64,000 bases of DNA from Seleniivibrio woodruffii (GTDB lineage Bacteria > Chrysiogenota > Deferribacteres > Deferribacterales > Geovibrionaceae), in assembly GCF_029267515.1 (NCBI RefSeq), contig NZ_JAJUIS010000005.1, positions 62,001 to 126,000 on the forward strand, read 5' to 3'. The position numbers and the translations under genes are program-made. Below are positions 1 through 64,000 of the stretch, one piece after another (within the stretch, counting starts at the first letter, position 1; every line of letters starts with the position of its first letter). The notes beneath the pieces are model-generated. The model worked only from the letters and a program-made list of their open reading frames with translations, did not search any database and was not told the DNA's origin.

Positions 1-1063
1 CAACCCTGTACCCTTTCTCCGTATGGTTCCTTATGGTGTCCATAGCCGCCGCCATGGACTGATATACGTTCCCTTTTTTTCCTCCGAGAAGCATTGCACT
101 GCTCTTATAAGGCACTGTCACCGCGCCCTCGGTAACGATATCCGCCAGAACAAGCCGTTCGTGTTCGTCGTATTCCGGATAGATTATAGAGGGGTTTATA
201 AAGTTATGTGTGAAAAATTCGCCTTCAGGTCTGCGTCTGTCCGCCAAAGAAAGCATATCTGTGAAGTGAGTTTTGTAATCCTCTGTAAAGAAAACGAAAT
301 TATAGCTGTTGCCTGCATATTCGAGAATATTGGACATCCGCCCGTAAATGGCCGGAGCTAACCAGTGACACCCGGCATATTTGCCGTAAAGCTCTGTTTT
401 ATCCAATATGTCTTTGTCGGTTATATGCTTTTTGATATCTTCCGCATCGAAAAGCGCCTCTGACGCAGGGAGCAGGGTCGCGTGCTTCATGGTCTTTACC
501 GGTCGGCGGGTACTTTTGTCCACAACGGAGATGCGCTCCGCTTCATCACCGAAAAATTCTATCAGGCATGGATTTTCAAAATCAGCCGGAAAAACTTCAA
601 GGATATCTCCTCGGAAGGCATACTCTCCCTGACCGTCAACAAGCTCCACATGAACGTAGCCGGCGTAGTTCAGAAGGTATTCAAGCTCCTGTCTGTCATA
701 GTCCTGTCCCACATTGATATTTATAACTGCACTTTTAAATACTTCCGCAGGTGGCAGACCTTTCAGAAGGGCATACGGAGTCGTAACCACGATGCAGGGC
801 GCATCGGAGTTAAGCAGTGTATTCAGTGTCGCGGCACGTGAGGATATTATCTCCGGAAGAACCCTCGCCTCTTCAAAAGGTTCCTGAGTGTATTCCGGAA
901 ATCCTATTACAGCGGAACGGGAAAAGAAATATCTGGTCTCCTGAAGGACTAACTCGTATTCCCTCCGGTTTGCCGCCACAAAGAAAGTAACCCGCCCCTC
1001 CGGTCTTTTGTTATAAAAGTACCAGACTGAGGAGCATCCCCAGAGACCGCAAAACTTCTGCAT
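1..1063 (-). CDS. mfd: Transcription-repair coupling factor Mfd, N-terminal part (cut by window start)
   Basis: My reverse-strand translation starts MQKFCGLWGCSSVWYFYNK and stays open for about 354 codons to the window edge. It carries the UvrB-like module at the Mfd N-terminus, including stretches such as YAFRGDILEVFP and IEFFGDEAERI, which are shared by Mfd and UvrB. Known role: Mfd removes RNA polymerase stalled at DNA lesions and recruits UvrA. The RNA polymerase-binding and translocase domains lie outside the window. The start ATG overlaps the gmhA stop by one base (TGATG), so the two genes are translationally coupled. A separate uvrB lies at 9.9-11.9 kb. Identification rests on the N-terminal third only. 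Confidence 0.88.
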   Translation of the reverse strand, partial: MQKFCGLWGCSSVWYFYNKRPEGRVTFFVAANRREYELVLQETRYFFSRSAVIGFPEYTQEPFEEARVLPEIISSRAATLNTLLNSDAPCIVVTTPYALLKGLPPAEVFKSAVININVGQDYDRQELEYLLNYAGYVHVELVDGQGEYAFRGDILEVFPADFENPCLIEFFGDEAERISVVDKSTRRPVKTMKHATLLPASEALFDAEDIKKHITDKDILDKTELYGKYAGCHWLAPAIYGRMSNILEYAGNSYNFVFFTEDYKTHFTDMLSLADRRRPEGEFFTHNFINPSIIYPEYDEHERLVLADIVTEGAVTVPYKSSAMLLGGKKGNVYQSMAAAMDTIRNHTEKGYRV

Positions 1064-1641
1064 CAGGCAAATTTGCCGAACATCATCTCATCCACAAGCT
1101 GACAGATTATATGTGCCGCCGCTATGTGGATTTCCTGTATTCTTGCGGTGTTGTCCGTGGGCGACTGGAAAAGGATGTCGCAGAGACCTTTCATCTTTCC
1201 GCCGTCTCGTCCTGTGAAACCGATTATGCGGACTTTCATCCTGTCCGCCTCGCGCAGAGCTCTTACGACGTTTTCAGAGTTGCCGCTGGTGGATATACCC
1301 CAGAGGATGTCCTTTTCGCTGCCGAGCGCACTGACCTGTTTCAGAAATATATCGTTGAACTCGTAATCGTTCCCTATTGATGTGATGATGGAGGTGTCCG
1401 TTGTAAGGGCTATCGCCGGAAGTGGCGGGCGCTCCATCTTAAACCTGTTCACAAACTCCGCTGCAATATGCTGCGCATCCGCCGCAGAACCTCCGTTTCC
1501 GCAGATAAGCAGTTTCCCGCCGTTCTCGAAACACTGGGTTATTTCCGTTGCAATGGCTATCAGAACAGGGGTGCTCTCGGTGATAAACCTCGTCTGCACC
1601 TCTTTCATCTCTTCAAAAATCGACGCAATATATTTATCCAT
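1063..1641 (-). CDS. gmhA: Phosphoheptose (sedoheptulose 7-phosphate) isomerase
   Basis: A 192-residue single SIS-domain protein, the usual GmhA length. It has the sugar-phosphate loop ICGNGGSAADAQHIAAEF near residues 46-63 and the second conserved segment GISTSGNSENVV. Known function: it converts sedoheptulose 7-phosphate to D-glycero-D-manno-heptose 7-phosphate in the cytoplasm, the first step toward the ADP-heptose of LPS inner core. This supports a Gram-negative host. An AGGGA ribosome site precedes the ATG. It overlaps mfd by one base; no other heptose gene is nearby, so the pairing with mfd looks incidental. Distinction from DiaA-type SIS proteins rests on the TDTSIITSIGNDYEF segment typical of GmhA. 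Confidence 0.93.
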   Translation of the reverse strand: MDKYIASIFEEMKEVQTRFITESTPVLIAIATEITQCFENGGKLLICGNGGSAADAQHIAAEFVNRFKMERPPLPAIALTTDTSIITSIGNDYEFNDIFLKQVSALGSEKDILWGISTSGNSENVVRALREADRMKVRIIGFTGRDGGKMKGLCDILFQSPTDNTARIQEIHIAAAHIICQLVDEMMFGKFA

Positions 1642-1711
1642 ATGCCGTCCCTGTTAAAGCATTTACACAATTAATATATGCCTGACGAAAAGATAGCAAT
1701 AGAAATCGTGT

Positions 1712-2188
1712 TTATCTTATTATAAGAGCGTCTTTTCCATATTTAACTTTTGCTATGAGATAGTACATGCCATGCGGGTCAAGTCCGCATCCGCCATCTT
1801 CAACAGGATCTGTGAGGTCATAGAACATCTCTTCCGCACGGGGACCGAACGGGCAAACGAAGATTATCTTTTTGCCTTCAGGAAGCTGAGGAACTATTTT
1901 TTCACACGCTCCGTCCTCTTCAAAAAGGGCAACGGGGATGTTGGGCATACCGTCGGTATGCTTCTTCTCATATTCCTGCGGGGTTCTGACATCTACGACA
2001 AGATAGTCCGCGGGCAGACCTTCATAAAACAAAGGTGCCGCGTTTTCAACGGTTACTTTTCCGCTTTCCGGCATAGGCAGGGGATTTGCGACCTTTCTTG
2101 ATGTATTCGAAACGTAAAAATATGCTCCGCCGCCAATAACAAGAAGCCCGACAACAACGCAAACTACAATAAGTATTATTCTTTTCAT
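1712..2188 (-). CDS. Membrane-anchored rhodanese-like protein
   Basis: A 158-residue protein with one N-terminal hydrophobic segment (about residues 4-27), so it is a lipid-free anchor or uncleaved signal, followed by a rhodanese fold. Visible motifs are VVDVRTPQEYEKKH and the active-site loop VCPFGPRAEEM, which contains the single catalytic-type Cys. Rhodanese domains carry persulfide sulfur on this Cys; the orientation of the anchor suggests a periplasmic location. The loop is one turn longer in character than the usual CxxGxRS, so the substrate is uncertain. It is separated from gmhA by about 70 bp and is transcribed away from the divergent histidine kinase. The family call is secure; the role is unknown. 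Confidence 0.8.
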   Translation of the reverse strand: MKRIILIVVCVVVGLLVIGGGAYFYVSNTSRKVANPLPMPESGKVTVENAAPLFYEGLPADYLVVDVRTPQEYEKKHTDGMPNIPVALFEEDGACEKIVPQLPEGKKIIFVCPFGPRAEEMFYDLTDPVEDGGCGLDPHGMYYLIAKVKYGKDALIIR

Positions 2189-2249
2189 GTCTCCTCCTCA
2201 GATTAATCCATATACTCTATTTCACATATAATCAATATAAACATCTAGG

Positions 2250-2278
2250 TTGCACCTGTTAAAATGCAGTAGTAAAAT
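2250..2278 (+). promoter_or_regulatory. Sigma70-type promoter for the Cache histidine kinase
   Basis: TTGCAC at 2250-2255 and TAAAAT at 2273-2278 are separated by 17 bases and sit 18 bases before the start codon at 2297. A GGAG ribosome site lies at about 2287-2290. It is in the divergent gap between the rhodanese gene and the kinase. Confidence 0.5.
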
Positions 2279-2296
2279 TAAGCAACCGGAGCAAAA

Positions 2297-4282
2297 ATGA
2301 CTCAAAATAAAGAAAAACTCAAAAGATATTACTTTCTGACAACATTCGCAGTGATAGCTTTTATAATCATGTCTATCGCCGTCGGATTTGTCATAGAAGA
2401 ACATAACAATTTTGAGAAAACACTCCGGACAAACAAGCAAAACCTAATGGACAGTAAAAAACAGACGCTGAAAGGAATAGTGGACAGCGTTGCCCAACAG
2501 GTGCGGCTTACTATATCAGAATCGGAAAACGATCTTAAAGAACGCATAAATGAACGGCTCAACCTTGCGTATTCCGCCGCTGAGGCCACATATGAAGAAT
2601 CCGGAACCGTAAAGGAAGCCATGAACGACGTCAAAGCGGCTCTTTCCGGCATGGTCTGGGGCAAAAATTATATATTTATCTTCGACATGAACGGTTATGT
2701 CATAAGCTCGCCGCTGCAGAAGCATCTGGAAGGCAGAAATATCCTTGAAAGTCCAAACAAAGCTCCTAAAAAAGCTATGACAGAAGCGCTTGCCAAACTT
2801 AAAAATGCCGATACCGCAGAGTTTACCACATCATGGATGAATACAGGCGGTGCCCAAACGTCGGTCAAACAGATAAAGCTGCGTAAATTCGCACCCCTCA
2901 ACTGGGTCATAGGCTACGGGGAATACTGCGACGACTTCACTCTGGAGGTTCAGGGAAAGATCATAACCCAGCTTGAATCCATAAAACTTCCTGAAGACGG
3001 ATATATCTTCATGTCCGACTACAACGGAACTTCTCTTACAAAACCCGCGCGCAACAAATTTATGCTGAATGTTCAGGACTCCAACGGGAAGTACATAGTT
3101 CAGGATATGATAAAACTGGCAAAGAACGGAGGCGGATTTTACGAATACGTCATGCCCCCCTTTCCCGGAATGAAACCTGAGAAAAAACTCAGCTATGTGA
3201 CAGGCATAAACGGCTGGAACTGGTACATAGGCACCGGAATATACCTTACTGATTTTGAAAATGAATACGCAAAAAGGATGCAGGCCGAAAAACAGGATTC
3301 CGTGAAAGAGCTTGGGGTGGTTCTTCTGCTGCTCTCGGCAGTGCTTGCTCTGGCAGGGCTCATCACCTTCGTAATGTCCAACCGTATGGAAAAGCTCATC
3401 GACAGGCACAATCAGGAGATAAAAAGAAAGAACGAGGAACTCAGATCACTCAACATATCTCTGGAATCAAAAGTTGCCGAAAAGACGGCAGAGCTTACGG
3501 CTCTTAACGCTTCTTTGGAACTGCGGGTCAAAGACGAGGTAGAAAAAAACAGGGAACAGGAACACATCATGTTCCAGCAGGGAAGACTTGCAGCTATGGG
3601 AGAAATGCTTTCAAACATAGCCCACCAGTGGCGGCAGCCGCTCAACAATATAGGACTCTATATTCAGGATATTCAGGATGCTCAGGATGCCGGCGAACTT
3701 TCAAAAGAATATCTGGATAAATCCGTGCTGACCTGTCTCAATATAATCCAGCACATGTCCGCAACCATAGACAACTTCCGTGACTTTTTCAAGCCGGACA
3801 AGGAACGGGTGCTTTTCGACGTGAACGACTGCGTTAACCAGAGCCTTACACTTCTTCGCGCAGGCATAGAAAACAGCCGCATAGAGATCAGAACCGAGCT
3901 CGAATCCTGCGGCAAAGTGGCTGGCGTTCCCGGCGAATATTCTCAGGTACTGGTGAATATAATAACTAACGCAAAAGACGCTCTCATAGAGCACAACGTA
4001 AAAAACCCGTGCATAACAATCAGAAGCTGGAGCGAAAACCATATCGCCGCAGTATCCATTGAAAACAACGGGCTTGGTATACCGGACAATATCTCTGAAA
4101 AGATTTTCGAGCCGTATTTTACCACCAAAGAAGAGGGAAAAGGCACAGGGATAGGGCTTTACTTCTCAAAGATAATTATTGAGAAAAACATGGGCGGTAA
4201 AATCACGTTCAAAAACATACAAAACGGAGTTGTCTTCATCGTTTCACTTCCTGAAGCGGACGAGAACCCTTCCTATCTGTAA
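2297..4282 (+). CDS. Membrane sensor histidine kinase with double Cache periplasmic domain
   Basis: A 661-residue kinase. Order: N-terminal membrane segment (about residues 12-32), periplasmic region with two Cache-like repeats ([19 protein letters not shown] and [14 protein letters not shown] mark the two), second membrane segment (about 337-357), a coiled coil rich in E and K (about 365-425), HisKA with H443 in [13 protein letters not shown], and a HATPase_c domain with [15 protein letters not shown] and [10 protein letters not shown] boxes. Cache domains usually bind small organic acids, amino acids or similar solutes. The HQWRQPL form of the H-box is typical of kinases in this Cache group. 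No response regulator is adjacent, so the partner is unknown. The last 10 bases overlap the convergent cupin gene. Confidence 0.9.
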
Positions 4283-4590
4283 TCCTCACGCACGGGATAG
4301 AATACGTCCAAAAGCTCACAGTCGGTTATCGCCCTGCCTTTATGGGAGACACCCGAAGGTATCATGGCAACATCGCTGTGGGTGAGCACCTTCACCTCGT
4401 CTCCGACAGTCAGTTCGAAAACACCGTTTATTAATTTTGTCATTTGCTCATGAGGGTGCGAATGTTCGGGAAGCTCGGAACCTGACTCGAAGCGCCATAA
4501 CGACATCGTCATATTTTCAGAATGAACGAAACGGGCTTTCGCCCCTTTAAACATTTCTTTTTCAAGTTTTTCAGTATGAATAAAAGACAT
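4273..4590 (-). CDS. Small single-domain cupin protein
   Basis: A 105-residue protein forming one beta-barrel cupin. The two metal-site motifs are visible: PEHSHPHEQMTKLINGVFEL (motif 1, with two His and one Glu plus a Gln) and the later VSHKGRAI segment carrying the motif 2 His. Such proteins range from sugar isomerases to dioxygenases and small-ligand sensors, and nothing here fixes the substrate. It stands alone, divergent from the MCP gene and convergent with the kinase; the 3' ends overlap by 10 bp. The ATG is preceded by an AGGAG-like site. Confidence 0.8.
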   Translation of the reverse strand: MSFIHTEKLEKEMFKGAKARFVHSENMTMSLWRFESGSELPEHSHPHEQMTKLINGVFELTVGDEVKVLTHSDVAMIPSGVSHKGRAITDCELLDVFYPVREDYR

Positions 4591-4698
4591 TTTAGCTCCT
4601 AATTTGCAATTTCATTAAAAATACACATATAGAAACAGCATTAAAACTACCATTTCTGGTAAATATTATACTAATTCCAAAAAAAACTAACAGATTTA

Positions 4699-4727
4699 TT
4701 TACATCACAGATTATATAGGTTAATAT
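4699..4727 (+). promoter_or_regulatory. Sigma70-type promoter for the MCP-hemerythrin gene
   Basis: TTTACA at 4699-4704, a 17-base spacer and TAATAT at 4722-4727 lie upstream of an AGGAG site and the start at 4759. The surrounding 168-bp divergent gap is very AT-rich. I saw no FliA or sigma54 signature. Confidence 0.45.
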
Positions 4728-4758
4728 TTTTTGTATTTTATTTTGTTCAGGAGTCATA

Positions 4759-6405
4759 ATGAGTCAGATTAAAACTAACCATCTGATGCCAAAGGTTATA
4801 TTCATTCTTTTACTACAGGGTTTCACAGCTCTCCTCATTTTCTGGTTTAACTACAGAAAAATTTCACAAGCGTTAAAGATGGAGCCTGAAACGGCAAAAG
4901 CTCTCCTTGAAAACTCATCGGGGTCGATACTGATAATCTCTCTGGGGCTTCTCGTATTCGGACTTCTGATAGCGATTGCAGTCGCAACACTATTCCACGG
5001 ATCATACTCAGGCAGCGTGAGCAACATTTCCGATGTTCTCAGAAGTGTCAAAAACGGAGACCTGCGGATGCGGGTTGACGAAAAAGCCGCCAAGGCGATG
5101 CCGGAACTGGGGGATTCAATAAACTCCGCTGTGGAGGACTTTGAAACAACCATCGCAAGTTTCGGATTCGCATCAAACAACATCAAAAGCGCTTCAAAAA
5201 ACCTCATCGAAATCTACACCAACGTCGGACACAGAATAAGCATAGTAAACGACAACGTAGTAAGCGTGAGCTCCGCGGCGGAAGAGCTATCCTCAACAGG
5301 CTACAATGTGCTTGAAAAATGCCGGACATCATTTGAAAGCATAAGCAAATGCAACGATGACGTGCTCAAAGGCAAAAAGATAGTAACACAGAGCAAAGAG
5401 AGCATGGAGGAGATAGCCGGAAGCATCAACTCCATAGTGGACGTCGTTTCAGGATTTCAGAAACAGTCGCAGGAGATAGGACAGATAGTAATCTCAATCA
5501 ACGATATTGCCGAGCAGACGAACATGCTGGCGCTTAACGCCGCCATCGAAGCGGCAAGAGCAGGAGAACACGGCAAAGGTTTTGCGGTTGTTGCGGATGA
5601 AGTTCGCAAACTGGCTGGTAAGACATCCGAATCCACCAAAAAGATTGAGGATGTAATTAAAGAGCTCCAGATGCGCATCAAAACCGTTTCCGAATCGGTA
5701 CACAGTTCCGTTGAGATGGTTGAAAAAGGTATCGAACTTTCCGGCGAATCAGTGGCATCCATTGACGCCATAGACAACAATATCAAACACGTTGCACAGC
5801 AGATCGAGGGTATCGTTCATTCGAAAGAAGAGGAATCCCTTGCGCTGGCTGATGTTACTAAGAGCACAACAGAGATAAGCTCTGAAACTTCGGAAATAGT
5901 CGCCACCGTTGAAGAATCGTTCAGCGCCGGTCAGAACCTTGTTGACCTTTCAGACGGACTCAGCAGTAAGGTTAAAAAATACAAATCTGACAAGATGAAC
6001 GTATATATGCCATGGAGCCGCGACCTTGAGCTTGGCATAAAGGTCTTTGACGACCAGCACAAGAAGCTGATAGATATGATAAACCAGCTCTATGATGCCA
6101 TAAGGGACAACAAGGTAAGGTCAACGATAGACCGGATACTTAACGACCTCGTTTCATACACCGTTTACCACTTCAACACGGAAGAGGAAGCGTTTAAAAG
6201 ATACGGATACCCCGATTTTGCGAAACACAGGGAGATACACGAAAACCTTAAAAAGACCGTGGGCGAGGTCAAGGCAAAACTCGATTCCGGCAAAGAAGTT
6301 ATCGGGTTTAACATCATATCGTTCCTTGAAAACTGGGTAAAAAACCACATTATGGTGGAAGACAAGAAATACGCACCGTTCCTCAAAAAGAACGGCATGG
6401 AATAA
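4759..6405 (+). CDS. Methyl-accepting chemotaxis protein with C-terminal bacteriohemerythrin domain
   Basis: A 548-residue protein. Two membrane segments (about residues 10-32 and 53-76) enclose only about 20 periplasmic residues, so there is no outside ligand domain. A HAMP-like linker, methylation helices and the signalling hairpin ([20 protein letters not shown]) follow. From residue 417 there is a complete hemerythrin domain with all seven expected di-iron ligands: H434, H471, E475, H490, H494, H530 and D535. Known relatives, such as DcrH of Desulfovibrio, bind O2 at this domain. The inferred role is cytoplasmic oxygen or redox sensing that drives taxis. It has its own promoter and a strong terminator, so it is a single-gene unit. 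No che genes are in the window. Confidence 0.92.
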
Positions 6406-6410
6406 AACAG

Positions 6411-6438
6411 AAACCCGCTCAGCCGAGCGGGTTTTTTT
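6411..6438 (+). terminator. Intrinsic terminator of the MCP-hemerythrin gene
   Basis: A perfect 10-bp stem (AAACCCGCTC at 6411-6420, GAGCGGGTTT at 6425-6434) with a four-base loop and a run of seven T. It begins 5 bases after the stop codon. Confidence 0.92.
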
Positions 6439-6448
6439 ATAAAAAGAT

Positions 6449-6533
6449 AAGATTGCCGCGTCGCAAAGATCCTCGCGAAGACGAAAAGAAATTCCGTCTC
6501 TGCAAACCCGTTTAGGGGTGAAGCAGTCTCGTC
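6449..6533. repeat. Repeat family R1, copy A (two-armed)
   Basis: The left arm starts GATTGCCGCGTCGC and ends near CGCGAAGACG; the right arm is a diverged inverted version, reading CGTCTCTGC through to GAAGCAGTCTCGTC. Related arms occur at 15165, 34704, 37045 and 43830. The arm resembles a GATTGC..CGTCGC..CTCGCAA.GACG motif common in intergenic regions of many anaerobe genomes; that recollection is general knowledge, not checked here. Confidence 0.6.
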
Positions 6534-6561
6534 TTTAATTAAGTCAGCAGCAATTTTAGGT

Positions 6562-6684
6562 ATCGCCGTTTTAATGCAAGCAGTACAAGGAAGTTTTTCC
6601 GAAAGGGCTGCGAGCATACACGTAAGTATGTGAGCAGTTCCGAGAAAAAACTGACGACGTAATGCGATGCATAAAAGCGGCGAT
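6562..6684. repeat. Repeat family R2, copy A (about 123 bp with terminal inverted repeats)
   Basis: Terminal arms at 6562-6577 and 6669-6684 pair at 14 of 16 positions. A central hairpin (6608-6637) pairs CTGC with GCAG and CATAC with GTATG around a six-base loop. About 70 bases of the interior, from TACAAGGAAG to ACTGACGA, match copy B at 37126-37250. The right arm abuts the stop codon of the histidine kinase gene at 6684. Confidence 0.7.
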
Positions 6685-7628
6685 TAAGGTTTTATCATGG
6701 GGATGTATATACTAAAGGTCGTCCCCATGCCCATAGTAGACTGCACCTCAATCCTGCCCTTATGCTTCTCGGTTATCTCTTTGGCTATGACCAGCCCAAG
6801 CCCTGTTCCTCTGTTCTTTGTCGTAAAAAACGGAGTGAACAGCTTTGTAAGCGTCTCTTCCGGTATGCCAGACCCAGTGTCGCTTATGGATATCTTCATC
6901 ATAGGCACTGCCTGTCCGCTGGCTTTGCACACATATTTTATAGTGGGGTCCAGCCCTATATGCAGGGCGACCTGACCGGATTTCTGTGCTTCACATGCGT
7001 TTTTCAGTATGTTGTTTACAGCCATGAACAGCTTTTTTTTATCCGCATAAACGGAGCTAAGGTTCGGTTCCACCTGAACGGACAGTTTTATGTCGGGAAA
7101 GAGGACGGACAGCGAGTTCAGCATCTCTTCGAGGAAGCTCTTGACCTCAAACTCTGCATATTCGAGAACCATACCTGAAAGGAGCCTGATGTTCTGGAGC
7201 ATGTGCTTTATGCGCTGTGTTTCGTTAAGGATTATCCCCGCACATTTTTTGATATAGTCGTCGGAAGCCTTTGCGAGGATAAGCTGGGATGTGCCGTCAA
7301 TGACGGTCAGGGGGTTCTTCATCTCGTGCTGGAAAGAGCTGATGTCAAAAAGCTCCTCCAGACTTGGGCGGAACTCATCCAGCCCGAAAACCAGTACCCT
7401 GAGCGGAGTTGAAGGCGTAATAACCTTGATTCCGAACTCTCTGTGCTGAAGCCTGATGCTTACATCGCCGGCGGCAATACGGTCTGCCAGCATCTTTTTA
7501 AAATTTTTGATACCCGCCTCATACGCGAGATGCAGAAGTTTTTCGGCGGCAGGGTTCATATCCGTAACCCTGCCGTCGCGCAGCTCGAAAAAGGCGATAT
7601 TCAGGTCATTGACACTGCAATCGCTCAT
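6684..7628 (-). CDS. Soluble sensor histidine kinase, NtrB-like
   Basis: A 314-residue kinase without membrane segments. Residues 1-90 look like a degenerate PAS domain (ELRDGRVTDMNPAAEKLL). HisKA follows with H101 in FQHEMKNPLTVIDG, then HATPase_c with NILKNACEA, DTGSGIP and GTGLGLVIAKEI. This architecture resembles NtrB/AtoS-type cytosolic kinases. It starts 7 bp after the PBP1A stop and is last in the selA-selB-uvrB-PBP1A run, so probably co-transcribed. No NtrC-like regulator lies nearby. The signal is unknown; placement after a cell-wall synthase is suggestive only. Confidence 0.85.
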   Translation of the reverse strand: MSDCSVNDLNIAFFELRDGRVTDMNPAAEKLLHLAYEAGIKNFKKMLADRIAAGDVSIRLQHREFGIKVITPSTPLRVLVFGLDEFRPSLEELFDISSFQHEMKNPLTVIDGTSQLILAKASDDYIKKCAGIILNETQRIKHMLQNIRLLSGMVLEYAEFEVKSFLEEMLNSLSVLFPDIKLSVQVEPNLSSVYADKKKLFMAVNNILKNACEAQKSGQVALHIGLDPTIKYVCKASGQAVPMMKISISDTGSGIPEETLTKLFTPFFTTKNRGTGLGLVIAKEITEKHKGRIEVQSTMGMGTTFSIYIPMIKP

Positions 7629-7635
7629 ATATTCT

Positions 7636-9915
7636 TTACTCCGTTATGCTCATAGGGCGGTCATAGGGTTCGAATGTGAATTCGTCACTGTAACCGTCTG
7701 TAATCTGCTTTGTCTCCGCATCCACACGGAAGTATGAAACGTCTTTGGCAACGGGAAACATCTTCCTTCCGAATTTTGTGTAAACCTTTCCCGTGTACCG
7801 CACCCATTGAGGCAGGGCGGCGTTTGAGCCGGAAGCGCCTCTGGGAAGGGCTTTGAAGTCGTCGAAACCGACCCACGAACCGGAAACAAGGTCAGACATG
7901 AAACCGACGAACCATGTATCCTTGCTGTCGTTTGTGGTTCCTGTTTTGCCGCCCACAACGCGCGGTATGGCGAGTGCGCGGCGCCCAGTACCGTGATCAA
8001 CAACGTTTATAAGCGTGTCGGTGATTATCTGTGCGGTGCTGTCCTTAATAACGGGGATGGAATCCGATGGTGCAAACTCTTTAACGAGTTTTCCGTCGGG
8101 ATAAACTATTTTTGTAACAAAATAAGGCTTGTACCTCACACCCATGTTGGGAAATACACTGAACGCGTACACCATCTCCTGCAAGGTGACTGAACCTGAA
8201 CCGATACTGACGGCAAGCTCTCTGGGCATCTCGCCTTCGAGACCGAATTTGCGTGCGAGGTCGATTATCTTGCCGATGCCGACCTGCTCCGCCAGTTTAA
8301 TGGTGACAAGGTTGCGGGAATGGGTCAGCGCATCTTTAAGTGTTGTATTTCCGAAATATTCTCCTGACGAGTTTTTGGGTTTCCAAACCTCGCCTTCATC
8401 GTTTATCTGTTTTTCTATGGGGGCGTCAAGCACCTGCGACATCATGTCCATCCCGTTTTCAAGTGCCGCGGAATAGACGATGGGTTTCAGCAGCGAACCA
8501 GCCTGACGCTTCGCCTGATACGCCCTGTTGAACATGGAGCGTCTGTAGTCGAAACCGCCAACCATTGCGTATATGCCGCCGTCTGAGGGTGAAACGGAGA
8601 GGATTGCTCCCTCAAGGGGCGGATCCTGCACCAGTCTGTAGCGTCCGTTTTTCTTCTTAACATATATAATGTCATTATCATGAAATATATCAGAGAAATT
8701 ATTCAGTCTGCCGCCTTTCCCTTCGGCGGGTCTTGCCCAGCGGCAATCTTCAATCCGGAGTTCGGACTCCTCGGAAAGCGTGGTTATGTATGCAACAGAC
8801 TGAGTTACCTTTGTTACCAGCGCTTTTTCAAACTCAAGCTCCGCAAGATAGGTCTTATCCATTTTAAGCTGTTTGCTGAGATCACCGTTTTCCGTCAGAA
8901 ATTTTGCGACGGGTCCGTAATATCCGGTCTGCTCGGAGAGTTCCAGCAGGTTATCCTTAACCGCCTCTTCCGCCTTCATCTGCATGTCAAGATCAAGGGT
9001 GGTGTAAATAGCCATACCGGAGTTGTCTATATCTTCAAGATTCTCCGAAGCGGAAAGATATTTTTTAACGTAATCCACAAAATAGCCTGCAAGGAGGTTT
9101 TTGGGCGGTACCTTATCAACTATGACCGGCATTTCTCTTGCTGCTTCCTTATACTGAGCCTCTGTGATGTAGCCAACTTCCGCCATGCGGTAAAGGACGT
9201 GGTTGCGGCGTTTTATGGATTTTTCAAGCCCGAGGTGCGGGGCATAGATGCCGGGGGCTTTCGGTATACCGGCTATCATAGCACATTCAGCAAGGGTCAG
9301 GTCGGCAACGTCCTTTCCGAAATAGTTCTGCGCCGCAGCCTGAACTCCGTATGCTCCCCTTCCGAAATAGACCTGATTAAGGTACATCAGAAGTATTTCC
9401 TTTTTAGAGAGCGCCTTATCGATTTTATAAGCAAGTATCTGCTCTTTAACCTTTCTTTTCAGTTTCTTTTCGGGTGTGAGATAGAGAATTTTTACGAGCT
9501 GCTGGGTCAGCGTACTTCCGCCCTCAACAACCCTTCCTGCACGGATATTAGTTACGAACGCGCGCATGATGCCCATCATATCAACGCCGCCGTGTTCATA
9601 AAAACGTGCATCCTCAACGGCTACAACAGCGTTTTGCAGGTTTTCGGGTATTTTGTCCAGAGTAACAGGGTATCTCCGTTCCTCGCCAAGCTCGGCTATC
9701 TGTTTGCCGTTGCGATCATAGATCATTGTCGGCATTTTATATTTGTAATTTTTCAGTTCCTCGGTGGAAGGAAGTTCGCGGCTCATCATAAAGAAATAAA
9801 CCGCAAGGGCAATCGCACCGAGAAGGCAGACGGCAAGCACTGCCAGAACGGCAGCAAGAATAATCTGCCCAGCCGTGAGGCTTTTAAAGTCGAACTCTTT
9901 TAAATTGAATTTCAT
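7636..9915 (-). CDS. mrcA: Class A penicillin-binding protein 1A (glycosyltransferase/transpeptidase)
   Basis: A 759-residue bifunctional peptidoglycan synthase. After a cytoplasmic tail there is one membrane helix (about residues 18-44). The GT51 glycosyltransferase domain follows with VAVEDARFYEHGG (catalytic Glu), GGSTLTQQLVK and the RKVKEQILAYKIDKALSK segment. The transpeptidase domain has the SxxK serine S474 (QAGSLLKP), an SRN motif (THSRNLVT) and the KTG triad (GGKTGTTNDS). It polymerises and crosslinks peptidoglycan in the periplasm. It lies 13 bp downstream of uvrB and 7 bp upstream of the kinase. All catalytic motifs are intact. Confidence 0.95.
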   Translation of the reverse strand: MKFNLKEFDFKSLTAGQIILAAVLAVLAVCLLGAIALAVYFFMMSRELPSTEELKNYKYKMPTMIYDRNGKQIAELGEERRYPVTLDKIPENLQNAVVAVEDARFYEHGGVDMMGIMRAFVTNIRAGRVVEGGSTLTQQLVKILYLTPEKKLKRKVKEQILAYKIDKALSKKEILLMYLNQVYFGRGAYGVQAAAQNYFGKDVADLTLAECAMIAGIPKAPGIYAPHLGLEKSIKRRNHVLYRMAEVGYITEAQYKEAAREMPVIVDKVPPKNLLAGYFVDYVKKYLSASENLEDIDNSGMAIYTTLDLDMQMKAEEAVKDNLLELSEQTGYYGPVAKFLTENGDLSKQLKMDKTYLAELEFEKALVTKVTQSVAYITTLSEESELRIEDCRWARPAEGKGGRLNNFSDIFHDNDIIYVKKKNGRYRLVQDPPLEGAILSVSPSDGGIYAMVGGFDYRRSMFNRAYQAKRQAGSLLKPIVYSAALENGMDMMSQVLDAPIEKQINDEGEVWKPKNSSGEYFGNTTLKDALTHSRNLVTIKLAEQVGIGKIIDLARKFGLEGEMPRELAVSIGSGSVTLQEMVYAFSVFPNMGVRYKPYFVTKIVYPDGKLVKEFAPSDSIPVIKDSTAQIITDTLINVVDHGTGRRALAIPRVVGGKTGTTNDSKDTWFVGFMSDLVSGSWVGFDDFKALPRGASGSNAALPQWVRYTGKVYTKFGRKMFPVAKDVSYFRVDAETKQITDGYSDEFTFEPYDRPMSITE

Positions 9916-9928
9916 ATAAGGGTGTCCT

Positions 9929-11899
9929 CTATTTCACGGAAAGCTCAAAAAGCATGTCGCGTATCTTCGCCGCCTTTTCAAATTCAAGATTTTTGGCGTG
10001 TTCCTGCATCTGCTTTTTCAGCTTTTCAATATCTTTTTCTTTATTCCCCGATAATGTTATACCTATATCCGTATCAATATCAACCGTTACATAATCCTTT
10101 TCATAAATAGATTCAAGAATGTTTGTTATCTCGTTCTTAACTGTCTGCGGAGTGATGCCGTTTTCCTCGTTGTACTTCTGCTGTTTCGCCCTTCTGCGGG
10201 CTGTTTCATCCATTGCGGACTGCATTGAGCGGGTGATTGTGTCCGCATAGAAGATGGCGCGTCCGTTAACGTTACGCGCGGCTCGTCCGACAGTCTGGAT
10301 AAGAGCCTTGGAGGAGCGTAGAAATCCTTCCTTGTCCGCATCCAGAACGGCGACAAGAGAAACTTCGGGCAGGTCAAGACCCTCCCGCAGAAGGTTGATG
10401 CCCACCAGAACGTCAAATTCGCCCATTCTGAGCGACCGCAGTATTTTTATCCTTTCGATGGTATCGATGTCCGAGTGGAGATATTTCACCCGAACGCCCA
10501 TACCGTCGTAATATTTCGTAAGCTCCTCCGCCATGCGCTTGGTAAGAGTGGTGACAAGCACCCGCCCGCCATCGGCAGTAACTTTCACCACCTCGGCATA
10601 AAGGTCGTCCACCTGGCTTCTGGAAGGTCGGACGTCTATGGGCGGATCAATAAGCCCTGTGGGGCGGATAATCTGTTCCGCAAGAAGCCCATGCGAATCT
10701 TCCATCTCATAAGCGTCCGGTGTTGCGGAAACATACATCACGCGGTGCACCCGTTCGCGGAACTCCTCAAATTTCAAAGGTCTGTTGTCAAGCGCAGCGG
10801 GCAGACGGAAGCCGTATTCCACCAGAGTGGTCTTGCGGCTGCGGTCGCCGTTGTACATGCCGCGTATCTGCGGAACTGTCATGTGTGATTCGTCTATGAT
10901 GACAAGTGCGTCCTTTGGCAGATAGCTCAGAAGCGTGGGGGGCGCGTCGCCGGGCTTCCGGTTCTCGAAAAACCGTGAATAGTTTTCAATACCGCTGCAA
11001 TAGCCCGTTTCCATTATCATTTCGATATCGAACATGGTGCGCTGTGTAAGGCGCTGGCTTTCAAGGATTTTATTTTCATTATCAAGCTGGGTGCAGCGCA
11101 CTGCAAGCTCGCTTTTTATCTGCGCAATGGCATCGTCACGGCTGACGGCTGTGGTAACATAGTGGGTGTTGGGATAGATAGCAATCTTGGGACGGTTGCG
11201 GATGGTCTTGCCTGTCAGCGGGTCAAACTCGGATATCCTGTCCACCTCGTCACCGAAAAACTCTATTCGGTATGCAACGCTGTCCTCGTGGGCGGGAAAC
11301 ACTTCCAGCGTGTCGCCTTTCATGCGGTATGTTCCGCGGTGAAAGTCGTAATCATTTCGGTCGTACTGTATCTCAACCAGTTTTGAAAGCACGCTGTCAA
11401 TCTCCACTGTGTCGTTAACCTCAAGCACAACCAGCATACCGGAATATGCCTCAGGCGAACCGAGACCGTAGATGCAGGAAACGGAAGCGACGATAACCAC
11501 GTCGCGGCGTTCCAGAAGGCTTCTGGTGGCGCTGTGGCGCAGCTTATCGATGTCCTCGTTTATGGACGAATCCTTCTCTATGAACGTATCCGTCTGGGGT
11601 TTATAGGCTTCCGGCTGGTAATAGTCGTAGTAGCTGACGAAGTATTCCACAGCATTTTCCGGAAAGAATTTTTTAAATTCACCATAGAGCTGCGCCGCCA
11701 GGGTCTTGTTGTGGGCAATTATTAGGGTTGGCACGTCAAGCTGCTGAATAACGTTCGCCATGGTATAGGTTTTACCCGAACCGGTGACACCGAGAAGCAC
11801 CTGCGCGTTGGCTCCGTCGTTGTAATTTGCAACCAACTGACGTACAGCCTCCGGCTGGTCGCCCGCCATTTCGTATTCTGAAACAAGTTTAAAGCTCAT
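9929..11899 (-). CDS. uvrB: Excinuclease ABC subunit B
   Basis: A 656-residue protein of normal UvrB length. Visible are Walker [15 protein letters not shown], the damage-probing hairpin region ([10 protein letters not shown]), the DESH box ([12 protein letters not shown]), helicase motif VI ([14 protein letters not shown]) and a C-terminal UVR domain for UvrC contact ([15 protein letters not shown]). It verifies damage in nucleotide excision repair after loading by UvrA. The start overlaps the selB stop by 4 bp, so it is coupled to the selenocysteine genes. uvrA and uvrC are not in the window, although mfd is at the left edge. Confidence 0.97.
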
Positions 11900-13746
11900 C
11901 TGTTTTTAAGTATCCTCGTGTTGCCGCGGTTTATGAAAAGCCCCGATTTATCAAGCTGTTCCATCAGAGGTATCAGCAGTTTGCGCGGCAGATCAAAGCA
12001 CTCTTTCATGCGGTTTATATCAACCCCGCCGTTTTTTGCAGCCTCAGCCTCTGCTTTTTCCGTGAAGTTATTTATAAGCTCCATCGTCAGGTAAACGTTC
12101 TTGTCCACCCGCCTTGCAAGGCTTCTGTTGCACAGATAAAGCAGGCATTTCTGAACCTTTTCCTCACTCATGCCGGTTTTTCCGGCTATCAGCACAGGAT
12201 TGGAAAGTCCCGCCTCCTGCTTCATAGCGGCAAGCACCATCATGGCATCGTCCTGAAACGGGTCTTTGAAGTTAAGTTTCAGCATATGCCCGTCGAAGAT
12301 ATAGCCCAGCTTCTGCCCGCTTTCAATTATGCGGTTGACAATGTCGTGCCGCACCTGTTCCGGCAGGGTGCAGTCGAGTTTAAGAGTGTTTATGGCGAGT
12401 GTTCCCCGTTCTTTCAGCCTGTCCAGCGACCCCTTGACGAACGAATCTATCATTCCGGCATCCATCAGGAAGCCGTAGTAGTTGACAATATTAAGCTGAG
12501 CCAGCTTTTCAGCAAGCTCGTTCCGGAAAAGACCTGAAAACTGTATTGGTTCGTTCATGTTAAAGCCGCAGGCGTATATTTTCATTATGGATCGTATAGC
12601 TGCATCGTAGTCATAGCGGCTCATATGCTCTATTATCTCACGGCTGGCTTTTCTGTCGGGATATGTCTGCTCAAGTCCAAGCACCCTGCCGCCAGCGACG
12701 CTTCTCTGCGGACTGGAGGAACGGATTACGAACGGTTCGTTAAAAAAGGCTGTTGCCGGTTTATCCAGCTTTATGAAACATATAGTTTCGTGCGACTCCT
12801 CAAGCACTTTTTCATCGTAAAATATGACGCGCCCTTCATAGGTCTCCGATCCGAGAATGACCGGATAGGTTTTGTTGTGGCGGATAAGACCGGAATCCGG
12901 GCAGCCGCCGAACGCCTTTATAACTGCGTATATACCGTTTGTATCCGTAATCTTGCTGTTTTCAGAGATGATGTCTCCGCGTTTTATATCCTCTGCGGAG
13001 AAATCCGGCAGATTGAGAGCCGTTCGCTGTCCTGCAACAGATTTTTCCGCGAACCGCTCGTGCACCTGAATCCCTTTGACGCGCGCCTTTCCTCCGGTTC
13101 TGAGGTTATAGACGATGTTCTCAACGGCTATTTTTCCGAAAAGCGACGTGCCCGTTACCACAGTGCCATGTCCCTTTATGTTGAAAACCCTGTCCACGCG
13201 CATAACATAGCATCTGTTCTGTGTTTTCGGCATAACGCGCACCGCACAGTCTGAAACAGCCTGTTTAAGCGCCTCTATGGACTGCGGGTCGTGTATCGAA
13301 GTGCGTACAACCGCCGTCAAAGCCACTCCTCCGCCTTCGAAAAGTTCCCTTACTGCGGCTTCCGTCCGCTCAATCTCTTCCTCTGTACATTTGTCAGTCA
13401 TGGTCACAGCCGCAACGGCATATTTTACGCCGATGGTGTCTATAATGCTGAAATGCTCACGGGTCTGGGGCATTATGCCCTCGCGCCCGTCAATGCAGAA
13501 GAGAGCTGAATCGAACCCTACGGAACCTGATATCATGGTCTTCACGAGTTTTTCGTGTCCGGGAACGTCGATGAAGGACACCAGAGCCGTTTCAAGCTCC
13601 AGCCCGGCATAGCCAAGCTCAATGGTTATGCCTTTCTGTTTCTCCTGTACCAGCCTGTCCGGGTCTTTGCCCGTAAGTGCCTTTATGAGTGAGGATTTGC
13701 CGTGGTCAATGTGTCCGGCGGTTCCCATTATTATGTTCTTTTTCAT
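11896..13746 (-). CDS. selB: Selenocysteine-specific elongation factor
   Basis: A 616-residue translation GTPase. The G1 loop is [16 protein letters not shown], with GITIELGYA (G2), DVPGHEKLV (G3) and MTDKC (G4). EF-Tu-like beta barrels follow, and the C-terminal half holds winged-helix repeats (about residues 430-616) that in SelB bind the SECIS hairpin. It delivers Sec-tRNA to UGA codons. It overlaps selA by 4 bp and uvrB by 4 bp. Its presence implies that some UGA codons in this genome encode selenocysteine; I saw no obvious selenoprotein in the window. Confidence 0.96.
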
Positions 13747-15080
13747 TTTAAAGCACCCAGCGCATCTAAAATGATACCGAAATCTTTTTCGTCAAGGGTT
13801 CTCACGTCAAAATATACACGTTCACCCACACGGGCTATTATTGGAGTTTCCCAGCGGCGCAGATGCCTGTCCAGAGAGGACTCCGACATCCCTTTTATCT
13901 TGACGGCAACGCCGAAGGACTTCATTTCCGCAAGGGGACAGCTTCCGCCGCCCACTGTGGATTTTGTGGCGATTATCTCGCCGCCTGTGAGCGCAGCAAG
14001 TTTCGCCGCCCTAAGACCTATACTCTCTATACTCTCGGATATCATGCGCTGTGCCGGAATTTCATTATATATACCAGTCAGATATAGCCTAAAAACCGAT
14101 TGCAGAACGGCGAGAGTCATTTTATCCACACGCAGCATACGCATGAGCTGATTTTTTTTGATTTTGTTTATCAGATGCTTCTTACCGACGATTATTCCCG
14201 CCTGACAGCCCCCCGTCATCTTATCTCCGCTGAACGACACGAGGTCGAAACCGGACGCAATGTCTTCCGGAATGGTTCTGTCACGGCATATCTCATCCGG
14301 CAGATGCTTTATGAACTGCCCGCTCCCCGCATCGTAATATGACACGCATCCCGCTTCACGGGCGGACTGTGCGACGTCCGCAAGAGAGGCTTCTTCAGAG
14401 AAGCCGACTATCTCGTAATTGCTCCTGTGTACCTTCATCATAACGGCGGTTTTCTGCGTAACTGCATTGTCATAGTCCGCCTTGCGGGTCTTGTTGGTTG
14501 TGCCCACTTCAACCATCTTCGCACCGCTCTGTTTCATAACGTCCGGCACGCGGAACGAACCGCCTATTTCCACCAGTTCGCCTCGGCTGACAACCGCCTC
14601 TTTACCTTTGGCAAATGTGTTCAGCACCAGAAACACGGCTGAAGCATTGTTGTTTACAACAACGGCATCCTCCGCACCGGTGAGCATACGCAGATATTCG
14701 GAAACGTGATGATACCTGTCTCCCCGTTTTCCGCTCTCTGTGTCATATTCCAGATTGGAGTAACCGCACACCAGCTCTTTCAGCTCGTCAGCGGCACATT
14801 CGGGCAGGGGCGAGCGCCCAAGATTCGTATGTATTGGGACTCCGGTGGCGTTTATGACGCGCCGCAGGCTTCCCTTTTCAATATCGCGGTATATCTTTTC
14901 CGTATGTTCGATAATGCCTTGGATATCAGGTTCCTTGCCCTTTTCAGCCTGAATGCGCGCATCCGCCACAGCACGCGTTGCCGCCTCTTTCAGAATCACA
15001 CGGCCGAAACCGGCAAATCGCTCATCACTCAGTATCTTATCCATTTTCGGGAGTTTTTTCAGAAGGTTGATGCTGTCCAT
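13743..15080 (-). CDS. selA: L-seryl-tRNA(Sec) selenium transferase
   Basis: A 445-residue PLP enzyme with the full bacterial SelA layout. The N-terminal tRNA-binding segment has [20 protein letters not shown] and the PLP-lysine motif is [15 protein letters not shown]. It converts Ser-tRNA(Sec) to Sec-tRNA(Sec) using selenophosphate. It is the first gene of the minus-strand run. The start codon lacks a clear ribosome site: TATAAT lies only three bases upstream of the ATG, so the message may be leaderless or the true promoter may lie elsewhere. selD and the tRNA-Sec gene selC are not in the window. Confidence 0.96.
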
Positions 15081-15164
15081 CAGATTATATTAAGCAAAAA
15101 TGAAGAAATTATAAATAGGTATTTAAATTAAAACTCAGGGTGGGTATTATAGATAAAAATTTTA

Positions 15165-15222
15165 GACTGCCGCGTCGCTGCGCTCTACGCAGAGACAACA
15201 GCACGTCTTTGCGGAGAACAGA
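15165..15222. repeat. Repeat family R1, copy C
   Basis: The left arm GACTGCCGCGTCGC at 15165 is followed by an inverted right arm containing CGTCTTTGCGGAG at 15204-15216. The copy lies between the divergent selA and M20 genes. The GGAG of its right arm is the only plausible ribosome site for the amidohydrolase start at 15228. Confidence 0.6.
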
Positions 15223-15227
15223 GTTTC

Positions 15228-16328
15228 ATGGATGCAATTAATGCAAAACAGGCACAGACAGACCTAAAAGAACTTTTCGAGAGGGCGGAGCCTTCATTTC
15301 AGGAGCATAAGACCTCCGAATATATAAAATCCCGTCTGAACGGTATGGGGCTGACAGGTTACAAAACCGTCGGCACGGGGATTTTCGGCACCATAGACGC
15401 TGGCAGAGAGAAGACCGTTGCCCTGCGCTCGGATATGGACGCACTCCCGTTCAACGCCGAAAAGACAGAATACAGGCACCTTTGCGGACATCATGCGAAC
15501 ATGACCACACTGCTGGGCGTTCTGGATTACGCGTCCGCGAATAAAGATAAACTCAGATACAACATCCGCTATATTTTCCAACCCGCGGAAGAGGTTATCG
15601 GCGGAGCTGTCACCATGATAGAGGCTGGATGCCTTGAAGATGTCAGCGAGATATTCGCAACCCACACCGGACCCGATGCTGAACTCGGCTCCGTGGCGCT
15701 CATCGCAGGGGACTGCATGGCAGGCTCAAACCATTTTGAAATAAAGATAAATGGCAAATCTACCCACGCAGCGCATCCTAACCTCGGAACGGATACCGTG
15801 ACCGCCGCATGTGAGTATGTGATGTCCTGTCAGACCATTATCTCCCGACTGAAAGACCCTGTGGAGACAGGGCTTATCTCTTTCGGCATGATAAACGGCG
15901 GCACGGCTTCAAACATTCTGCCGGAAACGGTGGAACTGCACGGCACTTTCCGCCACTTCGACCCTGCAGTAAAAGTATTGATAGAAAAAGCAATGCGCAC
16001 ACGCCTGAAAGCCATTGAGGAGTTTTACGGCGTAACCTGTGAAATGAACATCAGCGACGGCACGCCCCCTGTCAGGTGCGATAAGGGACTTGTGGACAGG
16101 CTCCGTCAGGTCTGCACAGAACAGAATATTCCCGTATCCGGTTTCGATACAAAGAGCATGGGCGGAGAGGATTTCGCGTTCTATCTTGAAAAAGTGCCCG
16201 GCGCTTTCGTATGGCAGGGCGTAGCCACAGGCGGATATCAGCCGCCTCTGCACAACAAAGAATATAGAGTGCCCGATGAGGCGGTTTATCCGTGCATAAA
16301 ACTGCTCACGGCGTACATAACGGAATAA
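15228..16328 (+). CDS. M20-family amidohydrolase (N-acyl amino acid hydrolase type)
   Basis: A 366-residue metallopeptidase-fold protein of the M20D/HipO group. Visible ligand and catalytic regions are ALRSDMDALPF, LCGHHANMTT, QPAEEVIGGA and GGEDFAFYLEKVPGAF. The dimerisation domain lies around residues 165-275. Relatives remove acyl groups from amino acids (hippurate, IAA-amino acids, N-acetyl-diaminopimelate). It is 4 bp upstream of dprA and likely heads that operon. The Asp common in the CGHDxH motif is His here (CGHHAN); this variant occurs in some relatives. The exact substrate is unknown. Confidence 0.85.
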   Translation: MDAINAKQAQTDLKELFERAEPSFQEHKTSEYIKSRLNGMGLTGYKTVGTGIFGTIDAGREKTVALRSDMDALPFNAEKTEYRHLCGHHANMTTLLGVLDYASANKDKLRYNIRYIFQPAEEVIGGAVTMIEAGCLEDVSEIFATHTGPDAELGSVALIAGDCMAGSNHFEIKINGKSTHAAHPNLGTDTVTAACEYVMSCQTIISRLKDPVETGLISFGMINGGTASNILPETVELHGTFRHFDPAVKVLIEKAMRTRLKAIEEFYGVTCEMNISDGTPPVRCDKGLVDRLRQVCTEQNIPVSGFDTKSMGGEDFAFYLEKVPGAFVWQGVATGGYQPPLHNKEYRVPDEAVYPCIKLLTAYITE

Positions 16329-16332
16329 TGAA

Positions 16333-17460
16333 TTGATAAGCTCTAAAGCCGTCAACACATTAAAGCTGAAATGCGTCAGAGGGATAACCGATCAGGCGAT
16401 ATCAAGGATATATGCCGCCTGCGGAAGCCTTGAGGGTGCGTTCTCACTGGATTTCGGCTCGCTGACGGGACTGGGGATAAAAAAGGAGACGGCGGAGAAC
16501 ATCATTACCGCCGATATTGACGAAAAACTCCTTGAGCGTGAGTTTGAATCCGCCGACAAAAAGCAGGCGGACATCATCTGCATAGACGATGCCGAGTATC
16601 CGCCTCTTCTGCGGGAGACCGAGGGCGCACCAGCTCTTCTCTTCGTCCGCGGAAGACGCGAGGCGCTGTTAAAGCCGTCCATAGCCGTTGTCGGTTCCCG
16701 TAACGCCACCAGACAGGCTTGCGATTTTGCAAAGAAGCTGTCGCAGGATCTGGCAGAGGTCGGTTTCAACGTGGTCAGCGGGTTTGCACACGGCATAGAC
16801 GTATACGCCCATGCCGGCGCAATAAACAAAGGTCTGACCACCGCCGTAATGGGCTGCGGGATAAACAATTTCTATCCGGAGGCGAACAAACGGTATGAGC
16901 CGACGGTGCTTAAAAGCGGCTGCATCGTTACGGAGTTTTTCTCCGACATGCCTGCACTGGCTGGTAATTTTCCCCAGAGAAATCGCATCATCAGCGGCAT
17001 GTCCCACGGCGTTGTGGTTGTCGAGGCATCCGCACGCAGCGGCAGCCTGATAACCGCCCGCTATGCCGGTGAACAGGGGCGAGAGGTATACGCTGTTCCC
17101 GCCTTTCCAATGTCAAAAAATTGTGCGACAAACAAACTCATAAAGGACGGGGCACGGCTTACAGAGAGCTATTACGACATTCTGGATGAACTGCGCTACC
17201 GCATCGACGGTCTTAAAGAGGTTGACAAGCCCGAACCTGTTAGGCTACAGTTTGGTAACCCAGATGACGCGAGACTCTATTCGTTACTAGAGAATGGTAT
17301 GCTGAACCCGGATGAACTCAGCACCCTTTCAGGGATGGATATCGGCAGTGTCACAATAAGCCTTGTGCAGATGGAGCTTGAGGGTTATGTTATCAGGGAA
17401 ATCGACGGTAAGTACCGGGCTGCCGGAGGAAACTATGGACAAAATAGTCATAGCTCTTAA
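16333..17460 (+). CDS. dprA: DNA-processing protein DprA (Smf)
   Basis: A 375-residue protein with an N-terminal SAM-like region, the Rossmann-fold DprA core (VGSRNATRQACDFAKKL, SGFAHGIDVYAHAGA, FPQRNRIISGMS, EASARSGSLITARYA) and a C-terminal winged-helix-like domain. DprA loads RecA on incoming single-stranded DNA during transformation and is also kept in non-competent species. The start is TTG; an ATG overlapping the preceding stop is followed after one codon by TGA, so it cannot be used. The 3' end overlaps the next gene by 26 bp. The order dprA-smg-topA is common in bacteria. Confidence 0.94.
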   Translation: MISSKAVNTLKLKCVRGITDQAISRIYAACGSLEGAFSLDFGSLTGLGIKKETAENIITADIDEKLLEREFESADKKQADIICIDDAEYPPLLRETEGAPALLFVRGRREALLKPSIAVVGSRNATRQACDFAKKLSQDLAEVGFNVVSGFAHGIDVYAHAGAINKGLTTAVMGCGINNFYPEANKRYEPTVLKSGCIVTEFFSDMPALAGNFPQRNRIISGMSHGVVVVEASARSGSLITARYAGEQGREVYAVPAFPMSKNCATNKLIKDGARLTESYYDILDELRYRIDGLKEVDKPEPVRLQFGNPDDARLYSLLENGMLNPDELSTLSGMDIGSVTISLVQMELEGYVIREIDGKYRAAGGNYGQNSHSS

Positions 17461-17851
17461 TCTCGTGATTGACTTTCTGGAATCCAGCGACAAGATCAGT
17501 GAAAAAAGCATAAAAGATTATTTATTTAATACAGGGTTCGACGACCACGTTATCAGACAGGTGATGACCGTGCTGGATATCAGCAACTTTGACGGAAACA
17601 TCTGGTTCCGCGTTTTTACGAAAAAAGAAAAGAACATGCTCAGTGCCGACGCCATAAGCTACCTTCAGAAACTCCATCTGACAGGTATCCTTGATCCGCT
17701 GGGACTGGAAGATGTAATAGAAAACGCCATGACCTCCGAGGCTTTCAAGGTGGACGTGGAAACTGTTAAAAATCTCGTGCTGTACTCCCTTATGGAGAGA
17801 AAATCCCTCTACGCTTCCGGTGTTGAGGACGAAGAGGAATACCTGCACTGA
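17435..17851 (+). CDS. Smg/DUF494 family protein
   Basis: A 138-residue protein starting MDKIVIALNLVIDFLESS, chosen because GGAGG sits just upstream of this ATG. It matches the DUF494 (Smg) family by length, all-helical character, position between dprA and topA, and the EEYLH tail. Function is not established; conserved synteny with dprA and topA is the main clue. It overlaps dprA by 26 bp, which suggests translational coupling, and is followed by topA after 13 bp. Confidence 0.8.
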   Translation: MDKIVIALNLVIDFLESSDKISEKSIKDYLFNTGFDDHVIRQVMTVLDISNFDGNIWFRVFTKKEKNMLSADAISYLQKLHLTGILDPLGLEDVIENAMTSEAFKVDVETVKNLVLYSLMERKSLYASGVEDEEEYLH

Positions 17852-17864
17852 TACGGGAATATAA

Positions 17865-20210
17865 ATGCCGAAAAATCTAGTTATTGTGGAATCACCTGCG
17901 AAAGCAAGGACAATCGAAAAATACCTCGGAAAAGACTTTAAGGTTCTCGCCAGCGTCGGGCATGTAAAAGACCTGCCCGCAAAAGATCTCGGCGTGGACA
18001 TCGAAAATGGTTTCGAACCGAAATACTCTGTCATCAAAGGCAAAAAGAAGGTCATAGACGACCTGAAGAAAGAAGCCAACGTTGCCGAAACAATCTATCT
18101 CGCGCCTGACCCCGACCGCGAAGGGGAAGCCATAGCATGGCACATAGCCGAAGAGCTTGGTAAAAAAAATGCGCAGAAGATACACCGCGTTCTCTTCAAC
18201 GAAATCACTAAAAAGGGTATCGAAGAAGGTATCAAACACACGGGTCCTGTCAACGAAAACCGCGTGAATGCACAGCAGGCGCGCCGTATCCTTGACCGCC
18301 TCGTGGGATATCTCGTAAGCCCACTGCTCTGGAAACCCCTGAAATACGGTCTTTCCGCGGGACGCGTTCAATCCGTCGCCCTTCGCCTGCTCGTTGAGCG
18401 CGAAGAGGAGATAGAAAAGTTCAAACCCGAAGAATACTGGCTCATCGACGTTACCTTCGACAAGAAGGAACAGGGCAAGCTGAAAGCCAGACTGGAAAAG
18501 AAAGACGACAAAAAATATAAGGTCGAAAACGAAGAGGAAGCCAAAACGGTTCTTGCTGAACTGAAAGCAGGCGAATATATAGTCGCCGACGTTCTGAAAA
18601 AAGAGGTGCCGGAAAAGGCTCCCCTGCCCTTCATAACATCCAAGCTCCAGCAGGAAGCCAGCCGCAAGCTGAACTTCTCCGCTAAAAAAACAATGATGGT
18701 GGCTCAGAGACTTTACGAGGGTGTTGACCTCGGAAAAGAGGGTCCCGTGGGTCTCATCACCTATATGCGTACCGACTCAACAAGGATATCCCCCGAAGCT
18801 CAGGCAGAGGCGGCGGAATACGTTAAAAAGGAGTTCGGCGAAAAATTCCTCTCAAAAGGCACAAAAACGGCGGCGAAAAAGAAGAACGTTCAGGATGCCC
18901 ACGAGGCTATCCGCCCCACGTCCGTTCTGCGTACGCCGGAAAGCGTCAAAAGCAAACTGGACAACGACCAGTACAGACTCTACAAACTCATATGGGACAG
19001 ATTCGTTGCCAGCAACATGGCTGACGCTATCTATGACCAGAACACAATAAACATAAATAACGGCGCGTACGGGCTTAAATCTCAGGGCAAGGTTATCAAA
19101 TTCCCCGGTTTCCGCACCCTTTACATCGAGGGAACGGACGAAACCGCAGAGAAGGATCAGGAGATAATCTTCGAAACAGCCGCAGGCGAAAAGCTGAAAG
19201 CCACAAAGCATGACAGCAAGCAGATGTTCACTCAGCCGCCGGCACGCTATTCCGAAGCAACCCTTGTTAAAACCCTTGAACAGGAAGGCATCGGGCGACC
19301 CAGCACATACGCATCCATCATTTCAACTCTCATTGACCGTGAGTATGCAGAAATGGTTGAAAAACGCTTCAAGCCCACAGAGCTTGGACGCGTTGTATGG
19401 AGCCTTCTCCTTGCAAACTTCGACAAGTTCTTCGCCACCAAATTCACAGCGAACATGGAAGAAGAACTTGATGGCGTTGAAGAGGGCAAAAACACATGGA
19501 AGGGCGTTCTGGAGAATTTCTTCAAAAAATTCAAACCGGAACTGACAAAGGCGGAGAAAAAATTCACCGTTGACCTGAAACTCGATCTGAAATGCCCCAT
19601 ATGTGGCAAGGAACTCATAATCAAACACGGGCGCAACGGCTCTTTCGCCGCATGTACGTCCTACCCTGACTGCAAATTCACCTCTAACTACGAAAGGCTT
19701 GAGGACGGAACATTCCGCCTCACAGAGAAACAGGGCGACGAACCCAGCGGCATCGAGTGTGAAAAATGCGGCAGAGAGATGGTGTTTAAATCCACCCGAT
19801 TCGGAAAAGTTCTGGCATGTCCGGGATACCCTGAATGTAAGAACATAAAGAACTACGTCAAACTTGCCGACGGTTCCATAAAGATCCTCGCAACCGGTGA
19901 GGAAGCGGCTGTTCCGTGCCCCAAATGCGGAAACAAGCTAACCGTTAAAGCGGGACGTAACGGCATGTTCATCGGCTGTTCCAACTATCCCCAGTGCGAT
20001 TTCACAGCGAACATGAAGGTTACTGAAACAGGGGAGATAATGCCCCATACCGACAAAGTTGACGAAAATGTGGTATGTGAAAAATGCGGCAAAAAGATGG
20101 CTCTGCGCAAAGGTCCCAGAGGCAGATTTTTTGCGTGCACAGGCTATCCTGAATGTAAAAATATCAAATCCACAAAGGTTCTTGAAGACGGAACCATCAC
20201 TGTAAAATAA
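17865..20210 (+). CDS. topA: DNA topoisomerase I
   Basis: A 781-residue type IA topoisomerase. The TOPRIM domain begins at VIVESPAKARTIEKYLG and has the DPDREGEAIAWH acid cluster. The active-site Tyr is Y300 in GLITYMRTDST. After the core, from about residue 580, there are four C-terminal zinc ribbons with paired CxxC motifs (CPICGKEL, CEKCGREM, CPKCGNKL, CEKCGKKM). It relaxes negative supercoils behind RNA polymerase. The stop codon overlaps the trmFO start by one base. Confidence 0.97.
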   Translation: MPKNLVIVESPAKARTIEKYLGKDFKVLASVGHVKDLPAKDLGVDIENGFEPKYSVIKGKKKVIDDLKKEANVAETIYLAPDPDREGEAIAWHIAEELGKKNAQKIHRVLFNEITKKGIEEGIKHTGPVNENRVNAQQARRILDRLVGYLVSPLLWKPLKYGLSAGRVQSVALRLLVEREEEIEKFKPEEYWLIDVTFDKKEQGKLKARLEKKDDKKYKVENEEEAKTVLAELKAGEYIVADVLKKEVPEKAPLPFITSKLQQEASRKLNFSAKKTMMVAQRLYEGVDLGKEGPVGLITYMRTDSTRISPEAQAEAAEYVKKEFGEKFLSKGTKTAAKKKNVQDAHEAIRPTSVLRTPESVKSKLDNDQYRLYKLIWDRFVASNMADAIYDQNTININNGAYGLKSQGKVIKFPGFRTLYIEGTDETAEKDQEIIFETAAGEKLKATKHDSKQMFTQPPARYSEATLVKTLEQEGIGRPSTYASIISTLIDREYAEMVEKRFKPTELGRVVWSLLLANFDKFFATKFTANMEEELDGVEEGKNTWKGVLENFFKKFKPELTKAEKKFTVDLKLDLKCPICGKELIIKHGRNGSFAACTSYPDCKFTSNYERLEDGTFRLTEKQGDEPSGIECEKCGREMVFKSTRFGKVLACPGYPECKNIKNYVKLADGSIKILATGEEAAVPCPKCGNKLTVKAGRNGMFIGCSNYPQCDFTANMKVTETGEIMPHTDKVDENVVCEKCGKKMALRKGPRGRFFACTGYPECKNIKSTKVLEDGTITVK

Positions 20211-21508
20211 TGCAAAAAGTTACGATAATCGGCGGCGGGCTTGCCGGATGCGAGTCCGCCTTTTTTCTTGCCGAAAGAGGCTTTCAGGTGGTCATGTATG
20301 AAATGAGACCATCCGCTATGACTCCTGCCCACGAGACAAAATTTCTCGGCGAACTTGTCTGTTCAAACTCCCTTAAAAGCACAGCGGAAGACACCTCCAG
20401 CGGACTTCTGAAAAGTGAAATGCGCCTTATAGGCAGCGTTGTTCTGCGCGCGGCGGATAAAACTTCCGTTCCGGCAGGAAACGCCCTCGCCGTTGACAGA
20501 GAAAACTTCGCGGCGGAGCTTGACAGCATCATACGCAACCATCCAAACATCACCGTCATAGAAAAAGAGATAACCGAAATACCCGCAGACCGCCCCTGCA
20601 TCATCGCCACAGGTCCTTTGACCAGCGATGCTTTCGCGCAGCAGATTAAGTCGCGGTTCGGCGGCGGACTGTACTTTTTCGATGCCATAGCCCCCGTTAT
20701 ATCAAAAGACAGCATAGACATGAGCCGGGCGTTCTTCAAAAGCCGCTGGGAAAAAGGCGACAACGACTATCTGAACATCGGCATGAATAAAGAACAGTAT
20801 GAGCATTTTTATAACGAACTCGTGGCTTCCGACAAAGTTGCATTTGAAGATTTCGAAAAGCTCAACGTTTACGAAGGCTGTATGCCCATTGAAGAGATGG
20901 CGGCGCGGGGCATAAAGACCCTGACGTTCGGACCATTCCGTCCCGTCGGGCTTCGCCACCCCGATACAAACGAAAAATACGCCGCTGTTCTCCAGATGCG
21001 CATGGAGAATAAAGAGGGTACAGCTTACAATCTCGTCGGCTGTCAGACAAAAATGAAAATAAGCGAACAGAAACGTGTCTTCGGGCTTATTCCGGGACTT
21101 GAGAACGCAGAATTTCTCCGATACGGCAGCATACACAGAAACACTTATATCCACGCACCGAAGGCGCTTGACCGCTGTTTCCGAGTTAAAGGTGACGAAC
21201 AGCTTTACTTCGCGGGACAGATAACCGGTGTGGAAGGCTATATGGAATCGGCTGCAAGCGGGCTTCTCGCAGCATTCTCACTCGTAAATCCTGATTTTAA
21301 AGGATTTTCGGAGCTGACGGCTCTGGGTGCGCTCGCACGCCATGTCTCAGGAGAACTTGCAGAGAACAAAAAAGAATACGTTCCCAGTAACTTCCATTTC
21401 GGGATGGTACCCCAGTTCGAACACCGCATACGCGATAAAAAAGAGAAAAAAGCAGCATACGCAAAACGCGCAATTGATGCGCTTAAAGCAGATTTAGAAA
21501 AATTGTAA
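20210..21508 (+). CDS. trmFO: Folate/FAD-dependent tRNA uracil-54 C5-methyltransferase TrmFO
   Basis: A 432-residue flavoprotein with an N-terminal FAD loop IIGGGLAGCESAFFLAERG and the diagnostic MYEMRP, ELVCSNSLKS and GQITGVEGYMESAASG segments. It makes ribothymidine at position 54 of tRNA using methylenetetrahydrofolate. The neighbourhood topA-trmFO is widely conserved. Start and topA stop share a base (TAATG). Confidence 0.96.
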   Translation: MQKVTIIGGGLAGCESAFFLAERGFQVVMYEMRPSAMTPAHETKFLGELVCSNSLKSTAEDTSSGLLKSEMRLIGSVVLRAADKTSVPAGNALAVDRENFAAELDSIIRNHPNITVIEKEITEIPADRPCIIATGPLTSDAFAQQIKSRFGGGLYFFDAIAPVISKDSIDMSRAFFKSRWEKGDNDYLNIGMNKEQYEHFYNELVASDKVAFEDFEKLNVYEGCMPIEEMAARGIKTLTFGPFRPVGLRHPDTNEKYAAVLQMRMENKEGTAYNLVGCQTKMKISEQKRVFGLIPGLENAEFLRYGSIHRNTYIHAPKALDRCFRVKGDEQLYFAGQITGVEGYMESAASGLLAAFSLVNPDFKGFSELTALGALARHVSGELAENKKEYVPSNFHFGMVPQFEHRIRDKKEKKAAYAKRAIDALKADLEKL

Positions 21509-21567
21509 AATAGTCTGATTTCCGTTGACTGTCGGCTGTATTATGTCACAATTGTTAACGGAGTTTT

Positions 21568-23355
21568 ATGTATAAATACTTCTATATTTTTCTTCTGGTG
21601 TTAACAGCCGCCCTGCCCGCTTTTGCAGATGTTATAACAGACGGCAGCAACGACAGCGACGACAGCACGGTGTACCTTTATACGGGCGATTCTTCTGTCA
21701 AAGACCCGAAAGCTCTCGACTCGTCAAAATTCACCCCCATGCCCGACCGCTTCTCACTCGGATATACGCGGGAGCCTCACTGGTTCAGGATTTCCGTTAC
21801 ATCCGAATCCGATAAGCCCATTCTGCGGTACATTCTGCTGGAAGACGGGTTTATGTTTGACAGAGTTGATTTTTTTCAGTTCAGCTCCGGAAAACTGATT
21901 AAAACGACCAGAGACGGCGTTTATGTCCCAGCCGATAAAAAAGAGGTGTTTTATCACGGAGCAGTAAGTGTTCTGAAAAACGAAGGCAAGGGCAGAACAG
22001 ACATATATGTGCGCACGGAAACGAAAACTCCATGCGTCATAAACCTCCAGATACGCACCGATTCAGAATTTCAGCACAACGAAAAACTCAGGCTTTTCCT
22101 TCTTTCCCTGCTGACAGGAGCAATGCTTGCAATAGCCTTTTACAACCTTTTTATCTATCTGAGTCTCCGCTCGCGGGAATATGTCTATTACTTCATATAT
22201 GTCATCAGCGCCGTTATCTTCATGCAGGCACAGACCGGATTTGTCATAGACATGTACGGCTTTTACGGCGACATGCGCACGAATCTTTTCATCAGCGTAT
22301 ATATGATGAGCGTATTTCTCCTGCTCTTCACTCAGCAGGTTCTTGAAACTAAAAAACACCTGCCTGTATTCCATAAGATATTCAATGCAATTATCTTTAT
22401 AGATGTTTCGGGCATTGCCGCCGCCCTTGTTTTCGGGATGAAAGAGACCCTTTTTCTGCAAACCCCCTTCGTTCAGATAACGTCCGTGGCGATGGCTGTT
22501 CTCAGCATCGCCGCCATTATGAAGCGAATCCACTCCGCATGGTATTATTTCATTGCTGTGGGAATCTCTATTGTAACAATTTTCATATCGTCCATGCTGC
22601 TGCTCGGCAGGACAGAGTATACCCTGTTCACCCGCAACGCCTACTTTTTCGGCTGTGTTGCGGAGGCTATACTCCTTTCATGGCTGCTTTCATACCGCAT
22701 AAACAGCCTTCGAAGTCAGACAATCCGCGCGCAGCAGGAACTTATCGATATGAAGGACAAGACAAACAGAGTGCTTGAGTCTCTGGTTTCCGAGCGCACA
22801 AAAGAGCTTGAAAAGAAGAATGAAGAGCTTGAGAATCTGGCTGTAATCGATGAGCTGACAGGACTTTACAACAGACGTGTTCTGCTTGCCACCTATGAGA
22901 AAAAACTGAAAAACTGCATAGAGGAGAAAAAACTTCTGGTGTTTATGATTCTGGATGTGGATTTCTTCAAGAAATACAACGACTTCTATGGTCATCACAT
23001 GGGAGATGAAGTGCTTAGAAAGGTTGCGCAGGTGCTCACCCACAGTTTCAGACGAACTAACGACTCAGTTTTCCGCATAGGAGGCGAGGAGTTTGTCGTT
23101 CTTTTCATGGCTGATTCCGAGGATGAAGCCGGACAGACGGCGGAAAAACTCCGCGAGAATATAGAAAAAGCGGGAATTGAACACGTCCACGGCATTAACG
23201 GCAGAATAACCTGTTCCGTGGGAGTTTTCTGCGTTTCCTCCGAGGATACGCAGTTTTCATACGTTTACAGAATAGCTGACGAGCAGTTATACATAGCCAA
23301 AAACAGCGGCAGAAACCGCATATCCCTTTTTAAACCTTCCCAAGACAGTCTATGA
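21568..23355 (+). CDS. Diguanylate cyclase with 7TMR-DISM sensor
   Basis: A 595-residue protein. A signal peptide (about residues 1-20) is followed by a periplasmic 7TMR-DISMED2-like beta domain (to about 175), a block of seven membrane helices (about 180-380), a coiled coil (390-425) and a GGDEF domain. The active site is RIGGEEFVVLF, preceded by an RxxD inhibitory site (RTND) at the standard 5-residue spacing. It should therefore synthesise c-di-GMP with product feedback. DISM extracellular domains are thought to bind carbohydrates or similar ligands. The 3' end overlaps the convergent flavodoxin gene by 26 bp. Confidence 0.92.
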   Translation: MYKYFYIFLLVLTAALPAFADVITDGSNDSDDSTVYLYTGDSSVKDPKALDSSKFTPMPDRFSLGYTREPHWFRISVTSESDKPILRYILLEDGFMFDRVDFFQFSSGKLIKTTRDGVYVPADKKEVFYHGAVSVLKNEGKGRTDIYVRTETKTPCVINLQIRTDSEFQHNEKLRLFLLSLLTGAMLAIAFYNLFIYLSLRSREYVYYFIYVISAVIFMQAQTGFVIDMYGFYGDMRTNLFISVYMMSVFLLLFTQQVLETKKHLPVFHKIFNAIIFIDVSGIAAALVFGMKETLFLQTPFVQITSVAMAVLSIAAIMKRIHSAWYYFIAVGISIVTIFISSMLLLGRTEYTLFTRNAYFFGCVAEAILLSWLLSYRINSLRSQTIRAQQELIDMKDKTNRVLESLVSERTKELEKKNEELENLAVIDELTGLYNRRVLLATYEKKLKNCIEEKKLLVFMILDVDFFKKYNDFYGHHMGDEVLRKVAQVLTHSFRRTNDSVFRIGGEEFVVLFMADSEDEAGQTAEKLRENIEKAGIEHVHGINGRITCSVGVFCVSSEDTQFSYVYRIADEQLYIAKNSGRNRISLFKPSQDSL

Positions 23356-23878
23356 CCTCTTCCGCAAAATCCCAGCACTGCGCCTTGTTAAGCATTGTGC
23401 GCGGGTGCTTTCTGGTCGCCTGCTCCGACTCGCTCAGCGCAATCGAATGATAGAACTTCTCCAGCCTGTGCTTATCCGTTTCCGACAGCTTTTCAAATAT
23501 CATCTCTCCGCCGAGAATCCTTCCCGCGACGCACCTCTGTCCCAGCATTGCCCCGTATCTTTCAAGCATTACGGTCCCGCCGTATGCGTTTCCCCTGCGG
23601 AAAAAAGTCTCAGTGCGCATGGCAACACCGAAAAGTGCGGTTTTGGTAAGCATAAGCGCATCTATATTAGAAGCTATGTACTGTTCCATCTCTGAAAGGA
23701 ATTTGTGTGAATATATGCCGGAACCGAGCAGAACGGCATCGTAACCTCCGCATTCGGGATTTCCGGCAACGTTTTTACATTCGGCTGTATGCCCGCCGAG
23801 GATGAACCGTTCGTTTATCCACCCTGCAACCGTTTCCGTGGAACCGTATTTTGTCGCGTAAATAGTAAGAATTTTCAT
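23330..23878 (-). CDS. Flavodoxin-domain protein (HemG-like)
   Basis: A 182-residue single flavodoxin fold. The FMN phosphate loop is YATKYGSTETVAGWI and a second loop reads LLGSGIYSHKF. It resembles flavodoxin-domain proteins related to menaquinone-dependent protoporphyrinogen oxidase HemG, though no other heme gene is near. The stop of the next gene upstream overlaps its start by 4 bp, so it is translated with the PAS-GGDEF protein. It could alternatively be an NAD(P)H-quinone or small electron-transfer flavoprotein. Confidence 0.75.
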   Translation of the reverse strand: MKILTIYATKYGSTETVAGWINERFILGGHTAECKNVAGNPECGGYDAVLLGSGIYSHKFLSEMEQYIASNIDALMLTKTALFGVAMRTETFFRRGNAYGGTVMLERYGAMLGQRCVAGRILGGEMIFEKLSETDKHRLEKFYHSIALSESEQATRKHPRTMLNKAQCWDFAEEVIDCLGKV

Positions 23879-26010
23879 ATTTCAACCCTGTTGCGTCCGT
23901 TCTGCTTCGCCCTGTACAAAGCCTCGTCCGCCCGTTTAACCATATTATCCGTTCCTGAATCGTCAACCTGCGCAACACCGAAACTGCAGGTGAGTCTGTC
24001 CACAGCGGGAAAAGAGAACATTTCAACCTTTTGTCTTAATTTCTCCGCAAGATTGTGCGCCCCGCTGATATCCGTTCCGCAGCAGATAACAAGGAACTCC
24101 TCGCCGCCCCAGCGCCCGAAGATGTCCGATTCCCTGATAGCCTGCTTAACAAGACGGGCGAGGGATTTCAGCACTTCGTCTCCTGCAAGGTGCCCGTAGG
24201 TGTCGTTCACCTTTTTAAAATAGTCAATGTCAAACATAATGACAGAGTAACTTTGTCCGTATCTCTTGAAACGTACAAATTCCGCACTCAAAACCTCGTC
24301 AAGCCTTATGCGGTTGTAAATTCCCGTAAGTTTATCTGTAACAGAGAGTATCTCTATACGTTTTTTATCCGTAACATCAGTTGATATTGAAAGAAAACCG
24401 GTGCGCACGCCGTTTTTGAATACCGGCTGTATCATGCTCTGAACCCAGACTATGTCGCCGCTCTTCGTAACTTTTTTTATCTCTCCGTTCCATATCCTGC
24501 CGGAAAGAATGGTCTCCATGACGATCGGCTGAACGTCTCTGAGAAACTCCTCATGGTTGATCATCATAGCCGGTTTCCCGATGAGTTCCTCTTCCGTATA
24601 ACCGAAAAGACGGCAGAAAGCCGTACTGACAGAGGTCATATCCGCATTTTCGTCAGAACGTACAACCAGAACGTTCCCGTCAACTATAGATATATATTCC
24701 TGAAGCCTCTTTTCCGACTCAACCCTTTCTGTGATATCGTAAAATGCTATTATGCCCATATCGTCTATCACTGAATACAGAAAAACTATCTCTTTTGTCA
24801 TACCGTTTTTGCAGGTAACAGTCGCCTGAATCGGATGAGCATTTTCACCCTTAATGATTTTTGCTGTATATTCCTTCCATCTGTCTCTGGAGTGGTTCCG
24901 GTACCCTTCATCAGGAAATGCCAGATTCCACCATGTTTTAACGGCATCCATGTCCCCAAGCTCATAACCGAATATCTCCGTGAACATTTTATTCACCAGA
25001 ATAGGCTTGCTTCTGTCATCAATAAGGCATAATGGGATAGGCGACGCTTCAAAAAGCTGTCGGAGATGTTTTTCGCTGTCTTCCAGTCTGTCACGGTAAA
25101 CCTTGATTTCCGAAACATCTCTGGTTGTCACCATGATAGTTGCGTTTGGGAGCATGGTCAGGTTCATCTGGACACTTACAAACGTGCCGTCCTTGCGGAT
25201 GCAGCGTTTTTCAAACATATCGTAATAACCTTTTGCCATGAGCGTCTTCATCATCTCCATCGTGGCGGACAGGTCATCTTCATGTGTCAGCTCAAAACAG
25301 GATTTTGAAAGAAGCTCATCACGGGTGTAACCTGTCATAAGTTCATATGCACCATTAACGTCTATGAAATATGTCTCCATATCCAGTATGGCTATGCCGT
25401 CGCGAGACTGCCGGAACAGCATCTCGCGTTCCTGCTTCGCCTTAACCTGCTCCGTAACATCTTCAAGAAGCCCCTGCACGCCTCTGACAGTACCCTTCTT
25501 ACAAAAAACAGGCACGCCGGTTAACTTTAAAAGCCTTTTGTCTTTTGCTGTTGCAAAGTAAATCAGAATATTCTTTCCAAAATGCGCGCATTGAACGAAG
25601 ATGAAATCGTAAACGGAGGTTCTTTCGTCCTCCGCCACGGCATCTATAAAAGTTAAAGACGAAACATCCTTTTTACCGCCAAGTCCCAGAAAAGAAGCGG
25701 ATTTATCTGACAGATAGAAGTTTTCCGTTTCCATACTCAGCTCGAAACTGCCGATACTGCCGACAGACTCCACTATTGAAAGAACGGCTGTTAACTTTTT
25801 GTTTGCAATCTCTCTGCGGTATTTAAGGAAGAGGACAAGAATGGCAAAAACAAGCAAGCCAGAGAAATAAAAAACAAGGTCACCGGATATCTGTCTGCTG
25901 TAAATAAAGAAATACGCAACTACCCCGCCAGATGCAAAAACGGCTAATAAAAGAAGAGTAAGAATATTGTCTCCGTGTTTTTTCATAAATACCCGCATTA
26001 GGTTATTCAA
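23875..26010 (-). CDS. Membrane-bound multi-PAS diguanylate cyclase
   Basis: A 711-residue protein. Two N-terminal membrane helices (about residues 15-36 and 39-60) are separated by a very short loop, then four PAS regions follow (about 75-185, 195-305, 318-430, 430-548; markers include GVQGLLEDVTEQ, GIAILDMETYFIDVNGAYEL and FLSISTDVTD). The C-terminal GGDEF domain has GRWGGEEFLVIC with the RESD inhibitory site five residues before. No EAL domain is present. It should make c-di-GMP in response to cytoplasmic PAS inputs. The 4-bp overlap with the flavodoxin gene hints at redox input, which is inference. Confidence 0.9.
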   Translation of the reverse strand: MNNLMRVFMKKHGDNILTLLLLAVFASGGVVAYFFIYSRQISGDLVFYFSGLLVFAILVLFLKYRREIANKKLTAVLSIVESVGSIGSFELSMETENFYLSDKSASFLGLGGKKDVSSLTFIDAVAEDERTSVYDFIFVQCAHFGKNILIYFATAKDKRLLKLTGVPVFCKKGTVRGVQGLLEDVTEQVKAKQEREMLFRQSRDGIAILDMETYFIDVNGAYELMTGYTRDELLSKSCFELTHEDDLSATMEMMKTLMAKGYYDMFEKRCIRKDGTFVSVQMNLTMLPNATIMVTTRDVSEIKVYRDRLEDSEKHLRQLFEASPIPLCLIDDRSKPILVNKMFTEIFGYELGDMDAVKTWWNLAFPDEGYRNHSRDRWKEYTAKIIKGENAHPIQATVTCKNGMTKEIVFLYSVIDDMGIIAFYDITERVESEKRLQEYISIVDGNVLVVRSDENADMTSVSTAFCRLFGYTEEELIGKPAMMINHEEFLRDVQPIVMETILSGRIWNGEIKKVTKSGDIVWVQSMIQPVFKNGVRTGFLSISTDVTDKKRIEILSVTDKLTGIYNRIRLDEVLSAEFVRFKRYGQSYSVIMFDIDYFKKVNDTYGHLAGDEVLKSLARLVKQAIRESDIFGRWGGEEFLVICCGTDISGAHNLAEKLRQKVEMFSFPAVDRLTCSFGVAQVDDSGTDNMVKRADEALYRAKQNGRNRVEI

Positions 26011-26109
26011 TAAACATATCTATTTAAAAAATAGCATACATTTATAATTTTGCCATGGTAAAATTCTACTTTTTACGAATTATTTAATTAAAAGACGGGG
26101 ATTAAAAAA

Positions 26110-26132
26110 AGCGGGTGCTTTGTACACCCGCT
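26110..26132 (-). terminator. Intrinsic terminator of purC
   Basis: An 8-bp perfect stem AGCGGGTG/CACCCGCT around a 7-base loop, followed on the minus strand by a run of seven T. It lies 11 bp beyond the purC stop codon. Confidence 0.88.
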
Positions 26133-26142
26133 GTATTGACAG

Positions 26143-27021
26143 TTAACTTTTGAGAATGTCCGCTATTTTGCGGTAGATCGCTTCCGTGCCTTTGACTATC
26201 TCGTCAGGAAGCACAGGTCCGGGTGCTTTTTTGCCCCAGTCAAGTGTTTCAAGATAGTTTCTGACATACTGCTTGTCCATTCCCTGCTGGGGTTGTCCTG
26301 CGGCATAGTCCGCTTTGCTCCAGAATCTTGAAGAGTCAGGAGTAAGTATCTCGTCAATAAGTATTATTTCACCATTAAGCTCACCAAACTCAAATTTGGT
26401 ATCGGCTATGATAATACCTTTTTCAAGGGCAAGGTCTCTTGCTGTTTCATATATTTTAACTGTGTAGTCCCTCAGTTTCTGAGCGGTTTCAGCACCAACC
26501 TTCTGTTTCATCTGCTCGAAAGAGATGTTTTCGTCGTGCTCGCCAAGCTCCGCTTTTGATGCGGGAGTGAAGAGGGTTTCGGGGAACCTTTCGGATTCTT
26601 TAAGTCCGGCAGGGAGTTTAATTCCGCATATTTCGCCGGTGGCAAGATAGTCTTTCCAGCCGGAACCTGTGATATAGCCTCTTGCGACGCATTCAACAGG
26701 ATAGGGTTTACATTTGTGCACAAGCATTGTTCTGCCTTCAAGTATGTCGGCATACTGGCGGCATTCTTCGGGCATTTCGTTCACATCGGCTGTGATGAGG
26801 TGGTTTTTGATTATGTGTTTTGTCTTTTCAAACCAGAAGAGGGACAGTTCGGTGAGTATCTTGCCCTTGTTGGGGATGCCGTTGGGCATAATAACATCAA
26901 ACGCCGAAATTCTGTCGGTGGTGACGATGAGCATCTTGTCGCCCATGTCGTAAATGTCTCTTACCTTGCCTCTTCCGAGGAGTTTAAGCCCTTTAAGCTC
27001 AGTGGAAAGAACCGTGTTCAT
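26143..27021 (-). CDS. purC: SAICAR synthetase
   Basis: A 292-residue enzyme of the longer, yeast-like PurC subfamily. Motifs include [20 protein letters not shown] near the start, [23 protein letters not shown], and [12 protein letters not shown]. It joins aspartate to CAIR in purine synthesis. It is followed by a terminator. The gene upstream (CoA-disulfide reductase-like) ends 17 bp before its start, so it may be read from that promoter as well. No other pur biosynthesis gene is near; purine salvage (xpt and importer) is at 47-52.6 kb. Confidence 0.97.
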
Positions 27022-27038
27022 TTATGTTACCTCTGTTT

Positions 27039-28697
27039 TCAGGAAATTTTCTTGACTCTGAAATATGCTTCTATGCCGCCTGTTATGTTATATGCCTCGA
27101 AACCAAGGTTTCTGAGGCTGCGCACGGCAAGATAGCCCCTGAATCCGACAGCACAATATACATAAACAGGACGGCTTCTGTCAATTTTATCCGTATTATT
27201 TCTCACATCGTTAACAAAAATATGCTGCGAACCTTCGATGGCGTAAGCCTTGTGTTCCGGCGCTGAGCGCACGTCGAGAAGCTGTAGTTTTTCGCCATTT
27301 TTTATTTTTTCATAGACAAATTCGGGGGTAACCGTGAAACCGGTATGCCGCAGAGTGTTCGATGCGACAAATCCGGCTATGTTCAGGTTGTCCTTTGCAG
27401 AAGCGAAGGGGGGTGCGTAGCAGAATTCAAGGTGTTCGAGGTCATATACCGTAAGTCCGGCATAGATGGCAACAGCCGCCTCGTCCGCCCTCTTCTCCGT
27501 GCCGCCGGCACCGCAGGCGGAAAGCCCCAGCAGTCTGCCGGTTTTTTTATCGTAAATGGTCATCATGAATATATACCCGTGTCCGGGGTAGTATGAGGAG
27601 GTGTTAACATCCTCTGTATAAACGTATTCGGCATCGAATCCGGCTGCGAGAGCCTGTTCGAATGTAAGACCGGTCTGTGCCGTGACGAAACCGTTAAAGC
27701 CCACAACTGAGGATCCTATCACACCTTTGAATATCATGTTCCCGCCGGCCATGTTGCATCCGGCAGCCCTGCCCTCACGGTTTGCGGGACCCGCAAGAGG
27801 CATCAGGACTTTCTTGCCTGTGATGAGGTTTGTCTTCTCAACAACATCGCCTGCGGCATAGATATCCCTTACGTTGGTCTCCATGCGCTCATTGGTGAGT
27901 ATGCCGCCCCTCTCCCCGACAGCAACTCCTGCCGCCTCCGCAAGCTCCACAGACGGGCGAACCCCTGTGCAGAGAATGACCAGGTCGGTGTTGATTACTG
28001 TTCCGTCGGAAAGTTCAGCATGTATGCGGTCGCTCTGAGTCAGTTTCTTAACGTATTTCTTTATTATAACGTCGCAGCCGTCGGATATCATCTTTTCGCG
28101 AAGGTTCATGGCTATGATGCGCGGAAGATTGGGCATAATCTCGTCCAGTGCCTCCACAACAACGGGCTTGATCCCGCAGTGGAGCATAGCCTCAGCAGTT
28201 TCTATTCCTATGAAGCCGCCGCCTATGATGAGCGCGCTCTCAGGTTTTTTCGTCTCTATCCACTCTTTAACGCCGTCCGCATCGTCAACAGTGCGCATAG
28301 TGAAATAAGGCACGGTATCTATACCCTCTATTTTCGGAATGAAGGTCTTTGCGCCTGTGGCTATGAGCAGTTTGTCATAAGGGGTCTCAACCTGCCCTTT
28401 CTCTGTGGCAAAAAGCACCGTCTTTTTCACAGGGTCTATAGAAAGAGCCTCTGTGCGGGTCATTACGTTTGCGTTGAACCTGTCGCCGAACGTTTTTTTG
28501 GTATGCAGAAGTATGCTGTTTCTGGAGGCGATGGTGCCACCTGTGTAGTAAGGCAGACCGCAGTTTGCGAATGAAATATATTTTCCTTTTTCTGCCATTG
28601 TGATTGAGACGTCCTCGCTGGTGCGCCTCGCTTTTGCGGCCGCTGTCGCGCCTGCGGCGACCCCCCCGATGATAACTATCTTAGTGTTCATATCCAA
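27039..28697 (-). CDS. CoA-disulfide reductase/NADH-polysulfide reductase-type flavoprotein with C-terminal rhodanese
   Basis: A 552-residue fusion. Residues 1-445 form a pyridine nucleotide-disulfide oxidoreductase: FAD loop IIGGVAAGATAAAKARR, redox Cys in SFANCGLPYYTGG, NAD loop GGGFIGIETAEAM and the second FAD motif IYAAGDVVE. Residues 460-552 form a rhodanese domain with LLDVRSAPEH and Cys in VYVYCAVGFRG. This domain order matches Npsr of Shewanella loihica and CoADR-Rhd of Bacillus, which reduce polysulfide or CoA persulfides with NADH. In this organism a role in sulfur reduction or sulfane detoxification is likely. The start overlaps the mtaB stop by 17 bp; a second ATG two codons in is equally possible. 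Confidence 0.9.
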   Translation of the reverse strand: MDMNTKIVIIGGVAAGATAAAKARRTSEDVSITMAEKGKYISFANCGLPYYTGGTIASRNSILLHTKKTFGDRFNANVMTRTEALSIDPVKKTVLFATEKGQVETPYDKLLIATGAKTFIPKIEGIDTVPYFTMRTVDDADGVKEWIETKKPESALIIGGGFIGIETAEAMLHCGIKPVVVEALDEIMPNLPRIIAMNLREKMISDGCDVIIKKYVKKLTQSDRIHAELSDGTVINTDLVILCTGVRPSVELAEAAGVAVGERGGILTNERMETNVRDIYAAGDVVEKTNLITGKKVLMPLAGPANREGRAAGCNMAGGNMIFKGVIGSSVVGFNGFVTAQTGLTFEQALAAGFDAEYVYTEDVNTSSYYPGHGYIFMMTIYDKKTGRLLGLSACGAGGTEKRADEAAVAIYAGLTVYDLEHLEFCYAPPFASAKDNLNIAGFVASNTLRHTGFTVTPEFVYEKIKNGEKLQLLDVRSAPEHKAYAIEGSQHIFVNDVRNNTDKIDRSRPVYVYCAVGFRGYLAVRSLRNLGFEAYNITGGIEAYFRVKKIS

Positions 28698-29955
28698 TAA
28701 TCTCCGCTTTCAGTGTATTGTCGTTTCCGACACCTGTTATTAATACATCCAAAAGCTGATTCTGTTCAACCCCATTTGGGAATATGACCGTAAAAAAGTT
28801 GTCGGTAAGCCCTGTGTTGTCGTTTTGAGTGAGAACTTTCAGGCGTTTGCCCACCATGCGCTCTGCGGATGCGCGTTTCATCTCTTTCGCTATGTCGCGG
28901 AGTTCCTTCGCTCTGGCAGATTTTGTCTTTGCGTCCAGCTTGCCTTCCATAAGGCTTGCCTCTGTTCCGGAGCGGTCGGAGTAGCTGAAAACATGTATGT
29001 GGTCGATGCCAGCCATTCGCACAGTATTTACGGTTTCACGGAAATTTTCGTCAGTTTCCGAAGGGAAACCTACGATTATGTCCGCACCGATGGTGCAGTC
29101 CGGCACAAGTTTTTTCAGCATCCGAACCTTTTCAATATACTCATGGGCGGTATAGTGCCGTCTCATCTTTTTCAAAACATCTGTGGAACCGCTTTGAAGC
29201 GGAATGTGATAGTGGCGGCATATCCTGTCCTGATTCTCCGCCAGAAGAGAAACCATCCCGTCAGTAAGCTCGTTAAGCTCAATGGAGGTGAGTCTTATAC
29301 GGAAACCGTCCATTTCATTAAGGAGGCGCTTAATAAGACTGCCGAGATTAACTCCCTCTTCAAGATCCAGCCCGTATTTGCCTACGTGGATACCTACGGG
29401 GACTATCTCTTTGTGTCCGCTTTCCACAAGATGCCGCACCTCATTCACGACTGAATCCATCCCGCGGCTGGAGGGTTTCCCGCGCAAAGAAGGGATTATG
29501 CAGTAGGCACAGAAGCTGTCACATCCGTCCTGAATTTTCACGAACGCACGGGTACGGGTTATCATTTTAGGATTTTCCGCCAGAACAAACTCATGCGGTT
29601 CCGAAATACTGCGCAGAAAATCTGAATTTTCAGAAATATACCGCAAAATGTCCATTTTTCCTGAGTTTGTGACCACTATATCAGCGCCTATATCCTTGAG
29701 TTTCTCTTTATCTTTCTCCGCTGCACAGCCTGTTGCGGCAATAACTACCGACGGATTGTCTTTTTTCAGTTTTTTTATAAGATTGCGGAATTTTTTCTCT
29801 GCGTTCTCTGTCACAGCGCAGCTGTTCAAGACCACCAGTTCCGCCTCATCGATATTGGTAACAGGAGTAAATCCGTGTTTTTCTGCATTATTCACAATAT
29901 TTTCACTTTCCACTTGATTTACTTTGCATCCAAAGGTATAGATATATATATTCAT
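28681..29955 (-). CDS. mtaB: tRNA t6A37 methylthiotransferase
   Basis: A 424-residue radical SAM enzyme of the MiaB superfamily. The N-terminal UPF0004 domain has FGCKVNQVESENI and two further Cys (NSCAVTENA, TGCAAEKD) for the auxiliary cluster. The radical SAM motif is CDSFCAYCIIPSLRGK. A TRAM-like C-terminal region follows. The start GCKVNQ rather than GCQMN favours MtaB over MiaB or RimO. It adds a methylthio group to t6A37 of tRNAs. A strong hairpin lies 35 bp upstream of its start. Confidence 0.92.
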   Translation of the reverse strand: MNIYIYTFGCKVNQVESENIVNNAEKHGFTPVTNIDEAELVVLNSCAVTENAEKKFRNLIKKLKKDNPSVVIAATGCAAEKDKEKLKDIGADIVVTNSGKMDILRYISENSDFLRSISEPHEFVLAENPKMITRTRAFVKIQDGCDSFCAYCIIPSLRGKPSSRGMDSVVNEVRHLVESGHKEIVPVGIHVGKYGLDLEEGVNLGSLIKRLLNEMDGFRIRLTSIELNELTDGMVSLLAENQDRICRHYHIPLQSGSTDVLKKMRRHYTAHEYIEKVRMLKKLVPDCTIGADIIVGFPSETDENFRETVNTVRMAGIDHIHVFSYSDRSGTEASLMEGKLDAKTKSARAKELRDIAKEMKRASAERMVGKRLKVLTQNDNTGLTDNFFTVIFPNGVEQNQLLDVLITGVGNDNTLKAEIIGYEH

Positions 29956-29989
29956 TATTCAGGTGTATTCCCCTGTAGGTTTTAGATAT

Positions 29990-30028
29990 AAAAAAGCACT
30001 TTCGGCAGGTTTGCGGAAGTGCTTTTTT
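29990..30028. terminator. Bidirectional terminator-like hairpin in a divergent gap
   Basis: AAAAAAGCACTT at 29990-30001 and AAGTGCTTTTTT at 30017-30028 form a perfect 12-bp stem with a 15-base loop and T-runs on both strands. It lies between the divergent mtaB and FliL-like genes, where no 3' end is expected, so it may act as an attenuator or insulator. Confidence 0.7.
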
Positions 30029-30102
30029 CATTATGAGCAATATATCTGTTTTCATTCAAATGTATAGTGTTATATTGTAAAAAAACTTGCCCGGAGTTTT
30101 TT

Positions 30103-30561
30103 ATGAAAAAATTTCTTCAGTTTGTTATTTTTTTATTATTCGTAGTTTTAATTGCGTTTCTTGTTTATATGTTTCGGGGTAATCTGTCGTTCAGTATCGC
30201 AAACGTCGGCTCAAAGAAAAACGCTTTCGAAGACTATACGGTTAGCACAAATTTCAGAAACGGCATCTTCCGCGTCGAAATCAACGATCTTGTAACCAGC
30301 ACAGGTTCAGGCGGGAAACAGTATTACAGATACGACCTGTCATTTGAAACATATGACAAAAAGAGCGCAAAAGCCATCCAGAACAGAAAGGACGAAGTCG
30401 CCGTTATCATCAACTCTGTCATGACAGCACTTGCGCCGGAAGAGCTTGACACTGAAGCGGAACGGATGAGAGCGAAACAGCTCATCGCCGTTAAAATTGA
30501 GGAATATTACCCGGATATCAAAATTAAAGATTTGTATTTTACAAATTATGTATATAATTAA
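30103..30561 (+). CDS. FliL-like membrane protein
   Basis: A 152-residue protein starting MKKFLQFVIFLLFV, chosen because GGAG precedes this ATG by 8 bases. There is one N-terminal membrane helix (about residues 4-26). The rest resembles the periplasmic stomatin-like FliL domain: a YYRYDLSFETYDKKSAKAI strand, the long helix with KDEVAVIINSVMTALAPEEL, and a final IKIKDLYFTNYVYN strand that matches the VKDVYFTEFV end of FliL. FliL supports the flagellar motor. No other flagellar gene is in the window, so this could be a paralogue with another partner. Confidence 0.55.
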   Translation: MKKFLQFVIFLLFVVLIAFLVYMFRGNLSFSIANVGSKKNAFEDYTVSTNFRNGIFRVEINDLVTSTGSGGKQYYRYDLSFETYDKKSAKAIQNRKDEVAVIINSVMTALAPEELDTEAERMRAKQLIAVKIEEYYPDIKIKDLYFTNYVYN

Positions 30562-30681
30562 GATATTCATGCAAAGAATTATCTTTTAACACATTCTAAA
30601 ATACACTATCAACGCAGGACTGTTACAAAGCCTTGGCGGTGTGTCTTTTTTTGCGTTTAAAGGTAAGGCAGAGAGAAGGTT

Positions 30682-33261
30682 ATGTGTAATTCGCAGGCAA
30701 TTAAAAAATACTATCAGGAAACGTGGGAAAATATAAAAAAGAACCGCTTTTCCTACTCCACATCATGGCAGCTAAGCCAGAGACTGACGGAACTTGCAGA
30801 TGAGATAGTCATAAAGACCTGTCAGTCTGCCGGGGAGACGGACGGAATAGCCGTTCTTGCCCTCGGCGGATATGCCAGAGAACAGATGGCTCCGTTTTCC
30901 GACATCGACATCCTTATCCTCCACAAAGGGCGGATGAACAAGAACTATGAGCGGTTCATCAGCGAGTTCACAACTTTTATGTGGGACATCGGCGTCAACC
31001 CCGGTATCCAGGTTAAAGAGCTTAAAGAGGTCACAAAAGCGGCACTTGAAGACGAAGTTGTGCGCACCTCTTTCATAGACAACCGATTTCTTTTCGGCGC
31101 GCGGAAAGTTTACGAGGCGTTCCTCAAAATTATCAACGAAAAAGTCATGGAAAAGGGCAAACACGAGTTCCTTCTCATGAAAATAGACGGAGTACGCAAC
31201 AGAAACAGCAAGTTCCGTGACTCCATCTTCCGCCTCCAGCCCAATATCAAAGAGGGCAACGGCGGGATGCGCGACATAAACACGATCTACTGGATATGCA
31301 AGATACTCTACAAGACAAAAAGCCTCCACGAAACTGTTAAGCACAACATCCTCACCCACGGCGAATATGAAAAACTCATCGAAAATGCCGAATTCCTTTT
31401 CCGTGTACGCAACGAACTGCACTATTACCACAATCGCAAATACGACGTTATGAGCCTTGAAGCACAGATGGAAATAGCAAAAAATCTCGGCTATACAGCC
31501 ACGTCCAGCGTTCAGAGCGTAGAGATTTTCATGCGCGACTACTACATAATGGCGAAAACCACAGCGGAAATAACCCAGAAGGTGATCAACCGCACTCTGG
31601 CTGAACTTTCGCACAAGTGGTTCCAGAAGAAGGTGTTCTCGCTCCGCCTGTCCGACGGCTTCGTACAGTATGCGAATACCCTGACTGTTGAAAGCAAAAA
31701 TATATTTGACGAGAACCCCAGAAAGCTCATATCCGTGTTCACATATGCGGCTAACAAGGGGCTGAAACTGGCTGATTCCACCATTGATCTTATAAAAGAG
31801 AAAACGTACCTCGTTGACGCCGAATTTACACAGAAATACGGCGCAGTTTTCCTTAAAGCCATCTCATCATTTCCGGATTCCAGCCGTATCGTATCAAACA
31901 TGGCGAAATGCGGTGTTTTGCAGGCTATCATCCCCGAATTTGAATATATCATCTGCCGCGCGCAGTTCGACTATTACCATCACTATACAGTTGACGAGCA
32001 CACCTATCTCGCACTCAGCTATCTGGACAAGCTCACAGGCAGCCTGCCGCCCCACCTTGAAAGGTATCAGGAGGCGTTCAACAGGCTTAAACGCAAAGAC
32101 CTGCTGGCACTCTCTGTCCTTCTCCACGACATAGGCAAAGGACAGGGAAAAAACCACAGCATAGTCGGTTCCCAGATGGCGCGCTCGATATGCAAATTCC
32201 TCGGCATGGGGCTTGAGGACACGGACACTGTTTGCAGCATGGTGGAACATCACCTTCTTATGAGCCATATCGCCCAACGGAGAGATCTGCACAGCATTGA
32301 CGTTATAAACCACTTCATAAGCTACGTTAACAACCAGCAGGAGTTGGACATCCTCTTCCTGCTCACCTATGCCGACATGAATGCGGTGGGCGGCGCAGCT
32401 TTCAACGAGTGGAAAAACAGCCTGCTTAAAGAACTGCACGAAAAGGCGGAACAGGCTCTGAACAACGAAGACCTCGTTCAGGAATACAACGCAGTGGTTA
32501 AACTGCGGCGGGAAAAACTGGAAGAGCGCTGCAAGCTCACGCCTGAAATATATGAGGCTTCAAAGACCCTTGACGACGAATTTATCTACGGCAACAAAGC
32601 AGGACAGATAATCAGCTATCTTTCCATGGCGCTGAAAATAAATGAGAAGAATCCCATCATCGTGGAAGTGGACACCAGAAAGGAACTTGACACCATGCAG
32701 ATACTCGTCTGCACCTATGACCACGTCGGGCTTCTGCGCAAAATATGCGGCGCTCTGGCATCGCTGGGCTACAACATCAAATGGGCACAGATATACACCA
32801 TGAACAACGACATAACCATCGACAACATCCTGGTGGACAACCCTTTTGCAGGGTCTAAAATACCTGACAACAAAAAGGAACTGCTTATAAACCGCATAAT
32901 CGGCACCATCAACGGAGAAACGGATATTGAAAAGCTGATCGAGCGCTCTTCAAGCTCCATTCTGTCGCAGCCGAAACTCATGAGCAAAAAAGAGAAAATC
33001 ACATTCGACAATGAAGTTTCTTCGCAGTACACTGTAATAGATATATACGCACAGGACAGACTGGGACTGCTTTACAGCATTCTGGGAGTGTTTAACCGCA
33101 TGGGAATCAGCGTTGACAAGGCAAAAATATCAACCGACGTTGACCGTGTTGTGGACTCTTTCTATCTTACAGATACCGAAGGAAGAAAAATTACTGATTC
33201 CGCCATCCTCGAAGATATTAAAAAGGAGCTTTTAAAAGAAATTGAAAGCCGCAGTGTTTAA
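30682..33261 (+). CDS. glnD: Bifunctional PII uridylyltransferase/uridylyl-removing enzyme
   Basis: An 859-residue protein with the full GlnD layout. The nucleotidyltransferase motif GGYAREQMAPFSDIDILIL carries the DxD metal site. The HD domain has LLHDIGKGQGKNHSIVG (about residues 480-500), and two C-terminal ACT domains follow (LVCTYDHVGLLRKICGALA and IDIYAQDRLGLLYSILGVF). It senses glutamine and modifies PII. The PII and ammonium-transport genes are not in the window. The 120-bp leader before it shows no recognisable element. It overlaps the next kinase by 20 bp. Confidence 0.96.
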   Translation: MCNSQAIKKYYQETWENIKKNRFSYSTSWQLSQRLTELADEIVIKTCQSAGETDGIAVLALGGYAREQMAPFSDIDILILHKGRMNKNYERFISEFTTFMWDIGVNPGIQVKELKEVTKAALEDEVVRTSFIDNRFLFGARKVYEAFLKIINEKVMEKGKHEFLLMKIDGVRNRNSKFRDSIFRLQPNIKEGNGGMRDINTIYWICKILYKTKSLHETVKHNILTHGEYEKLIENAEFLFRVRNELHYYHNRKYDVMSLEAQMEIAKNLGYTATSSVQSVEIFMRDYYIMAKTTAEITQKVINRTLAELSHKWFQKKVFSLRLSDGFVQYANTLTVESKNIFDENPRKLISVFTYAANKGLKLADSTIDLIKEKTYLVDAEFTQKYGAVFLKAISSFPDSSRIVSNMAKCGVLQAIIPEFEYIICRAQFDYYHHYTVDEHTYLALSYLDKLTGSLPPHLERYQEAFNRLKRKDLLALSVLLHDIGKGQGKNHSIVGSQMARSICKFLGMGLEDTDTVCSMVEHHLLMSHIAQRRDLHSIDVINHFISYVNNQQELDILFLLTYADMNAVGGAAFNEWKNSLLKELHEKAEQALNNEDLVQEYNAVVKLRREKLEERCKLTPEIYEASKTLDDEFIYGNKAGQIISYLSMALKINEKNPIIVEVDTRKELDTMQILVCTYDHVGLLRKICGALASLGYNIKWAQIYTMNNDITIDNILVDNPFAGSKIPDNKKELLINRIIGTINGETDIEKLIERSSSSILSQPKLMSKKEKITFDNEVSSQYTVIDIYAQDRLGLLYSILGVFNRMGISVDKAKISTDVDRVVDSFYLTDTEGRKITDSAILEDIKKELLKEIESRSV

Positions 33262-34681
33262 GAGGCTAAGCAATTTTAAGGAGCTGGACGCAGAGCTTGA
33301 AACCTGCTTCCGTATCACAGACGACCTTGACGAAGCCGACATAGTCGTTACGGATAATACGGAATTTATCAAAGAGAACAAGCTGAATATAATAATATCC
33401 GAAAACGTGCCGGAAAACCATGTAAGCATTAACCCAAACACCCCAACAGCTTATATGCTGGAAGACATTAAGCTGGTCATCAAAACGTATTCCATTTCGC
33501 CCCGTATCGACCGCATCAGTTTTCTTCAGGAACAGAACGCACTCCTTTCCGAAGCGAACAAAGGTCTTGTGGAGCTTTATAACCTGATAGACAATAAAAA
33601 TCACCAGATAGAGTTTCTGAAAACCAAACTGGAAAATATAATTAATTCTGCCGGCGAAAGCATTGTCGAGCTGAATGAAGACCTGCTTATAACCTATGCG
33701 AATCAGAAATTCGCCGATACCACAGGTTACGACAGACAGGGCGCAGTTGGAAAGGATTTCATTTCACTGATACACGCGCAGGACACAGACAGCTTCAAAG
33801 ATACTCTTAACCTCGTGGCAACAGAAAAGACCGCCAACCTCCAGATGCGGCTTAGAGCTGAAAACGGAGCATATATCACCGTTAACGCTTACGCCACGAT
33901 GGTCACCAACTCTATCCCCCACTACGAGATAATCTTTGAAGATATCAGCAAAAAACTGCTTATTGAACAGCATATGAAGAAACTGGAAGAAAAAGCCATC
34001 GTTGCCGGATTTTCCAGACACCTTTCACACAATATACTGAACGCCCTCACCGTTGCAGCCGGGTTTCTGCGGAAGATACGCTCCGAGTCCGATGTTAACG
34101 AACAGCAGGCGCAGAAATGGAGCGTTGTTGAGCACAAGTGCAGACTGATAGAAGAAATCGTCACAGGCTACAACGACTATACGAACGCAATATCCATGCG
34201 TCTGGACGAAAATTTTGACGTGGCGGGCTTTCTTAGGTCAGTTATTGAAGAGGTGCGGGACAAGACCTTTTCAAAGAACTTCTCCGCATTCCTCTATAAC
34301 TTCCTCGACCAGTACACAATGACAACAGAGTTTAAAGATAATAAAGAATTTTCTATGCAGGGCAGCCGTATGTTTCTCAAAATGGCGGTATGCTATATAA
34401 TTAAGGATTCAATACGCTTCTTCGACGAATATGTGCCGCTCCGCTTCAAAATCACAACAGAAGAGCTTAAAGATAAACTCATCATAGAAATACGCCTGCA
34501 CGACGTAGACGTTGATACGGCAATCATAAACACCATGCTCCAGCCTTGGAATCATCAGGTGCTTTCGCAGAGTTTTGACTACTGGGGAATCGTGATTTCA
34601 AACGTTATCGTGGAAAAACACGGCGGAGCCATGCACCTTCGCAAGGACTCCGCCGGTCTGAGTTTTATCATCGAATTCTGA
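33242..34681 (+). CDS. PAS-domain sensor histidine kinase
   Basis: A 479-residue soluble kinase. Residues 1-90 may be a degenerate receiver-like domain (DEADIVVTDNTEFI), followed by a coiled coil, a PAS domain (about 130-245: ELNEDLLITYANQKFADTTGYD), an H-box FSRHLSHNILNALTVAAGFL, and a weak ATPase domain ending with GIVISNVIVEKHGGAMHL. The N-box and G-boxes are poorly conserved: the usual DxGxG is LHDVDVD. ATP binding may therefore be altered. Its start overlaps the end of glnD by 20 bp, so the two are coupled; a nitrogen-related role is inference. Confidence 0.78.
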   Translation: MKAAVFKRLSNFKELDAELETCFRITDDLDEADIVVTDNTEFIKENKLNIIISENVPENHVSINPNTPTAYMLEDIKLVIKTYSISPRIDRISFLQEQNALLSEANKGLVELYNLIDNKNHQIEFLKTKLENIINSAGESIVELNEDLLITYANQKFADTTGYDRQGAVGKDFISLIHAQDTDSFKDTLNLVATEKTANLQMRLRAENGAYITVNAYATMVTNSIPHYEIIFEDISKKLLIEQHMKKLEEKAIVAGFSRHLSHNILNALTVAAGFLRKIRSESDVNEQQAQKWSVVEHKCRLIEEIVTGYNDYTNAISMRLDENFDVAGFLRSVIEEVRDKTFSKNFSAFLYNFLDQYTMTTEFKDNKEFSMQGSRMFLKMAVCYIIKDSIRFFDEYVPLRFKITTEELKDKLIIEIRLHDVDVDTAIINTMLQPWNHQVLSQSFDYWGIVISNVIVEKHGGAMHLRKDSAGLSFIIEF

Positions 34682-34703
34682 AAAAGCGCGCCGTAATAAC
34701 CTT

Positions 34704-34740
34704 TCTCTGCGAGGAGGCTTTAAAACGACGCGGTAATCTC
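34704..34740. repeat. Repeat family R1, single arm in reverse orientation
   Basis: CTCTGCGAGGAG through CGACGCGGTAATCTC is the reverse complement of the R1 left arm. It fills the gap between the convergent PAS kinase and terC genes. A matching second arm was not found. Confidence 0.5.
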
Positions 34741-34741
34741 A

Positions 34742-35491
34742 TTAATCTTTACTGACAGCAGGAGCACGCAGCAGCACACTCTTCTGGTGCTTTTTGCGAA
34801 CTTTCGTATTAAGCGCCTCAACAATGATTGAGAAGGTTATCGCAAAATACAGGTAGCCTTTGGGAATATGGAAATGAAGACCCTCGCCAACAAGGCTCAT
34901 ACCGATGAGCATCAGGAAGCTGAGAGCCAGCATCTTGAACGTTGGGTGCCCTTCGATGAAATCTGCTATGTATTTGCTGGTGAACATCATGACAGCAACG
35001 GATATTATTATCACCGCAACCATCATGGAAACGAATTTCACCATACCGACGGCAGTTATCACTGAATCTACGGAGAAAACAAGGTCTAGCATAAGAATTT
35101 GAATAACTATCCCCGTTATGTTTGCTGAGAGCTTAACCTCTTTCTCTTCATGTCCGCCGTCTTCGACGGAGTGGTGTATCTCCATCGTGCTTTTCGCCAG
35201 AAGGAACAGACCGCCCACGACAAGGATGATATCCTTCCATGATATCGCTTTTTCAAAAGCTGTGAACACGGGTTCAGTGAGTCCGATTACCCAAGAGATA
35301 CCCATTACAAGCAGGATACGCATGACCATAGCAAGGGTAAGTCCCAGCTTGCGCACTTTTTCTCTTTTTTCTTCAGGGAGTTTGTTTGTCAGAACGCTGA
35401 TAAAGATGATGTTGTCGATACCCAGAACGATTTCAAGCAGCAGAAGCACCGCAAAAGCAAACCATTGGGACGGATCGGCAAGCCATTCCAT
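34742..35491 (-). CDS. TerC-family integral membrane protein
   Basis: A 249-residue membrane protein with about seven helices. The family acidic motifs are present: EIVLGIDNIIFISVL in helix 1 and LDLVFSVDSVITAVGM in the middle. TerC/Alx/YceF-type proteins export Mn2+ or load metals onto exoenzymes at the membrane; tellurite resistance named the family. It is a single-gene unit. I looked upstream for a yybP-ykoY manganese riboswitch, which often precedes such genes, and saw none in the 120 bp available. Confidence 0.9.
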   Translation of the reverse strand: MEWLADPSQWFAFAVLLLLEIVLGIDNIIFISVLTNKLPEEKREKVRKLGLTLAMVMRILLVMGISWVIGLTEPVFTAFEKAISWKDIILVVGGLFLLAKSTMEIHHSVEDGGHEEKEVKLSANITGIVIQILMLDLVFSVDSVITAVGMVKFVSMMVAVIIISVAVMMFTSKYIADFIEGHPTFKMLALSFLMLIGMSLVGEGLHFHIPKGYLYFAITFSIIVEALNTKVRKKHQKSVLLRAPAVSKD

Positions 35492-35610
35492 ATATTTTTC
35501 ACCTCAGTGTAATTTGCGCGGATTATATATTATCGCGCGTCAAAATGATAGCGGAACTAAGAAATTTTTTTACAGGAAAAGTTCAGAAAACAAGGTACAA
35601 AATTAATATA

Positions 35611-36291
35611 TTAGCACTCTTCTTTATCTTCATATTCAGGGAGTGATATTTTTGGAAAGCCAGATGGTAATTCTTCTGCTATAGCTTGAACGCCTGTCAC
35701 GATAGCAACTATTTCACGTATTCTATCGACAAAAGGTTTTGCATCACGTCCCAATTTACCTAACACAATACTCGCATCACCAACTAAGCCATAAAATCTA
35801 TCTAAGTCAGACATTTTTTTGTGTAATTCGCTCTGAAGTCTTTCAAGTTTAACAAGCAATCTTCTTTTATGGTCTTCAGTTAACCCTCCTGATTCTCTAA
35901 TAAAATCACGCAAATCGTTAATTTTTACTTGCAAATCAGATAATTGCTCGTCTGAAAACTCAAAAATGGCATCTTTACTAATAAAAGGATAGTTTGCAGA
36001 TATCTGATCCAAGTGATATTGATTTTTTTCTTTTATGAATTTTTCATGGAATGCACTAAAGAGCTGGGTAAAAGCCTGCTTATTGGTACACTGGAAGTAA
36101 TCCATATCTCTTTCTGAAATAAACCTAAATTTGGTATTCTGTAGTATAAATCTGATTACAGCTGCGCTTTCAGCACATTTATCTCTTCCAAAATCATTAC
36201 TATTGGCATTTTTTAATGCTTGAAGAATTACTCTATCAATTGCCAAAATTGGACTTTTCTCATATATCTCCTGAAAATCATCACCAAACAT
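35611..36291 (-). CDS. Uncharacterised AT-rich orphan protein
   Basis: A 226-residue protein with no family I recognise. The start at MFGDDFQEIYEK is chosen for its GGTGAGGTG ribosome site. The protein looks all-helical; residues 120-180 are a charged amphipathic stretch (RRLLVKLERLQSELHKKMSDL) and a more hydrophobic helix follows (RIREIVAIVTGVQAIA). Base composition is clearly more AT-rich than neighbouring genes, with rare-type codons (ATA, TTA, AGA). It sits beside a toxin-antitoxin pair, so it is probably part of a small acquired island; a defence role is possible but unsupported. Confidence 0.7.
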   Translation of the reverse strand: MFGDDFQEIYEKSPILAIDRVILQALKNANSNDFGRDKCAESAAVIRFILQNTKFRFISERDMDYFQCTNKQAFTQLFSAFHEKFIKEKNQYHLDQISANYPFISKDAIFEFSDEQLSDLQVKINDLRDFIRESGGLTEDHKRRLLVKLERLQSELHKKMSDLDRFYGLVGDASIVLGKLGRDAKPFVDRIREIVAIVTGVQAIAEELPSGFPKISLPEYEDKEEC

Positions 36292-36376
36292 AAACACCTC
36301 ACCCAATAGACAAACTATCAAATTATTAACATTTATGCAACTGTCTATATCTATTCACACTATTTTGAATAATAAA

Positions 36377-36685
36377 TTACGCACTCTGTTTTTTGAAATA
36401 CAGCGAATATCCCAGTGCCGACAAAATTTCTTTGATGGTTTTCAGCTTCGGATTTCCCTTGCCTGAAAGAGTCTTATAAAGGGATTCTCTGGAAAGACCT
36501 GTTTCCTCTGCCAGTTTTGCAAAGCCTATACCTGCCTGTACAACCTGCCTTATAGCAAGAAGAAGCTCAGCCTCGTCGCCGGTTTCGACATAATCTTCCA
36601 CTGCGATATCAAGATAAGCCGCACGGTTTTCAGGCGATGAAAGCCGTTCCTGAATTAAACTATCCAGTGTTCTATAAGTTCTCAT
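36377..36685 (-). CDS. Antitoxin of a HigBA-like (COG3636-type) toxin-antitoxin pair
   Basis: A 102-residue protein starting MRTYRTLDSLIQ, inside a longer open frame. The C-terminal half is a helix-turn-helix of the addiction-module antidote type (GFAKLAEETGLSRESLYKTL, then KGNPKLKTIKEILSALG). It should bind the toxin and repress the operon. It begins 14 bp before the toxin stop codon, so toxin and antitoxin are coupled, with the toxin first as in higBA. The upstream palindrome at 36997-37020 is the likely operator. Confidence 0.88.
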   Translation of the reverse strand: MRTYRTLDSLIQERLSSPENRAAYLDIAVEDYVETGDEAELLLAIRQVVQAGIGFAKLAEETGLSRESLYKTLSGKGNPKLKTIKEILSALGYSLYFKKQSA

Positions 36686-36992
36686 TGTAATCTCTCCAAA
36701 ACTCTTTTGCAGACTCAATATCTTTGCTCTGCGTCTTTTTGTTTCCACCGCATAAAAGAATAACTATTTTATTACCTTTTACACCGTAATACACTCTGTA
36801 TCCGCCACCGTAAGTAAAACGAAGTTCGTTAACATAATCACCAACCGACCTACTATCTCCAAAATTGCCCAGTTTCAGCCTGTCAATTCTTTTAAGAACA
36901 CGCATCTGGTCTTTAAAGTCTATACTTTCCAACCAGATACTAAACGGTTCTCTTCCGTTTTCGGTGTGATAGATTATGATTTCATATGTCAT
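36672..36992 (-). CDS. RelE/HigB-like toxin
   Basis: A 106-residue RelE/ParE-superfamily protein (MTYEIIIYHTENGREPFSIW; core KRIDRLKLGNFGDSRSVGDY, ELRFTYGGGYRVYYG, IVILLCGGNKKTQSKDI). This subgroup (phage-derived Gp49-like, addiction-module killer) usually acts as a ribosome-dependent mRNA interferase. The gene is first in the pair. The ATG lacks a ribosome site and is only five bases from the -10-like TACTTT, which fits a leaderless message. Activity is inferred from family only. Confidence 0.88.
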   Translation of the reverse strand: MTYEIIIYHTENGREPFSIWLESIDFKDQMRVLKRIDRLKLGNFGDSRSVGDYVNELRFTYGGGYRVYYGVKGNKIVILLCGGNKKTQSKDIESAKEFWRDYNENL

Positions 36993-36996
36993 ATAT

Positions 36997-37026
36997 AAAA
37001 GTAGCCTTCAGGCTACTTTTTGTCAA
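36997..37026 (-). promoter_or_regulatory. Autoregulatory promoter-operator of the toxin-antitoxin pair
   Basis: On the minus strand TTGACA (37026-37021) is followed after 17 bases by TACTTT (37003-36998). A perfect 10-bp inverted repeat, AAAAGTAGCC/GGCTACTTTT (36997-37006 and 37011-37020), fills the spacer and covers the -10. This is the expected arrangement for repression by the antitoxin. It could also fold as a hairpin, but no terminator function is likely here. Confidence 0.65.
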
Positions 37027-37044
37027 CATTTTCTATTTGGATAA

Positions 37045-37074
37045 GACTGCTTCGCCATATGCTCGCAGAGACAG
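37045..37074. repeat. Repeat family R1, single arm
   Basis: GACTGCTTCGCCATATGCTC through GCAGAGACAG matches the R1 left arm. It is followed at 37100-37116 by a short palindrome (TCCCTTT TAT AAAGGGA) and then by R2 copy B, the same order as at 6.45-6.68 kb. Confidence 0.5.
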
Positions 37075-37125
37075 AATAATAAGAAAATCCCTTCCAACAT
37101 CCCTTTTATAAAGGGAGGAGCAGGA

Positions 37126-37250
37126 TTTTGGTGCTTAGATGCAAGTTATACAAGGAAGGGCGAGAGAGAGGGCTGCGAGCATACATATAAGTATGTGAGC
37201 AGTGCCGAGCGAGAACTGACGAAGTAGAACGCCGCATATAAGCGCCAAAA
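37126..37250. repeat. Repeat family R2, copy B (125 bp with terminal inverted repeats)
   Basis: Arms at 37126-37142 and 37234-37250 pair at 15 of 17 positions. Their outer sequence (TTTTGGTGCTTAGATGC) differs from copy A (ATCGCCGTTTTAATGC), yet each copy pairs internally. The core hairpin CTGC-GAG-CATAC ... GTATG-TGA-GCAG is shared with copy A. It lies beyond the sdhB terminator, between sdhB and the toxin gene. Confidence 0.7.
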
Positions 37251-37251
37251 G

Positions 37252-37279
37252 AAAAAAAAGGGGAGCCGAAGCTCCCCTT
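37252..37279 (-). terminator. Intrinsic terminator of the sdhCDAB operon
   Basis: On the minus strand a 9-bp stem (AAGGGGAGC/GCTCCCCTT) with a TTCG tetraloop is followed by eight T. It begins 4 bp after the sdhB stop codon. Confidence 0.93.
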
Positions 37280-37282
37280 CTA

Positions 37283-37990
37283 TTAAACCTGCTGATCCAG
37301 CAGCATTTTCCTGATGTTCATGATAGCTTCTGTGGGGTTCAGTTCTTTCGGACATGCCTCCACACAGTTGTAAATGGTGTGGCATCTCCACACGCCGTGC
37401 TTGTCGTTCAGGATAGGCAGACGCTCTTCCGCGCCCTCGTCTCTTGAGTCGACAATATATCTCCATGCGCGCAGTGCCGCGTTGGGTCCGAGATATTTTT
37501 TGTCTGCCCAGAAAGAGGGGCAAGAAGATGAGCAGCATCCGCAAAGGATACACTCATACAGTCCGTCCAGTTTCTTTCTGTCTTCCGGTGACTGATAGAT
37601 TTCTTTATCAGGGTTCGGAGACTTTCTGATGAGGTAGGGTTTAACAGCTATGAACTTGTTGAAGAAATCATCGACATCGACAACAAGGTCTCTCATAACG
37701 TTCATACCGGGAAGGGGCTGAACAACTATGTGGTCTGCGCCCAGATCCTCAACTTTTGTCATACATGAAAGCATGTTAACGCCGTTAACGTTCAGACCGT
37801 CAGATCCGCAAACGCCTTCTCTGCAAGAGCGGCGGTATGTAAGGGTGGGGTCCTGCTCCCATTTTATCTGGTTAAGAGCGTCCAGCATAAGGTAGCCGGG
37901 TCTTCTCAGCTCAACCTTATATGTCTGGTAATAAGGCTCTTTATCCTTGTCAGGGTCGTATCTGAAAATTTCAAATGTTACTGTAGTCAT
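37283..37990 (-). CDS. sdhB: Succinate dehydrogenase/fumarate reductase iron-sulfur subunit
   Basis: A 235-residue protein. The 2Fe-2S site is SCREGVCGSDGLNVNG with a further Cys in MLSCMTKV. The 4Fe-4S and 3Fe-4S sites are CILCGCCSSSCPSFWA and CHTIYNCVEACPKELNP. It passes electrons between the flavoprotein and the membrane quinone site. It is last in the sdhC-sdhD-sdhA-sdhB operon, 14 bp after sdhA. Direction (succinate oxidation or fumarate reduction) cannot be told from sequence alone. Confidence 0.95.
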   Translation of the reverse strand: MTTVTFEIFRYDPDKDKEPYYQTYKVELRRPGYLMLDALNQIKWEQDPTLTYRRSCREGVCGSDGLNVNGVNMLSCMTKVEDLGADHIVVQPLPGMNVMRDLVVDVDDFFNKFIAVKPYLIRKSPNPDKEIYQSPEDRKKLDGLYECILCGCCSSSCPSFWADKKYLGPNAALRAWRYIVDSRDEGAEERLPILNDKHGVWRCHTIYNCVEACPKELNPTEAIMNIRKMLLDQQV

Positions 37991-38004
37991 ATTTCCATCT
38001 CCCC

Positions 38005-39774
38005 TTAGTAAACTCTTGCCTTAGGCGGGAAAGTTTCAACAGTGAGAGGCTGAAGACGTACTTTTCTGTAGTCCACTCTCGGAGTTTTGCAGTCTTCTTC
38101 AAGATACACTTCTGTGTGTTTCAGGAAGTTGACATCGTCTCTGTCCGGATAGTCGTCACGGAAGTGACCGCCTCTTGACTCTTTTCTGAGGATAGCAGCC
38201 TGAGTACAAGCCTTGGCAACGAGGATCATGTTGTTAAGTTCAAGTGCCTCGATAAGGTCAAGGTTGTAAACGGAAGATTTATCGTTAACACGATAGTCGT
38301 CCATTTTGGCTTCCAGTTCAAGCAGAGTAGAGTAGCACTCTTTCATGAGTTTTTCAGTTCTGAAAACGCCCATTTTTGTCTGCATTGTTCTGGTCAGTTC
38401 GCCCCAGATTTCGCCGAAAGTGTATTTACCGTTTGCATTGGCATATTTCTGAAGATTAGCGAGACCTTCGGAGCCTGCATCGTCTTTAAGGGAAACGATG
38501 CTGTTTGCCATTGCATATTTTGCCGCCTGTTCGCCAGCCGTGCGTCCGAAGACAACGAGGTCGAGCAGAGAGTTTGTTCCGAGACGGTTTGCACCGTGAA
38601 CGGAAGCCGAAGCGCACTCACCCGCAGCGAAGAATCCGGGAACGAATTCCTCTTTCTCCATGTTGCCTTTGATAACCTGAGACAGATATCCTGTGGGGAT
38701 ACCGCCGTTCTGGTAGTGGGCAGTGGGGTTAACGGGGATGGGCTCTTTCGTACAGTCAACACCAGCAAACACGAGAGCAAGCTCGTGGATACCGGGGAGT
38801 TTTTCCATAATGTTTGCCGCACCGATATGGTCGATTTTCAGCAGAGTGTGGTCTTTGAACTGACCGACGCCTCTTCCTTCAAGGACTTCTTTAGTCATTG
38901 AACGTGAAACGATGTCTCTGGGTGCAAGGTCTTTAATGGTGGGAGCATATCTTTCCATGAAGCGCTCTCCCTGAGCGTTAAGAAGGATACCGCCCTCACC
39001 GCGCACGCCCTCAGTAATAAGGTTTCCTGCGCCGTAGATACCTGTCGGGTGGAACTGGAAGAACTCGGCGTCACTCCATGAGAAGCCCTTGCGCATAGCA
39101 AGTGCCAGACCGTCACCGGTGTTGATGTGTGCGTTTGAGTTCGTCTGGAAGATACGGCAGTTACCGCCTGTCGCGAAAACAACTGCTTTCGCGTTGAAGA
39201 TATGGAGTTCGCCGTTCTGTATGTCGAAGCAGAGAACGCCGTTTACTGCGCCGTCGTTTACAAGCAGTTCAAGCGCGTAAAACTCGCTGTAGAAGTGTGT
39301 TCCCTGTGCAACTGATTTTTCATAAAGCGTCTGCAGCATCGCGTGACCTGTACGGTCTGCGGCGTAGCAGGCTCTTTTAACAGCTCTTTTACCGAACTCG
39401 GCAGTGTGACCGCCGAAAGGACGCTGAGCTATTTTACCTTCGGGAGTTCTTGAAAAGGGCAGACCGATATGCTCAAGAGCGATGATCATTTCGGGAGCCT
39501 GTTTTGTCATGTACTCAGCGGCATCCTGATCGCAAAGGTAGTCTGAACCTTTAACCGTGTCATACATGTGCCAGTGCCAGTGGTCCTCTTCAAGGTTACC
39601 CAGAGCAGCGGAGATACCGCCCTGTGCCGAGATGGTGTGGCTTCTTGTGGGGTAAACTTCAGAGATAACGGCTGTTTTGCAGTACTGAGAAGCAACCTGA
39701 GCTGCGTTCAGACCTGCGCCGCCCGCACCGACAACCACAACGTCAAACTTATGATATTCTATTTTTACTGACAT
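38005..39774 (-). CDS. sdhA: Succinate dehydrogenase/fumarate reductase flavoprotein subunit
   Basis: A 589-residue flavoprotein. The Rossmann loop is VVVGAGGAGLNAAQVASQ, and the His that carries FAD covalently lies in PTRSHTISAQGGIS. The catalytic region includes FHPTGIYGAG, TEGVRGEGGILLNAQG and the capping domain. The C-terminal SRGGHFRDDYPDRDD motif is typical of SdhA. The length and motifs match the enterobacterial and rickettsial SdhA group. It faces the cytoplasm, with sdhB attached to the membrane pair. Confidence 0.96.
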   Translation of the reverse strand: MSVKIEYHKFDVVVVGAGGAGLNAAQVASQYCKTAVISEVYPTRSHTISAQGGISAALGNLEEDHWHWHMYDTVKGSDYLCDQDAAEYMTKQAPEMIIALEHIGLPFSRTPEGKIAQRPFGGHTAEFGKRAVKRACYAADRTGHAMLQTLYEKSVAQGTHFYSEFYALELLVNDGAVNGVLCFDIQNGELHIFNAKAVVFATGGNCRIFQTNSNAHINTGDGLALAMRKGFSWSDAEFFQFHPTGIYGAGNLITEGVRGEGGILLNAQGERFMERYAPTIKDLAPRDIVSRSMTKEVLEGRGVGQFKDHTLLKIDHIGAANIMEKLPGIHELALVFAGVDCTKEPIPVNPTAHYQNGGIPTGYLSQVIKGNMEKEEFVPGFFAAGECASASVHGANRLGTNSLLDLVVFGRTAGEQAAKYAMANSIVSLKDDAGSEGLANLQKYANANGKYTFGEIWGELTRTMQTKMGVFRTEKLMKECYSTLLELEAKMDDYRVNDKSSVYNLDLIEALELNNMILVAKACTQAAILRKESRGGHFRDDYPDRDDVNFLKHTEVYLEEDCKTPRVDYRKVRLQPLTVETFPPKARVY

Positions 39775-39788
39775 CCTTACAACTCCTC

Positions 39789-40094
39789 TTATATTTTAAC
39801 GGCAAGAATCACAAGAGCGATTCCCAGCAGCCAGTAGATGCCGTAGATAACGCCGCGCCATCCTGCAGAAGCAACATAGTCGTCTGTGATCATTTTAAAG
39901 CCGTTAAAAGTATGGAATACGCCGAATGCAGCGATGGGACCTGTTACGATCTGCATCATGCCAGCCTCTCCGCCTTTCAGCATTGAGAAAAAGTGTGTAA
40001 ACACAACGAGGATCAGGATTACTCCTGAAACTCTCTGCATTATCCATCCGATAGTTCCAGCGTCGCTGGTTCCGTTATACTTGTAATGTCTCAT
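39789..40094 (-). CDS. sdhD: Succinate dehydrogenase membrane anchor SdhD
   Basis: A 101-residue protein with three membrane helices. WIMQRVSGVILILVVFTHFF gives helix 1 with a candidate quinone-site Ser/Arg pair, and FGVFHTFNGFKMITDDY has the His and the DDY typical of the heme b/quinone region of SdhD. It lies between sdhC (12 bp gap) and sdhA (14 bp gap). Small sequence families of this kind are best identified by position, as here. Confidence 0.87.
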   Translation of the reverse strand: MRHYKYNGTSDAGTIGWIMQRVSGVILILVVFTHFFSMLKGGEAGMMQIVTGPIAAFGVFHTFNGFKMITDDYVASAGWRGVIYGIYWLLGIALVILAVKI

Positions 40095-40106
40095 TGCTTT
40101 TCCCCC

Positions 40107-40463
40107 TTACGCTGCGAATATCGGAATTATTCCGATAACTGTGATTATAAGTGTGAGAAACACAACGGCCATAAAGTATTTCTTGAAAGATTCTCTTTCG
40201 GCTGCGGCTCCGAACTCCATAAGGACGATACGGACGCCATTAAAAGCGTGAAAAGAGAAGCTGGCAAGAAAGAGCGCTTTCACAACAGAAAGCTTTGTCA
40301 CTTCCAGAAAGGGCGCCACTGTACCGGATACACCCAGAATGTGAAGTATCAGATAAAGTCCGATTATCACTCCTGTGCCACGGTGAAGAAGCCACGCCAC
40401 CATTCCGGGGTGTTTGCGGTACCCTGTTTTCTTAGGGTAATTTTCAAGGTCTTTCCTCGGCAT
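40107..40463 (-). CDS. sdhC: Succinate dehydrogenase cytochrome b556 subunit SdhC
   Basis: A 118-residue protein starting MPRKDLENYPKK, with AGGAG six bases upstream. A longer frame begins 11 codons earlier but lacks a ribosome site. Three membrane helices are visible. The signature HRGTGVIIGLYLILHIL carries the quinone-site Arg and heme-related His, and SFHAFNGVRIVLMEFG holds a second His. First gene of the operon. Confidence 0.88.
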   Translation of the reverse strand: MPRKDLENYPKKTGYRKHPGMVAWLLHRGTGVIIGLYLILHILGVSGTVAPFLEVTKLSVVKALFLASFSFHAFNGVRIVLMEFGAAAERESFKKYFMAVVFLTLIITVIGIIPIFAA

Positions 40464-40782
40464 CTTACACTCCTGAAAAAAGTATTTAAGATACAAACAC
40501 TGTTAAAATCTCAATTACAACAGTTATCATAATAGTGTTTCCATGTCAACCGGATTGTATACAATATACAGCAATAAAATGATAAACCACAGCGTAAACA
40601 GACTATTGCAGAGCGGGACGCAATATTTCATAAAAACATAAACTGTGTTATAAAATTATCAAATAGCCTGTCATAAGCCCGTCTTATTGACAAATTCGAT
40701 ATGCACAGAGGCTCAAAGTCTATTACAGCAACTGTTCATAACGGATTTACATGGAAAACGGCGGAGTTTTCCGCCGTCGGTA
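40464..40782 (-). promoter_or_regulatory. sdh upstream region with candidate promoter
   Basis: This 319-bp gap holds no gene I can support. On the minus strand TTGACA at 40549-40544 is the best -35 for sdhC, with only a weak -10 (TAACTG at 17 bases). A perfect palindrome TTGTATACAA at 40555-40564 lies just upstream and could be a regulator site. The remaining 160 bp is AT-rich. The left end carries the terminator of the phage-derived cassette. Confidence 0.4.
40758..40777 (-). terminator. Intrinsic terminator after the portal gene
   Basis: An 8-bp stem (ACGGCGGA/TCCGCCGT) with a four-base loop, followed on the minus strand by TTTT. It starts 5 bp after the portal stop codon. The T-run is short. 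Confidence 0.7.
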
Positions 40783-41886
40783 TTATAAAGTCAAAGGTAT
40801 GCCGAACCTTCTTGCAACTTCCTCTAAATCCACATTCATCCCCATTTCTTTGGCATCCTTAACAACATCCCACGAAGCCTCCGCCTGTGCCGCAAGCACA
40901 AACTCCGCCCCGCAAGCGCCTCCGAAATTCAGCTCCCACATCCAGTTTACCAGTGTTGCCGTGATTGTCTCCGCCGCCGCTCGCGCAATTTTTCTGCCTT
41001 TGCGTTCAAGAGTTGCCTGATGCTGCGCCGCAAGGGAATATGAACCCGTGGAACCTGTGTCGCTGGTGAGCACCTCGCCTGTTATCGCTTTGGAAATTTC
41101 AGTGTTGCACACCTGAACCAGCGAAGAGAAATCCGCCGAACTCCCTTTTGTTTCAAGCACCTGCACGCTGTCCACGTTTGCCAGTGCCACAGCCGCGTCG
41201 TTCTGGATATTGTACAGATTCTCCGCAAGCTCCCTTGCCCTTTCCCTCGACTCGTCGTCGTCCGAAGATTCAAACAGCGCCAGCACCGTGGGCACCCCGT
41301 ATTTCTCCGCTACTGTAAGCCAATAGCGGAAGCCCGCCTTCTTAAACATCCATGGCCAGTAACATTTGGACAGAACGGGCGTTCCATAGGGATTTTCATC
41401 TTTAGGGCTGTTGCGGTGGACAATGAATTTATACTGCTCCTCAAGGGGCGCAGCCACGCTTCCATCCATAAGAGAAAGCTCTCCGTCGGGGGAAAAGGCG
41501 AACCTGTCAGCCCGTCTTCCCAGCGAGCGCACGGGCACCCAGTTTCCATCTTTCAACTCCCAGACTATCTCTGTTACGGAAAAGCCGTATTCCACGGCGG
41601 ACAGAACATCCTGCAAAAGCCCCTGCACACCCAACCTGTTCAGACACCCTTTGATAAACGCCGCCTGCTCCGCCGATTTGCTGTCTGCGGGCTTAACGTC
41701 CCATTGCATTGAAAGCACGGTATCTTTGAGCTGTTCCAGTTTTGCATAGATATGCGCATCCTGAAGCATCTCGTCGAAAACGCTCATGCGCACTCCGCCC
41801 TTGCCGAAAAGAACGTCTGGATTGGGCATTATGTTTCCGAACCAGCTACCTGTTCCTGCCGTAAGTACGTTTGTAAGTCTTTTCAT
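40783..41886 (-). CDS. Mu-type phage portal protein (DUF935/gp29-like), probably shortened
   Basis: A 367-residue protein. It resembles the Mu gp29 portal family: LEQLKDTVLSMQWDVKP, EYGFSVTEIVWELKDGNWVP, FIVHRNSPKDENPYGTPVLSKCYWPW, AEKYGVPTVLALFE and the late ITGEVLTSDTGSTGSYSLAAQH. It ends EEVARRFGIPL, where family members of about 500 residues continue, so the C-terminal portion may be lost. In phages the portal forms the dodecameric vertex for DNA entry. An AAGGAG ribosome site precedes the ATG; it follows terL by 10 bp and is itself followed by a terminator. Confidence 0.88.
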   Translation of the reverse strand: MKRLTNVLTAGTGSWFGNIMPNPDVLFGKGGVRMSVFDEMLQDAHIYAKLEQLKDTVLSMQWDVKPADSKSAEQAAFIKGCLNRLGVQGLLQDVLSAVEYGFSVTEIVWELKDGNWVPVRSLGRRADRFAFSPDGELSLMDGSVAAPLEEQYKFIVHRNSPKDENPYGTPVLSKCYWPWMFKKAGFRYWLTVAEKYGVPTVLALFESSDDDESRERARELAENLYNIQNDAAVALANVDSVQVLETKGSSADFSSLVQVCNTEISKAITGEVLTSDTGSTGSYSLAAQHQATLERKGRKIARAAAETITATLVNWMWELNFGGACGAEFVLAAQAEASWDVVKDAKEMGMNVDLEEVARRFGIPLTL

Positions 41887-41896
41887 TTTTATCTCC

Positions 41897-43297
41897 TTAA
41901 TACCTGTCTATTATCCTTCCAACGCCTCTGTTCAGACCGGAAAAAGCAGTCTTAGGCGTTGTTTTCTCCCTGCCTGATGAGAGCGCCTGCGTCATGGCAT
42001 CCACCATATCGTCGTGCTTTCCTGAGGGAAAATACGCCGCCTCCTCTATCAACTGCTGAGAGAACGGGGCGTTCCGTTTCAGATATACGTTCCCCGCCTC
42101 AATAAGCGGGCAGACAGCGTTTGCCCGCGCCACCTTACCGCCCCGCGGGTTGACGGCTATCAGTCCGCCCACAGAACCTTTCAAAGCGGATATCACCGCC
42201 GGACCGTTCGCCTTGTCCTCAATATATTTCGCCGCCGCCTGGGGATATTGTTCCGAAAGAGCTCTCAAAGCCCTTAATGCCTGGGAAAAGTCCATGCGGT
42301 CGCGTATCTGGTCTATAAGGTAATAGTCCGCGCCTTTAACGCCCCACACCTGCCCCACCACAAAGTCCGCTCCCGCACTGTCTTTAAACGTCATATCCCA
42401 CGACTGGAACAGCCTGAGACCTGTCGGCGGCTCATCATAAAACCGCCACCATTCCCGCCGGAATATAGCGCCGGACGCAGGAGCCGGACGCTGCTGATAG
42501 AGCGCGTTCCAGACACGGGAGCCGACGGCGCGCTCCATCCGTTTAAGAGCGTCTGTACCGTATTTGTCTGCCCAGAGCGGATCGCCTATGTTTCTGAACT
42601 GCTCGTTCTCTTCCGCTACGGCGGGGAAGCAGACCACCGTCCAGTCCTCTCCGCTCTGTTCCAAAAGCCTTCCGGCGAGGTCGTCCTCGTGCCATCGGGT
42701 GAGTATCACCAGTATCTTGCCGCCTTTTTCAATACGGGTGTACAGAGTGGACTGATACCACTCCCAAACCCTGTCGCGGTAGACTTCGGAATCCGCCTCC
42801 TCCTGATTTTTAAAGGGGTCGTCTATGATTAGCAGGTCGCCCCCCATCCCCGTTATGGAGCCGCCCACACCAGCGGAGACGTATGCCCCGCCCGCCGCCG
42901 TTTCCCATCTGTTTGCGGATTTCGCACCCTCTTTCAGCGCAAATCCGTTGAAAACCAGCCGGAAAACCCCGCTGTCGGCGATGTCGCGCACACGCCGCCC
43001 GAAGGTCTCCGCAAGGCGGGCGCTGTATGAAGTGGCTATCACTCTTTTCTGCGGGTTATGTCCGAGAAACCATGCAGGAAACCGCACCGAGGCGAGTTCC
43101 GATTTACCGTGGCGTGGCGGCATCAGCACCATAAGCCTGTCTATGCCGCCGTTCATAAGCTCCGTCAGCTTCTCCGCCAGCACTCTGTGGTGCCAGTTCG
43201 GGCGATAGCCCCTGCATGTGAGCACGGCGAAGGAGGCGAGGCTGTCCCCCGCCATCTTCAGCGCCGTCAGCTTGTCATGCGTTTTCAAGGACTGCAC
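41897..43297 (-). CDS. terL: Phage terminase large subunit
   Basis: A 466-residue packaging motor if started at the GTG at 43297, which has GAGG at good distance. An open frame extends to 43456, but that part is an Arg-rich shadow of the small-subunit gene. The ATPase has Walker A MPPRHGKSELAS, Walker B LLIIDDPFKNQ and a coupling motif LTRWHEDDL. The nuclease domain has QSWDMTFKD and the final acidic GKHDDMVDAMTQ. All catalytic motifs are intact. It overlaps terS by 23 bp. Confidence 0.9.
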   Translation of the reverse strand: MQSLKTHDKLTALKMAGDSLASFAVLTCRGYRPNWHHRVLAEKLTELMNGGIDRLMVLMPPRHGKSELASVRFPAWFLGHNPQKRVIATSYSARLAETFGRRVRDIADSGVFRLVFNGFALKEGAKSANRWETAAGGAYVSAGVGGSITGMGGDLLIIDDPFKNQEEADSEVYRDRVWEWYQSTLYTRIEKGGKILVILTRWHEDDLAGRLLEQSGEDWTVVCFPAVAEENEQFRNIGDPLWADKYGTDALKRMERAVGSRVWNALYQQRPAPASGAIFRREWWRFYDEPPTGLRLFQSWDMTFKDSAGADFVVGQVWGVKGADYYLIDQIRDRMDFSQALRALRALSEQYPQAAAKYIEDKANGPAVISALKGSVGGLIAVNPRGGKVARANAVCPLIEAGNVYLKRNAPFSQQLIEEAAYFPSGKHDDMVDAMTQALSSGREKTTPKTAFSGLNRGVGRIIDRY

Positions 43298-43715
43298 GGA
43301 TATCCTCTTCCGACAGGTTTTCAAGCTCCGCCTGAAGCTCCGAAAGCGCCGGACGTTTCGAACTGTCAAACATTTCGTCCGTCGCCTTGCCAAGGCAGAT
43401 ATCGCGGTAGTTCTTAACCGTTTTGGAGTGCAGTTCCACATCCCGCAGACTGTCACACCCCGCCAGAAGGTCGTCCGCCTTTTTCAATCCCTCCATGGTG
43501 CTTGTGCAGATAGCCTGCAACATCTGTACGCGATGGGCTTTCAGTCTGCGCACCGTTCTGTCGGTCTCCGGTCGCTTCCAGTGCTTCTCCGCCGCATGTT
43601 TCCGCACGTCTTCAACCTCAGTTTCATAATGCAGGGCTATCTCGGAAAGGTCGTAAACGCCCTCCTCATAGTCCTGCTTCATCTGTCTCCACTTCTCCGC
43701 CGTAGGTCTTGCCAT
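43275..43715 (-). CDS. Phage terminase small subunit-like protein
   Basis: A 146-residue protein starting MARPTAEKWRQMKQDYEEG with GGAGAGG upstream. The N-terminus is a helix-turn-helix-like region (GVYDLSEIALHYETEVEDVRKH) as in DNA-recognising terminase small subunits, followed by a helical oligomerisation region and an acidic tail. Position directly before terL supports the call. It is the first gene of the three-gene packaging cassette. Confidence 0.78.
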   Translation of the reverse strand: MARPTAEKWRQMKQDYEEGVYDLSEIALHYETEVEDVRKHAAEKHWKRPETDRTVRRLKAHRVQMLQAICTSTMEGLKKADDLLAGCDSLRDVELHSKTVKNYRDICLGKATDEMFDSSKRPALSELQAELENLSEEDIRAVLENA

Positions 43716-43789
43716 ATACCTCTCCGTTTTCGTGGAATTATACGTCATAAGCCTTTTCTATATGTTTAAAGATGAAAACCTATGCGGGC

Positions 43790-43817
43790 TTGCATTGAAA
43801 AATCTATCTGATATAAT
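43790..43817 (+). promoter_or_regulatory. Sigma70-type promoter for the Fic-ROK operon
   Basis: TTGCAT (43790-43795), 16 bases, then TATAAT (43812-43817). The -10 lies inside a 13-bp palindrome CTGAT-ATA-ATCAG (43808-43820) that may be an operator. The fic start is at 43904, with AAAGGG as ribosome site. Confidence 0.6.
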
Positions 43818-43829
43818 CAGTTAGATTCA

Positions 43830-43889
43830 GATTACTTCACTCAGTCATCAAAGACGTCTCTGATGTAAGTAATACGAAGAAGCAGTCTC
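43830..43889. repeat. Repeat family R1, copy E (two-armed), in the fic leader
   Basis: The left arm reads GATTACTTCACTCAGTCATC then AAAGACG, and the right arm CGTCTCTGATG through GAAGCAGTCTC. Arms pair partly (ATTACTT 43831-43837 with AAGTAAT 43867-43873; CATCA with TGATG). It lies downstream of the promoter, so it becomes part of the fic 5' untranslated leader. Confidence 0.55.
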
Positions 43890-43903
43890 ATTAAAGGGTT
43901 TTC

Positions 43904-44995
43904 ATGATAAGAAAGGTAATAACGGACAACTATGAGAACGTTCATTTCAGCGATAAATACGACAGCGCAACCGTAGCGGTTCTTGTGCGGGAACTGGACG
44001 TGCGTGCATCCCATTTCACAAAACTGCCGATTGTGTCAGACGTCAGAGAATTTCTCACTGGAGAGCTTGTCACAGCATCAGTTTTCTCAACGGCGCTTAT
44101 AGGCAGACCGGAACTTGAAGAATACGATGTCCGCGCTTTTATAAAAAACGAACCGAACAGACTGGACGAAAAACAGATAAGATTCGTAAACAACATAAAA
44201 CGTGCATTCGAATACGTTGACCGCAACCACAAAACATTCGAAATGAATACGGAAGAACTGCGCAAGCTCCATATGATGTTCACTCTGGACACCGAAAATG
44301 CCCTGCCCGGCGTATTCCGCGACAGAAAACGTCAGGAGGGGAACAGGGACTACACCCCGCCGGCGGCATCCCTTAATCAGCTTACGGAAGATTTCTGCGT
44401 GTGGTTTGCATCCGAAGACATGAAAAAGCAGCATCCTGCGATACGGGCTTTCCTCGCCCATTACCATATCGGGATGCTCCAGCCGTTCACCAGCGGAAAC
44501 GGCAGAACGGCGCGGGCTGTGGAGGCAATGCTTCTTAAACAGAGCGGGCACAGGTACCTGCACCATGCCCTTTCCCAGTATTACAGACGCAACAGAAAAG
44601 ACTATATAAAAGCGTTCATACAGAACGAAAAGACGGGCGGATTCGATATGACTCCGTTCCTTGTCTTCTGTCTGGACGGCGCAGCGCGGGCATACAGACT
44701 GCTCACGGACATGGCTGTCAGCGGGCTGCGCGCAATCGGACTTAAAGACCACATCCGCGCTCTTCGCGCGCAGAAAAAAATAACCGATCGGCAGAAAGAA
44801 CTGCTCGACATCCTTTTCGTATACGAGAAACCGTTCACCTTCGCGGATCTGCTCACCAATCCGATGTTCAGCGGGCTTTACAAAGGCTATACGGAAAACA
44901 CAGCCAGAAACGATATCAAGAGACTGAAAGAACTGAATATTATAAACTCTGCTGACGGCAGGGAATTCACATTCAACCGTTTCGTGCTGGGCTGA
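43904..44995 (+). CDS. Fic-family protein lacking the catalytic His
   Basis: A 363-residue protein with an N-terminal helical domain, a Fic core (about residues 100-240) and a C-terminal winged helix. The Fic motif reads LQPFTSGNGRTAR where the family has HPFxxGNGRxxR: codon CAG at 44480 gives Q193 in place of the His that activates the target hydroxyl. The N-terminal inhibitory helix (S/T)xxxE(G/N) reads STALIG, with I66 where the inhibitory Glu belongs. The GNGR phosphate-binding loop is intact. It may bind nucleotide without classical AMP transfer, or act as a regulator through its winged helix. It lies 2 bp before the ROK gene. Confidence 0.88.
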   Translation: MIRKVITDNYENVHFSDKYDSATVAVLVRELDVRASHFTKLPIVSDVREFLTGELVTASVFSTALIGRPELEEYDVRAFIKNEPNRLDEKQIRFVNNIKRAFEYVDRNHKTFEMNTEELRKLHMMFTLDTENALPGVFRDRKRQEGNRDYTPPAASLNQLTEDFCVWFASEDMKKQHPAIRAFLAHYHIGMLQPFTSGNGRTARAVEAMLLKQSGHRYLHHALSQYYRRNRKDYIKAFIQNEKTGGFDMTPFLVFCLDGAARAYRLLTDMAVSGLRAIGLKDHIRALRAQKKITDRQKELLDILFVYEKPFTFADLLTNPMFSGLYKGYTENTARNDIKRLKELNIINSADGREFTFNRFVLG

Positions 44996-44997
44996 TT

Positions 44998-45888
44998 ATG
45001 TATATCTGTTTTGATATAGGCGGAACAAACATTAAAACGGGGCTTTTCGGACATGATGGCGAGATGCTTGAAAAAATATCCGTAAAAACGCCCTCCGAAT
45101 ACGATGAGATACTTGACGTTCTGGTGCAGGCGGCTAAGAGCTTCAACGGCATATGTGCCTGTGCCGCGGCAGTACCCGGAACCTGTATGCCAAAGGACGG
45201 TCAGGTCATCTTCTGCCCGAATCTCACGGCACTTAACGGTCATAACATCAAACACGACCTTGAAAATGCACTGGACGTTCCGGTTTTCCTTGAAAACGAT
45301 GGGAACATGGCGGCGCTTGGAGAGTATTTTTTCTTTGAACGCAACAACATAAAGAATATGATATTCCTTACTCTCGGAACGGGTGTCGGCGGCGGAGCTA
45401 TCGTCAACGGACAGCTTCTGACATCTGACATCTCACTTTTCGAGGCGGGACACATAAACATCAATCCCGAAGGACCGAGATGCGGATGCGGAAAGCGCGG
45501 ATGCCTTGAGACCTACGCAAACGTGGGCGGGCTTCTGCGCACATATGAGAACCTTTCTTCCGGCGGCATAAGACCTGAAGGAGCAAACAAAGTATATTCT
45601 CTTTATAAGTCAGGAGACAGAGTCGCGGCACTTAGTTTCAACGTTCTGGGCGGCTGTCTGGGAATCGGTATGGCTACGCTGGCTAATATCCTTGTTCCGG
45701 AAAAGATAAAAATAGGCGGCGGGCTTTCGGAGATGGCGGAAGCGTTTCTCCCCAATGCAATCAAGGTATTTTCAAAACACGTCTACCCTTCATACAGGGA
45801 GCGGGTCACAATCGAGCTTTCGGGCTTGCGAAACAACGCCGGTCTGTCCGGCTGCGCCGCAATCTGTATGCTCAACAGAAATCTTTGA
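44998..45888 (+). CDS. ROK-family sugar kinase
   Basis: A 296-residue protein with the phosphate-1 loop CFDIGGTNIKTGLFG, ENDGNMAALGEY, TLGTGVGGGAIVNG and the ROK zinc signature GHININPEGPRCGCGKRGCL. There is no N-terminal helix-turn-helix, so it is a kinase (glucokinase, N-acetylmannosamine kinase or similar) rather than a ROK repressor. It is co-transcribed with the Fic gene, 2 bp apart. No sugar transporter is near to suggest a substrate. Its 3' end overlaps the convergent XRE gene by 17 bp. Confidence 0.9.
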   Translation: MYICFDIGGTNIKTGLFGHDGEMLEKISVKTPSEYDEILDVLVQAAKSFNGICACAAAVPGTCMPKDGQVIFCPNLTALNGHNIKHDLENALDVPVFLENDGNMAALGEYFFFERNNIKNMIFLTLGTGVGGGAIVNGQLLTSDISLFEAGHININPEGPRCGCGKRGCLETYANVGGLLRTYENLSSGGIRPEGANKVYSLYKSGDRVAALSFNVLGGCLGIGMATLANILVPEKIKIGGGLSEMAEAFLPNAIKVFSKHVYPSYRERVTIELSGLRNNAGLSGCAAICMLNRNL

Positions 45889-46189
45889 TGAAAAGATAGA
45901 CCTTTTTGACGCTCTCTTCATCGGCTTTTTTGATGAAATCATGTATTTTACCCACAAGTACAGCCTTGTCAGCGATATGGTCTGTTTCCATAAGTTCATC
46001 ACAGGAAACCCCCAGCGCTTCCGCTATCTCCAGAAGCACTGAAACAGAGATATTCACCTCTCCGCGTTCTATCTCGCCGACATACTTGGAGCTGATATTC
46101 GCTTTCACGGCAAGCCTTTCCTGTGACAGACCGCGCTTCTTTCTGAGTTCCCTTATTTTCAGTCCAAGTTTATCAAGCATGTCAGACAT
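45872..46189 (-). CDS. XRE-family transcriptional regulator
   Basis: A 105-residue protein. The N-terminal Cro/CI helix-turn-helix is clear (KIRELRKKRGLSQERLAVKA, then ISSKYVGEIERG). A short C-terminal helical region may dimerise. Upstream TAGGT half-sites, including a perfect 9-bp inverted repeat at 46269-46305, are good candidate binding sites. It probably regulates itself and the small divergent reading frame. Confidence 0.88.
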   Translation of the reverse strand: MSDMLDKLGLKIRELRKKRGLSQERLAVKANISSKYVGEIERGEVNISVSVLLEIAEALGVSCDELMETDHIADKAVLVGKIHDFIKKADEESVKKVYLFIKDFC

Positions 46190-46246
46190 ATTTCACCATA
46201 ATATAATTATCGGTGTTTTTTCTATGGATAATACCTTCTTTAGGTG

Positions 46247-46305
46247 TTGACTTTGAATAAAATATGAACTATAGGTTTTATTATCAGGCTGTTTATAACC
46301 TATAG
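46247..46305 (+). promoter_or_regulatory. Promoter with inverted-repeat operator upstream of the 39-residue frame
   Basis: TTGACT (46247-46252) is followed after 17 bases by TATAGG (46270-46275). The -10 lies in the left arm of a perfect repeat CTATAGGTT (46269-46277)/AACCTATAG (46297-46305). A further TAGGT half-site lies at 46241. This fits repression by the adjacent XRE protein. Confidence 0.5.
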
Positions 46306-46364
46306 CATGTGATTGGTTCAAACTGTCCGGCTTATCTATACTACGGAGCAACTGGAGTATAAGG

Positions 46365-46484
46365 ATGAAATATTTAATTATTATAGGGGTTTGCTCAGGC
46401 ATGATAGTCTGGCTGTGCCTGCTGTTTGAAAGGATGAGTTTCAGGTACTTTATGTCTTATCTGATATCAATTATGACAATGTGA
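46365..46484 (+). CDS. Candidate 39-residue membrane peptide
   Basis: The frame starts MKYLIIIGVCSGMIVWLCLL and ends SYLISIMTM. One hydrophobic helix spans residues 3-20, followed by a basic stretch (ERMSFRYF) and a second hydrophobic tail. A GGAG site lies 8 bases upstream and a promoter-operator 100 bp upstream. It has no recognisable family. Small size makes chance possible; the signals around it make it worth annotating. Confidence 0.45.
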   Translation: MKYLIIIGVCSGMIVWLCLLFERMSFRYFMSYLISIMTM

Positions 46485-46487
46485 AAA

Positions 46488-47081
46488 TCACAGGAACAGC
46501 GGTACAAAAACCGGAGCCAGAGCAGAAAGTATGACCCCGTGCACAAAGCCTACGATAGCGGCGCGTTTGCCTGCATATTTCTCTATTACAGGCAGAGTAA
46601 CGTCCATCGTGGTTGCCCCGCCCGGCGCAACAGCGGCATAGGGTCCGAAATATTTCACAACGAACGGTACGCACAAAAGGGTTATTGTCTCTCTGAAAAC
46701 GTTCGAAAGAAAAGCGATAGCTCCGAGGTCGCTGCCCTTCACCTGTGCAATCATAACAGCCGAAAACGAATACCAGCCGAAGCCGGAAGCGATGGCGAGC
46801 GCATCTTTCGGCGCAAGTACGGTTATGAAAGAAACGACGTAACCGCCGAAAAGCGTTCCCAGAATAGTCCCCACAGGCACAAGCACCGTAAATCTGTCCG
46901 CGGACATGAGGGTTTTCATGGACTGCTTGTTGTTCCCGATATCAAAACCGATGAGGAACAGCAGCAGGATAAGCGACCAGTCGGTGAGCGAACCGCTGAG
47001 ATTTAATATATATTCAGGCAGATAGCCCAGATATGCCGCAGAAGCCCCCGCAAGGATGGCTATCATCATAATAACTATCAT
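46488..47081 (-). CDS. LysO-type exporter, C-terminal half (split gene)
   Basis: A 197-residue membrane protein with about five helices. It matches the C-terminal part of LysO/YbjE (DUF340): LILLLFLIGFDIGNNK, VPVGTILGTLFGGYV, ASGFGWYSFSAVMIAQ and APGGATTMDVTLPVI. E. coli LysO exports lysine and thialysine as one chain of about 300 residues. Here the N-terminal half is a separate gene whose stop overlaps this start by 4 bp. It ends the nucleoside-importer operon. The substrate is uncertain in this context. Confidence 0.85.
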   Translation of the reverse strand: MIVIMMIAILAGASAAYLGYLPEYILNLSGSLTDWSLILLLFLIGFDIGNNKQSMKTLMSADRFTVLVPVGTILGTLFGGYVVSFITVLAPKDALAIASGFGWYSFSAVMIAQVKGSDLGAIAFLSNVFRETITLLCVPFVVKYFGPYAAVAPGGATTMDVTLPVIEKYAGKRAAIVGFVHGVILSALAPVFVPLFL

Positions 47082-47350
47082 CTTTCCGCCTTTTTGAACA
47101 GCTTTGTAATGATAAGCACACCGATAATGCTGAAAATCACTACGGAAACGCTCATTATGCCTGAAATTATGCCGAAGTCGGCAATCTTAGACAGGATATC
47201 CCTGTCTTTTCCAAGGCTTACGCCCATGAAAAACAACAGAGCAAGAAGCGAAAAATTGAACAGAGTATTTTTAATTTTTGCCGCGAAGCCAGCAGCCAGC
47301 AGCATCCCCATCATCAGGCCCGCAGCCAAAGCCGCAACGTAAGCAAACAT
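47078..47350 (-). CDS. LysO-type exporter, N-terminal half (split gene)
   Basis: A 90-residue membrane protein starting MFAYVAALAAGLMMGMLLA with GAGG upstream. It has three helices, with LLALLFFMGVSLGKD as the LysO N-terminal signature. The reading frame lies within the last 80 bp of the xpt frame, an unusually long overlap. Both halves together give the normal LysO length, so they probably assemble as one carrier. Confidence 0.82.
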   Translation of the reverse strand: MFAYVAALAAGLMMGMLLAAGFAAKIKNTLFNFSLLALLFFMGVSLGKDRDILSKIADFGIISGIMSVSVVIFSIIGVLIITKLFKKAER

Positions 47351-47909
47351 CGTCGTCCTCAATCTCCTGTGCGGCAAAAACCCGCTTTATCTCGTCCAGC
47401 GTAACTATGCTGAAAATATCTTCCCTGCCCGCCTTGTCTATTATGACGGCGCGCCCTGTTATAGTTGCGCCCGCCTGTTCCGCTATGGATTCTATGGCTT
47501 TCAGAGTATTCCCGCCTGCATAGAAATCATCGACAAAAAGCAGTCTGTCGCCCTTCTGCAAAACCTCTTCGGAAACGTGCAGTGTCGTCTCCTCCTGTTT
47601 TGTGAAGGAATAACTCTTTGCGGAGTAATGTCTTTCCATGGTCAGAGGAATCTTTTTCTTGGCATAAATCATATCGCAGCCTATGTACATTGCTGCTGCC
47701 ATTGCCGGGATTATCCCGCTCGCCTCGACAGTGATGATCTTGTCAATGCTGGTTCCGGCATAATAGCGCGCGATATCCTGACCTATGTGTTTCACCAGAT
47801 TGATATCTACGCAGTGGTTTAAAAACGTATCGACCTTAATAATGTTGTCTGTAACTTTTCCTTTGTTTCTCAAGGCTTTGATAAGAAGCCTTCTGGATTC
47901 TCTCGTCAC
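47271..47909 (-). CDS. xpt: Xanthine phosphoribosyltransferase
   Basis: A 212-residue protein. It follows Xpt closely: NIIKVDTFLNHCVDINLVK, ITVEASGIIPAMAAAM, SYSFTKQEETTLHVSE and the PRPP loop LLFVDDFYAGGNTLKAI. It converts xanthine and PRPP to XMP. Homologous sequence ends near residue 187; the Cys- and Gly-rich last 25 residues are the shadow of the overlapping lysO frame and may be a run-on. It overlaps the upstream permease by 4 bp, joining uptake to salvage. Confidence 0.93.
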   Translation of the reverse strand: MTRESRRLLIKALRNKGKVTDNIIKVDTFLNHCVDINLVKHIGQDIARYYAGTSIDKIITVEASGIIPAMAAAMYIGCDMIYAKKKIPLTMERHYSAKSYSFTKQEETTLHVSEEVLQKGDRLLFVDDFYAGGNTLKAIESIAEQAGATITGRAVIIDKAGREDIFSIVTLDEIKRVFAAQEIEDDDVCLRCGFGCGPDDGDAAGCWLRGKN

Positions 47910-48826
47910 TTTCTGTCCTCTCTGTCATATGGAGTGCCCAGTGCTTCTGGTTCCGGTGTGGAGCCTTTTTCAAGCCTCAGCGTGGCTATGACAAGTACCG
48001 CAATTGTAAATAAATAGGGAAGCATCATAAGCAGGTGCGGGGAAAGACTTGTTCCCATCGCCTGCATCCTGAGCTGAACGGCGTTTATACCGCCGAAAAG
48101 ATAAGCCCCCGCCATTGCGCGGGTGCTGTTCCACTGGGCAAAGATAACCAGAGCAACGGCTATCCATCCTCTGCCCGCTGTCATGTTCTCCACCCAGAAA
48201 GGTGTGTATGCCAGCGAAAGATAGGCGCCGCCGAGCCCTGCAAGTCCCGAACCCACGAGAACGGCAGACATTCTGTACAGCCCGACGTTGATTCCCGACG
48301 TATCTGCCGCGCCGGGGTTTTCGCCCACAGAGCGCAGATACAGACCTGTTTTTGTTCTGTAAAAAAATATATGAATCGCTACAACCAGAAGTATCGAGAA
48401 ATAAACGAGAACATCCTGATTAAAGAGCGCCTGACCGATGTAAGGTATCTTTGACAGCACGGGTATTTCAACCTTAGAAAACCCGGATATTGTAAGCCCC
48501 ACAAAGGAACGCCCGAACAGCGACGTTATGCCTATTCCGAACATGGTGAGCGAAAGACCGCTCACTATCTGGTTCCCGCGCAGATACACGCATATGAAAC
48601 CGTGTATGGCGCCCGCCGCCATAGCCGCGAAAAACGCCGTTATGACCCCCATAAAAAGGCTGTCTGTGGTATGCGCAGCAGCAAAGCCTGTCAGAGCGCC
48701 TACCAGCATAAGCCCCTCAACACCGAGGTTAATCACCCCCGAACGCTCCATAAGGATAGCGCCCAGAGTGGCAAAAAGCAGAGGCGTACCCGCCTTTATT
48801 GTTGCAAAGAGCAGTATCTCTATCAT
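47906..48826 (-). CDS. Nucleoside/purine ABC transporter permease (NupQ/YufQ type)
   Basis: A 306-residue membrane protein with eight to ten helices. The family marker is near the N-terminus: PLLFATLGAILMERSGVINL, then GVEGLMLVGALTGF. The EAA-like coupling loop is around TSGINVGLYRMSAV. It forms a heterodimeric channel with the next permease. Four-bp overlaps on both sides (xpt, NupP-like) show coupled translation. Confidence 0.92.
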   Translation of the reverse strand: MIEILLFATIKAGTPLLFATLGAILMERSGVINLGVEGLMLVGALTGFAAAHTTDSLFMGVITAFFAAMAAGAIHGFICVYLRGNQIVSGLSLTMFGIGITSLFGRSFVGLTISGFSKVEIPVLSKIPYIGQALFNQDVLVYFSILLVVAIHIFFYRTKTGLYLRSVGENPGAADTSGINVGLYRMSAVLVGSGLAGLGGAYLSLAYTPFWVENMTAGRGWIAVALVIFAQWNSTRAMAGAYLFGGINAVQLRMQAMGTSLSPHLLMMLPYLFTIAVLVIATLRLEKGSTPEPEALGTPYDREDRK

Positions 48827-49881
48827 TTGCCGCTCCTTATAATGACGGGTCTGTTATGTATAAAAAAGTCTGAAGCAAGTATGAAAAACAGTATAAGCCC
48901 CTGAAACAGGTTAACAAAAGCAACCGGAAGCTGCATGAGTATCTGGAGGCTGTCGCCGCCCACAAGAATCACCGCCATTATCACGGAAACCACAAGAACG
49001 CCGATGGCGCTTCGTCCCGCAAGCCACGCAACGATTATAGCCGTGTATCCGTAGCCGTGGGAGATGCCCTCCTGAAGCCTGCCCTGAACGCCCGCAACCT
49101 CGCCGAAACCGGCAATGCCTGCCAGCGCACCGCTTAAAAACATCACGCCGATGATTTTTCTGTCTATGCTGATACCTGCGTATTTAGCGGCTTTAGGGTT
49201 GTTTCCGATGACCTTAATCTCATAACCCCAGACTGTCTTCTCCATGAAGATATACACAAAGGCAACCAGTGCAAGGGCAATTATGAACCCCGTGTGAAGT
49301 CTGGTGTTAAAGAACGTTGAAAGCACAAGATCCGGTGAAAAACGCGGTGTAAGCGGAAAATTGAACCCGTTTGGATCTTTCCAAGGTCCATAAACAAGAT
49401 AAGACACCCACGCTATAGCGATGTAGTTCATAAGCAGGGTCACGATTATCTCGTTTACGTTCGCCTTGGCTTTAAGAAAGCCCGAAACTCCGGCCCAGAG
49501 TCCGCCTGTAACAGCGGCGGCGGCAAACATTGCCGCTATGCCTGTGAAACCTGTCAATCCGCTGTACAAAGCTACATATGACGCGCCCATGGCACCCATA
49601 TAAAGCTGACCGTCCGCGCCGATGTTCCATATCTTCATGCGGAAGGCTATAGATACTCCCAGACCTGTCAGAATCAGCGGAGTTGATTTTACAAGTGTTT
49701 CGGAAACGCCGTAGAAGGAACCAAGCGACTCCTTTATCATTCCGGCGTATGCAGCTATGGGGTTTATACCTGCGAACAGCATTATCACTGCCGCGGTCAC
49801 CAGAGCAAAAATCACGGACATGAACGGAGCAACGGCTGTAAAGAGTTTCGATGCGTCCTTGCGCTTTTCAAATCTTATCAT
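48823..49881 (-). CDS. Nucleoside/purine ABC transporter permease (NupP/YufP type)
   Basis: A 352-residue membrane protein with about ten helices. Family features include LVKSTPLILTGLGVSIAFRM, IWNIGADGQLYMGAMGASY and the coupling segment IKVIGNNPKAAKYAGISIDR. It pairs with the smaller permease above. It overlaps the ATPase by 4 bp. Confidence 0.92.
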   Translation of the reverse strand: MIRFEKRKDASKLFTAVAPFMSVIFALVTAAVIMLFAGINPIAAYAGMIKESLGSFYGVSETLVKSTPLILTGLGVSIAFRMKIWNIGADGQLYMGAMGASYVALYSGLTGFTGIAAMFAAAAVTGGLWAGVSGFLKAKANVNEIIVTLLMNYIAIAWVSYLVYGPWKDPNGFNFPLTPRFSPDLVLSTFFNTRLHTGFIIALALVAFVYIFMEKTVWGYEIKVIGNNPKAAKYAGISIDRKIIGVMFLSGALAGIAGFGEVAGVQGRLQEGISHGYGYTAIIVAWLAGRSAIGVLVVSVIMAVILVGGDSLQILMQLPVAFVNLFQGLILFFILASDFFIHNRPVIIRSGK

Positions 49882-51386
49882 TGCGCAGCCTCCCCGCTCA
49901 TAAGAAGCCCGATCTCCTCGCGACTGGTATGTTCAGGATCAACTATACCTGTGATACGACCTCGGAACATCACAGCTATTCTGTCGGACAGCTTCAGCAG
50001 TTCGTCAAGGTCTTCCGATATTACAATTGTACTCATATCGTCCTTTCGAGCGTCCATGATGACCTTATGGACGTATTCCGCGGAACCCATGTCAAGCCCT
50101 CTGGTGGGATAAAGAGCAACCAGTACGCTTGGACGCATAGAGAGTTCCCGCGCGATGATAACTTTCTGTATGTTTCCGCCGGAAAGCAGTCTGATGGGCG
50201 TTCCTTTCGGTCCAGCCTTGATGGCAAAATCTGCAATCTGCTTCTCGGCGTTCTCTTTTATAGCTTTAAAATTCTGGAAGATGAACTTCCTGAACGGTTT
50301 TTCCTTGTAGCTTTTGAGTATCAGGTTCTCATCAACGGACATTTCAGGTGCTATACCCATGCTCTTTCTGTCTTCGGGAACATGGGCAATACCTGCAATG
50401 TACGCTTTGCGGCTGTCGGCGTTGGTGATATCCTTTCCGTCTGCATATATCTTTCCCGAAAGCGGCGGTTTAAGCCCTGTAAGAACCTCGGCAAGAGTCT
50501 TCTGACCGTTGCCGGCGACACCTGCGATGCCCAGTATCTCACCCTTTCTAAGTTCGAGGCTGAAATCTATCAGGTCGCTCATGTTCTTCTCTTTTTCAGC
50601 GAAAAGATGTTCAATGGAGAGCACCGTCTCCTTAAACTCCTTCCTTTCCTTCTCCCATACAGGTATCTCGTCGGTGCCGATCATAAGCCCCGCAAGGACG
50701 GTCTCATCGAACTCACCCCGAACAAGCTCCTTAACGGTGGTACCTTTTTTAAGCACCGTCACCCTGTCGGAAAGCTCCATGACCTCGCGCATCTTATGGC
50801 TGATGAAGATAACGGAGCGCCCCTCCTCTTTGAACTGTTTCAGAAATCCGAACAGTCTGTCGGATTCCTGCGGAGTAAGAACTGCCGTGGGTTCATCGAG
50901 GATAAGCACTTTGCAGTCGCGGATGAGCAGTTTGACAAGCTCAACCCACTGCTGCTGACCGATGGACAGCTTGCGGATTGGTTCGTCCAGTTCAATGTGC
51001 AGACCGAACCTGTCCAGTATCTCTTTTATACGTATGCGAAGTTTCTTTTTGTCCAGCCAGAAGGGAAGATCGGAAACGGCAAGTAGTATATTCTCAAATA
51101 CAGTATTGTTGTAAACCAGCATAAAGTGCTGATGCACCATGCCGATACCCGCTTTTATGGAGTCTTTCGGCGACCTGAATACATACGGCTGACCGTTTAT
51201 GCGCAGTGTTCCGCTGTCGGGGCTGTAAAGCCCGTTAAGTACGTTCATAAGGGTGGATTTTCCAGCTCCGTTTTCGCCAAGCAGAGTGTGTATCTCCCCC
51301 TGATAAATGTTAAGATTCACACCGTCCAGCGCCTTTACGCCGGGAAACGTTTTAACAACGGATTCTACCTTTAGTAATGCTTCCAA
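49878..51386 (-). CDS. Nucleoside/purine ABC transporter ATPase, two ATPase domains (NupO/YufO type)
   Basis: A 502-residue tandem ATPase like sugar-importer MglA/RbsA. The first domain has Walker A GENGAGKSTLMNVLNG, signature LSIGQQQWVELVKLL and Walker B LILDEPTAVL. In the second domain the Walker A is changed to GVAGNGQKTLAEVL and the signature is LLSGGNIQKVIIARE, as usual for this family, where one site is degenerate. It powers uptake through the two permeases. The binding-protein gene is 72 bp upstream, with a hairpin between. Confidence 0.94.
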   Translation of the reverse strand: MEALLKVESVVKTFPGVKALDGVNLNIYQGEIHTLLGENGAGKSTLMNVLNGLYSPDSGTLRINGQPYVFRSPKDSIKAGIGMVHQHFMLVYNNTVFENILLAVSDLPFWLDKKKLRIRIKEILDRFGLHIELDEPIRKLSIGQQQWVELVKLLIRDCKVLILDEPTAVLTPQESDRLFGFLKQFKEEGRSVIFISHKMREVMELSDRVTVLKKGTTVKELVRGEFDETVLAGLMIGTDEIPVWEKERKEFKETVLSIEHLFAEKEKNMSDLIDFSLELRKGEILGIAGVAGNGQKTLAEVLTGLKPPLSGKIYADGKDITNADSRKAYIAGIAHVPEDRKSMGIAPEMSVDENLILKSYKEKPFRKFIFQNFKAIKENAEKQIADFAIKAGPKGTPIRLLSGGNIQKVIIARELSMRPSVLVALYPTRGLDMGSAEYVHKVIMDARKDDMSTIVISEDLDELLKLSDRIAVMFRGRITGIVDPEHTSREEIGLLMSGEAAQ

Positions 51387-51405
51387 TTTCTGTCCTTAAA
51401 AAACA

Positions 51406-51435
51406 AGTCCCCCCGTTTGTTTAAGCGGGGGGACT
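51406..51435 (-). terminator. Hairpin between the binding-protein gene and the transporter genes
   Basis: A 10-bp stem AGTCCCCCCG/CGGGGGGACT with a 10-base loop, followed on the minus strand by a TTGTTTTTT tract. It sits between bmpA-like and nupO-like genes of one operon. It likely terminates part of the transcripts, giving more binding protein than ATPase and permease. Confidence 0.85.
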
Positions 51436-51458
51436 GTAAATTTATAAATATCTGCTGT

Positions 51459-52583
51459 TTATTTAGGGATAGTGCCCTGAACACCCTCAACGAGGAAGTT
51501 CATGCTGAGTTTTTCGTCGTCGGTGAGACTTTTGCCGGCTTCAACGACTACTTTGCCGGTATTGTCCTTTATGGGACCGGTGAATATCTCGTCCTTGCCG
51601 GAAGCAAGTTCAGCCTTTTTGGCGTTGACAAGTTCCTGAACGTCTGCTGGAACAAGTTTGCTCATAGGTGCAAGATCAACGAGGTTATGTTCAAGTCCGT
51701 ACCAGATCTTGCCGGATTTCCATGTACCTTCGTGAACCTCTTTGGCTATCTCTTCATAGAGTGTGCCCCAGTTCCAAACGGGGGCGGTCAGCCATGCGCC
51801 GGGTATCTGTGAAGACATGTCGGAGTTGTAACCAATTGCAAAAGCACCTCTTTTTTCAGCAGCCTGAAGTGGTGCCGGAGTGTCCTGGTGCATTGTGATA
51901 ACATCCGCTTTAACATCAAGCAGAGATTCCGCAGCATCGCGTTCCTTGCCGGGGTCAAACCATGTCTGCGTCCATACAACTTTTACAACCGCCTTGGGGT
52001 TAACGCTGCGCACGCCGAGTGTGAAAGCGTTGATACCTCTGATAACTTCGGGAATGGGGAAAGCCGCAACGTAGCCGATAACGTTGGTTTTTGTCATTTT
52101 ACCTGCCACCATACCGGAAAGGTAGCGGGGCTGATAAATACGTCCGAAGTAAGTACCGACGTTTTCTGCCGTTTTATAGCCGGAACAGTGCATAAACACA
52201 ACGTCGGGAAATTTTGAAGCCACTTCGATTGTGGGATCCATATATCCGAAGCTGGTTGTGAAAATCAGGTTATAACCTTTCTGAGCAAGGCTTGTGATGA
52301 TCCTTGTGGATTCAGCGCCTTCCGGAACAGATTCGATGAAAGTCACATCTTTGACATAGGGAAGTTTCGCCATCATCTGTCTGCCAAGGTCGTGGGCAAA
52401 TGTCCATCCGCCGTCGCCGACAGGACCGACATAAACGAATGCTGCCCTGATCTCTTTTCCTGCGGGAGCCGCAGTTGCAGCAGGAGCAGCCTCAGGAGCT
52501 TTCGTTTCCTCTTCCTTCTTTTTGGAACAGCCGGGAAGGATGAGAAACGAAGCGAGAACCGCCAATAATAACAGTTTTTTCAT
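51459..52583 (-). CDS. BMP-family substrate-binding lipoprotein (nucleoside/purine importer)
   Basis: A 374-residue lipoprotein. The signal has lipobox LPGC (Cys19), followed by a charged, Ala/Pro-rich tether and a Bmp domain: IRAAFVYVGPVGDGGWTFAH, FMHCSGYKTAENVGTYFGRI, PIPEVIRGINAFTLGVRSVN and VWTQTWFDPGKERDAAE. BMP/PnrA/NupN proteins bind purine nucleosides. The co-located xpt suggests purine nucleosides or bases as cargo. No purine riboswitch fits in the 62-bp gap upstream. Confidence 0.93.
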   Translation of the reverse strand: MKKLLLLAVLASFLILPGCSKKKEEETKAPEAAPAATAAPAGKEIRAAFVYVGPVGDGGWTFAHDLGRQMMAKLPYVKDVTFIESVPEGAESTRIITSLAQKGYNLIFTTSFGYMDPTIEVASKFPDVVFMHCSGYKTAENVGTYFGRIYQPRYLSGMVAGKMTKTNVIGYVAAFPIPEVIRGINAFTLGVRSVNPKAVVKVVWTQTWFDPGKERDAAESLLDVKADVITMHQDTPAPLQAAEKRGAFAIGYNSDMSSQIPGAWLTAPVWNWGTLYEEIAKEVHEGTWKSGKIWYGLEHNLVDLAPMSKLVPADVQELVNAKKAELASGKDEIFTGPIKDNTGKVVVEAGKSLTDDEKLSMNFLVEGVQGTIPK

Positions 52584-52645
52584 AAAACCACCTCTAAACG
52601 GTCTTAACCGTATTCATACATAATTCAGGCGATGCCGTCTGTCAA

Positions 52646-53152
52646 TCAGTTTTGACCCCACGAATCGCCGCCTACGTCTATCACAAGCGAATACTCCAGC
52701 AGATTATTGTAAAGATATATCTGATTGTTGGAATATGTTACTTTATAAAGTTCGTAACCATCGGTATCGTAAACGGTTTTCGTTCTGCCGGACATAACGG
52801 TCTTTCCGAACATTTTGTTTTTGGACTTATAGGGATAGTCCCCTGCGAAATAGATAGCGAATATATCATTCTCAAGCTGCTTCATCTTATCTTCGTCAAT
52901 GGGCAGGTTGCGGTATTTAACATGATACTGTCCGTTCTCATACTTTATCTCGGCATAGCCTCTGAAAAAGTCGGATTTCAGCTTTGCCGCGTAAAAGTCA
53001 TCGTCAACGGCTGCCTCTGAATCCAGGGAAAGTGTCTGGTCTCCGCGGGTGACGCTGACTATCTGTTTTACGGAGGGTTTGTTCATGTAAAAGTCATAAC
53101 CGCATCCGGTGAGTAAAAACGCCGTAAGCAAAGAAAACAGAATAAACTTCAA
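52646..53152 (-). CDS. Uncharacterised lipoprotein
   Basis: A 168-residue protein if started at the TTG at 53152, which has AAGGGGG eight bases upstream; this gives a clean signal MKFILFSLLTAFLLTGC with lipobox. The mature part is a mixed beta protein (YHVKYRNLPIDEDKMKQLEN, then YDTDGYELYKVTYSNNQIYL). I do not recognise the family. It lies between the importer operon and the metal importer, 12 bp after the permease-DtxR stop, so it could be the last gene of the metal operon, which would place it at the cell envelope of that system. Confidence 0.65.
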   Translation of the reverse strand: MKFILFSLLTAFLLTGCGYDFYMNKPSVKQIVSVTRGDQTLSLDSEAAVDDDFYAAKLKSDFFRGYAEIKYENGQYHVKYRNLPIDEDKMKQLENDIFAIYFAGDYPYKSKNKMFGKTVMSGRTKTVYDTDGYELYKVTYSNNQIYLYNNLLEYSLVIDVGGDSWGQN

Positions 53153-53209
53153 AATATGCCCCCTTGTGAAGCAAACACGGTAACAGATTTCGGACAAAAA
53201 ATCAAAATA

Positions 53210-54691
53210 TTATGACAAAAACCGTACAGTCATACTTTCGACCTCCGCCTCGGTCAGCGGTATGCGTTTCCCGTCCTTTTCCGCCGACCATCCGCCGTCA
53301 GTGTGGGTTATACGCACAACATCACCCGCTTCCAGTCCTTTGTCCGTTTCCACAGAAACTATTTCGACATCCTTATCCGAAAAACCGTAAACGGCTGTGA
53401 GACAGAACGAACCGTCGGAATACACAGGCGGAATCTTCGCGCCGTGCGGGTCGGTTTCGGGATATCCCATCTTCCCGTGGATATAGTCGATAGATTCAAG
53501 ATCATTATAATGTTCAAGAATGTGAGCTTTTTTATGCAGCTCACTGTCGGGCACTCCCATATAGTGCAGATATGTCTCCCATACCCTATGCGCCTTTTTA
53601 AGCCGCATGGCTTCAGTTCTGCCCCTATCCGTCAGTTCATATATATCCGAACCAGATATAAGCCCTTCTTCCGTTAGAGACTTCATAGCGTTTCGCAGCA
53701 TTTTTGGCTTTGTCTGAACGTATTTCGCAACGTCCCCTTCCGAAACGGGTTTAGCAGATTTGTACATGCTGGCGATAATATCCTCTATAACAGTCTGGGG
53801 AACCATGTTCCGTCTGCGCTGCCAGTCGGCGAGCAGTCCGTATCTGGGCGCGAATATCAGCACGGCAAGGAACTGCAAAGTGGCGAACAGCATCACCGCT
53901 CCGCCCCCTGCGGAGTTCAGCCAGACCGACAGATATAGCCCGCCCAGTATGCTTGTGAAGCCGAACAGAGCCGCCAGCGCCATCATCTTTTCAAGCCTGT
54001 CTGTGAGCAGGTAAGCAGTCGCCGCAGGAGTTATGAGAAGCCCCACGACGAGTATCACACCCACCATGCTTACTGCGGAAACAACGATGAGAGACACGCA
54101 GCCTGTGAAAACGTATTTGAACAGCAGAACCGGAATCCCTATGGACGCTGCCATAACAGGGTCGAAGCTGGTTATTTTAAAGTAGCGGAAAAACAGAATT
54201 ATAACAGACAGCACAGCCGCAGCAACTATGGCGGAAACCACCATGTCGAAATCGGATATGCCCAGAATGTCGCCCATTATGAAGTGCATGAGATCTATGT
54301 GTATGTACTTTCCGAACACGGAAACGAGCACAACGCCCGCCGCGAACACGCCCGTGTACATTATACCTATCGAAGCATCCTCTTTAATGCGCGAAACCTT
54401 CGCCACGAAGCCTATCATAAAGACTGTGATGAAAGCCGAAATGAGCGAACCAACGAGCATTGCACCCGCCGCCGCCTCAACACCGAACACCAGCTTCATG
54501 AACAGATATCCGGCACCCACACCCGCTATCATGGCGTGGGAAAGGGCATCGCCGAGAAACGCCATTCTTTGCAGGATAACGAGGCAACCCGTAACGGCGC
54601 AAACAACGGCAACGATACTGCCGCCCGCAAGCGCTTTCAGGAAATATATTTTTGTGAGCGGGTCTATGAACAGCGTATATAGTGTATCCAT
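53210..54691 (-). CDS. Metal ABC permease fused to a full DtxR-type regulator
   Basis: A 493-residue fusion. Residues 1-285 form a ZnuB/MntB/TroC-class permease with eight or nine helices (ILQRMAFLGDALSHAMIAG, ISDFDMVVSAI, VVGLLITPAATAYLLTDRL). From residue 296 a DtxR-type regulator follows: winged helix (SEGDVAKYVQTKPKMLRNAM), dimerisation/metal domain (KKAHILEHYNDLESIDYIHG, PETDPHGAKIPP) and an FeoA-like SH3 domain (LEAGDVVRITHTDGGWSAEK). The reading frame is unbroken. The C-terminal part could sense imported metal at the membrane and gate transport, or bind DNA. It is 4 bp after the ATPase gene. Confidence 0.9.
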   Translation of the reverse strand: MDTLYTLFIDPLTKIYFLKALAGGSIVAVVCAVTGCLVILQRMAFLGDALSHAMIAGVGAGYLFMKLVFGVEAAAGAMLVGSLISAFITVFMIGFVAKVSRIKEDASIGIMYTGVFAAGVVLVSVFGKYIHIDLMHFIMGDILGISDFDMVVSAIVAAAVLSVIILFFRYFKITSFDPVMAASIGIPVLLFKYVFTGCVSLIVVSAVSMVGVILVVGLLITPAATAYLLTDRLEKMMALAALFGFTSILGGLYLSVWLNSAGGGAVMLFATLQFLAVLIFAPRYGLLADWQRRRNMVPQTVIEDIIASMYKSAKPVSEGDVAKYVQTKPKMLRNAMKSLTEEGLISGSDIYELTDRGRTEAMRLKKAHRVWETYLHYMGVPDSELHKKAHILEHYNDLESIDYIHGKMGYPETDPHGAKIPPVYSDGSFCLTAVYGFSDKDVEIVSVETDKGLEAGDVVRITHTDGGWSAEKDGKRIPLTEAEVESMTVRFLS

Positions 54692-54695
54692 GCCG

Positions 54696-55445
54696 TCACC
54701 CTTTCAGAAGGTCTGTGAAGACCTTCAGCCTGCCTTCGTAAACTTCGGAAAGAAGCTCCTGACGGAACACCAGACTTGGCGGTCCGGCGGCATAGAGCCT
54801 CTGCTTCACCAGAAGCAGCTTATCAAAATATTCGGAGGCGGTGGCAAGGTCGTGGTGCACCACAACAAGGGTTATGCCCGCCTTCTTCGCCTCGGCGAGA
54901 ACGTCCAGTATGGCGCTCTCAGTGGCGGCATCAACGCCGGCAAAAGGTTCGTCCAGAAGAAGTATCTGTGCACCCTGCGCCAGCGCCCGCGCCATGAAAA
55001 CGCGCTGCTGCTGACCGCCGGAAAGCTGTCCTATCTGACGCTTTTTAAAATCGCTCATGCGCACCATCTCAAGACATCTGTCAACTATTTCGGTATCCTT
55101 CTTTGAAGGATTGTACCACCATTTAAGATGTCCGTATCGCCCCATCATGGCGACGTCCGCCACCGTAACAGGGAAATCCCAGTCCACGGTACCCCGCTGG
55201 GGAACGTAGGCTATGGCTCCGCGGCACTGCTCAACAGGCTTGCCGAAGACAAGAACGTCCCCGATATCCCGTTTCACAAACCCCAGCATCGCCTTCATAA
55301 GTGTGGATTTTCCCGCACCGTTGGGACCTATGATGCCCACCAGTTCGCCCTTCTGAATCATGAAGCTCACATCCAGAAGCGCAGGCTTGGGACCGTAGCT
55401 CACCGTCAGGTTCCTGACCTGTATTGCGTAATCACTGCTGACCAT
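54696..55445 (-). CDS. Metal ABC transporter ATPase (ZnuC/MntA type)
   Basis: A 249-residue ATPase starting MVSSDYAIQVRNLTVSYGP with AGGAAAG upstream. Walker A GPNGAGKSTLMKAMLG, Q-loop YVPQRGTVDWDFPVTV, signature LSGGQQQRVFMARAL, Walker B LLLDEPFAGVD and H-loop VVVHHD are all intact. The RGTVDWDFPVTV segment is typical of manganese/zinc/iron importers. It overlaps the preceding gene by 14 bp and leads into the permease fusion. Confidence 0.94.
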   Translation of the reverse strand: MVSSDYAIQVRNLTVSYGPKPALLDVSFMIQKGELVGIIGPNGAGKSTLMKAMLGFVKRDIGDVLVFGKPVEQCRGAIAYVPQRGTVDWDFPVTVADVAMMGRYGHLKWWYNPSKKDTEIVDRCLEMVRMSDFKKRQIGQLSGGQQQRVFMARALAQGAQILLLDEPFAGVDAATESAILDVLAEAKKAGITLVVVHHDLATASEYFDKLLLVKQRLYAAGPPSLVFRQELLSEVYEGRLKVFTDLLKG

Positions 55446-55908
55446 TGTTCTTTCCTGTTTCAAACCGCAGTGCGGCGACAATTTCCTGCCCGTCGTCAAA
55501 CCACTGCGTATCCTCGCTCAAAACGTTGCCGTCAGCCAGAACGCGTATACGAACGGCATTGGTTCCGCCGTCGGAAACTGGGCTTGCGTTAACGGTTATC
55601 TCGTGTGTGCCGTCCGCCGCACCAGCGGCTTTCAGCTCCAGCGGAACACCTTTTGTAACGCCGCTGTCGGTTTCATATATCTTTTTACCGTCCAGAAGGA
55701 CGGTGAATCCCCTCTGCTTTTCGCCGATATCCAGAGCGAAGGGGTCTTTCGCAGTGGTGAAAGTTGTGGTTATATCTATTGTTACCTCCCGCTTTTCCCC
55801 TGCGAAGGTCTGAACATGTTCCGTACGCTCCGTGCCTCTGTATGCGAAGAAAAAAAAGACTATCCCCGCCGTAACTATCCAGACCGCTATGGTGAGTATG
55901 AACTTCAT
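55432..55908 (-). CDS. Uncharacterised membrane-anchored protein in the metal importer operon
   Basis: A 158-residue protein with one N-terminal helix (about residues 4-22), then a beta-rich domain (VTIDITTTFTTAKDPFALDI, VLLDGKKIYETDSGVTKGVP, HEITVNASPVSDGGTNAVRI). The pattern resembles an immunoglobulin-like or carbohydrate-binding sandwich exposed to the periplasm. It has no His cluster or Cys pair for metal. It is coupled by a 4-bp overlap to the binding-protein gene and by 14 bp to the ATPase gene, so it is an integral part of the operon. I do not recognise it. Confidence 0.75.
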   Translation of the reverse strand: MKFILTIAVWIVTAGIVFFFFAYRGTERTEHVQTFAGEKREVTIDITTTFTTAKDPFALDIGEKQRGFTVLLDGKKIYETDSGVTKGVPLELKAAGAADGTHEITVNASPVSDGGTNAVRIRVLADGNVLSEDTQWFDDGQEIVAALRFETGKNNGQQ

Positions 55909-56795
55909 CTGAGCCCCCTCACTATTTTTATCACATTCTCGCGCATCATGCCTATGTATGTTTCCCCCGGCGTACCTTCATCCCCCATGGAGTCGGAATA
56001 GAGAGTACCGCCCACTCTAACGCCTGCATCCTTCGCGATCTCGCGTATCAGTTTGGGGTTTATGGTTGTTTCCACAAATATGGTCTTTACATTGTGCTGT
56101 CTGATGGAATTTACAGCCGCCTCCCGTCTCTGTGGTGTGACGCCGCCGCCAACTTCGCCACCTGTGGACCAGCCAACCGGAGCGGTGTTCACAAAGCCGT
56201 ACTCATGTGCAAAATACCCGAATGCGTCGTGGTTTGTCACCAGTATGCGTTTTGATGGAGGTATCACCGACACCTCTTTGCGTATCCACGAATCAAGCGC
56301 ACGCAGTTCTGCCAGATAAAGTTTTGCCCGCATTATGAAATTGTCTTTATGTTCAGGGGACAGCTTTATGAGCGCGCGGGTTATGTTATTGACGTATACA
56401 GCGGCATTTGCAGGGGTAAACCACGAATGGGGATCGTTTATCTTCTCGCCGCCCGTTTCAAGGGTAAGGGGTTTTACGCCGTCGGTGGCTGTGATTATTG
56501 GCTTTCTGGCATCCGCCGCAAGAGACTTCATCCAGTTCTTACCCTCAAGGTGAAAACCGTTCTCTATCAGCAGGTCGCTGGATTTCACCCTGTCCATGTC
56601 CGCCGGCACAGGGGTATAGGTGTGCGGATCCTGTCCGGGCGCAAGGATGGAAAACACCCGCACGTCGTCTCCGGCTACGTTCTTCGTTATATCGTATATC
56701 TGCGTAGTGGACACTGTTACGGTTTTAAGCGAGGCAGCAAAAACCGGAAAACAGAACATCAGTAGAAATAATGTTATTCTGATAAACATAGTCAA
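55905..56795 (-). CDS. Periplasmic metal-binding protein of a Mn/Zn/Fe ABC importer
   Basis: A 296-residue cluster A-1 binding protein with a cleavable signal (to about residue 20). Candidate metal ligands are His in GQDPHTYTP, His in NDPHSWFTP, His/Glu in AFGYFAHEYG, Glu in IFVETTINP and Asp in LYSDSMGDEG. There is no His-rich loop as in ZnuA, which favours manganese or iron over zinc; this is inference. It is first in the operon SBP-unknown-ATPase-permease/DtxR and divergent from a Fur-family gene. Confidence 0.92.
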   Translation of the reverse strand: MTMFIRITLFLLMFCFPVFAASLKTVTVSTTQIYDITKNVAGDDVRVFSILAPGQDPHTYTPVPADMDRVKSSDLLIENGFHLEGKNWMKSLAADARKPIITATDGVKPLTLETGGEKINDPHSWFTPANAAVYVNNITRALIKLSPEHKDNFIMRAKLYLAELRALDSWIRKEVSVIPPSKRILVTNHDAFGYFAHEYGFVNTAPVGWSTGGEVGGGVTPQRREAAVNSIRQHNVKTIFVETTINPKLIREIAKDAGVRVGGTLYSDSMGDEGTPGETYIGMMRENVIKIVRGLR

Positions 56796-56912
56796 CTCCG
56801 CAAAAAAAAGTATTGATATTTTTTCTCATGTTCGAATATTATAGCTACCATCCAAATATACAAGTTTTTTGCTTGTTTTTCGAGATTAATTAATTATTTG
56901 CGGAGAGTAGCA
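56796..56912. promoter_or_regulatory. Divergent promoter region of the metal importer and the Fur-family gene
   Basis: On the minus strand TATAAT (56843-56838) is a good -10 for the importer. On the plus strand TTGCTT (56869-56874), 17 bases and AATTAT (56892-56897) precede the Fur gene. An inverted repeat ACAAG-N7-CTTGT (56860-56876) lies between the two and is the best candidate for a shared regulator site; I saw no close match to the classical Fur box. Confidence 0.45.
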
Positions 56913-57314
56913 ATGTACGACAGAATTTTAAGAGACAAAGAGCTGAAGGTCACTCCACAAAGGATATTCATCCTTGAGGAGATCAGAAAAATGGGTCACG
57001 CCGGCATCGAAGACCTGCACGACAGGGTTAAAGAGGTCTATTCCTCTGTGAGTCTTGCCACAATTTACAAGAACATCCACATTCTCGTTGAGGAGAACAT
57101 TCTCAGAGAAGTGCCCGTTCACGGCAGAAAGCCCGTTTATGAAATAAACATCGGCGACCATGTGCATCTTTGCTGTTCAAAATGCGGGGAGATTTCCGAC
57201 ATCATGGACATTGACACTGCGCCCATGCTTCAGGAAGCGGAAAGACAGAGCGGTCACAAATATGAGCGCATCGCAGTCATGCTTCAGGGCGTCTGCAAGA
57301 AATGCAGTAACTGA
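56913..57314 (+). CDS. Fur-family metalloregulator
   Basis: A 133-residue regulator starting MYDRILRDKELKVTPQR, with GGAG upstream; a longer frame from a TTG five codons earlier is less likely. The winged helix has SVSLATIYKNIHILVEENIL. The dimerisation domain has the two CxxC pairs of the structural zinc (CCSKCGEI and GVCKKC) and HVHLCC as sensing region. It could be Fur, Zur, Mur or PerR; divergence from the metal importer points to metal-dependent repression of it. A bidirectional terminator follows. Confidence 0.92.
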   Translation: MYDRILRDKELKVTPQRIFILEEIRKMGHAGIEDLHDRVKEVYSSVSLATIYKNIHILVEENILREVPVHGRKPVYEINIGDHVHLCCSKCGEISDIMDIDTAPMLQEAERQSGHKYERIAVMLQGVCKKCSN

Positions 57315-57323
57315 TAAAAAAAC

Positions 57324-57350
57324 AAGGCACGCGAAAGCGTGCCTTTTCTT
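57324..57350. terminator. Bidirectional terminator between the Fur-family gene and a convergent GGDEF gene
   Basis: A 9-bp stem AAGGCACGC/GCGTGCCTT with a GAAA loop; T-rich tracts follow on both strands (TTTTCTTT on plus, GTTTTTTT on minus). Confidence 0.9.
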
Positions 57351-57371
57351 TAAACAGAAAGAGACATAAGG

Positions 57372-58736
57372 TCACTTAACACAAACCCTGTCCCGTCCGC
57401 CTTCCTTTGCACAATACATAGCTGTGTCCGCGCGCATAAGCATCGAATCGGCTGTGTCTTCGCCACTGAAAGTGGTCACCCCGATACTGACCGTATGCTC
57501 TTTCCCTGTTGCGAACATTGTGTTTTTAACTGCTATCCTGATGCGCTCCGCTATCACCTGAGCTGATTCGGAACCGGTTTCAGGGCATATCACCAGAAAC
57601 TCCTCGCCGCCCCATCTGCCTATGTAGTCCGTCGTGCGTATGCTGCCGGACGCAGCCTTAACGAAATCTTTCAGAACTCTGTCACCCGTAAGGTGCCCGA
57701 ACTCGTCGTTTATCCTTTTGAAATAGTCTATATCAAGCAGCATGATGGAAAGCTCTCTGCCGTATCTGCGCGCTCTGTCAAGCTCCTGTGCAAAAACAGC
57801 GTCAAGACGCGTTCGGTTGCATATCCCGGTGAGACTGTCTATCTGTGAAATACGCACCAGTTTGCGGTTAAGCCTGCGGATGCTTACTATCCAGAACCCT
57901 GCCAGAAGAGCGAAAACGGCAAATACTGCCGCTATCATCCCCACAAGCTCATAGTCCGTGCCCGTTTCCGCCTTAATATAAATGTGTCTGTTGACTATCT
58001 CCTGCCGCTCGGCATTGGTTATGCCGCCCACGCCGAAATCCAGTATCTCAGCCAGTGCGGGTTCGCTCTTTATCACGCCGATTCGGAGCTCGTTCGTATA
58101 ATCGGGGAGCTGTCCCGATATTTTCAAGTTAAAAAGTCCTTCATCTTTAATGGTATATGCCGCCATAATGAGCGACCGCATGGTCATGTCCGCTTTTCTG
58201 TCGGAAACCATCTGAAAGGCTTCCCGTTCACTTTCGCAGGTAATGATACGCAGCTCAGGATAGTCTCTGCGGATAAGTTCCTCCATGGCGGTTCCGGCAG
58301 GAAAAACGATGGTTTCACCGGAAAGTTCGGCAGGATCGGGGATATATCTGTGTTCCTCGCGGGTTACGAAGACGTTGACATCGGTGAAGATCGGTCGTGT
58401 GAAATTAAGCCATGTGTCGCGTTCCGGCGTGCTGTTGAGAAAACTGAGCACTTCGCATCTGCCGCTCTGGGCAAACGCAAGACTTTCGTCCCAGTTTGCA
58501 GTGCGGACTATTTCAAGCGTGACGCCCGCTTTTTTCGCGGCAAGACGCAGAAGATCCGCAGCGATACCCACATGATCGCCCTTTTCGTTGAGCATTTCGA
58601 AAGGATACCAGTCGGGGTCAACGCAAACTTTTACCACCCCGTTTTTTTGTATATAGTCCTTCTGAGCTGCCGACAATCCGTCAGAATGTGCGAAAAACGG
58701 CAGAAGAACCGAAAAAAGAATCAGAAACCTGACCAA
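57372..58736 (-). CDS. Diguanylate cyclase with periplasmic SBP_bac_3 sensor
   Basis: A 454-residue protein starting at TTG (58736) with GGGG seven bases upstream. A signal peptide is followed by a periplasmic amino-acid-binding-protein-like domain (about residues 30-255: VVKVCVDPDWYPFEMLNEKG, GIAADLLRLAAKKAGV), one membrane helix (about 263-283) and a GGDEF domain with GRWGGEEFLVIC and an RTTD inhibitory site. It should turn an external solute signal into c-di-GMP. It has its own promoter overlapping the bioB stop. Confidence 0.92.
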   Translation of the reverse strand: MVRFLILFSVLLPFFAHSDGLSAAQKDYIQKNGVVKVCVDPDWYPFEMLNEKGDHVGIAADLLRLAAKKAGVTLEIVRTANWDESLAFAQSGRCEVLSFLNSTPERDTWLNFTRPIFTDVNVFVTREEHRYIPDPAELSGETIVFPAGTAMEELIRRDYPELRIITCESEREAFQMVSDRKADMTMRSLIMAAYTIKDEGLFNLKISGQLPDYTNELRIGVIKSEPALAEILDFGVGGITNAERQEIVNRHIYIKAETGTDYELVGMIAAVFAVFALLAGFWIVSIRRLNRKLVRISQIDSLTGICNRTRLDAVFAQELDRARRYGRELSIMLLDIDYFKRINDEFGHLTGDRVLKDFVKAASGSIRTTDYIGRWGGEEFLVICPETGSESAQVIAERIRIAVKNTMFATGKEHTVSIGVTTFSGEDTADSMLMRADTAMYCAKEGGRDRVCVK

Positions 58737-58770
58737 ATCAGTACCCCGTGGAAAACATGTTTATAAATGG

Positions 58771-58799
58771 ATTCTATTTCCACTGAGCGGATTTGTCAA
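58771..58799 (-). promoter_or_regulatory. Sigma70 promoter of the GGDEF gene, overlapping the bioB stop
   Basis: TTGACA (58799-58794) and TAGAAT (58776-58771) on the minus strand are 17 bases apart. The TGA of bioB lies inside the -35 hexamer. No terminator separates bioB from this gene. Confidence 0.75.
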
Positions 58800-59743
58800 C
58801 CGTGTTTACCTTTAATGAACTCCATATCTTCGGAAATATCAGTTCCACGAACAGTAAGATAGTCGCCGACCATGACTCCGCTGGCTCCCGCCAGAAAAGT
58901 TTTCCGCGCACCCTCCGTTTTAAACACAGCGTTGCGACCTCCGCAGATACGCAGTACACGGTCGGGCAGAATAAATCTGTAAAGTGAGATTATGCGCATC
59001 GCCTCCTCTTCGGGAAGAACATCCGTACCCTCTTTGGGTGTTCCCGCCACGGGGTTTAGAAAGTTAATCGGCACGGACTGAACGCCCAGTTCCCGCAGAA
59101 GCACAGCAAGTTCATACCTGTCCTCCCAGCTCTCCCCTATGCCGAATATACCGCCGCAGCAAACCTCTATTCCGGCGCGCAGAGCCTCTTTAACGGCGTT
59201 AACGTCTTCGTCGTAGCTGTGCGTTGTGCAGATATTCGGAAAGAAACTGCGTGAAGTTTCAAGATTGTGGTGATATGAAGCAAGCCCAGCCTGTTTCAGC
59301 TCAACAAGACGCTCATACGAGAGGCAGCCGACGGAAACATCCGCCTGCAAACCCAGGGCGGAGACCACTGAAACAGCCTGCTTTATCTTCTCAAACTCTT
59401 CCGGAGTGGGTGAAAGACCGCTGGAAACTATGCTGAACCTCTCCACACCGAGTTCTTTGACGCGTTTTGCCGCGCGCTCAATCTCGGAAAGGTCTATGAA
59501 AGGGAATACCGGAGCCTGAGTGCCGTAATGTGCTGACTGTGCGCAGAAAATGCAGTCTTCGCTGCAATGTCCGCTTCTGGCGTTCACAATGGCGCAGGTC
59601 TTAACTGATGTGCCTGTGAATCTGTCCCGCAGTCTTACCGCGTAATCCGTAAGCTCTGAAAGCTCGGCATCTATGAGCGCGCAGGTATCCGTAAGGCATA
59701 TCAGCTCCCCTGCGAGAGCTTTTTCGTATATTTTTTCAATCAT
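58796..59743 (-). CDS. bioB: Biotin synthase
   Basis: A 315-residue radical SAM enzyme. The SAM cluster motif is CSEDCIFCAQSAHYG; further conserved parts are YHHNLETSRSFFPNICTTHS, GGIFGIGESWEDR and PINFLNPVAGTP. It inserts sulfur into dethiobiotin. It overlaps the preceding PLP-enzyme gene by 4 bp and ends the cysK operon. Other bio genes are absent from the window; the placement links biotin sulfur insertion to cysteine metabolism. Confidence 0.96.
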   Translation of the reverse strand: MIEKIYEKALAGELICLTDTCALIDAELSELTDYAVRLRDRFTGTSVKTCAIVNARSGHCSEDCIFCAQSAHYGTQAPVFPFIDLSEIERAAKRVKELGVERFSIVSSGLSPTPEEFEKIKQAVSVVSALGLQADVSVGCLSYERLVELKQAGLASYHHNLETSRSFFPNICTTHSYDEDVNAVKEALRAGIEVCCGGIFGIGESWEDRYELAVLLRELGVQSVPINFLNPVAGTPKEGTDVLPEEEAMRIISLYRFILPDRVLRICGGRNAVFKTEGARKTFLAGASGVMVGDYLTVRGTDISEDMEFIKGKHG

Positions 59744-60906
59744 TTCTTTTTACAGTACAGTTCGATTATATTCAGTATATCTTCGAGCACGTCCTCAACG
59801 TCCTCAACGCCAAGGGACAGACGCACAAGGCTGTCACTTATTCCCCTTGCGGCACGTTCCTCTGCGGGCATAGCCGCGTGTGACATCTTCGCCGGATAGG
59901 AGATGATGCTCTCCACACCGCCGAGACTCACGGCGAAAGCCGCATATTTGGCATTTTCCAGCAGTTTACGGGCAAGTTCCGGCGTTTCCAACTCAAAAGA
60001 GAGCACAGCGCCTGCGCCGTCCGCCTGTTTTCTGTTAATTTCATATCCCGGGTGGCTCTCAAGACCGGGGTAGTAAACCTTTTTGATCTTAGGATGTTCC
60101 GAAAGCGCCTTGGCTATTATACCCGCGGAACGCTGTCCAGCCTCCATCCGCACGCCAAGTGTTTTAAGTCCCCGTATCACAAGCCAGCAGTCGTTGGGAG
60201 GAAGCACCGAACCGACTGCGTTCTGTATATATTTAATACGTTTTGCAAGGTCTTTATCCGCCGTAACGGCGAACCCGCAGAGGACATCACTGTGTCCGTT
60301 AATAAATTTTGTGCCGCTGTGGACGACAATATCGCATCCAAGCTCGATGGGTCTTTGCAGATAGGGACTCATGAACGTGTTGTCCACAATGGTGATAAGC
60401 CCGTGTTTTTTCGCAAGCTGCGCCATTGCCTTCAGGTCGGTTATTTTAAGAAGCGGGTTAGAAGGCGTTTCCAGATAGAGCGCCTTGGTATTCGGTTTGA
60501 TAGCCGCTTCGAAAGTGTCAACAGACGTTGCGTCGGCAAAGGTCGCCTCTATTCCGAAACGGGACAGAAGCCCTGTAAGAACGCGCCATGTGCCGCCGTA
60601 CACGTCTTCGCATACGACTATGTGGTCGCCGGGGGAAAATATCATCAGCACGGCTGAAATTGCCGCCATGCCGGATGCGAACGCGTATCCGTGGTTTCCG
60701 CTTTCAAGCTCCGCTATAATAGTTTCAAGCGCCTCTCTGGTGGGATTTCCGGAGCGGGAATAGTCATACCGTCCGAAGCTGTCGGCGGAAATCTGTGCAA
60801 AGGTGGAGGCGTGCACCAACGGAACGCTCAGCGCCCCCGTTGCCGGATCTATGCCGAATCCGTTATGCACCAGTCTTGTGTTCCTGCCCGCTTTTTTCTT
60901 AGCCAT
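59740..60906 (-). CDS. Cystathionine gamma-synthase/lyase family PLP enzyme
   Basis: A 388-residue fold-type I PLP enzyme. YDYSRSGNPTREALE, DNTFMSPYLQRPIELG and the PLP-lysine motif VVHSGTKFINGHSD are clear. The close paralogue upstream has different residues in the same places. Families MetB, MetC-like and MccB cannot be separated safely by eye; together with CysK and the neighbour, a cysteine-methionine interconversion role is likely. Overlaps 8 bp with the upstream gene and 4 bp with bioB. Confidence 0.9.
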   Translation of the reverse strand: MAKKKAGRNTRLVHNGFGIDPATGALSVPLVHASTFAQISADSFGRYDYSRSGNPTREALETIIAELESGNHGYAFASGMAAISAVLMIFSPGDHIVVCEDVYGGTWRVLTGLLSRFGIEATFADATSVDTFEAAIKPNTKALYLETPSNPLLKITDLKAMAQLAKKHGLITIVDNTFMSPYLQRPIELGCDIVVHSGTKFINGHSDVLCGFAVTADKDLAKRIKYIQNAVGSVLPPNDCWLVIRGLKTLGVRMEAGQRSAGIIAKALSEHPKIKKVYYPGLESHPGYEINRKQADGAGAVLSFELETPELARKLLENAKYAAFAVSLGGVESIISYPAKMSHAAMPAEERAARGISDSLVRLSLGVEDVEDVLEDILNIIELYCKKK

Positions 60907-62050
60907 CTGTTCCTCCCTGAAGCGCCTGCGCGAGATCGTTTATAAGGTCTTCGGCGTTCTCCACGCCTACGGAAATTCTGAGCAGCCTGTCTGTCACACC
61001 CAGCCTTTCCCGGACTTCCGGTTCAATGTCCGCATGGGTCTGAACCGCAGGAAAAGTTATCAGCGATTCCACACCGCCGAGGCTCTCCGCAAACAGGAAC
61101 ACCCCGACCCGCTCAAGCACCAGAGGCACCAGTGCCGCATCAGCAACCTCGAATGACACCATGGCACCGAAACCCTTTGCCTGTTCTTTCAGTATATTAT
61201 ATCCGCAGTGATTTTTAAGCCCCGGATAATTTACCTTTATCACAAGTGGATGATGTTCAAGAAATTTCGCTATTTCCAGCGCGTTCTTCTCCTGCTGTTT
61301 AACGCGAAGGTGCAGGGTCTTCATCCCCCGCAGAACGAGCCATGCGTCGTTTGGCCCCAGCACTGAACCGACGGCATTCTGATAGAATGCCAGCTTTTCG
61401 CCCAGTTCCGCATCCTTCACCGCCAGCACCCCCGCCACAACGTCGTTGTGACCGCCAAGATATTTCGTTGCGCTGTGCAGAACTATATCCGCACCGAGAT
61501 CCAGCGGGTTTTGCAGGCAGGGCGACAGAAATGTGTTGTCCACAACCGTAAGCACACCCTTTGCGGATGCGGCGGCTGAGATAGCTTTTATGTCGGCAAC
61601 TTTCAACATGGGATTTGTGGGGTTTTCAACGAATATCATTTTAACGGCATTATCGTTAAGCGCGCCTTTTACGGATGCGATATCGGATGTGTCAACATAT
61701 TGCGCCTTTATGCCGTAAACAGCGTAAACCTGCTGAAAAAGTCTGTAGGTACCACCGTAGAGGTCTTCCGTAACGACTATTTTATCATCAGGTTTCAGAA
61801 GCCTGAGAACGTTGTCGATTGCCGCCAGACCCGATGAAAACGCAAGTCCCCGCGCGCCGTTCTCCGCATCGGCAACAGCATCCTCAAGCGCCTGTCTGGT
61901 GGGGTTCTTTGAGCGTGAATAGTCATATCCGGTGCTCTGCCCCAGCGCAGGGTGCCTGTACGTTGCCGAATTATACACCGGAACCGTCACGGCTCCGGTG
62001 GAGGGATCGCGTCTGCTGCCCGACTGGGCAAGCCTCGTTTCGATATTCAT
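60899..62050 (-). CDS. Cystathionine gamma-synthase/lyase family PLP enzyme (second paralogue)
   Basis: A 383-residue PLP enzyme, close in layout to the downstream gene (YDYSRSKNPTRQALED, DNTFLSPCLQNPLDLG, LHSATKYLGGHNDVVAG). The SATKYLGGHND form resembles MetI-type cystathionine gamma-synthase/O-acetylhomoserine thiolyase. With the paralogue it could form a forward and reverse transsulfuration pair. It lies 25 bp downstream of cysK. Confidence 0.9.
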   Translation of the reverse strand: MNIETRLAQSGSRRDPSTGAVTVPVYNSATYRHPALGQSTGYDYSRSKNPTRQALEDAVADAENGARGLAFSSGLAAIDNVLRLLKPDDKIVVTEDLYGGTYRLFQQVYAVYGIKAQYVDTSDIASVKGALNDNAVKMIFVENPTNPMLKVADIKAISAAASAKGVLTVVDNTFLSPCLQNPLDLGADIVLHSATKYLGGHNDVVAGVLAVKDAELGEKLAFYQNAVGSVLGPNDAWLVLRGMKTLHLRVKQQEKNALEIAKFLEHHPLVIKVNYPGLKNHCGYNILKEQAKGFGAMVSFEVADAALVPLVLERVGVFLFAESLGGVESLITFPAVQTHADIEPEVRERLGVTDRLLRISVGVENAEDLINDLAQALQGGTDG

Positions 62051-62075
62051 ATAAAAAACCTCTCCCCTGTTGATT

Positions 62076-63011
62076 TTACGCCGTAGGTTCGCTGAAAAGA
62101 ACTGTTGAAAGGTATCTCTCTCCGGTGTCGGGCAGGATAACCACTATCAGCTTGCCTTTGTTTTCGGGTCTTTTTGAAATTTCGTATGCAGCATGGAATG
62201 CCGCGCCGGATGATATACCAACCAGAAGCCCGTCCTCTTTTGCCAGTTTGCGTGCGGCTGCCAGTGCTTCCTCGCTCTGCACCTGATAAATTTCAGATAT
62301 CACGTTTCTGTCCAGCACACCGGGAACAAATCCGGCACCGATACCCTGAATTTTGTGGGGACCGGGGTTTCCGCCGGAAAGTACGGGTGATTCCACAGGT
62401 TCAACGGCGATAACCTGAAGCTCCGGTCTGCGCTCTTTAAGCACCTGACCGATACCTGTGATGGTTCCGCCTGTGCCCACGCCGCCCACAACTATGTCAA
62501 CCTTACCGTCGGTATCTCTCCAAATCTCTTCCGCCGTGGTGGCTCTGTGGATTGCGGGGTTTGCAAGGTTGTTGAACTGCTGGGGAACGAACGAATTGGG
62601 TGTTTCCGCAGCAAGCTCCTCCGCCTTTTGCACTGCACCTTTCATACCGAGCGCGCCGGGGGTGAGAACTATCTCAGCGCCGTATGCTTTCAGCAGTGAA
62701 CGGCGTTCGACGCTCATGGTTTCGGGCATTGTCAGGATAAGTCTGTAGCCGCGTGCGGCAGAAACCAGCGCCAGCGCGATACCCGTATTTCCGCTGGTGG
62801 GTTCAATGATAACCGTGTCCTTGGTGATAAGTCCTTTCTTCTCTGCGTCTTCAATCATCGCGAATCCGATACGGTCTTTAACGCTTCCGCCGGGGTTGAA
62901 TGATTCCACCTTAGCAACAATCTCTGCTCCCGCACCCTCTGCTGCTCTGTTGATTTTAAGCAGCGGTGTGTTTCCTATAAGGTCTGTCAGTGTGTTTGCT
63001 ATCCTTGCCAT
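62076..63011 (-). CDS. cysK: Cysteine synthase A (O-acetylserine sulfhydrylase)
   Basis: A 311-residue PLP enzyme starting [19 protein letters not shown]; a longer frame begins eight codons earlier, but GAGGAGAGG just before this ATG favours it. The PLP-lysine motif is [14 protein letters not shown], with [23 protein letters not shown] and [11 protein letters not shown]. It makes cysteine from O-acetylserine and sulfide. It heads the cysK-transsulfuration-bioB operon and has a strong promoter. Confidence 0.95.
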
Positions 63012-63064
63012 AATATCCTCTCCTCTATTTATCATATTACCTATCGATTTACTAGATTAATTGG

Positions 63065-63093
63065 ATAATATTACCGCGAAGGGCGTATGTCAA
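63065..63093 (-). promoter_or_regulatory. Strong sigma70 promoter of the cysK operon
   Basis: TTGACA (63093-63088), exactly 17 bases, TATTAT (63070-63065) on the minus strand, about 54 bp before the cysK start. Confidence 0.85.
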
Positions 63094-63113
63094 CAGGATA
63101 TTTTAATGAAAAA

Positions 63114-63139
63114 GCCCCTTCTGCGGATGCAAAAGGGGC
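63114..63139 (-). terminator. Intrinsic terminator of the RND pump gene
   Basis: A 7-bp stem GCCCCTT/AAGGGGC with a 12-base loop, followed on the minus strand by TTTTT. It begins 8 bp after the pump stop codon. Confidence 0.85.
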
Positions 63140-63146
63140 AAATTAT

Positions 63147-64000
63147 TTATACTGTGCGCTTTTTAATTTCCCACTTTTTCCATGAGAAATATAGAGCAGG
63201 TATTATCACAAGGGTGAGTATAGTGGAAGTAACCATACCTCCTATCATTGGAGCGGCTATGCGCTTCATAACGTCCGCGCCGCTTCCAGTTGCCCACATG
63301 ATAGGCACCAGACCAATGATAAGTGTTGCAACGGTCATGACCTTTGGACGCACCCTCTGCACCGCGCCGTAAACCACTGCGGCTTTAAGGTCTTCGTCGT
63401 TGTTCATCTGCCCGCGCGCAGTCCATTCGTCATACGCTTCGTCCAGATAAACTATCATAACAACCCCCGTCTCGGCGGCGACTCCGGCAAGGGCTATCAG
63501 CCCCACCCAGACCGCCACGGACATATTGTACCCCAGAAAATAGAGGTATAAAAATCCGCCCACCAGCGCGAACGGCACCGAAAGCATGACTATTGCCGTT
63601 TTTGTCACCGAACGGAAGTTCAGATACAGCAGCATGAATATCAGTCCAAGCGTAAGGGGTACCGCGAGTTTCAGCTTCTCCTTTACCCTCTGCATGGATT
63701 CGTATTCGCCGCTCCATCTCAGGGTGTAGCCCTGCGGCAGTTTTATCGTTTTGTCCGTCTGTTCCATGGCTCGTTTGACATAGCTTCCCACGTCAACGCC
63801 CTGTTTCAGATCGACATAAACGTATGAAACCAGCATTCCGTTCTCCTCTTTCAGCATGTCGGGACCGGACTTCAGGTATACGTCGGCAACATCGCCAAGC
63901 GGAATGTAGTTTGCCTGTCCGTTCATGCCGCCGACTGGCACCAGAACGTTCTTTATGGACTCAACGTCGTTGCGGAACGCCTTCTTATAGCGCACTGCGA
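63147..64000 (-). CDS. Heavy-metal RND efflux pump, C-terminal part (CusA/CzcA type; cut by window end)
   Basis: About 284 C-terminal residues of an RND transporter are inside the window; the gene continues past 64000. LIFMLLYLNFRSVTKTAIVM, SVPFALVGGFLYLYFLGYNM and ALAGVAAETGVVMIVYLDEA mark the heavy-metal-efflux branch; the AAETGVVM form is typical of CusA (Cu+/Ag+). The four or five C-terminal membrane helices are intact. It should work with a periplasmic adaptor and outer-membrane channel, which are likely upstream, outside the window. Confidence 0.9.
   Translation of the reverse strand, partial: AVRYKKAFRNDVESIKNVLVPVGGMNGQANYIPLGDVADVYLKSGPDMLKEENGMLVSYVYVDLKQGVDVGSYVKRAMEQTDKTIKLPQGYTLRWSGEYESMQRVKEKLKLAVPLTLGLIFMLLYLNFRSVTKTAIVMLSVPFALVGGFLYLYFLGYNMSVAVWVGLIALAGVAAETGVVMIVYLDEAYDEWTARGQMNNDEDLKAAVVYGAVQRVRPKVMTVATLIIGLVPIMWATGSGADVMKRIAAPMIGGMVTSTILTLVIIPALYFSWKKWEIKKRTV

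What the first reader, a model, noticed from the sequence alone, without database searches (positions are those of the whole stretch)
43904..44995. Fic protein with Gln in place of the catalytic His and no inhibitory Glu
The core motif reads LQPFTSGNGRTAR: codon CAG at 44480 puts Q193 where Fic AMP-transferases have the motif His. The N-terminal inhibitory segment STALIG also lacks the Glu (I66). The GNGR anion loop and overall fold look intact, so this is not random decay. Losing the base and the brake together suggests a non-AMPylating role, such as a nucleotide-binding switch, a different transfer chemistry, or regulation through the C-terminal winged helix.
Basis: partly seen in the sequence, partly recalled or inferred. 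Interest (0 to 1): 0.62.

Follow-up and report, generated by a model that had tools for sequence, protein, structure and literature searches.

The report
Conserved Fic protein without catalytic histidine
A bacterial enzyme of the Fic family has permanently lost the two residues needed to attach AMP to other proteins, and its safety catch, yet two genera have kept it intact for a long time, probably as a nucleotide-sensing, DNA-binding regulator beside three domesticated virus genes.

Summary
ORF 43904-44995 (+) encodes a 363-aa Fic protein (PF02661, 9e-12) with a C-terminal winged helix. The inhibitory Glu is also absent, but its position is G67, not I66.

It is not a strain mutation. All 8 orthologues (Seleniivibrio and Denitrovibrio; 64-93% identical to the window protein) keep Q, have S/N for D/E and keep [GA]NGRxAR, with dN/dS 0.04-0.13. 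The sister clade (35-37% identical) has HPFGDGNGRTAR.

Two paralogues in the same genomes are also degenerate. One lost His independently and its anion loop decayed; the Q193 clade kept its loop.

Most likely it is a pseudo-AMPylase that still binds a phosphate ligand and works through its winged helix. That function is inferred, not shown. Precedents with other degenerate motifs exist (BepC, Bep8, AvrB, Campylobacter fetus Fic2).

The gene is always divergent from a TerS-like/TerL/Mu-portal trio and 1-4 bp from a ROK kinase. TerL and portal occur in 12/12 genomes of the family, TerL in 0/39 others of the phylum; most lack the capsid, protease and sheath families tested. That module may be the more surprising find.

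The parts
43904..44995 (+). Fic-family gene, 363 aa (called FicA here): N-terminal helical part, FIC core, long linker helix 250-289, C-terminal winged helix 291-363
   Evidence: 8/8 orthologues, dN/dS 0.04-0.13
44480..44515 (+). degenerate FIC motif Q193-PFTS197-GNGRTAR (canonical HPFx[D/E]GNGRxxR)
   Evidence: His and D/E positions both changed, N199/G200/R201/R204 kept
44480..44482 (+). CAG codon, Q193 at the catalytic His position
   Evidence: Gln (CAG) in all eight orthologues
44492..44494 (+). AGC codon, S197 at the Mg2+-coordinating D/E position (S or N in all orthologues)
44087..44107 (+). brake loop S62-TALIG-R68; position of the inhibitory Glu is G67 (44102-44104), with I66 the preceding Ile
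44285..44371 (+). shortened target-docking flap, residues 128-156 (low model confidence)
44774..44992 (+). C-terminal winged helix; probable recognition helix 331-343 (ENTARNDIKRLKE region), predicted pI about 9
43749..43903 (.). 155-bp divergent intergenic region: TATATG[TA]TTAA-type box (43759-43769) conserved in 8 genomes, sigma70-like TTGCAT (43790) and TATAAT (43812) upstream of the Fic gene in Seleniivibrio
   Evidence: function inferred
44998..45888 (+). ROK-family sugar kinase gene, directly downstream in all eight FicA genomes, probable operon
43275..43748 (-). TerS-like gene (weak family evidence), first of the divergent phage-derived trio
41897..43456 (-). terminase large subunit TerL; the conserved core begins near 43333, the upstream part of the ORF overlaps the TerS-like gene
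40783..41886 (-). Mu-type portal protein (PF06074)

Best explanation
FicA is a pseudo-AMPylase of the Fic plus winged-helix architecture. Shown by sequence: the general base (His to Gln), the metal ligand (D/E to S/N) and the brake Glu are absent in every orthologue, while the phosphate-binding loop, fold and winged helix are under purifying selection. Inferred: it no longer transfers AMP; the FIC pocket still binds a nucleotide or other phosphorylated ligand without metal; ligand state is passed through the linker helix to the winged helix, which binds DNA. Most likely targets, also inferred, are its own divergent control region, hence the Fic-ROK operon and the TerS-like/TerL/portal genes. 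Rough likelihoods: not an AMP-transferase 0.85; DNA-binding regulator rather than scaffold or other enzyme about 0.5.
For: Motif fixed in 8/8 orthologues from two genera. dN/dS 0.04-0.13 where synonymous sites are not saturated. Anion-loop residues N199, G200, R201 and R204 invariant in the clade, whereas paralogue B, which lost His separately, has a decayed loop (NNK, NGK, NGY, NGH, NCR, NGV, SSE). In SoFic-type structures the motif Asn and Arg contact the alpha and beta phosphates and D/E holds Mg (PMC3667792), so phosphate contacts but not metal or base are kept. Confident fold (pLDDT 86.8); full-length matches to CbFic2 (TM 0.62) and SoFic (0.56). CbFic2 binds DNA, with its C-terminal winged helix involved (PMC10628234). 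The recognition-helix stretch is among the more conserved parts (11/17 invariant, C-domain pI about 9). Divergent arrangement with the packaging genes and tight linkage to ROK in all eight genomes.
Against: No DNA-binding, nucleotide-binding or activity data. A winged helix in Fic proteins can serve dimerisation or allostery instead. No clear palindromic operator stood out in the intergenic alignment, though this was judged by eye only. The best-conserved segment outside the motif helix is 231-262, next to the pocket in sequence, which could equally reflect catalysis or a protein interface. Adjacency to packaging genes and ROK is limited to the Q clade and could be a by-product of rearrangement.
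Confidence: 0.5

Rival explanations
1. Non-enzymatic partner: FicA acts by protein-protein contact, either as a scaffold (as Bartonella BepC does) or by pairing with another Fic protein of the cell, such as paralogue C, to hold it inactive.
For: BepC has a conserved non-canonical motif and acts without any motif residue by recruiting GEF-H1 (PMC7842960). In Campylobacter fetus Fic1 counteracts the degenerate Fic2 toxin (PMC5651007). Three conserved Fic paralogues coexist in each Q-clade genome. SoFic works as a dimer (PMC12249575 abstract).
Against: FicA lacks the inhibitory Glu used for trans-inhibition. The paralogues lie in distant or separate operons (mazG, ftsZ). The kept phosphate loop is not needed for a pure scaffold (BepC works with the motif mutated).
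Confidence: 0.22
2. Different transfer chemistry: the pocket without His and metal ligand still catalyses a transfer with another donor, as AvrB does.
For: AvrB, a Fido protein reported to lack the usual motif residues (PMC7842960), rhamnosylates RIN4 (PMC10866546). Segment 231-262 and the anion loop are almost invariant. A sugar-related neighbour is present (ROK kinase).
Against: No candidate new base found. AvrB belongs to a distant branch and depends on other residues (R266, D297). Gln cannot act as a general base.
Confidence: 0.15
3. Residual AMPylation: substrate-assisted or metal-free, slow AMP transfer that needs no brake.
For: Phosphate-contact residues kept; loss of the brake fits a weak enzyme.
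Against: His-to-Ala removes the toxicity of Fic proteins (Fic2 H184A, Fic3 H147A); here both base and metal ligand are gone.
Confidence: 0.05
4. Degenerating toxin remnant on its way out.
For: Two further paralogues in the same genomes also have degenerate motifs.
Against: dN/dS 0.04-0.13, no frameshifts or stops in eight genomes, invariant motif residues.
Confidence: 0.03

Closest known systems
CbFic2 (Coxiella burnetii, PDB 8cil)
   Same: Same N-domain, FIC core and C-terminal winged-helix order; best full-length structural match by TM-score (0.62); DNA binding shown for CbFic2
   Different: CbFic2 has HPFDDGNGRIGR and TSAIEG and is an active (de)AMPylase; FicA has QPFTSGNGRTAR and no Glu; sequence identity about 17-18%
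SoFic (class II Fic; anti-phage toxin in PADLOC)
   Same: PADLOC SoFic profile matches residues 76-354 (4e-35); same length and architecture
   Different: NCBIfam equivalog cut-off missed by far (42.8 of 550 bits); the catalytic His, the Mg-binding Asp202 and the brake Glu73 have no counterpart in FicA
BepC and Bep8 of Bartonella
   Same: Fic domains with non-canonical motifs; BepC works without catalysis, Bep8 keeps the fold with PFxxGNE
   Different: BepC keeps His and has K for D/E; these are secreted effectors with a BID domain
AvrB (Fido, Pseudomonas syringae)
   Same: Fido fold lacking the usual catalytic residues
   Different: Glycosyltransferase on a distant branch; FicA keeps the [GA]NGRxAR loop
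Campylobacter fetus Fic2
   Same: Degenerate core motif in a network of Fic paralogues
   Different: Fic2 keeps its His, which its toxicity needs

Membership tests
Fic/Doc (Fido) fold family | Fic domain by profile and fold | tested here: met
   PF02661 46.1 bits against cut-off 24; Foldseek probability 1.00 to Fic structures
AMPylating Fic enzymes | catalytic His of HPFx(D/E)GNGRxxR | tested here: not met
   Q193, 8/8 orthologues
AMPylating Fic enzymes | Mg-binding D/E of the motif | tested here: not met
   S197; S/N in all orthologues
AMPylating Fic enzymes | anion loop GNGR plus second Arg | tested here: met
   [GA]NGRxAR in the whole clade
AMPylating Fic enzymes | AMP transfer activity | not testable with these tools
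   needs biochemistry
Class II (N-terminal brake) Fic proteins, SoFic type | (S/T)xxxE(G/N) inhibitory motif before the FIC core | tested here: not met
   helix present, Glu absent (G67) in 8/8
SoFic equivalog / SoFic defence protein | curated model score and active site | tested here: not met
   42.8 against 550 bits; active site lost
Fic proteins with C-terminal DNA-binding winged helix (CbFic2 type) | C-terminal winged helix | tested here: met
   predicted helices 295-307, 313-318, 320-326, 331-343 and a short strand; full-length match to 8cil
Fic proteins with C-terminal DNA-binding winged helix (CbFic2 type) | DNA binding | not testable with these tools
   only a conserved basic recognition helix
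Gene transfer agent (for the neighbouring module) | TerL and portal, vertically inherited across a lineage | tested here: met
   portal 12/12 and TerL 12/12 in the family, TerL 0/39 elsewhere in the phylum; shared neighbours
Gene transfer agent (for the neighbouring module) | capsid and tail genes in the genome | tested here: not met
   PF10124, PF04233, PF10123 absent from 10 of 12 family genomes (G003 and G010 have separate Mu-like prophages); PF05065 and PF04984 absent from all 12; other capsid types not tested

The most novel reading that the evidence does not exclude
FicA is the ligand-sensing repressor or activator of a domesticated DNA-packaging motor (TerS-like, TerL, Mu-type portal without a recognised capsid) that the whole bacterial family has kept for a cellular job, for example DNA translocation or a gene-transfer-like process with an unrecognised container. 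A dead Fic enzyme would have been recruited as the switch.
Probability: 0.13. Interest if true: 0.82.

Novelty: new variant of a known kind. Interest (0 to 1): 0.5.

Why it matters
Degenerate Fic motifs are known, but few are shown to be fixed, under selection and free of both base and metal ligand. This group gives a clean natural contrast: a sister clade with the full motif, a paralogue whose whole pocket decayed after His loss, and a clade that lost His, D/E and brake but kept the phosphate loop. It makes the question 'what is a FIC pocket for when it cannot AMPylate' testable in free-living bacteria. The linkage to a family-wide terminase-portal module without a recognised capsid adds a second open question.

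Tried and rejected
Another His as catalytic residue: rejected, gapless motif alignment and equivalent model position. Sporadic mutation: rejected. One ancestral Q shared by FicA and paralogue B: rejected, AU p about 3e-39 when all Q rows are forced together, so Q arose at least twice (long branches noted). Viral origin of the Q-Fic: no relative in IMG/VR; three pattern hits there are not Fic proteins; only distant Fic proteins in phages and plasmids (at most 27.9% identity in the listed rows). FicA as part of an intact prophage: rejected, only TerS-like, TerL and portal are there and they are inherited with the chromosome. Phage genes beside the other Fic paralogues: none recognised, housekeeping context. 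In one search the dN/dS line for TerL G000-G002 is a frame error of mine and is ignored. The broad pattern was too loose to be informative alone.

Full report
Observation. The ORF 43904-44995 (+) is open and reads ...FLAHYHIGMLQPFTSGNGRTARAVEA.... It is a Fic protein by Pfam. By PADLOC it is closest to the SoFic group, and it matches one PHROG of unknown function over most of its length, although it is far below the NCBIfam SoFic equivalog cut-off (42.8 of 550 bits). The CAG at 44480 encodes Q193 at the position of the catalytic His. The alignment also shows that S197 sits where canonical enzymes have the Mg-binding Asp/Glu.

Is it fixed? The window belongs to a 2.83-Mb genome of a Seleniivibrio-like bacterium; orthologous contigs are titled Seleniivibrio, Denitrovibrio and Deferribacteraceae MAGs. 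Among the 101 genomes searched (own plus 100 relatives), eight (five of the window's genus counting its own, three of the Denitrovibrio genus) carry an orthologue; the seven others are 64-93% identical to the window protein, and all eight read LQPF[TSI][SN][GA]NGR[TV]AR. dN/dS is 0.04-0.13 where synonymous sites are not saturated, comparable to the neighbouring genes. The nearest relatives, in two other genera of the family, are 35-37% identical in the search and have I/L-HPFGDGNGRTAR. On the tree the Q clade and the HPF clade are sisters with full support. In 77 genomes of an unrelated phylum the Q pattern is absent and the H pattern occurs 19 times, always with D/E.

Paralogues. The Q-clade genomes each carry two more Fic paralogues. 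Paralogue C, near ftsZ, keeps His but has T/S/V/A in place of D/E (HPFF[TSVA][GA]NGRTAR), with E or D at the brake. Paralogue B, downstream of mazG, has lost His too (Q in seven genomes, R in one; L or Y in the related proteins of the other two genera) and its anion loop has decayed in most. A single origin of Q in A and B is rejected. The contrast matters: after losing His, B's phosphate loop fell apart, whereas FicA's N199, G200, R201 and R204 are invariant. That argues that the FicA pocket still holds a phosphate-bearing ligand.

Structure. The AlphaFold model of FicA is good (pLDDT 86.8). Q193 follows helix 178-192 exactly as H195 of the HPF sister follows helix 180-194. Full-length matches are CbFic2 (TM 0.62), SoFic and other Fic proteins with a C-terminal domain. 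In SoFic-type structures the motif Asn contacts the alpha phosphate, the Arg the beta phosphate and the D/E the Mg ion (PMC3667792). FicA therefore keeps the phosphate contacts and loses metal and base.

Neighbourhood. In all eight Q-clade genomes the gene is followed 1-4 bp later by a ROK kinase gene and is divergent, across a short intergenic region (155 bp in the window), from TerS-like, TerL and Mu-type portal genes. The HPF relatives are not next to these genes, although portal, TerL, ROK, ftsY and smc lie within about 28 kb of them. Portal and TerL are present in all 12 family genomes, and TerL in none of 39 other genomes of the phylum. Purifying selection acts on them. Two genomes have separate Mu-like prophages; the other ten lack Mu-type capsid, F protein and protease, and none of the 12 has an HK97 capsid or tail sheath of the tested Pfam families. 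This looks like a domesticated packaging module; calling it a gene transfer agent would need capsid and tail genes that were not found.

Mechanism. Shown: loss of base, metal ligand and brake; constraint on phosphate loop, fold and winged helix; stable neighbourhood. Inferred from established Fic biochemistry: no AMP transfer (His-to-Ala mutation removes toxicity in Fic2 and Fic3). Inferred by analogy to CbFic2: DNA binding through the winged helix. Inferred from position: control of the divergent region. Order of loss: a Fic toxin that lost its brake first would be expected to be harmful, so the base was probably lost first or another control existed; three HPF sister proteins with Gln at the brake position (G006, G008, G010) show that brake loss alone also happens in this group.

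Known or new? Fic proteins with non-canonical motifs are known: BepC works without its catalytic residues (PMC7842960), Bep8 has PFxxGNE (PMC8401265), C. fetus Fic2 is degenerate but needs its His (PMC5651007), AvrB is a rhamnosyltransferase (PMC10866546). My literature searches in the held library turned up no paper on a conserved His-to-Gln clade with intact GNGR and winged helix, but they were few and most subscription papers are not held. I therefore rate it a new variant of a known kind.

Noticed in passing
window 40783-43748 (-): TerS-like, TerL and Mu-type portal genes form a vertically inherited module; TerL and portal are present in 12/12 genomes of the family (single copy apart from two extra, distant portal hits in G003 and G010 prophages) and TerL is in 0/39 others of the phylum; the capsid, protease and sheath families tested are absent from 10 of 12 genomes. 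May be a capsid-less domesticated packaging motor.
   Followed up: partly
L053:9335-10414 (G000:C13) and orthologues: Second Fic paralogue (B) downstream of mazG also lost the catalytic His independently (IQPFHTANNKTA in the window's genome), with a decayed anion loop but dN/dS 0.03-0.17.
   Followed up: partly
L054:9266-10366 (G000:C32) and orthologues: Third Fic paralogue (C) near ftsZ keeps His but has T/S/V/A for the motif D/E in all eight genomes: HPFF[TSVA][GA]NGRTAR.
   Followed up: partly
L046, L047, L048: HPF-type sister Fic proteins of three genomes have an intact active-site motif but Gln in place of the inhibitory Glu (TVQK), i.e. apparently unbraked.
   Followed up: no
window 40496-40783 compared with L041:3250-5651: A sensor-kinase and response-regulator gene pair (LytS/LytT-like by eye) sits between sdhC and the portal gene in a sister genome and is missing from the window.
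   Followed up: no
window 46488-47377 (-): The lysine exporter LysO appears to be encoded as two short overlapping ORFs, conserved in this form in the genus.
   Followed up: no
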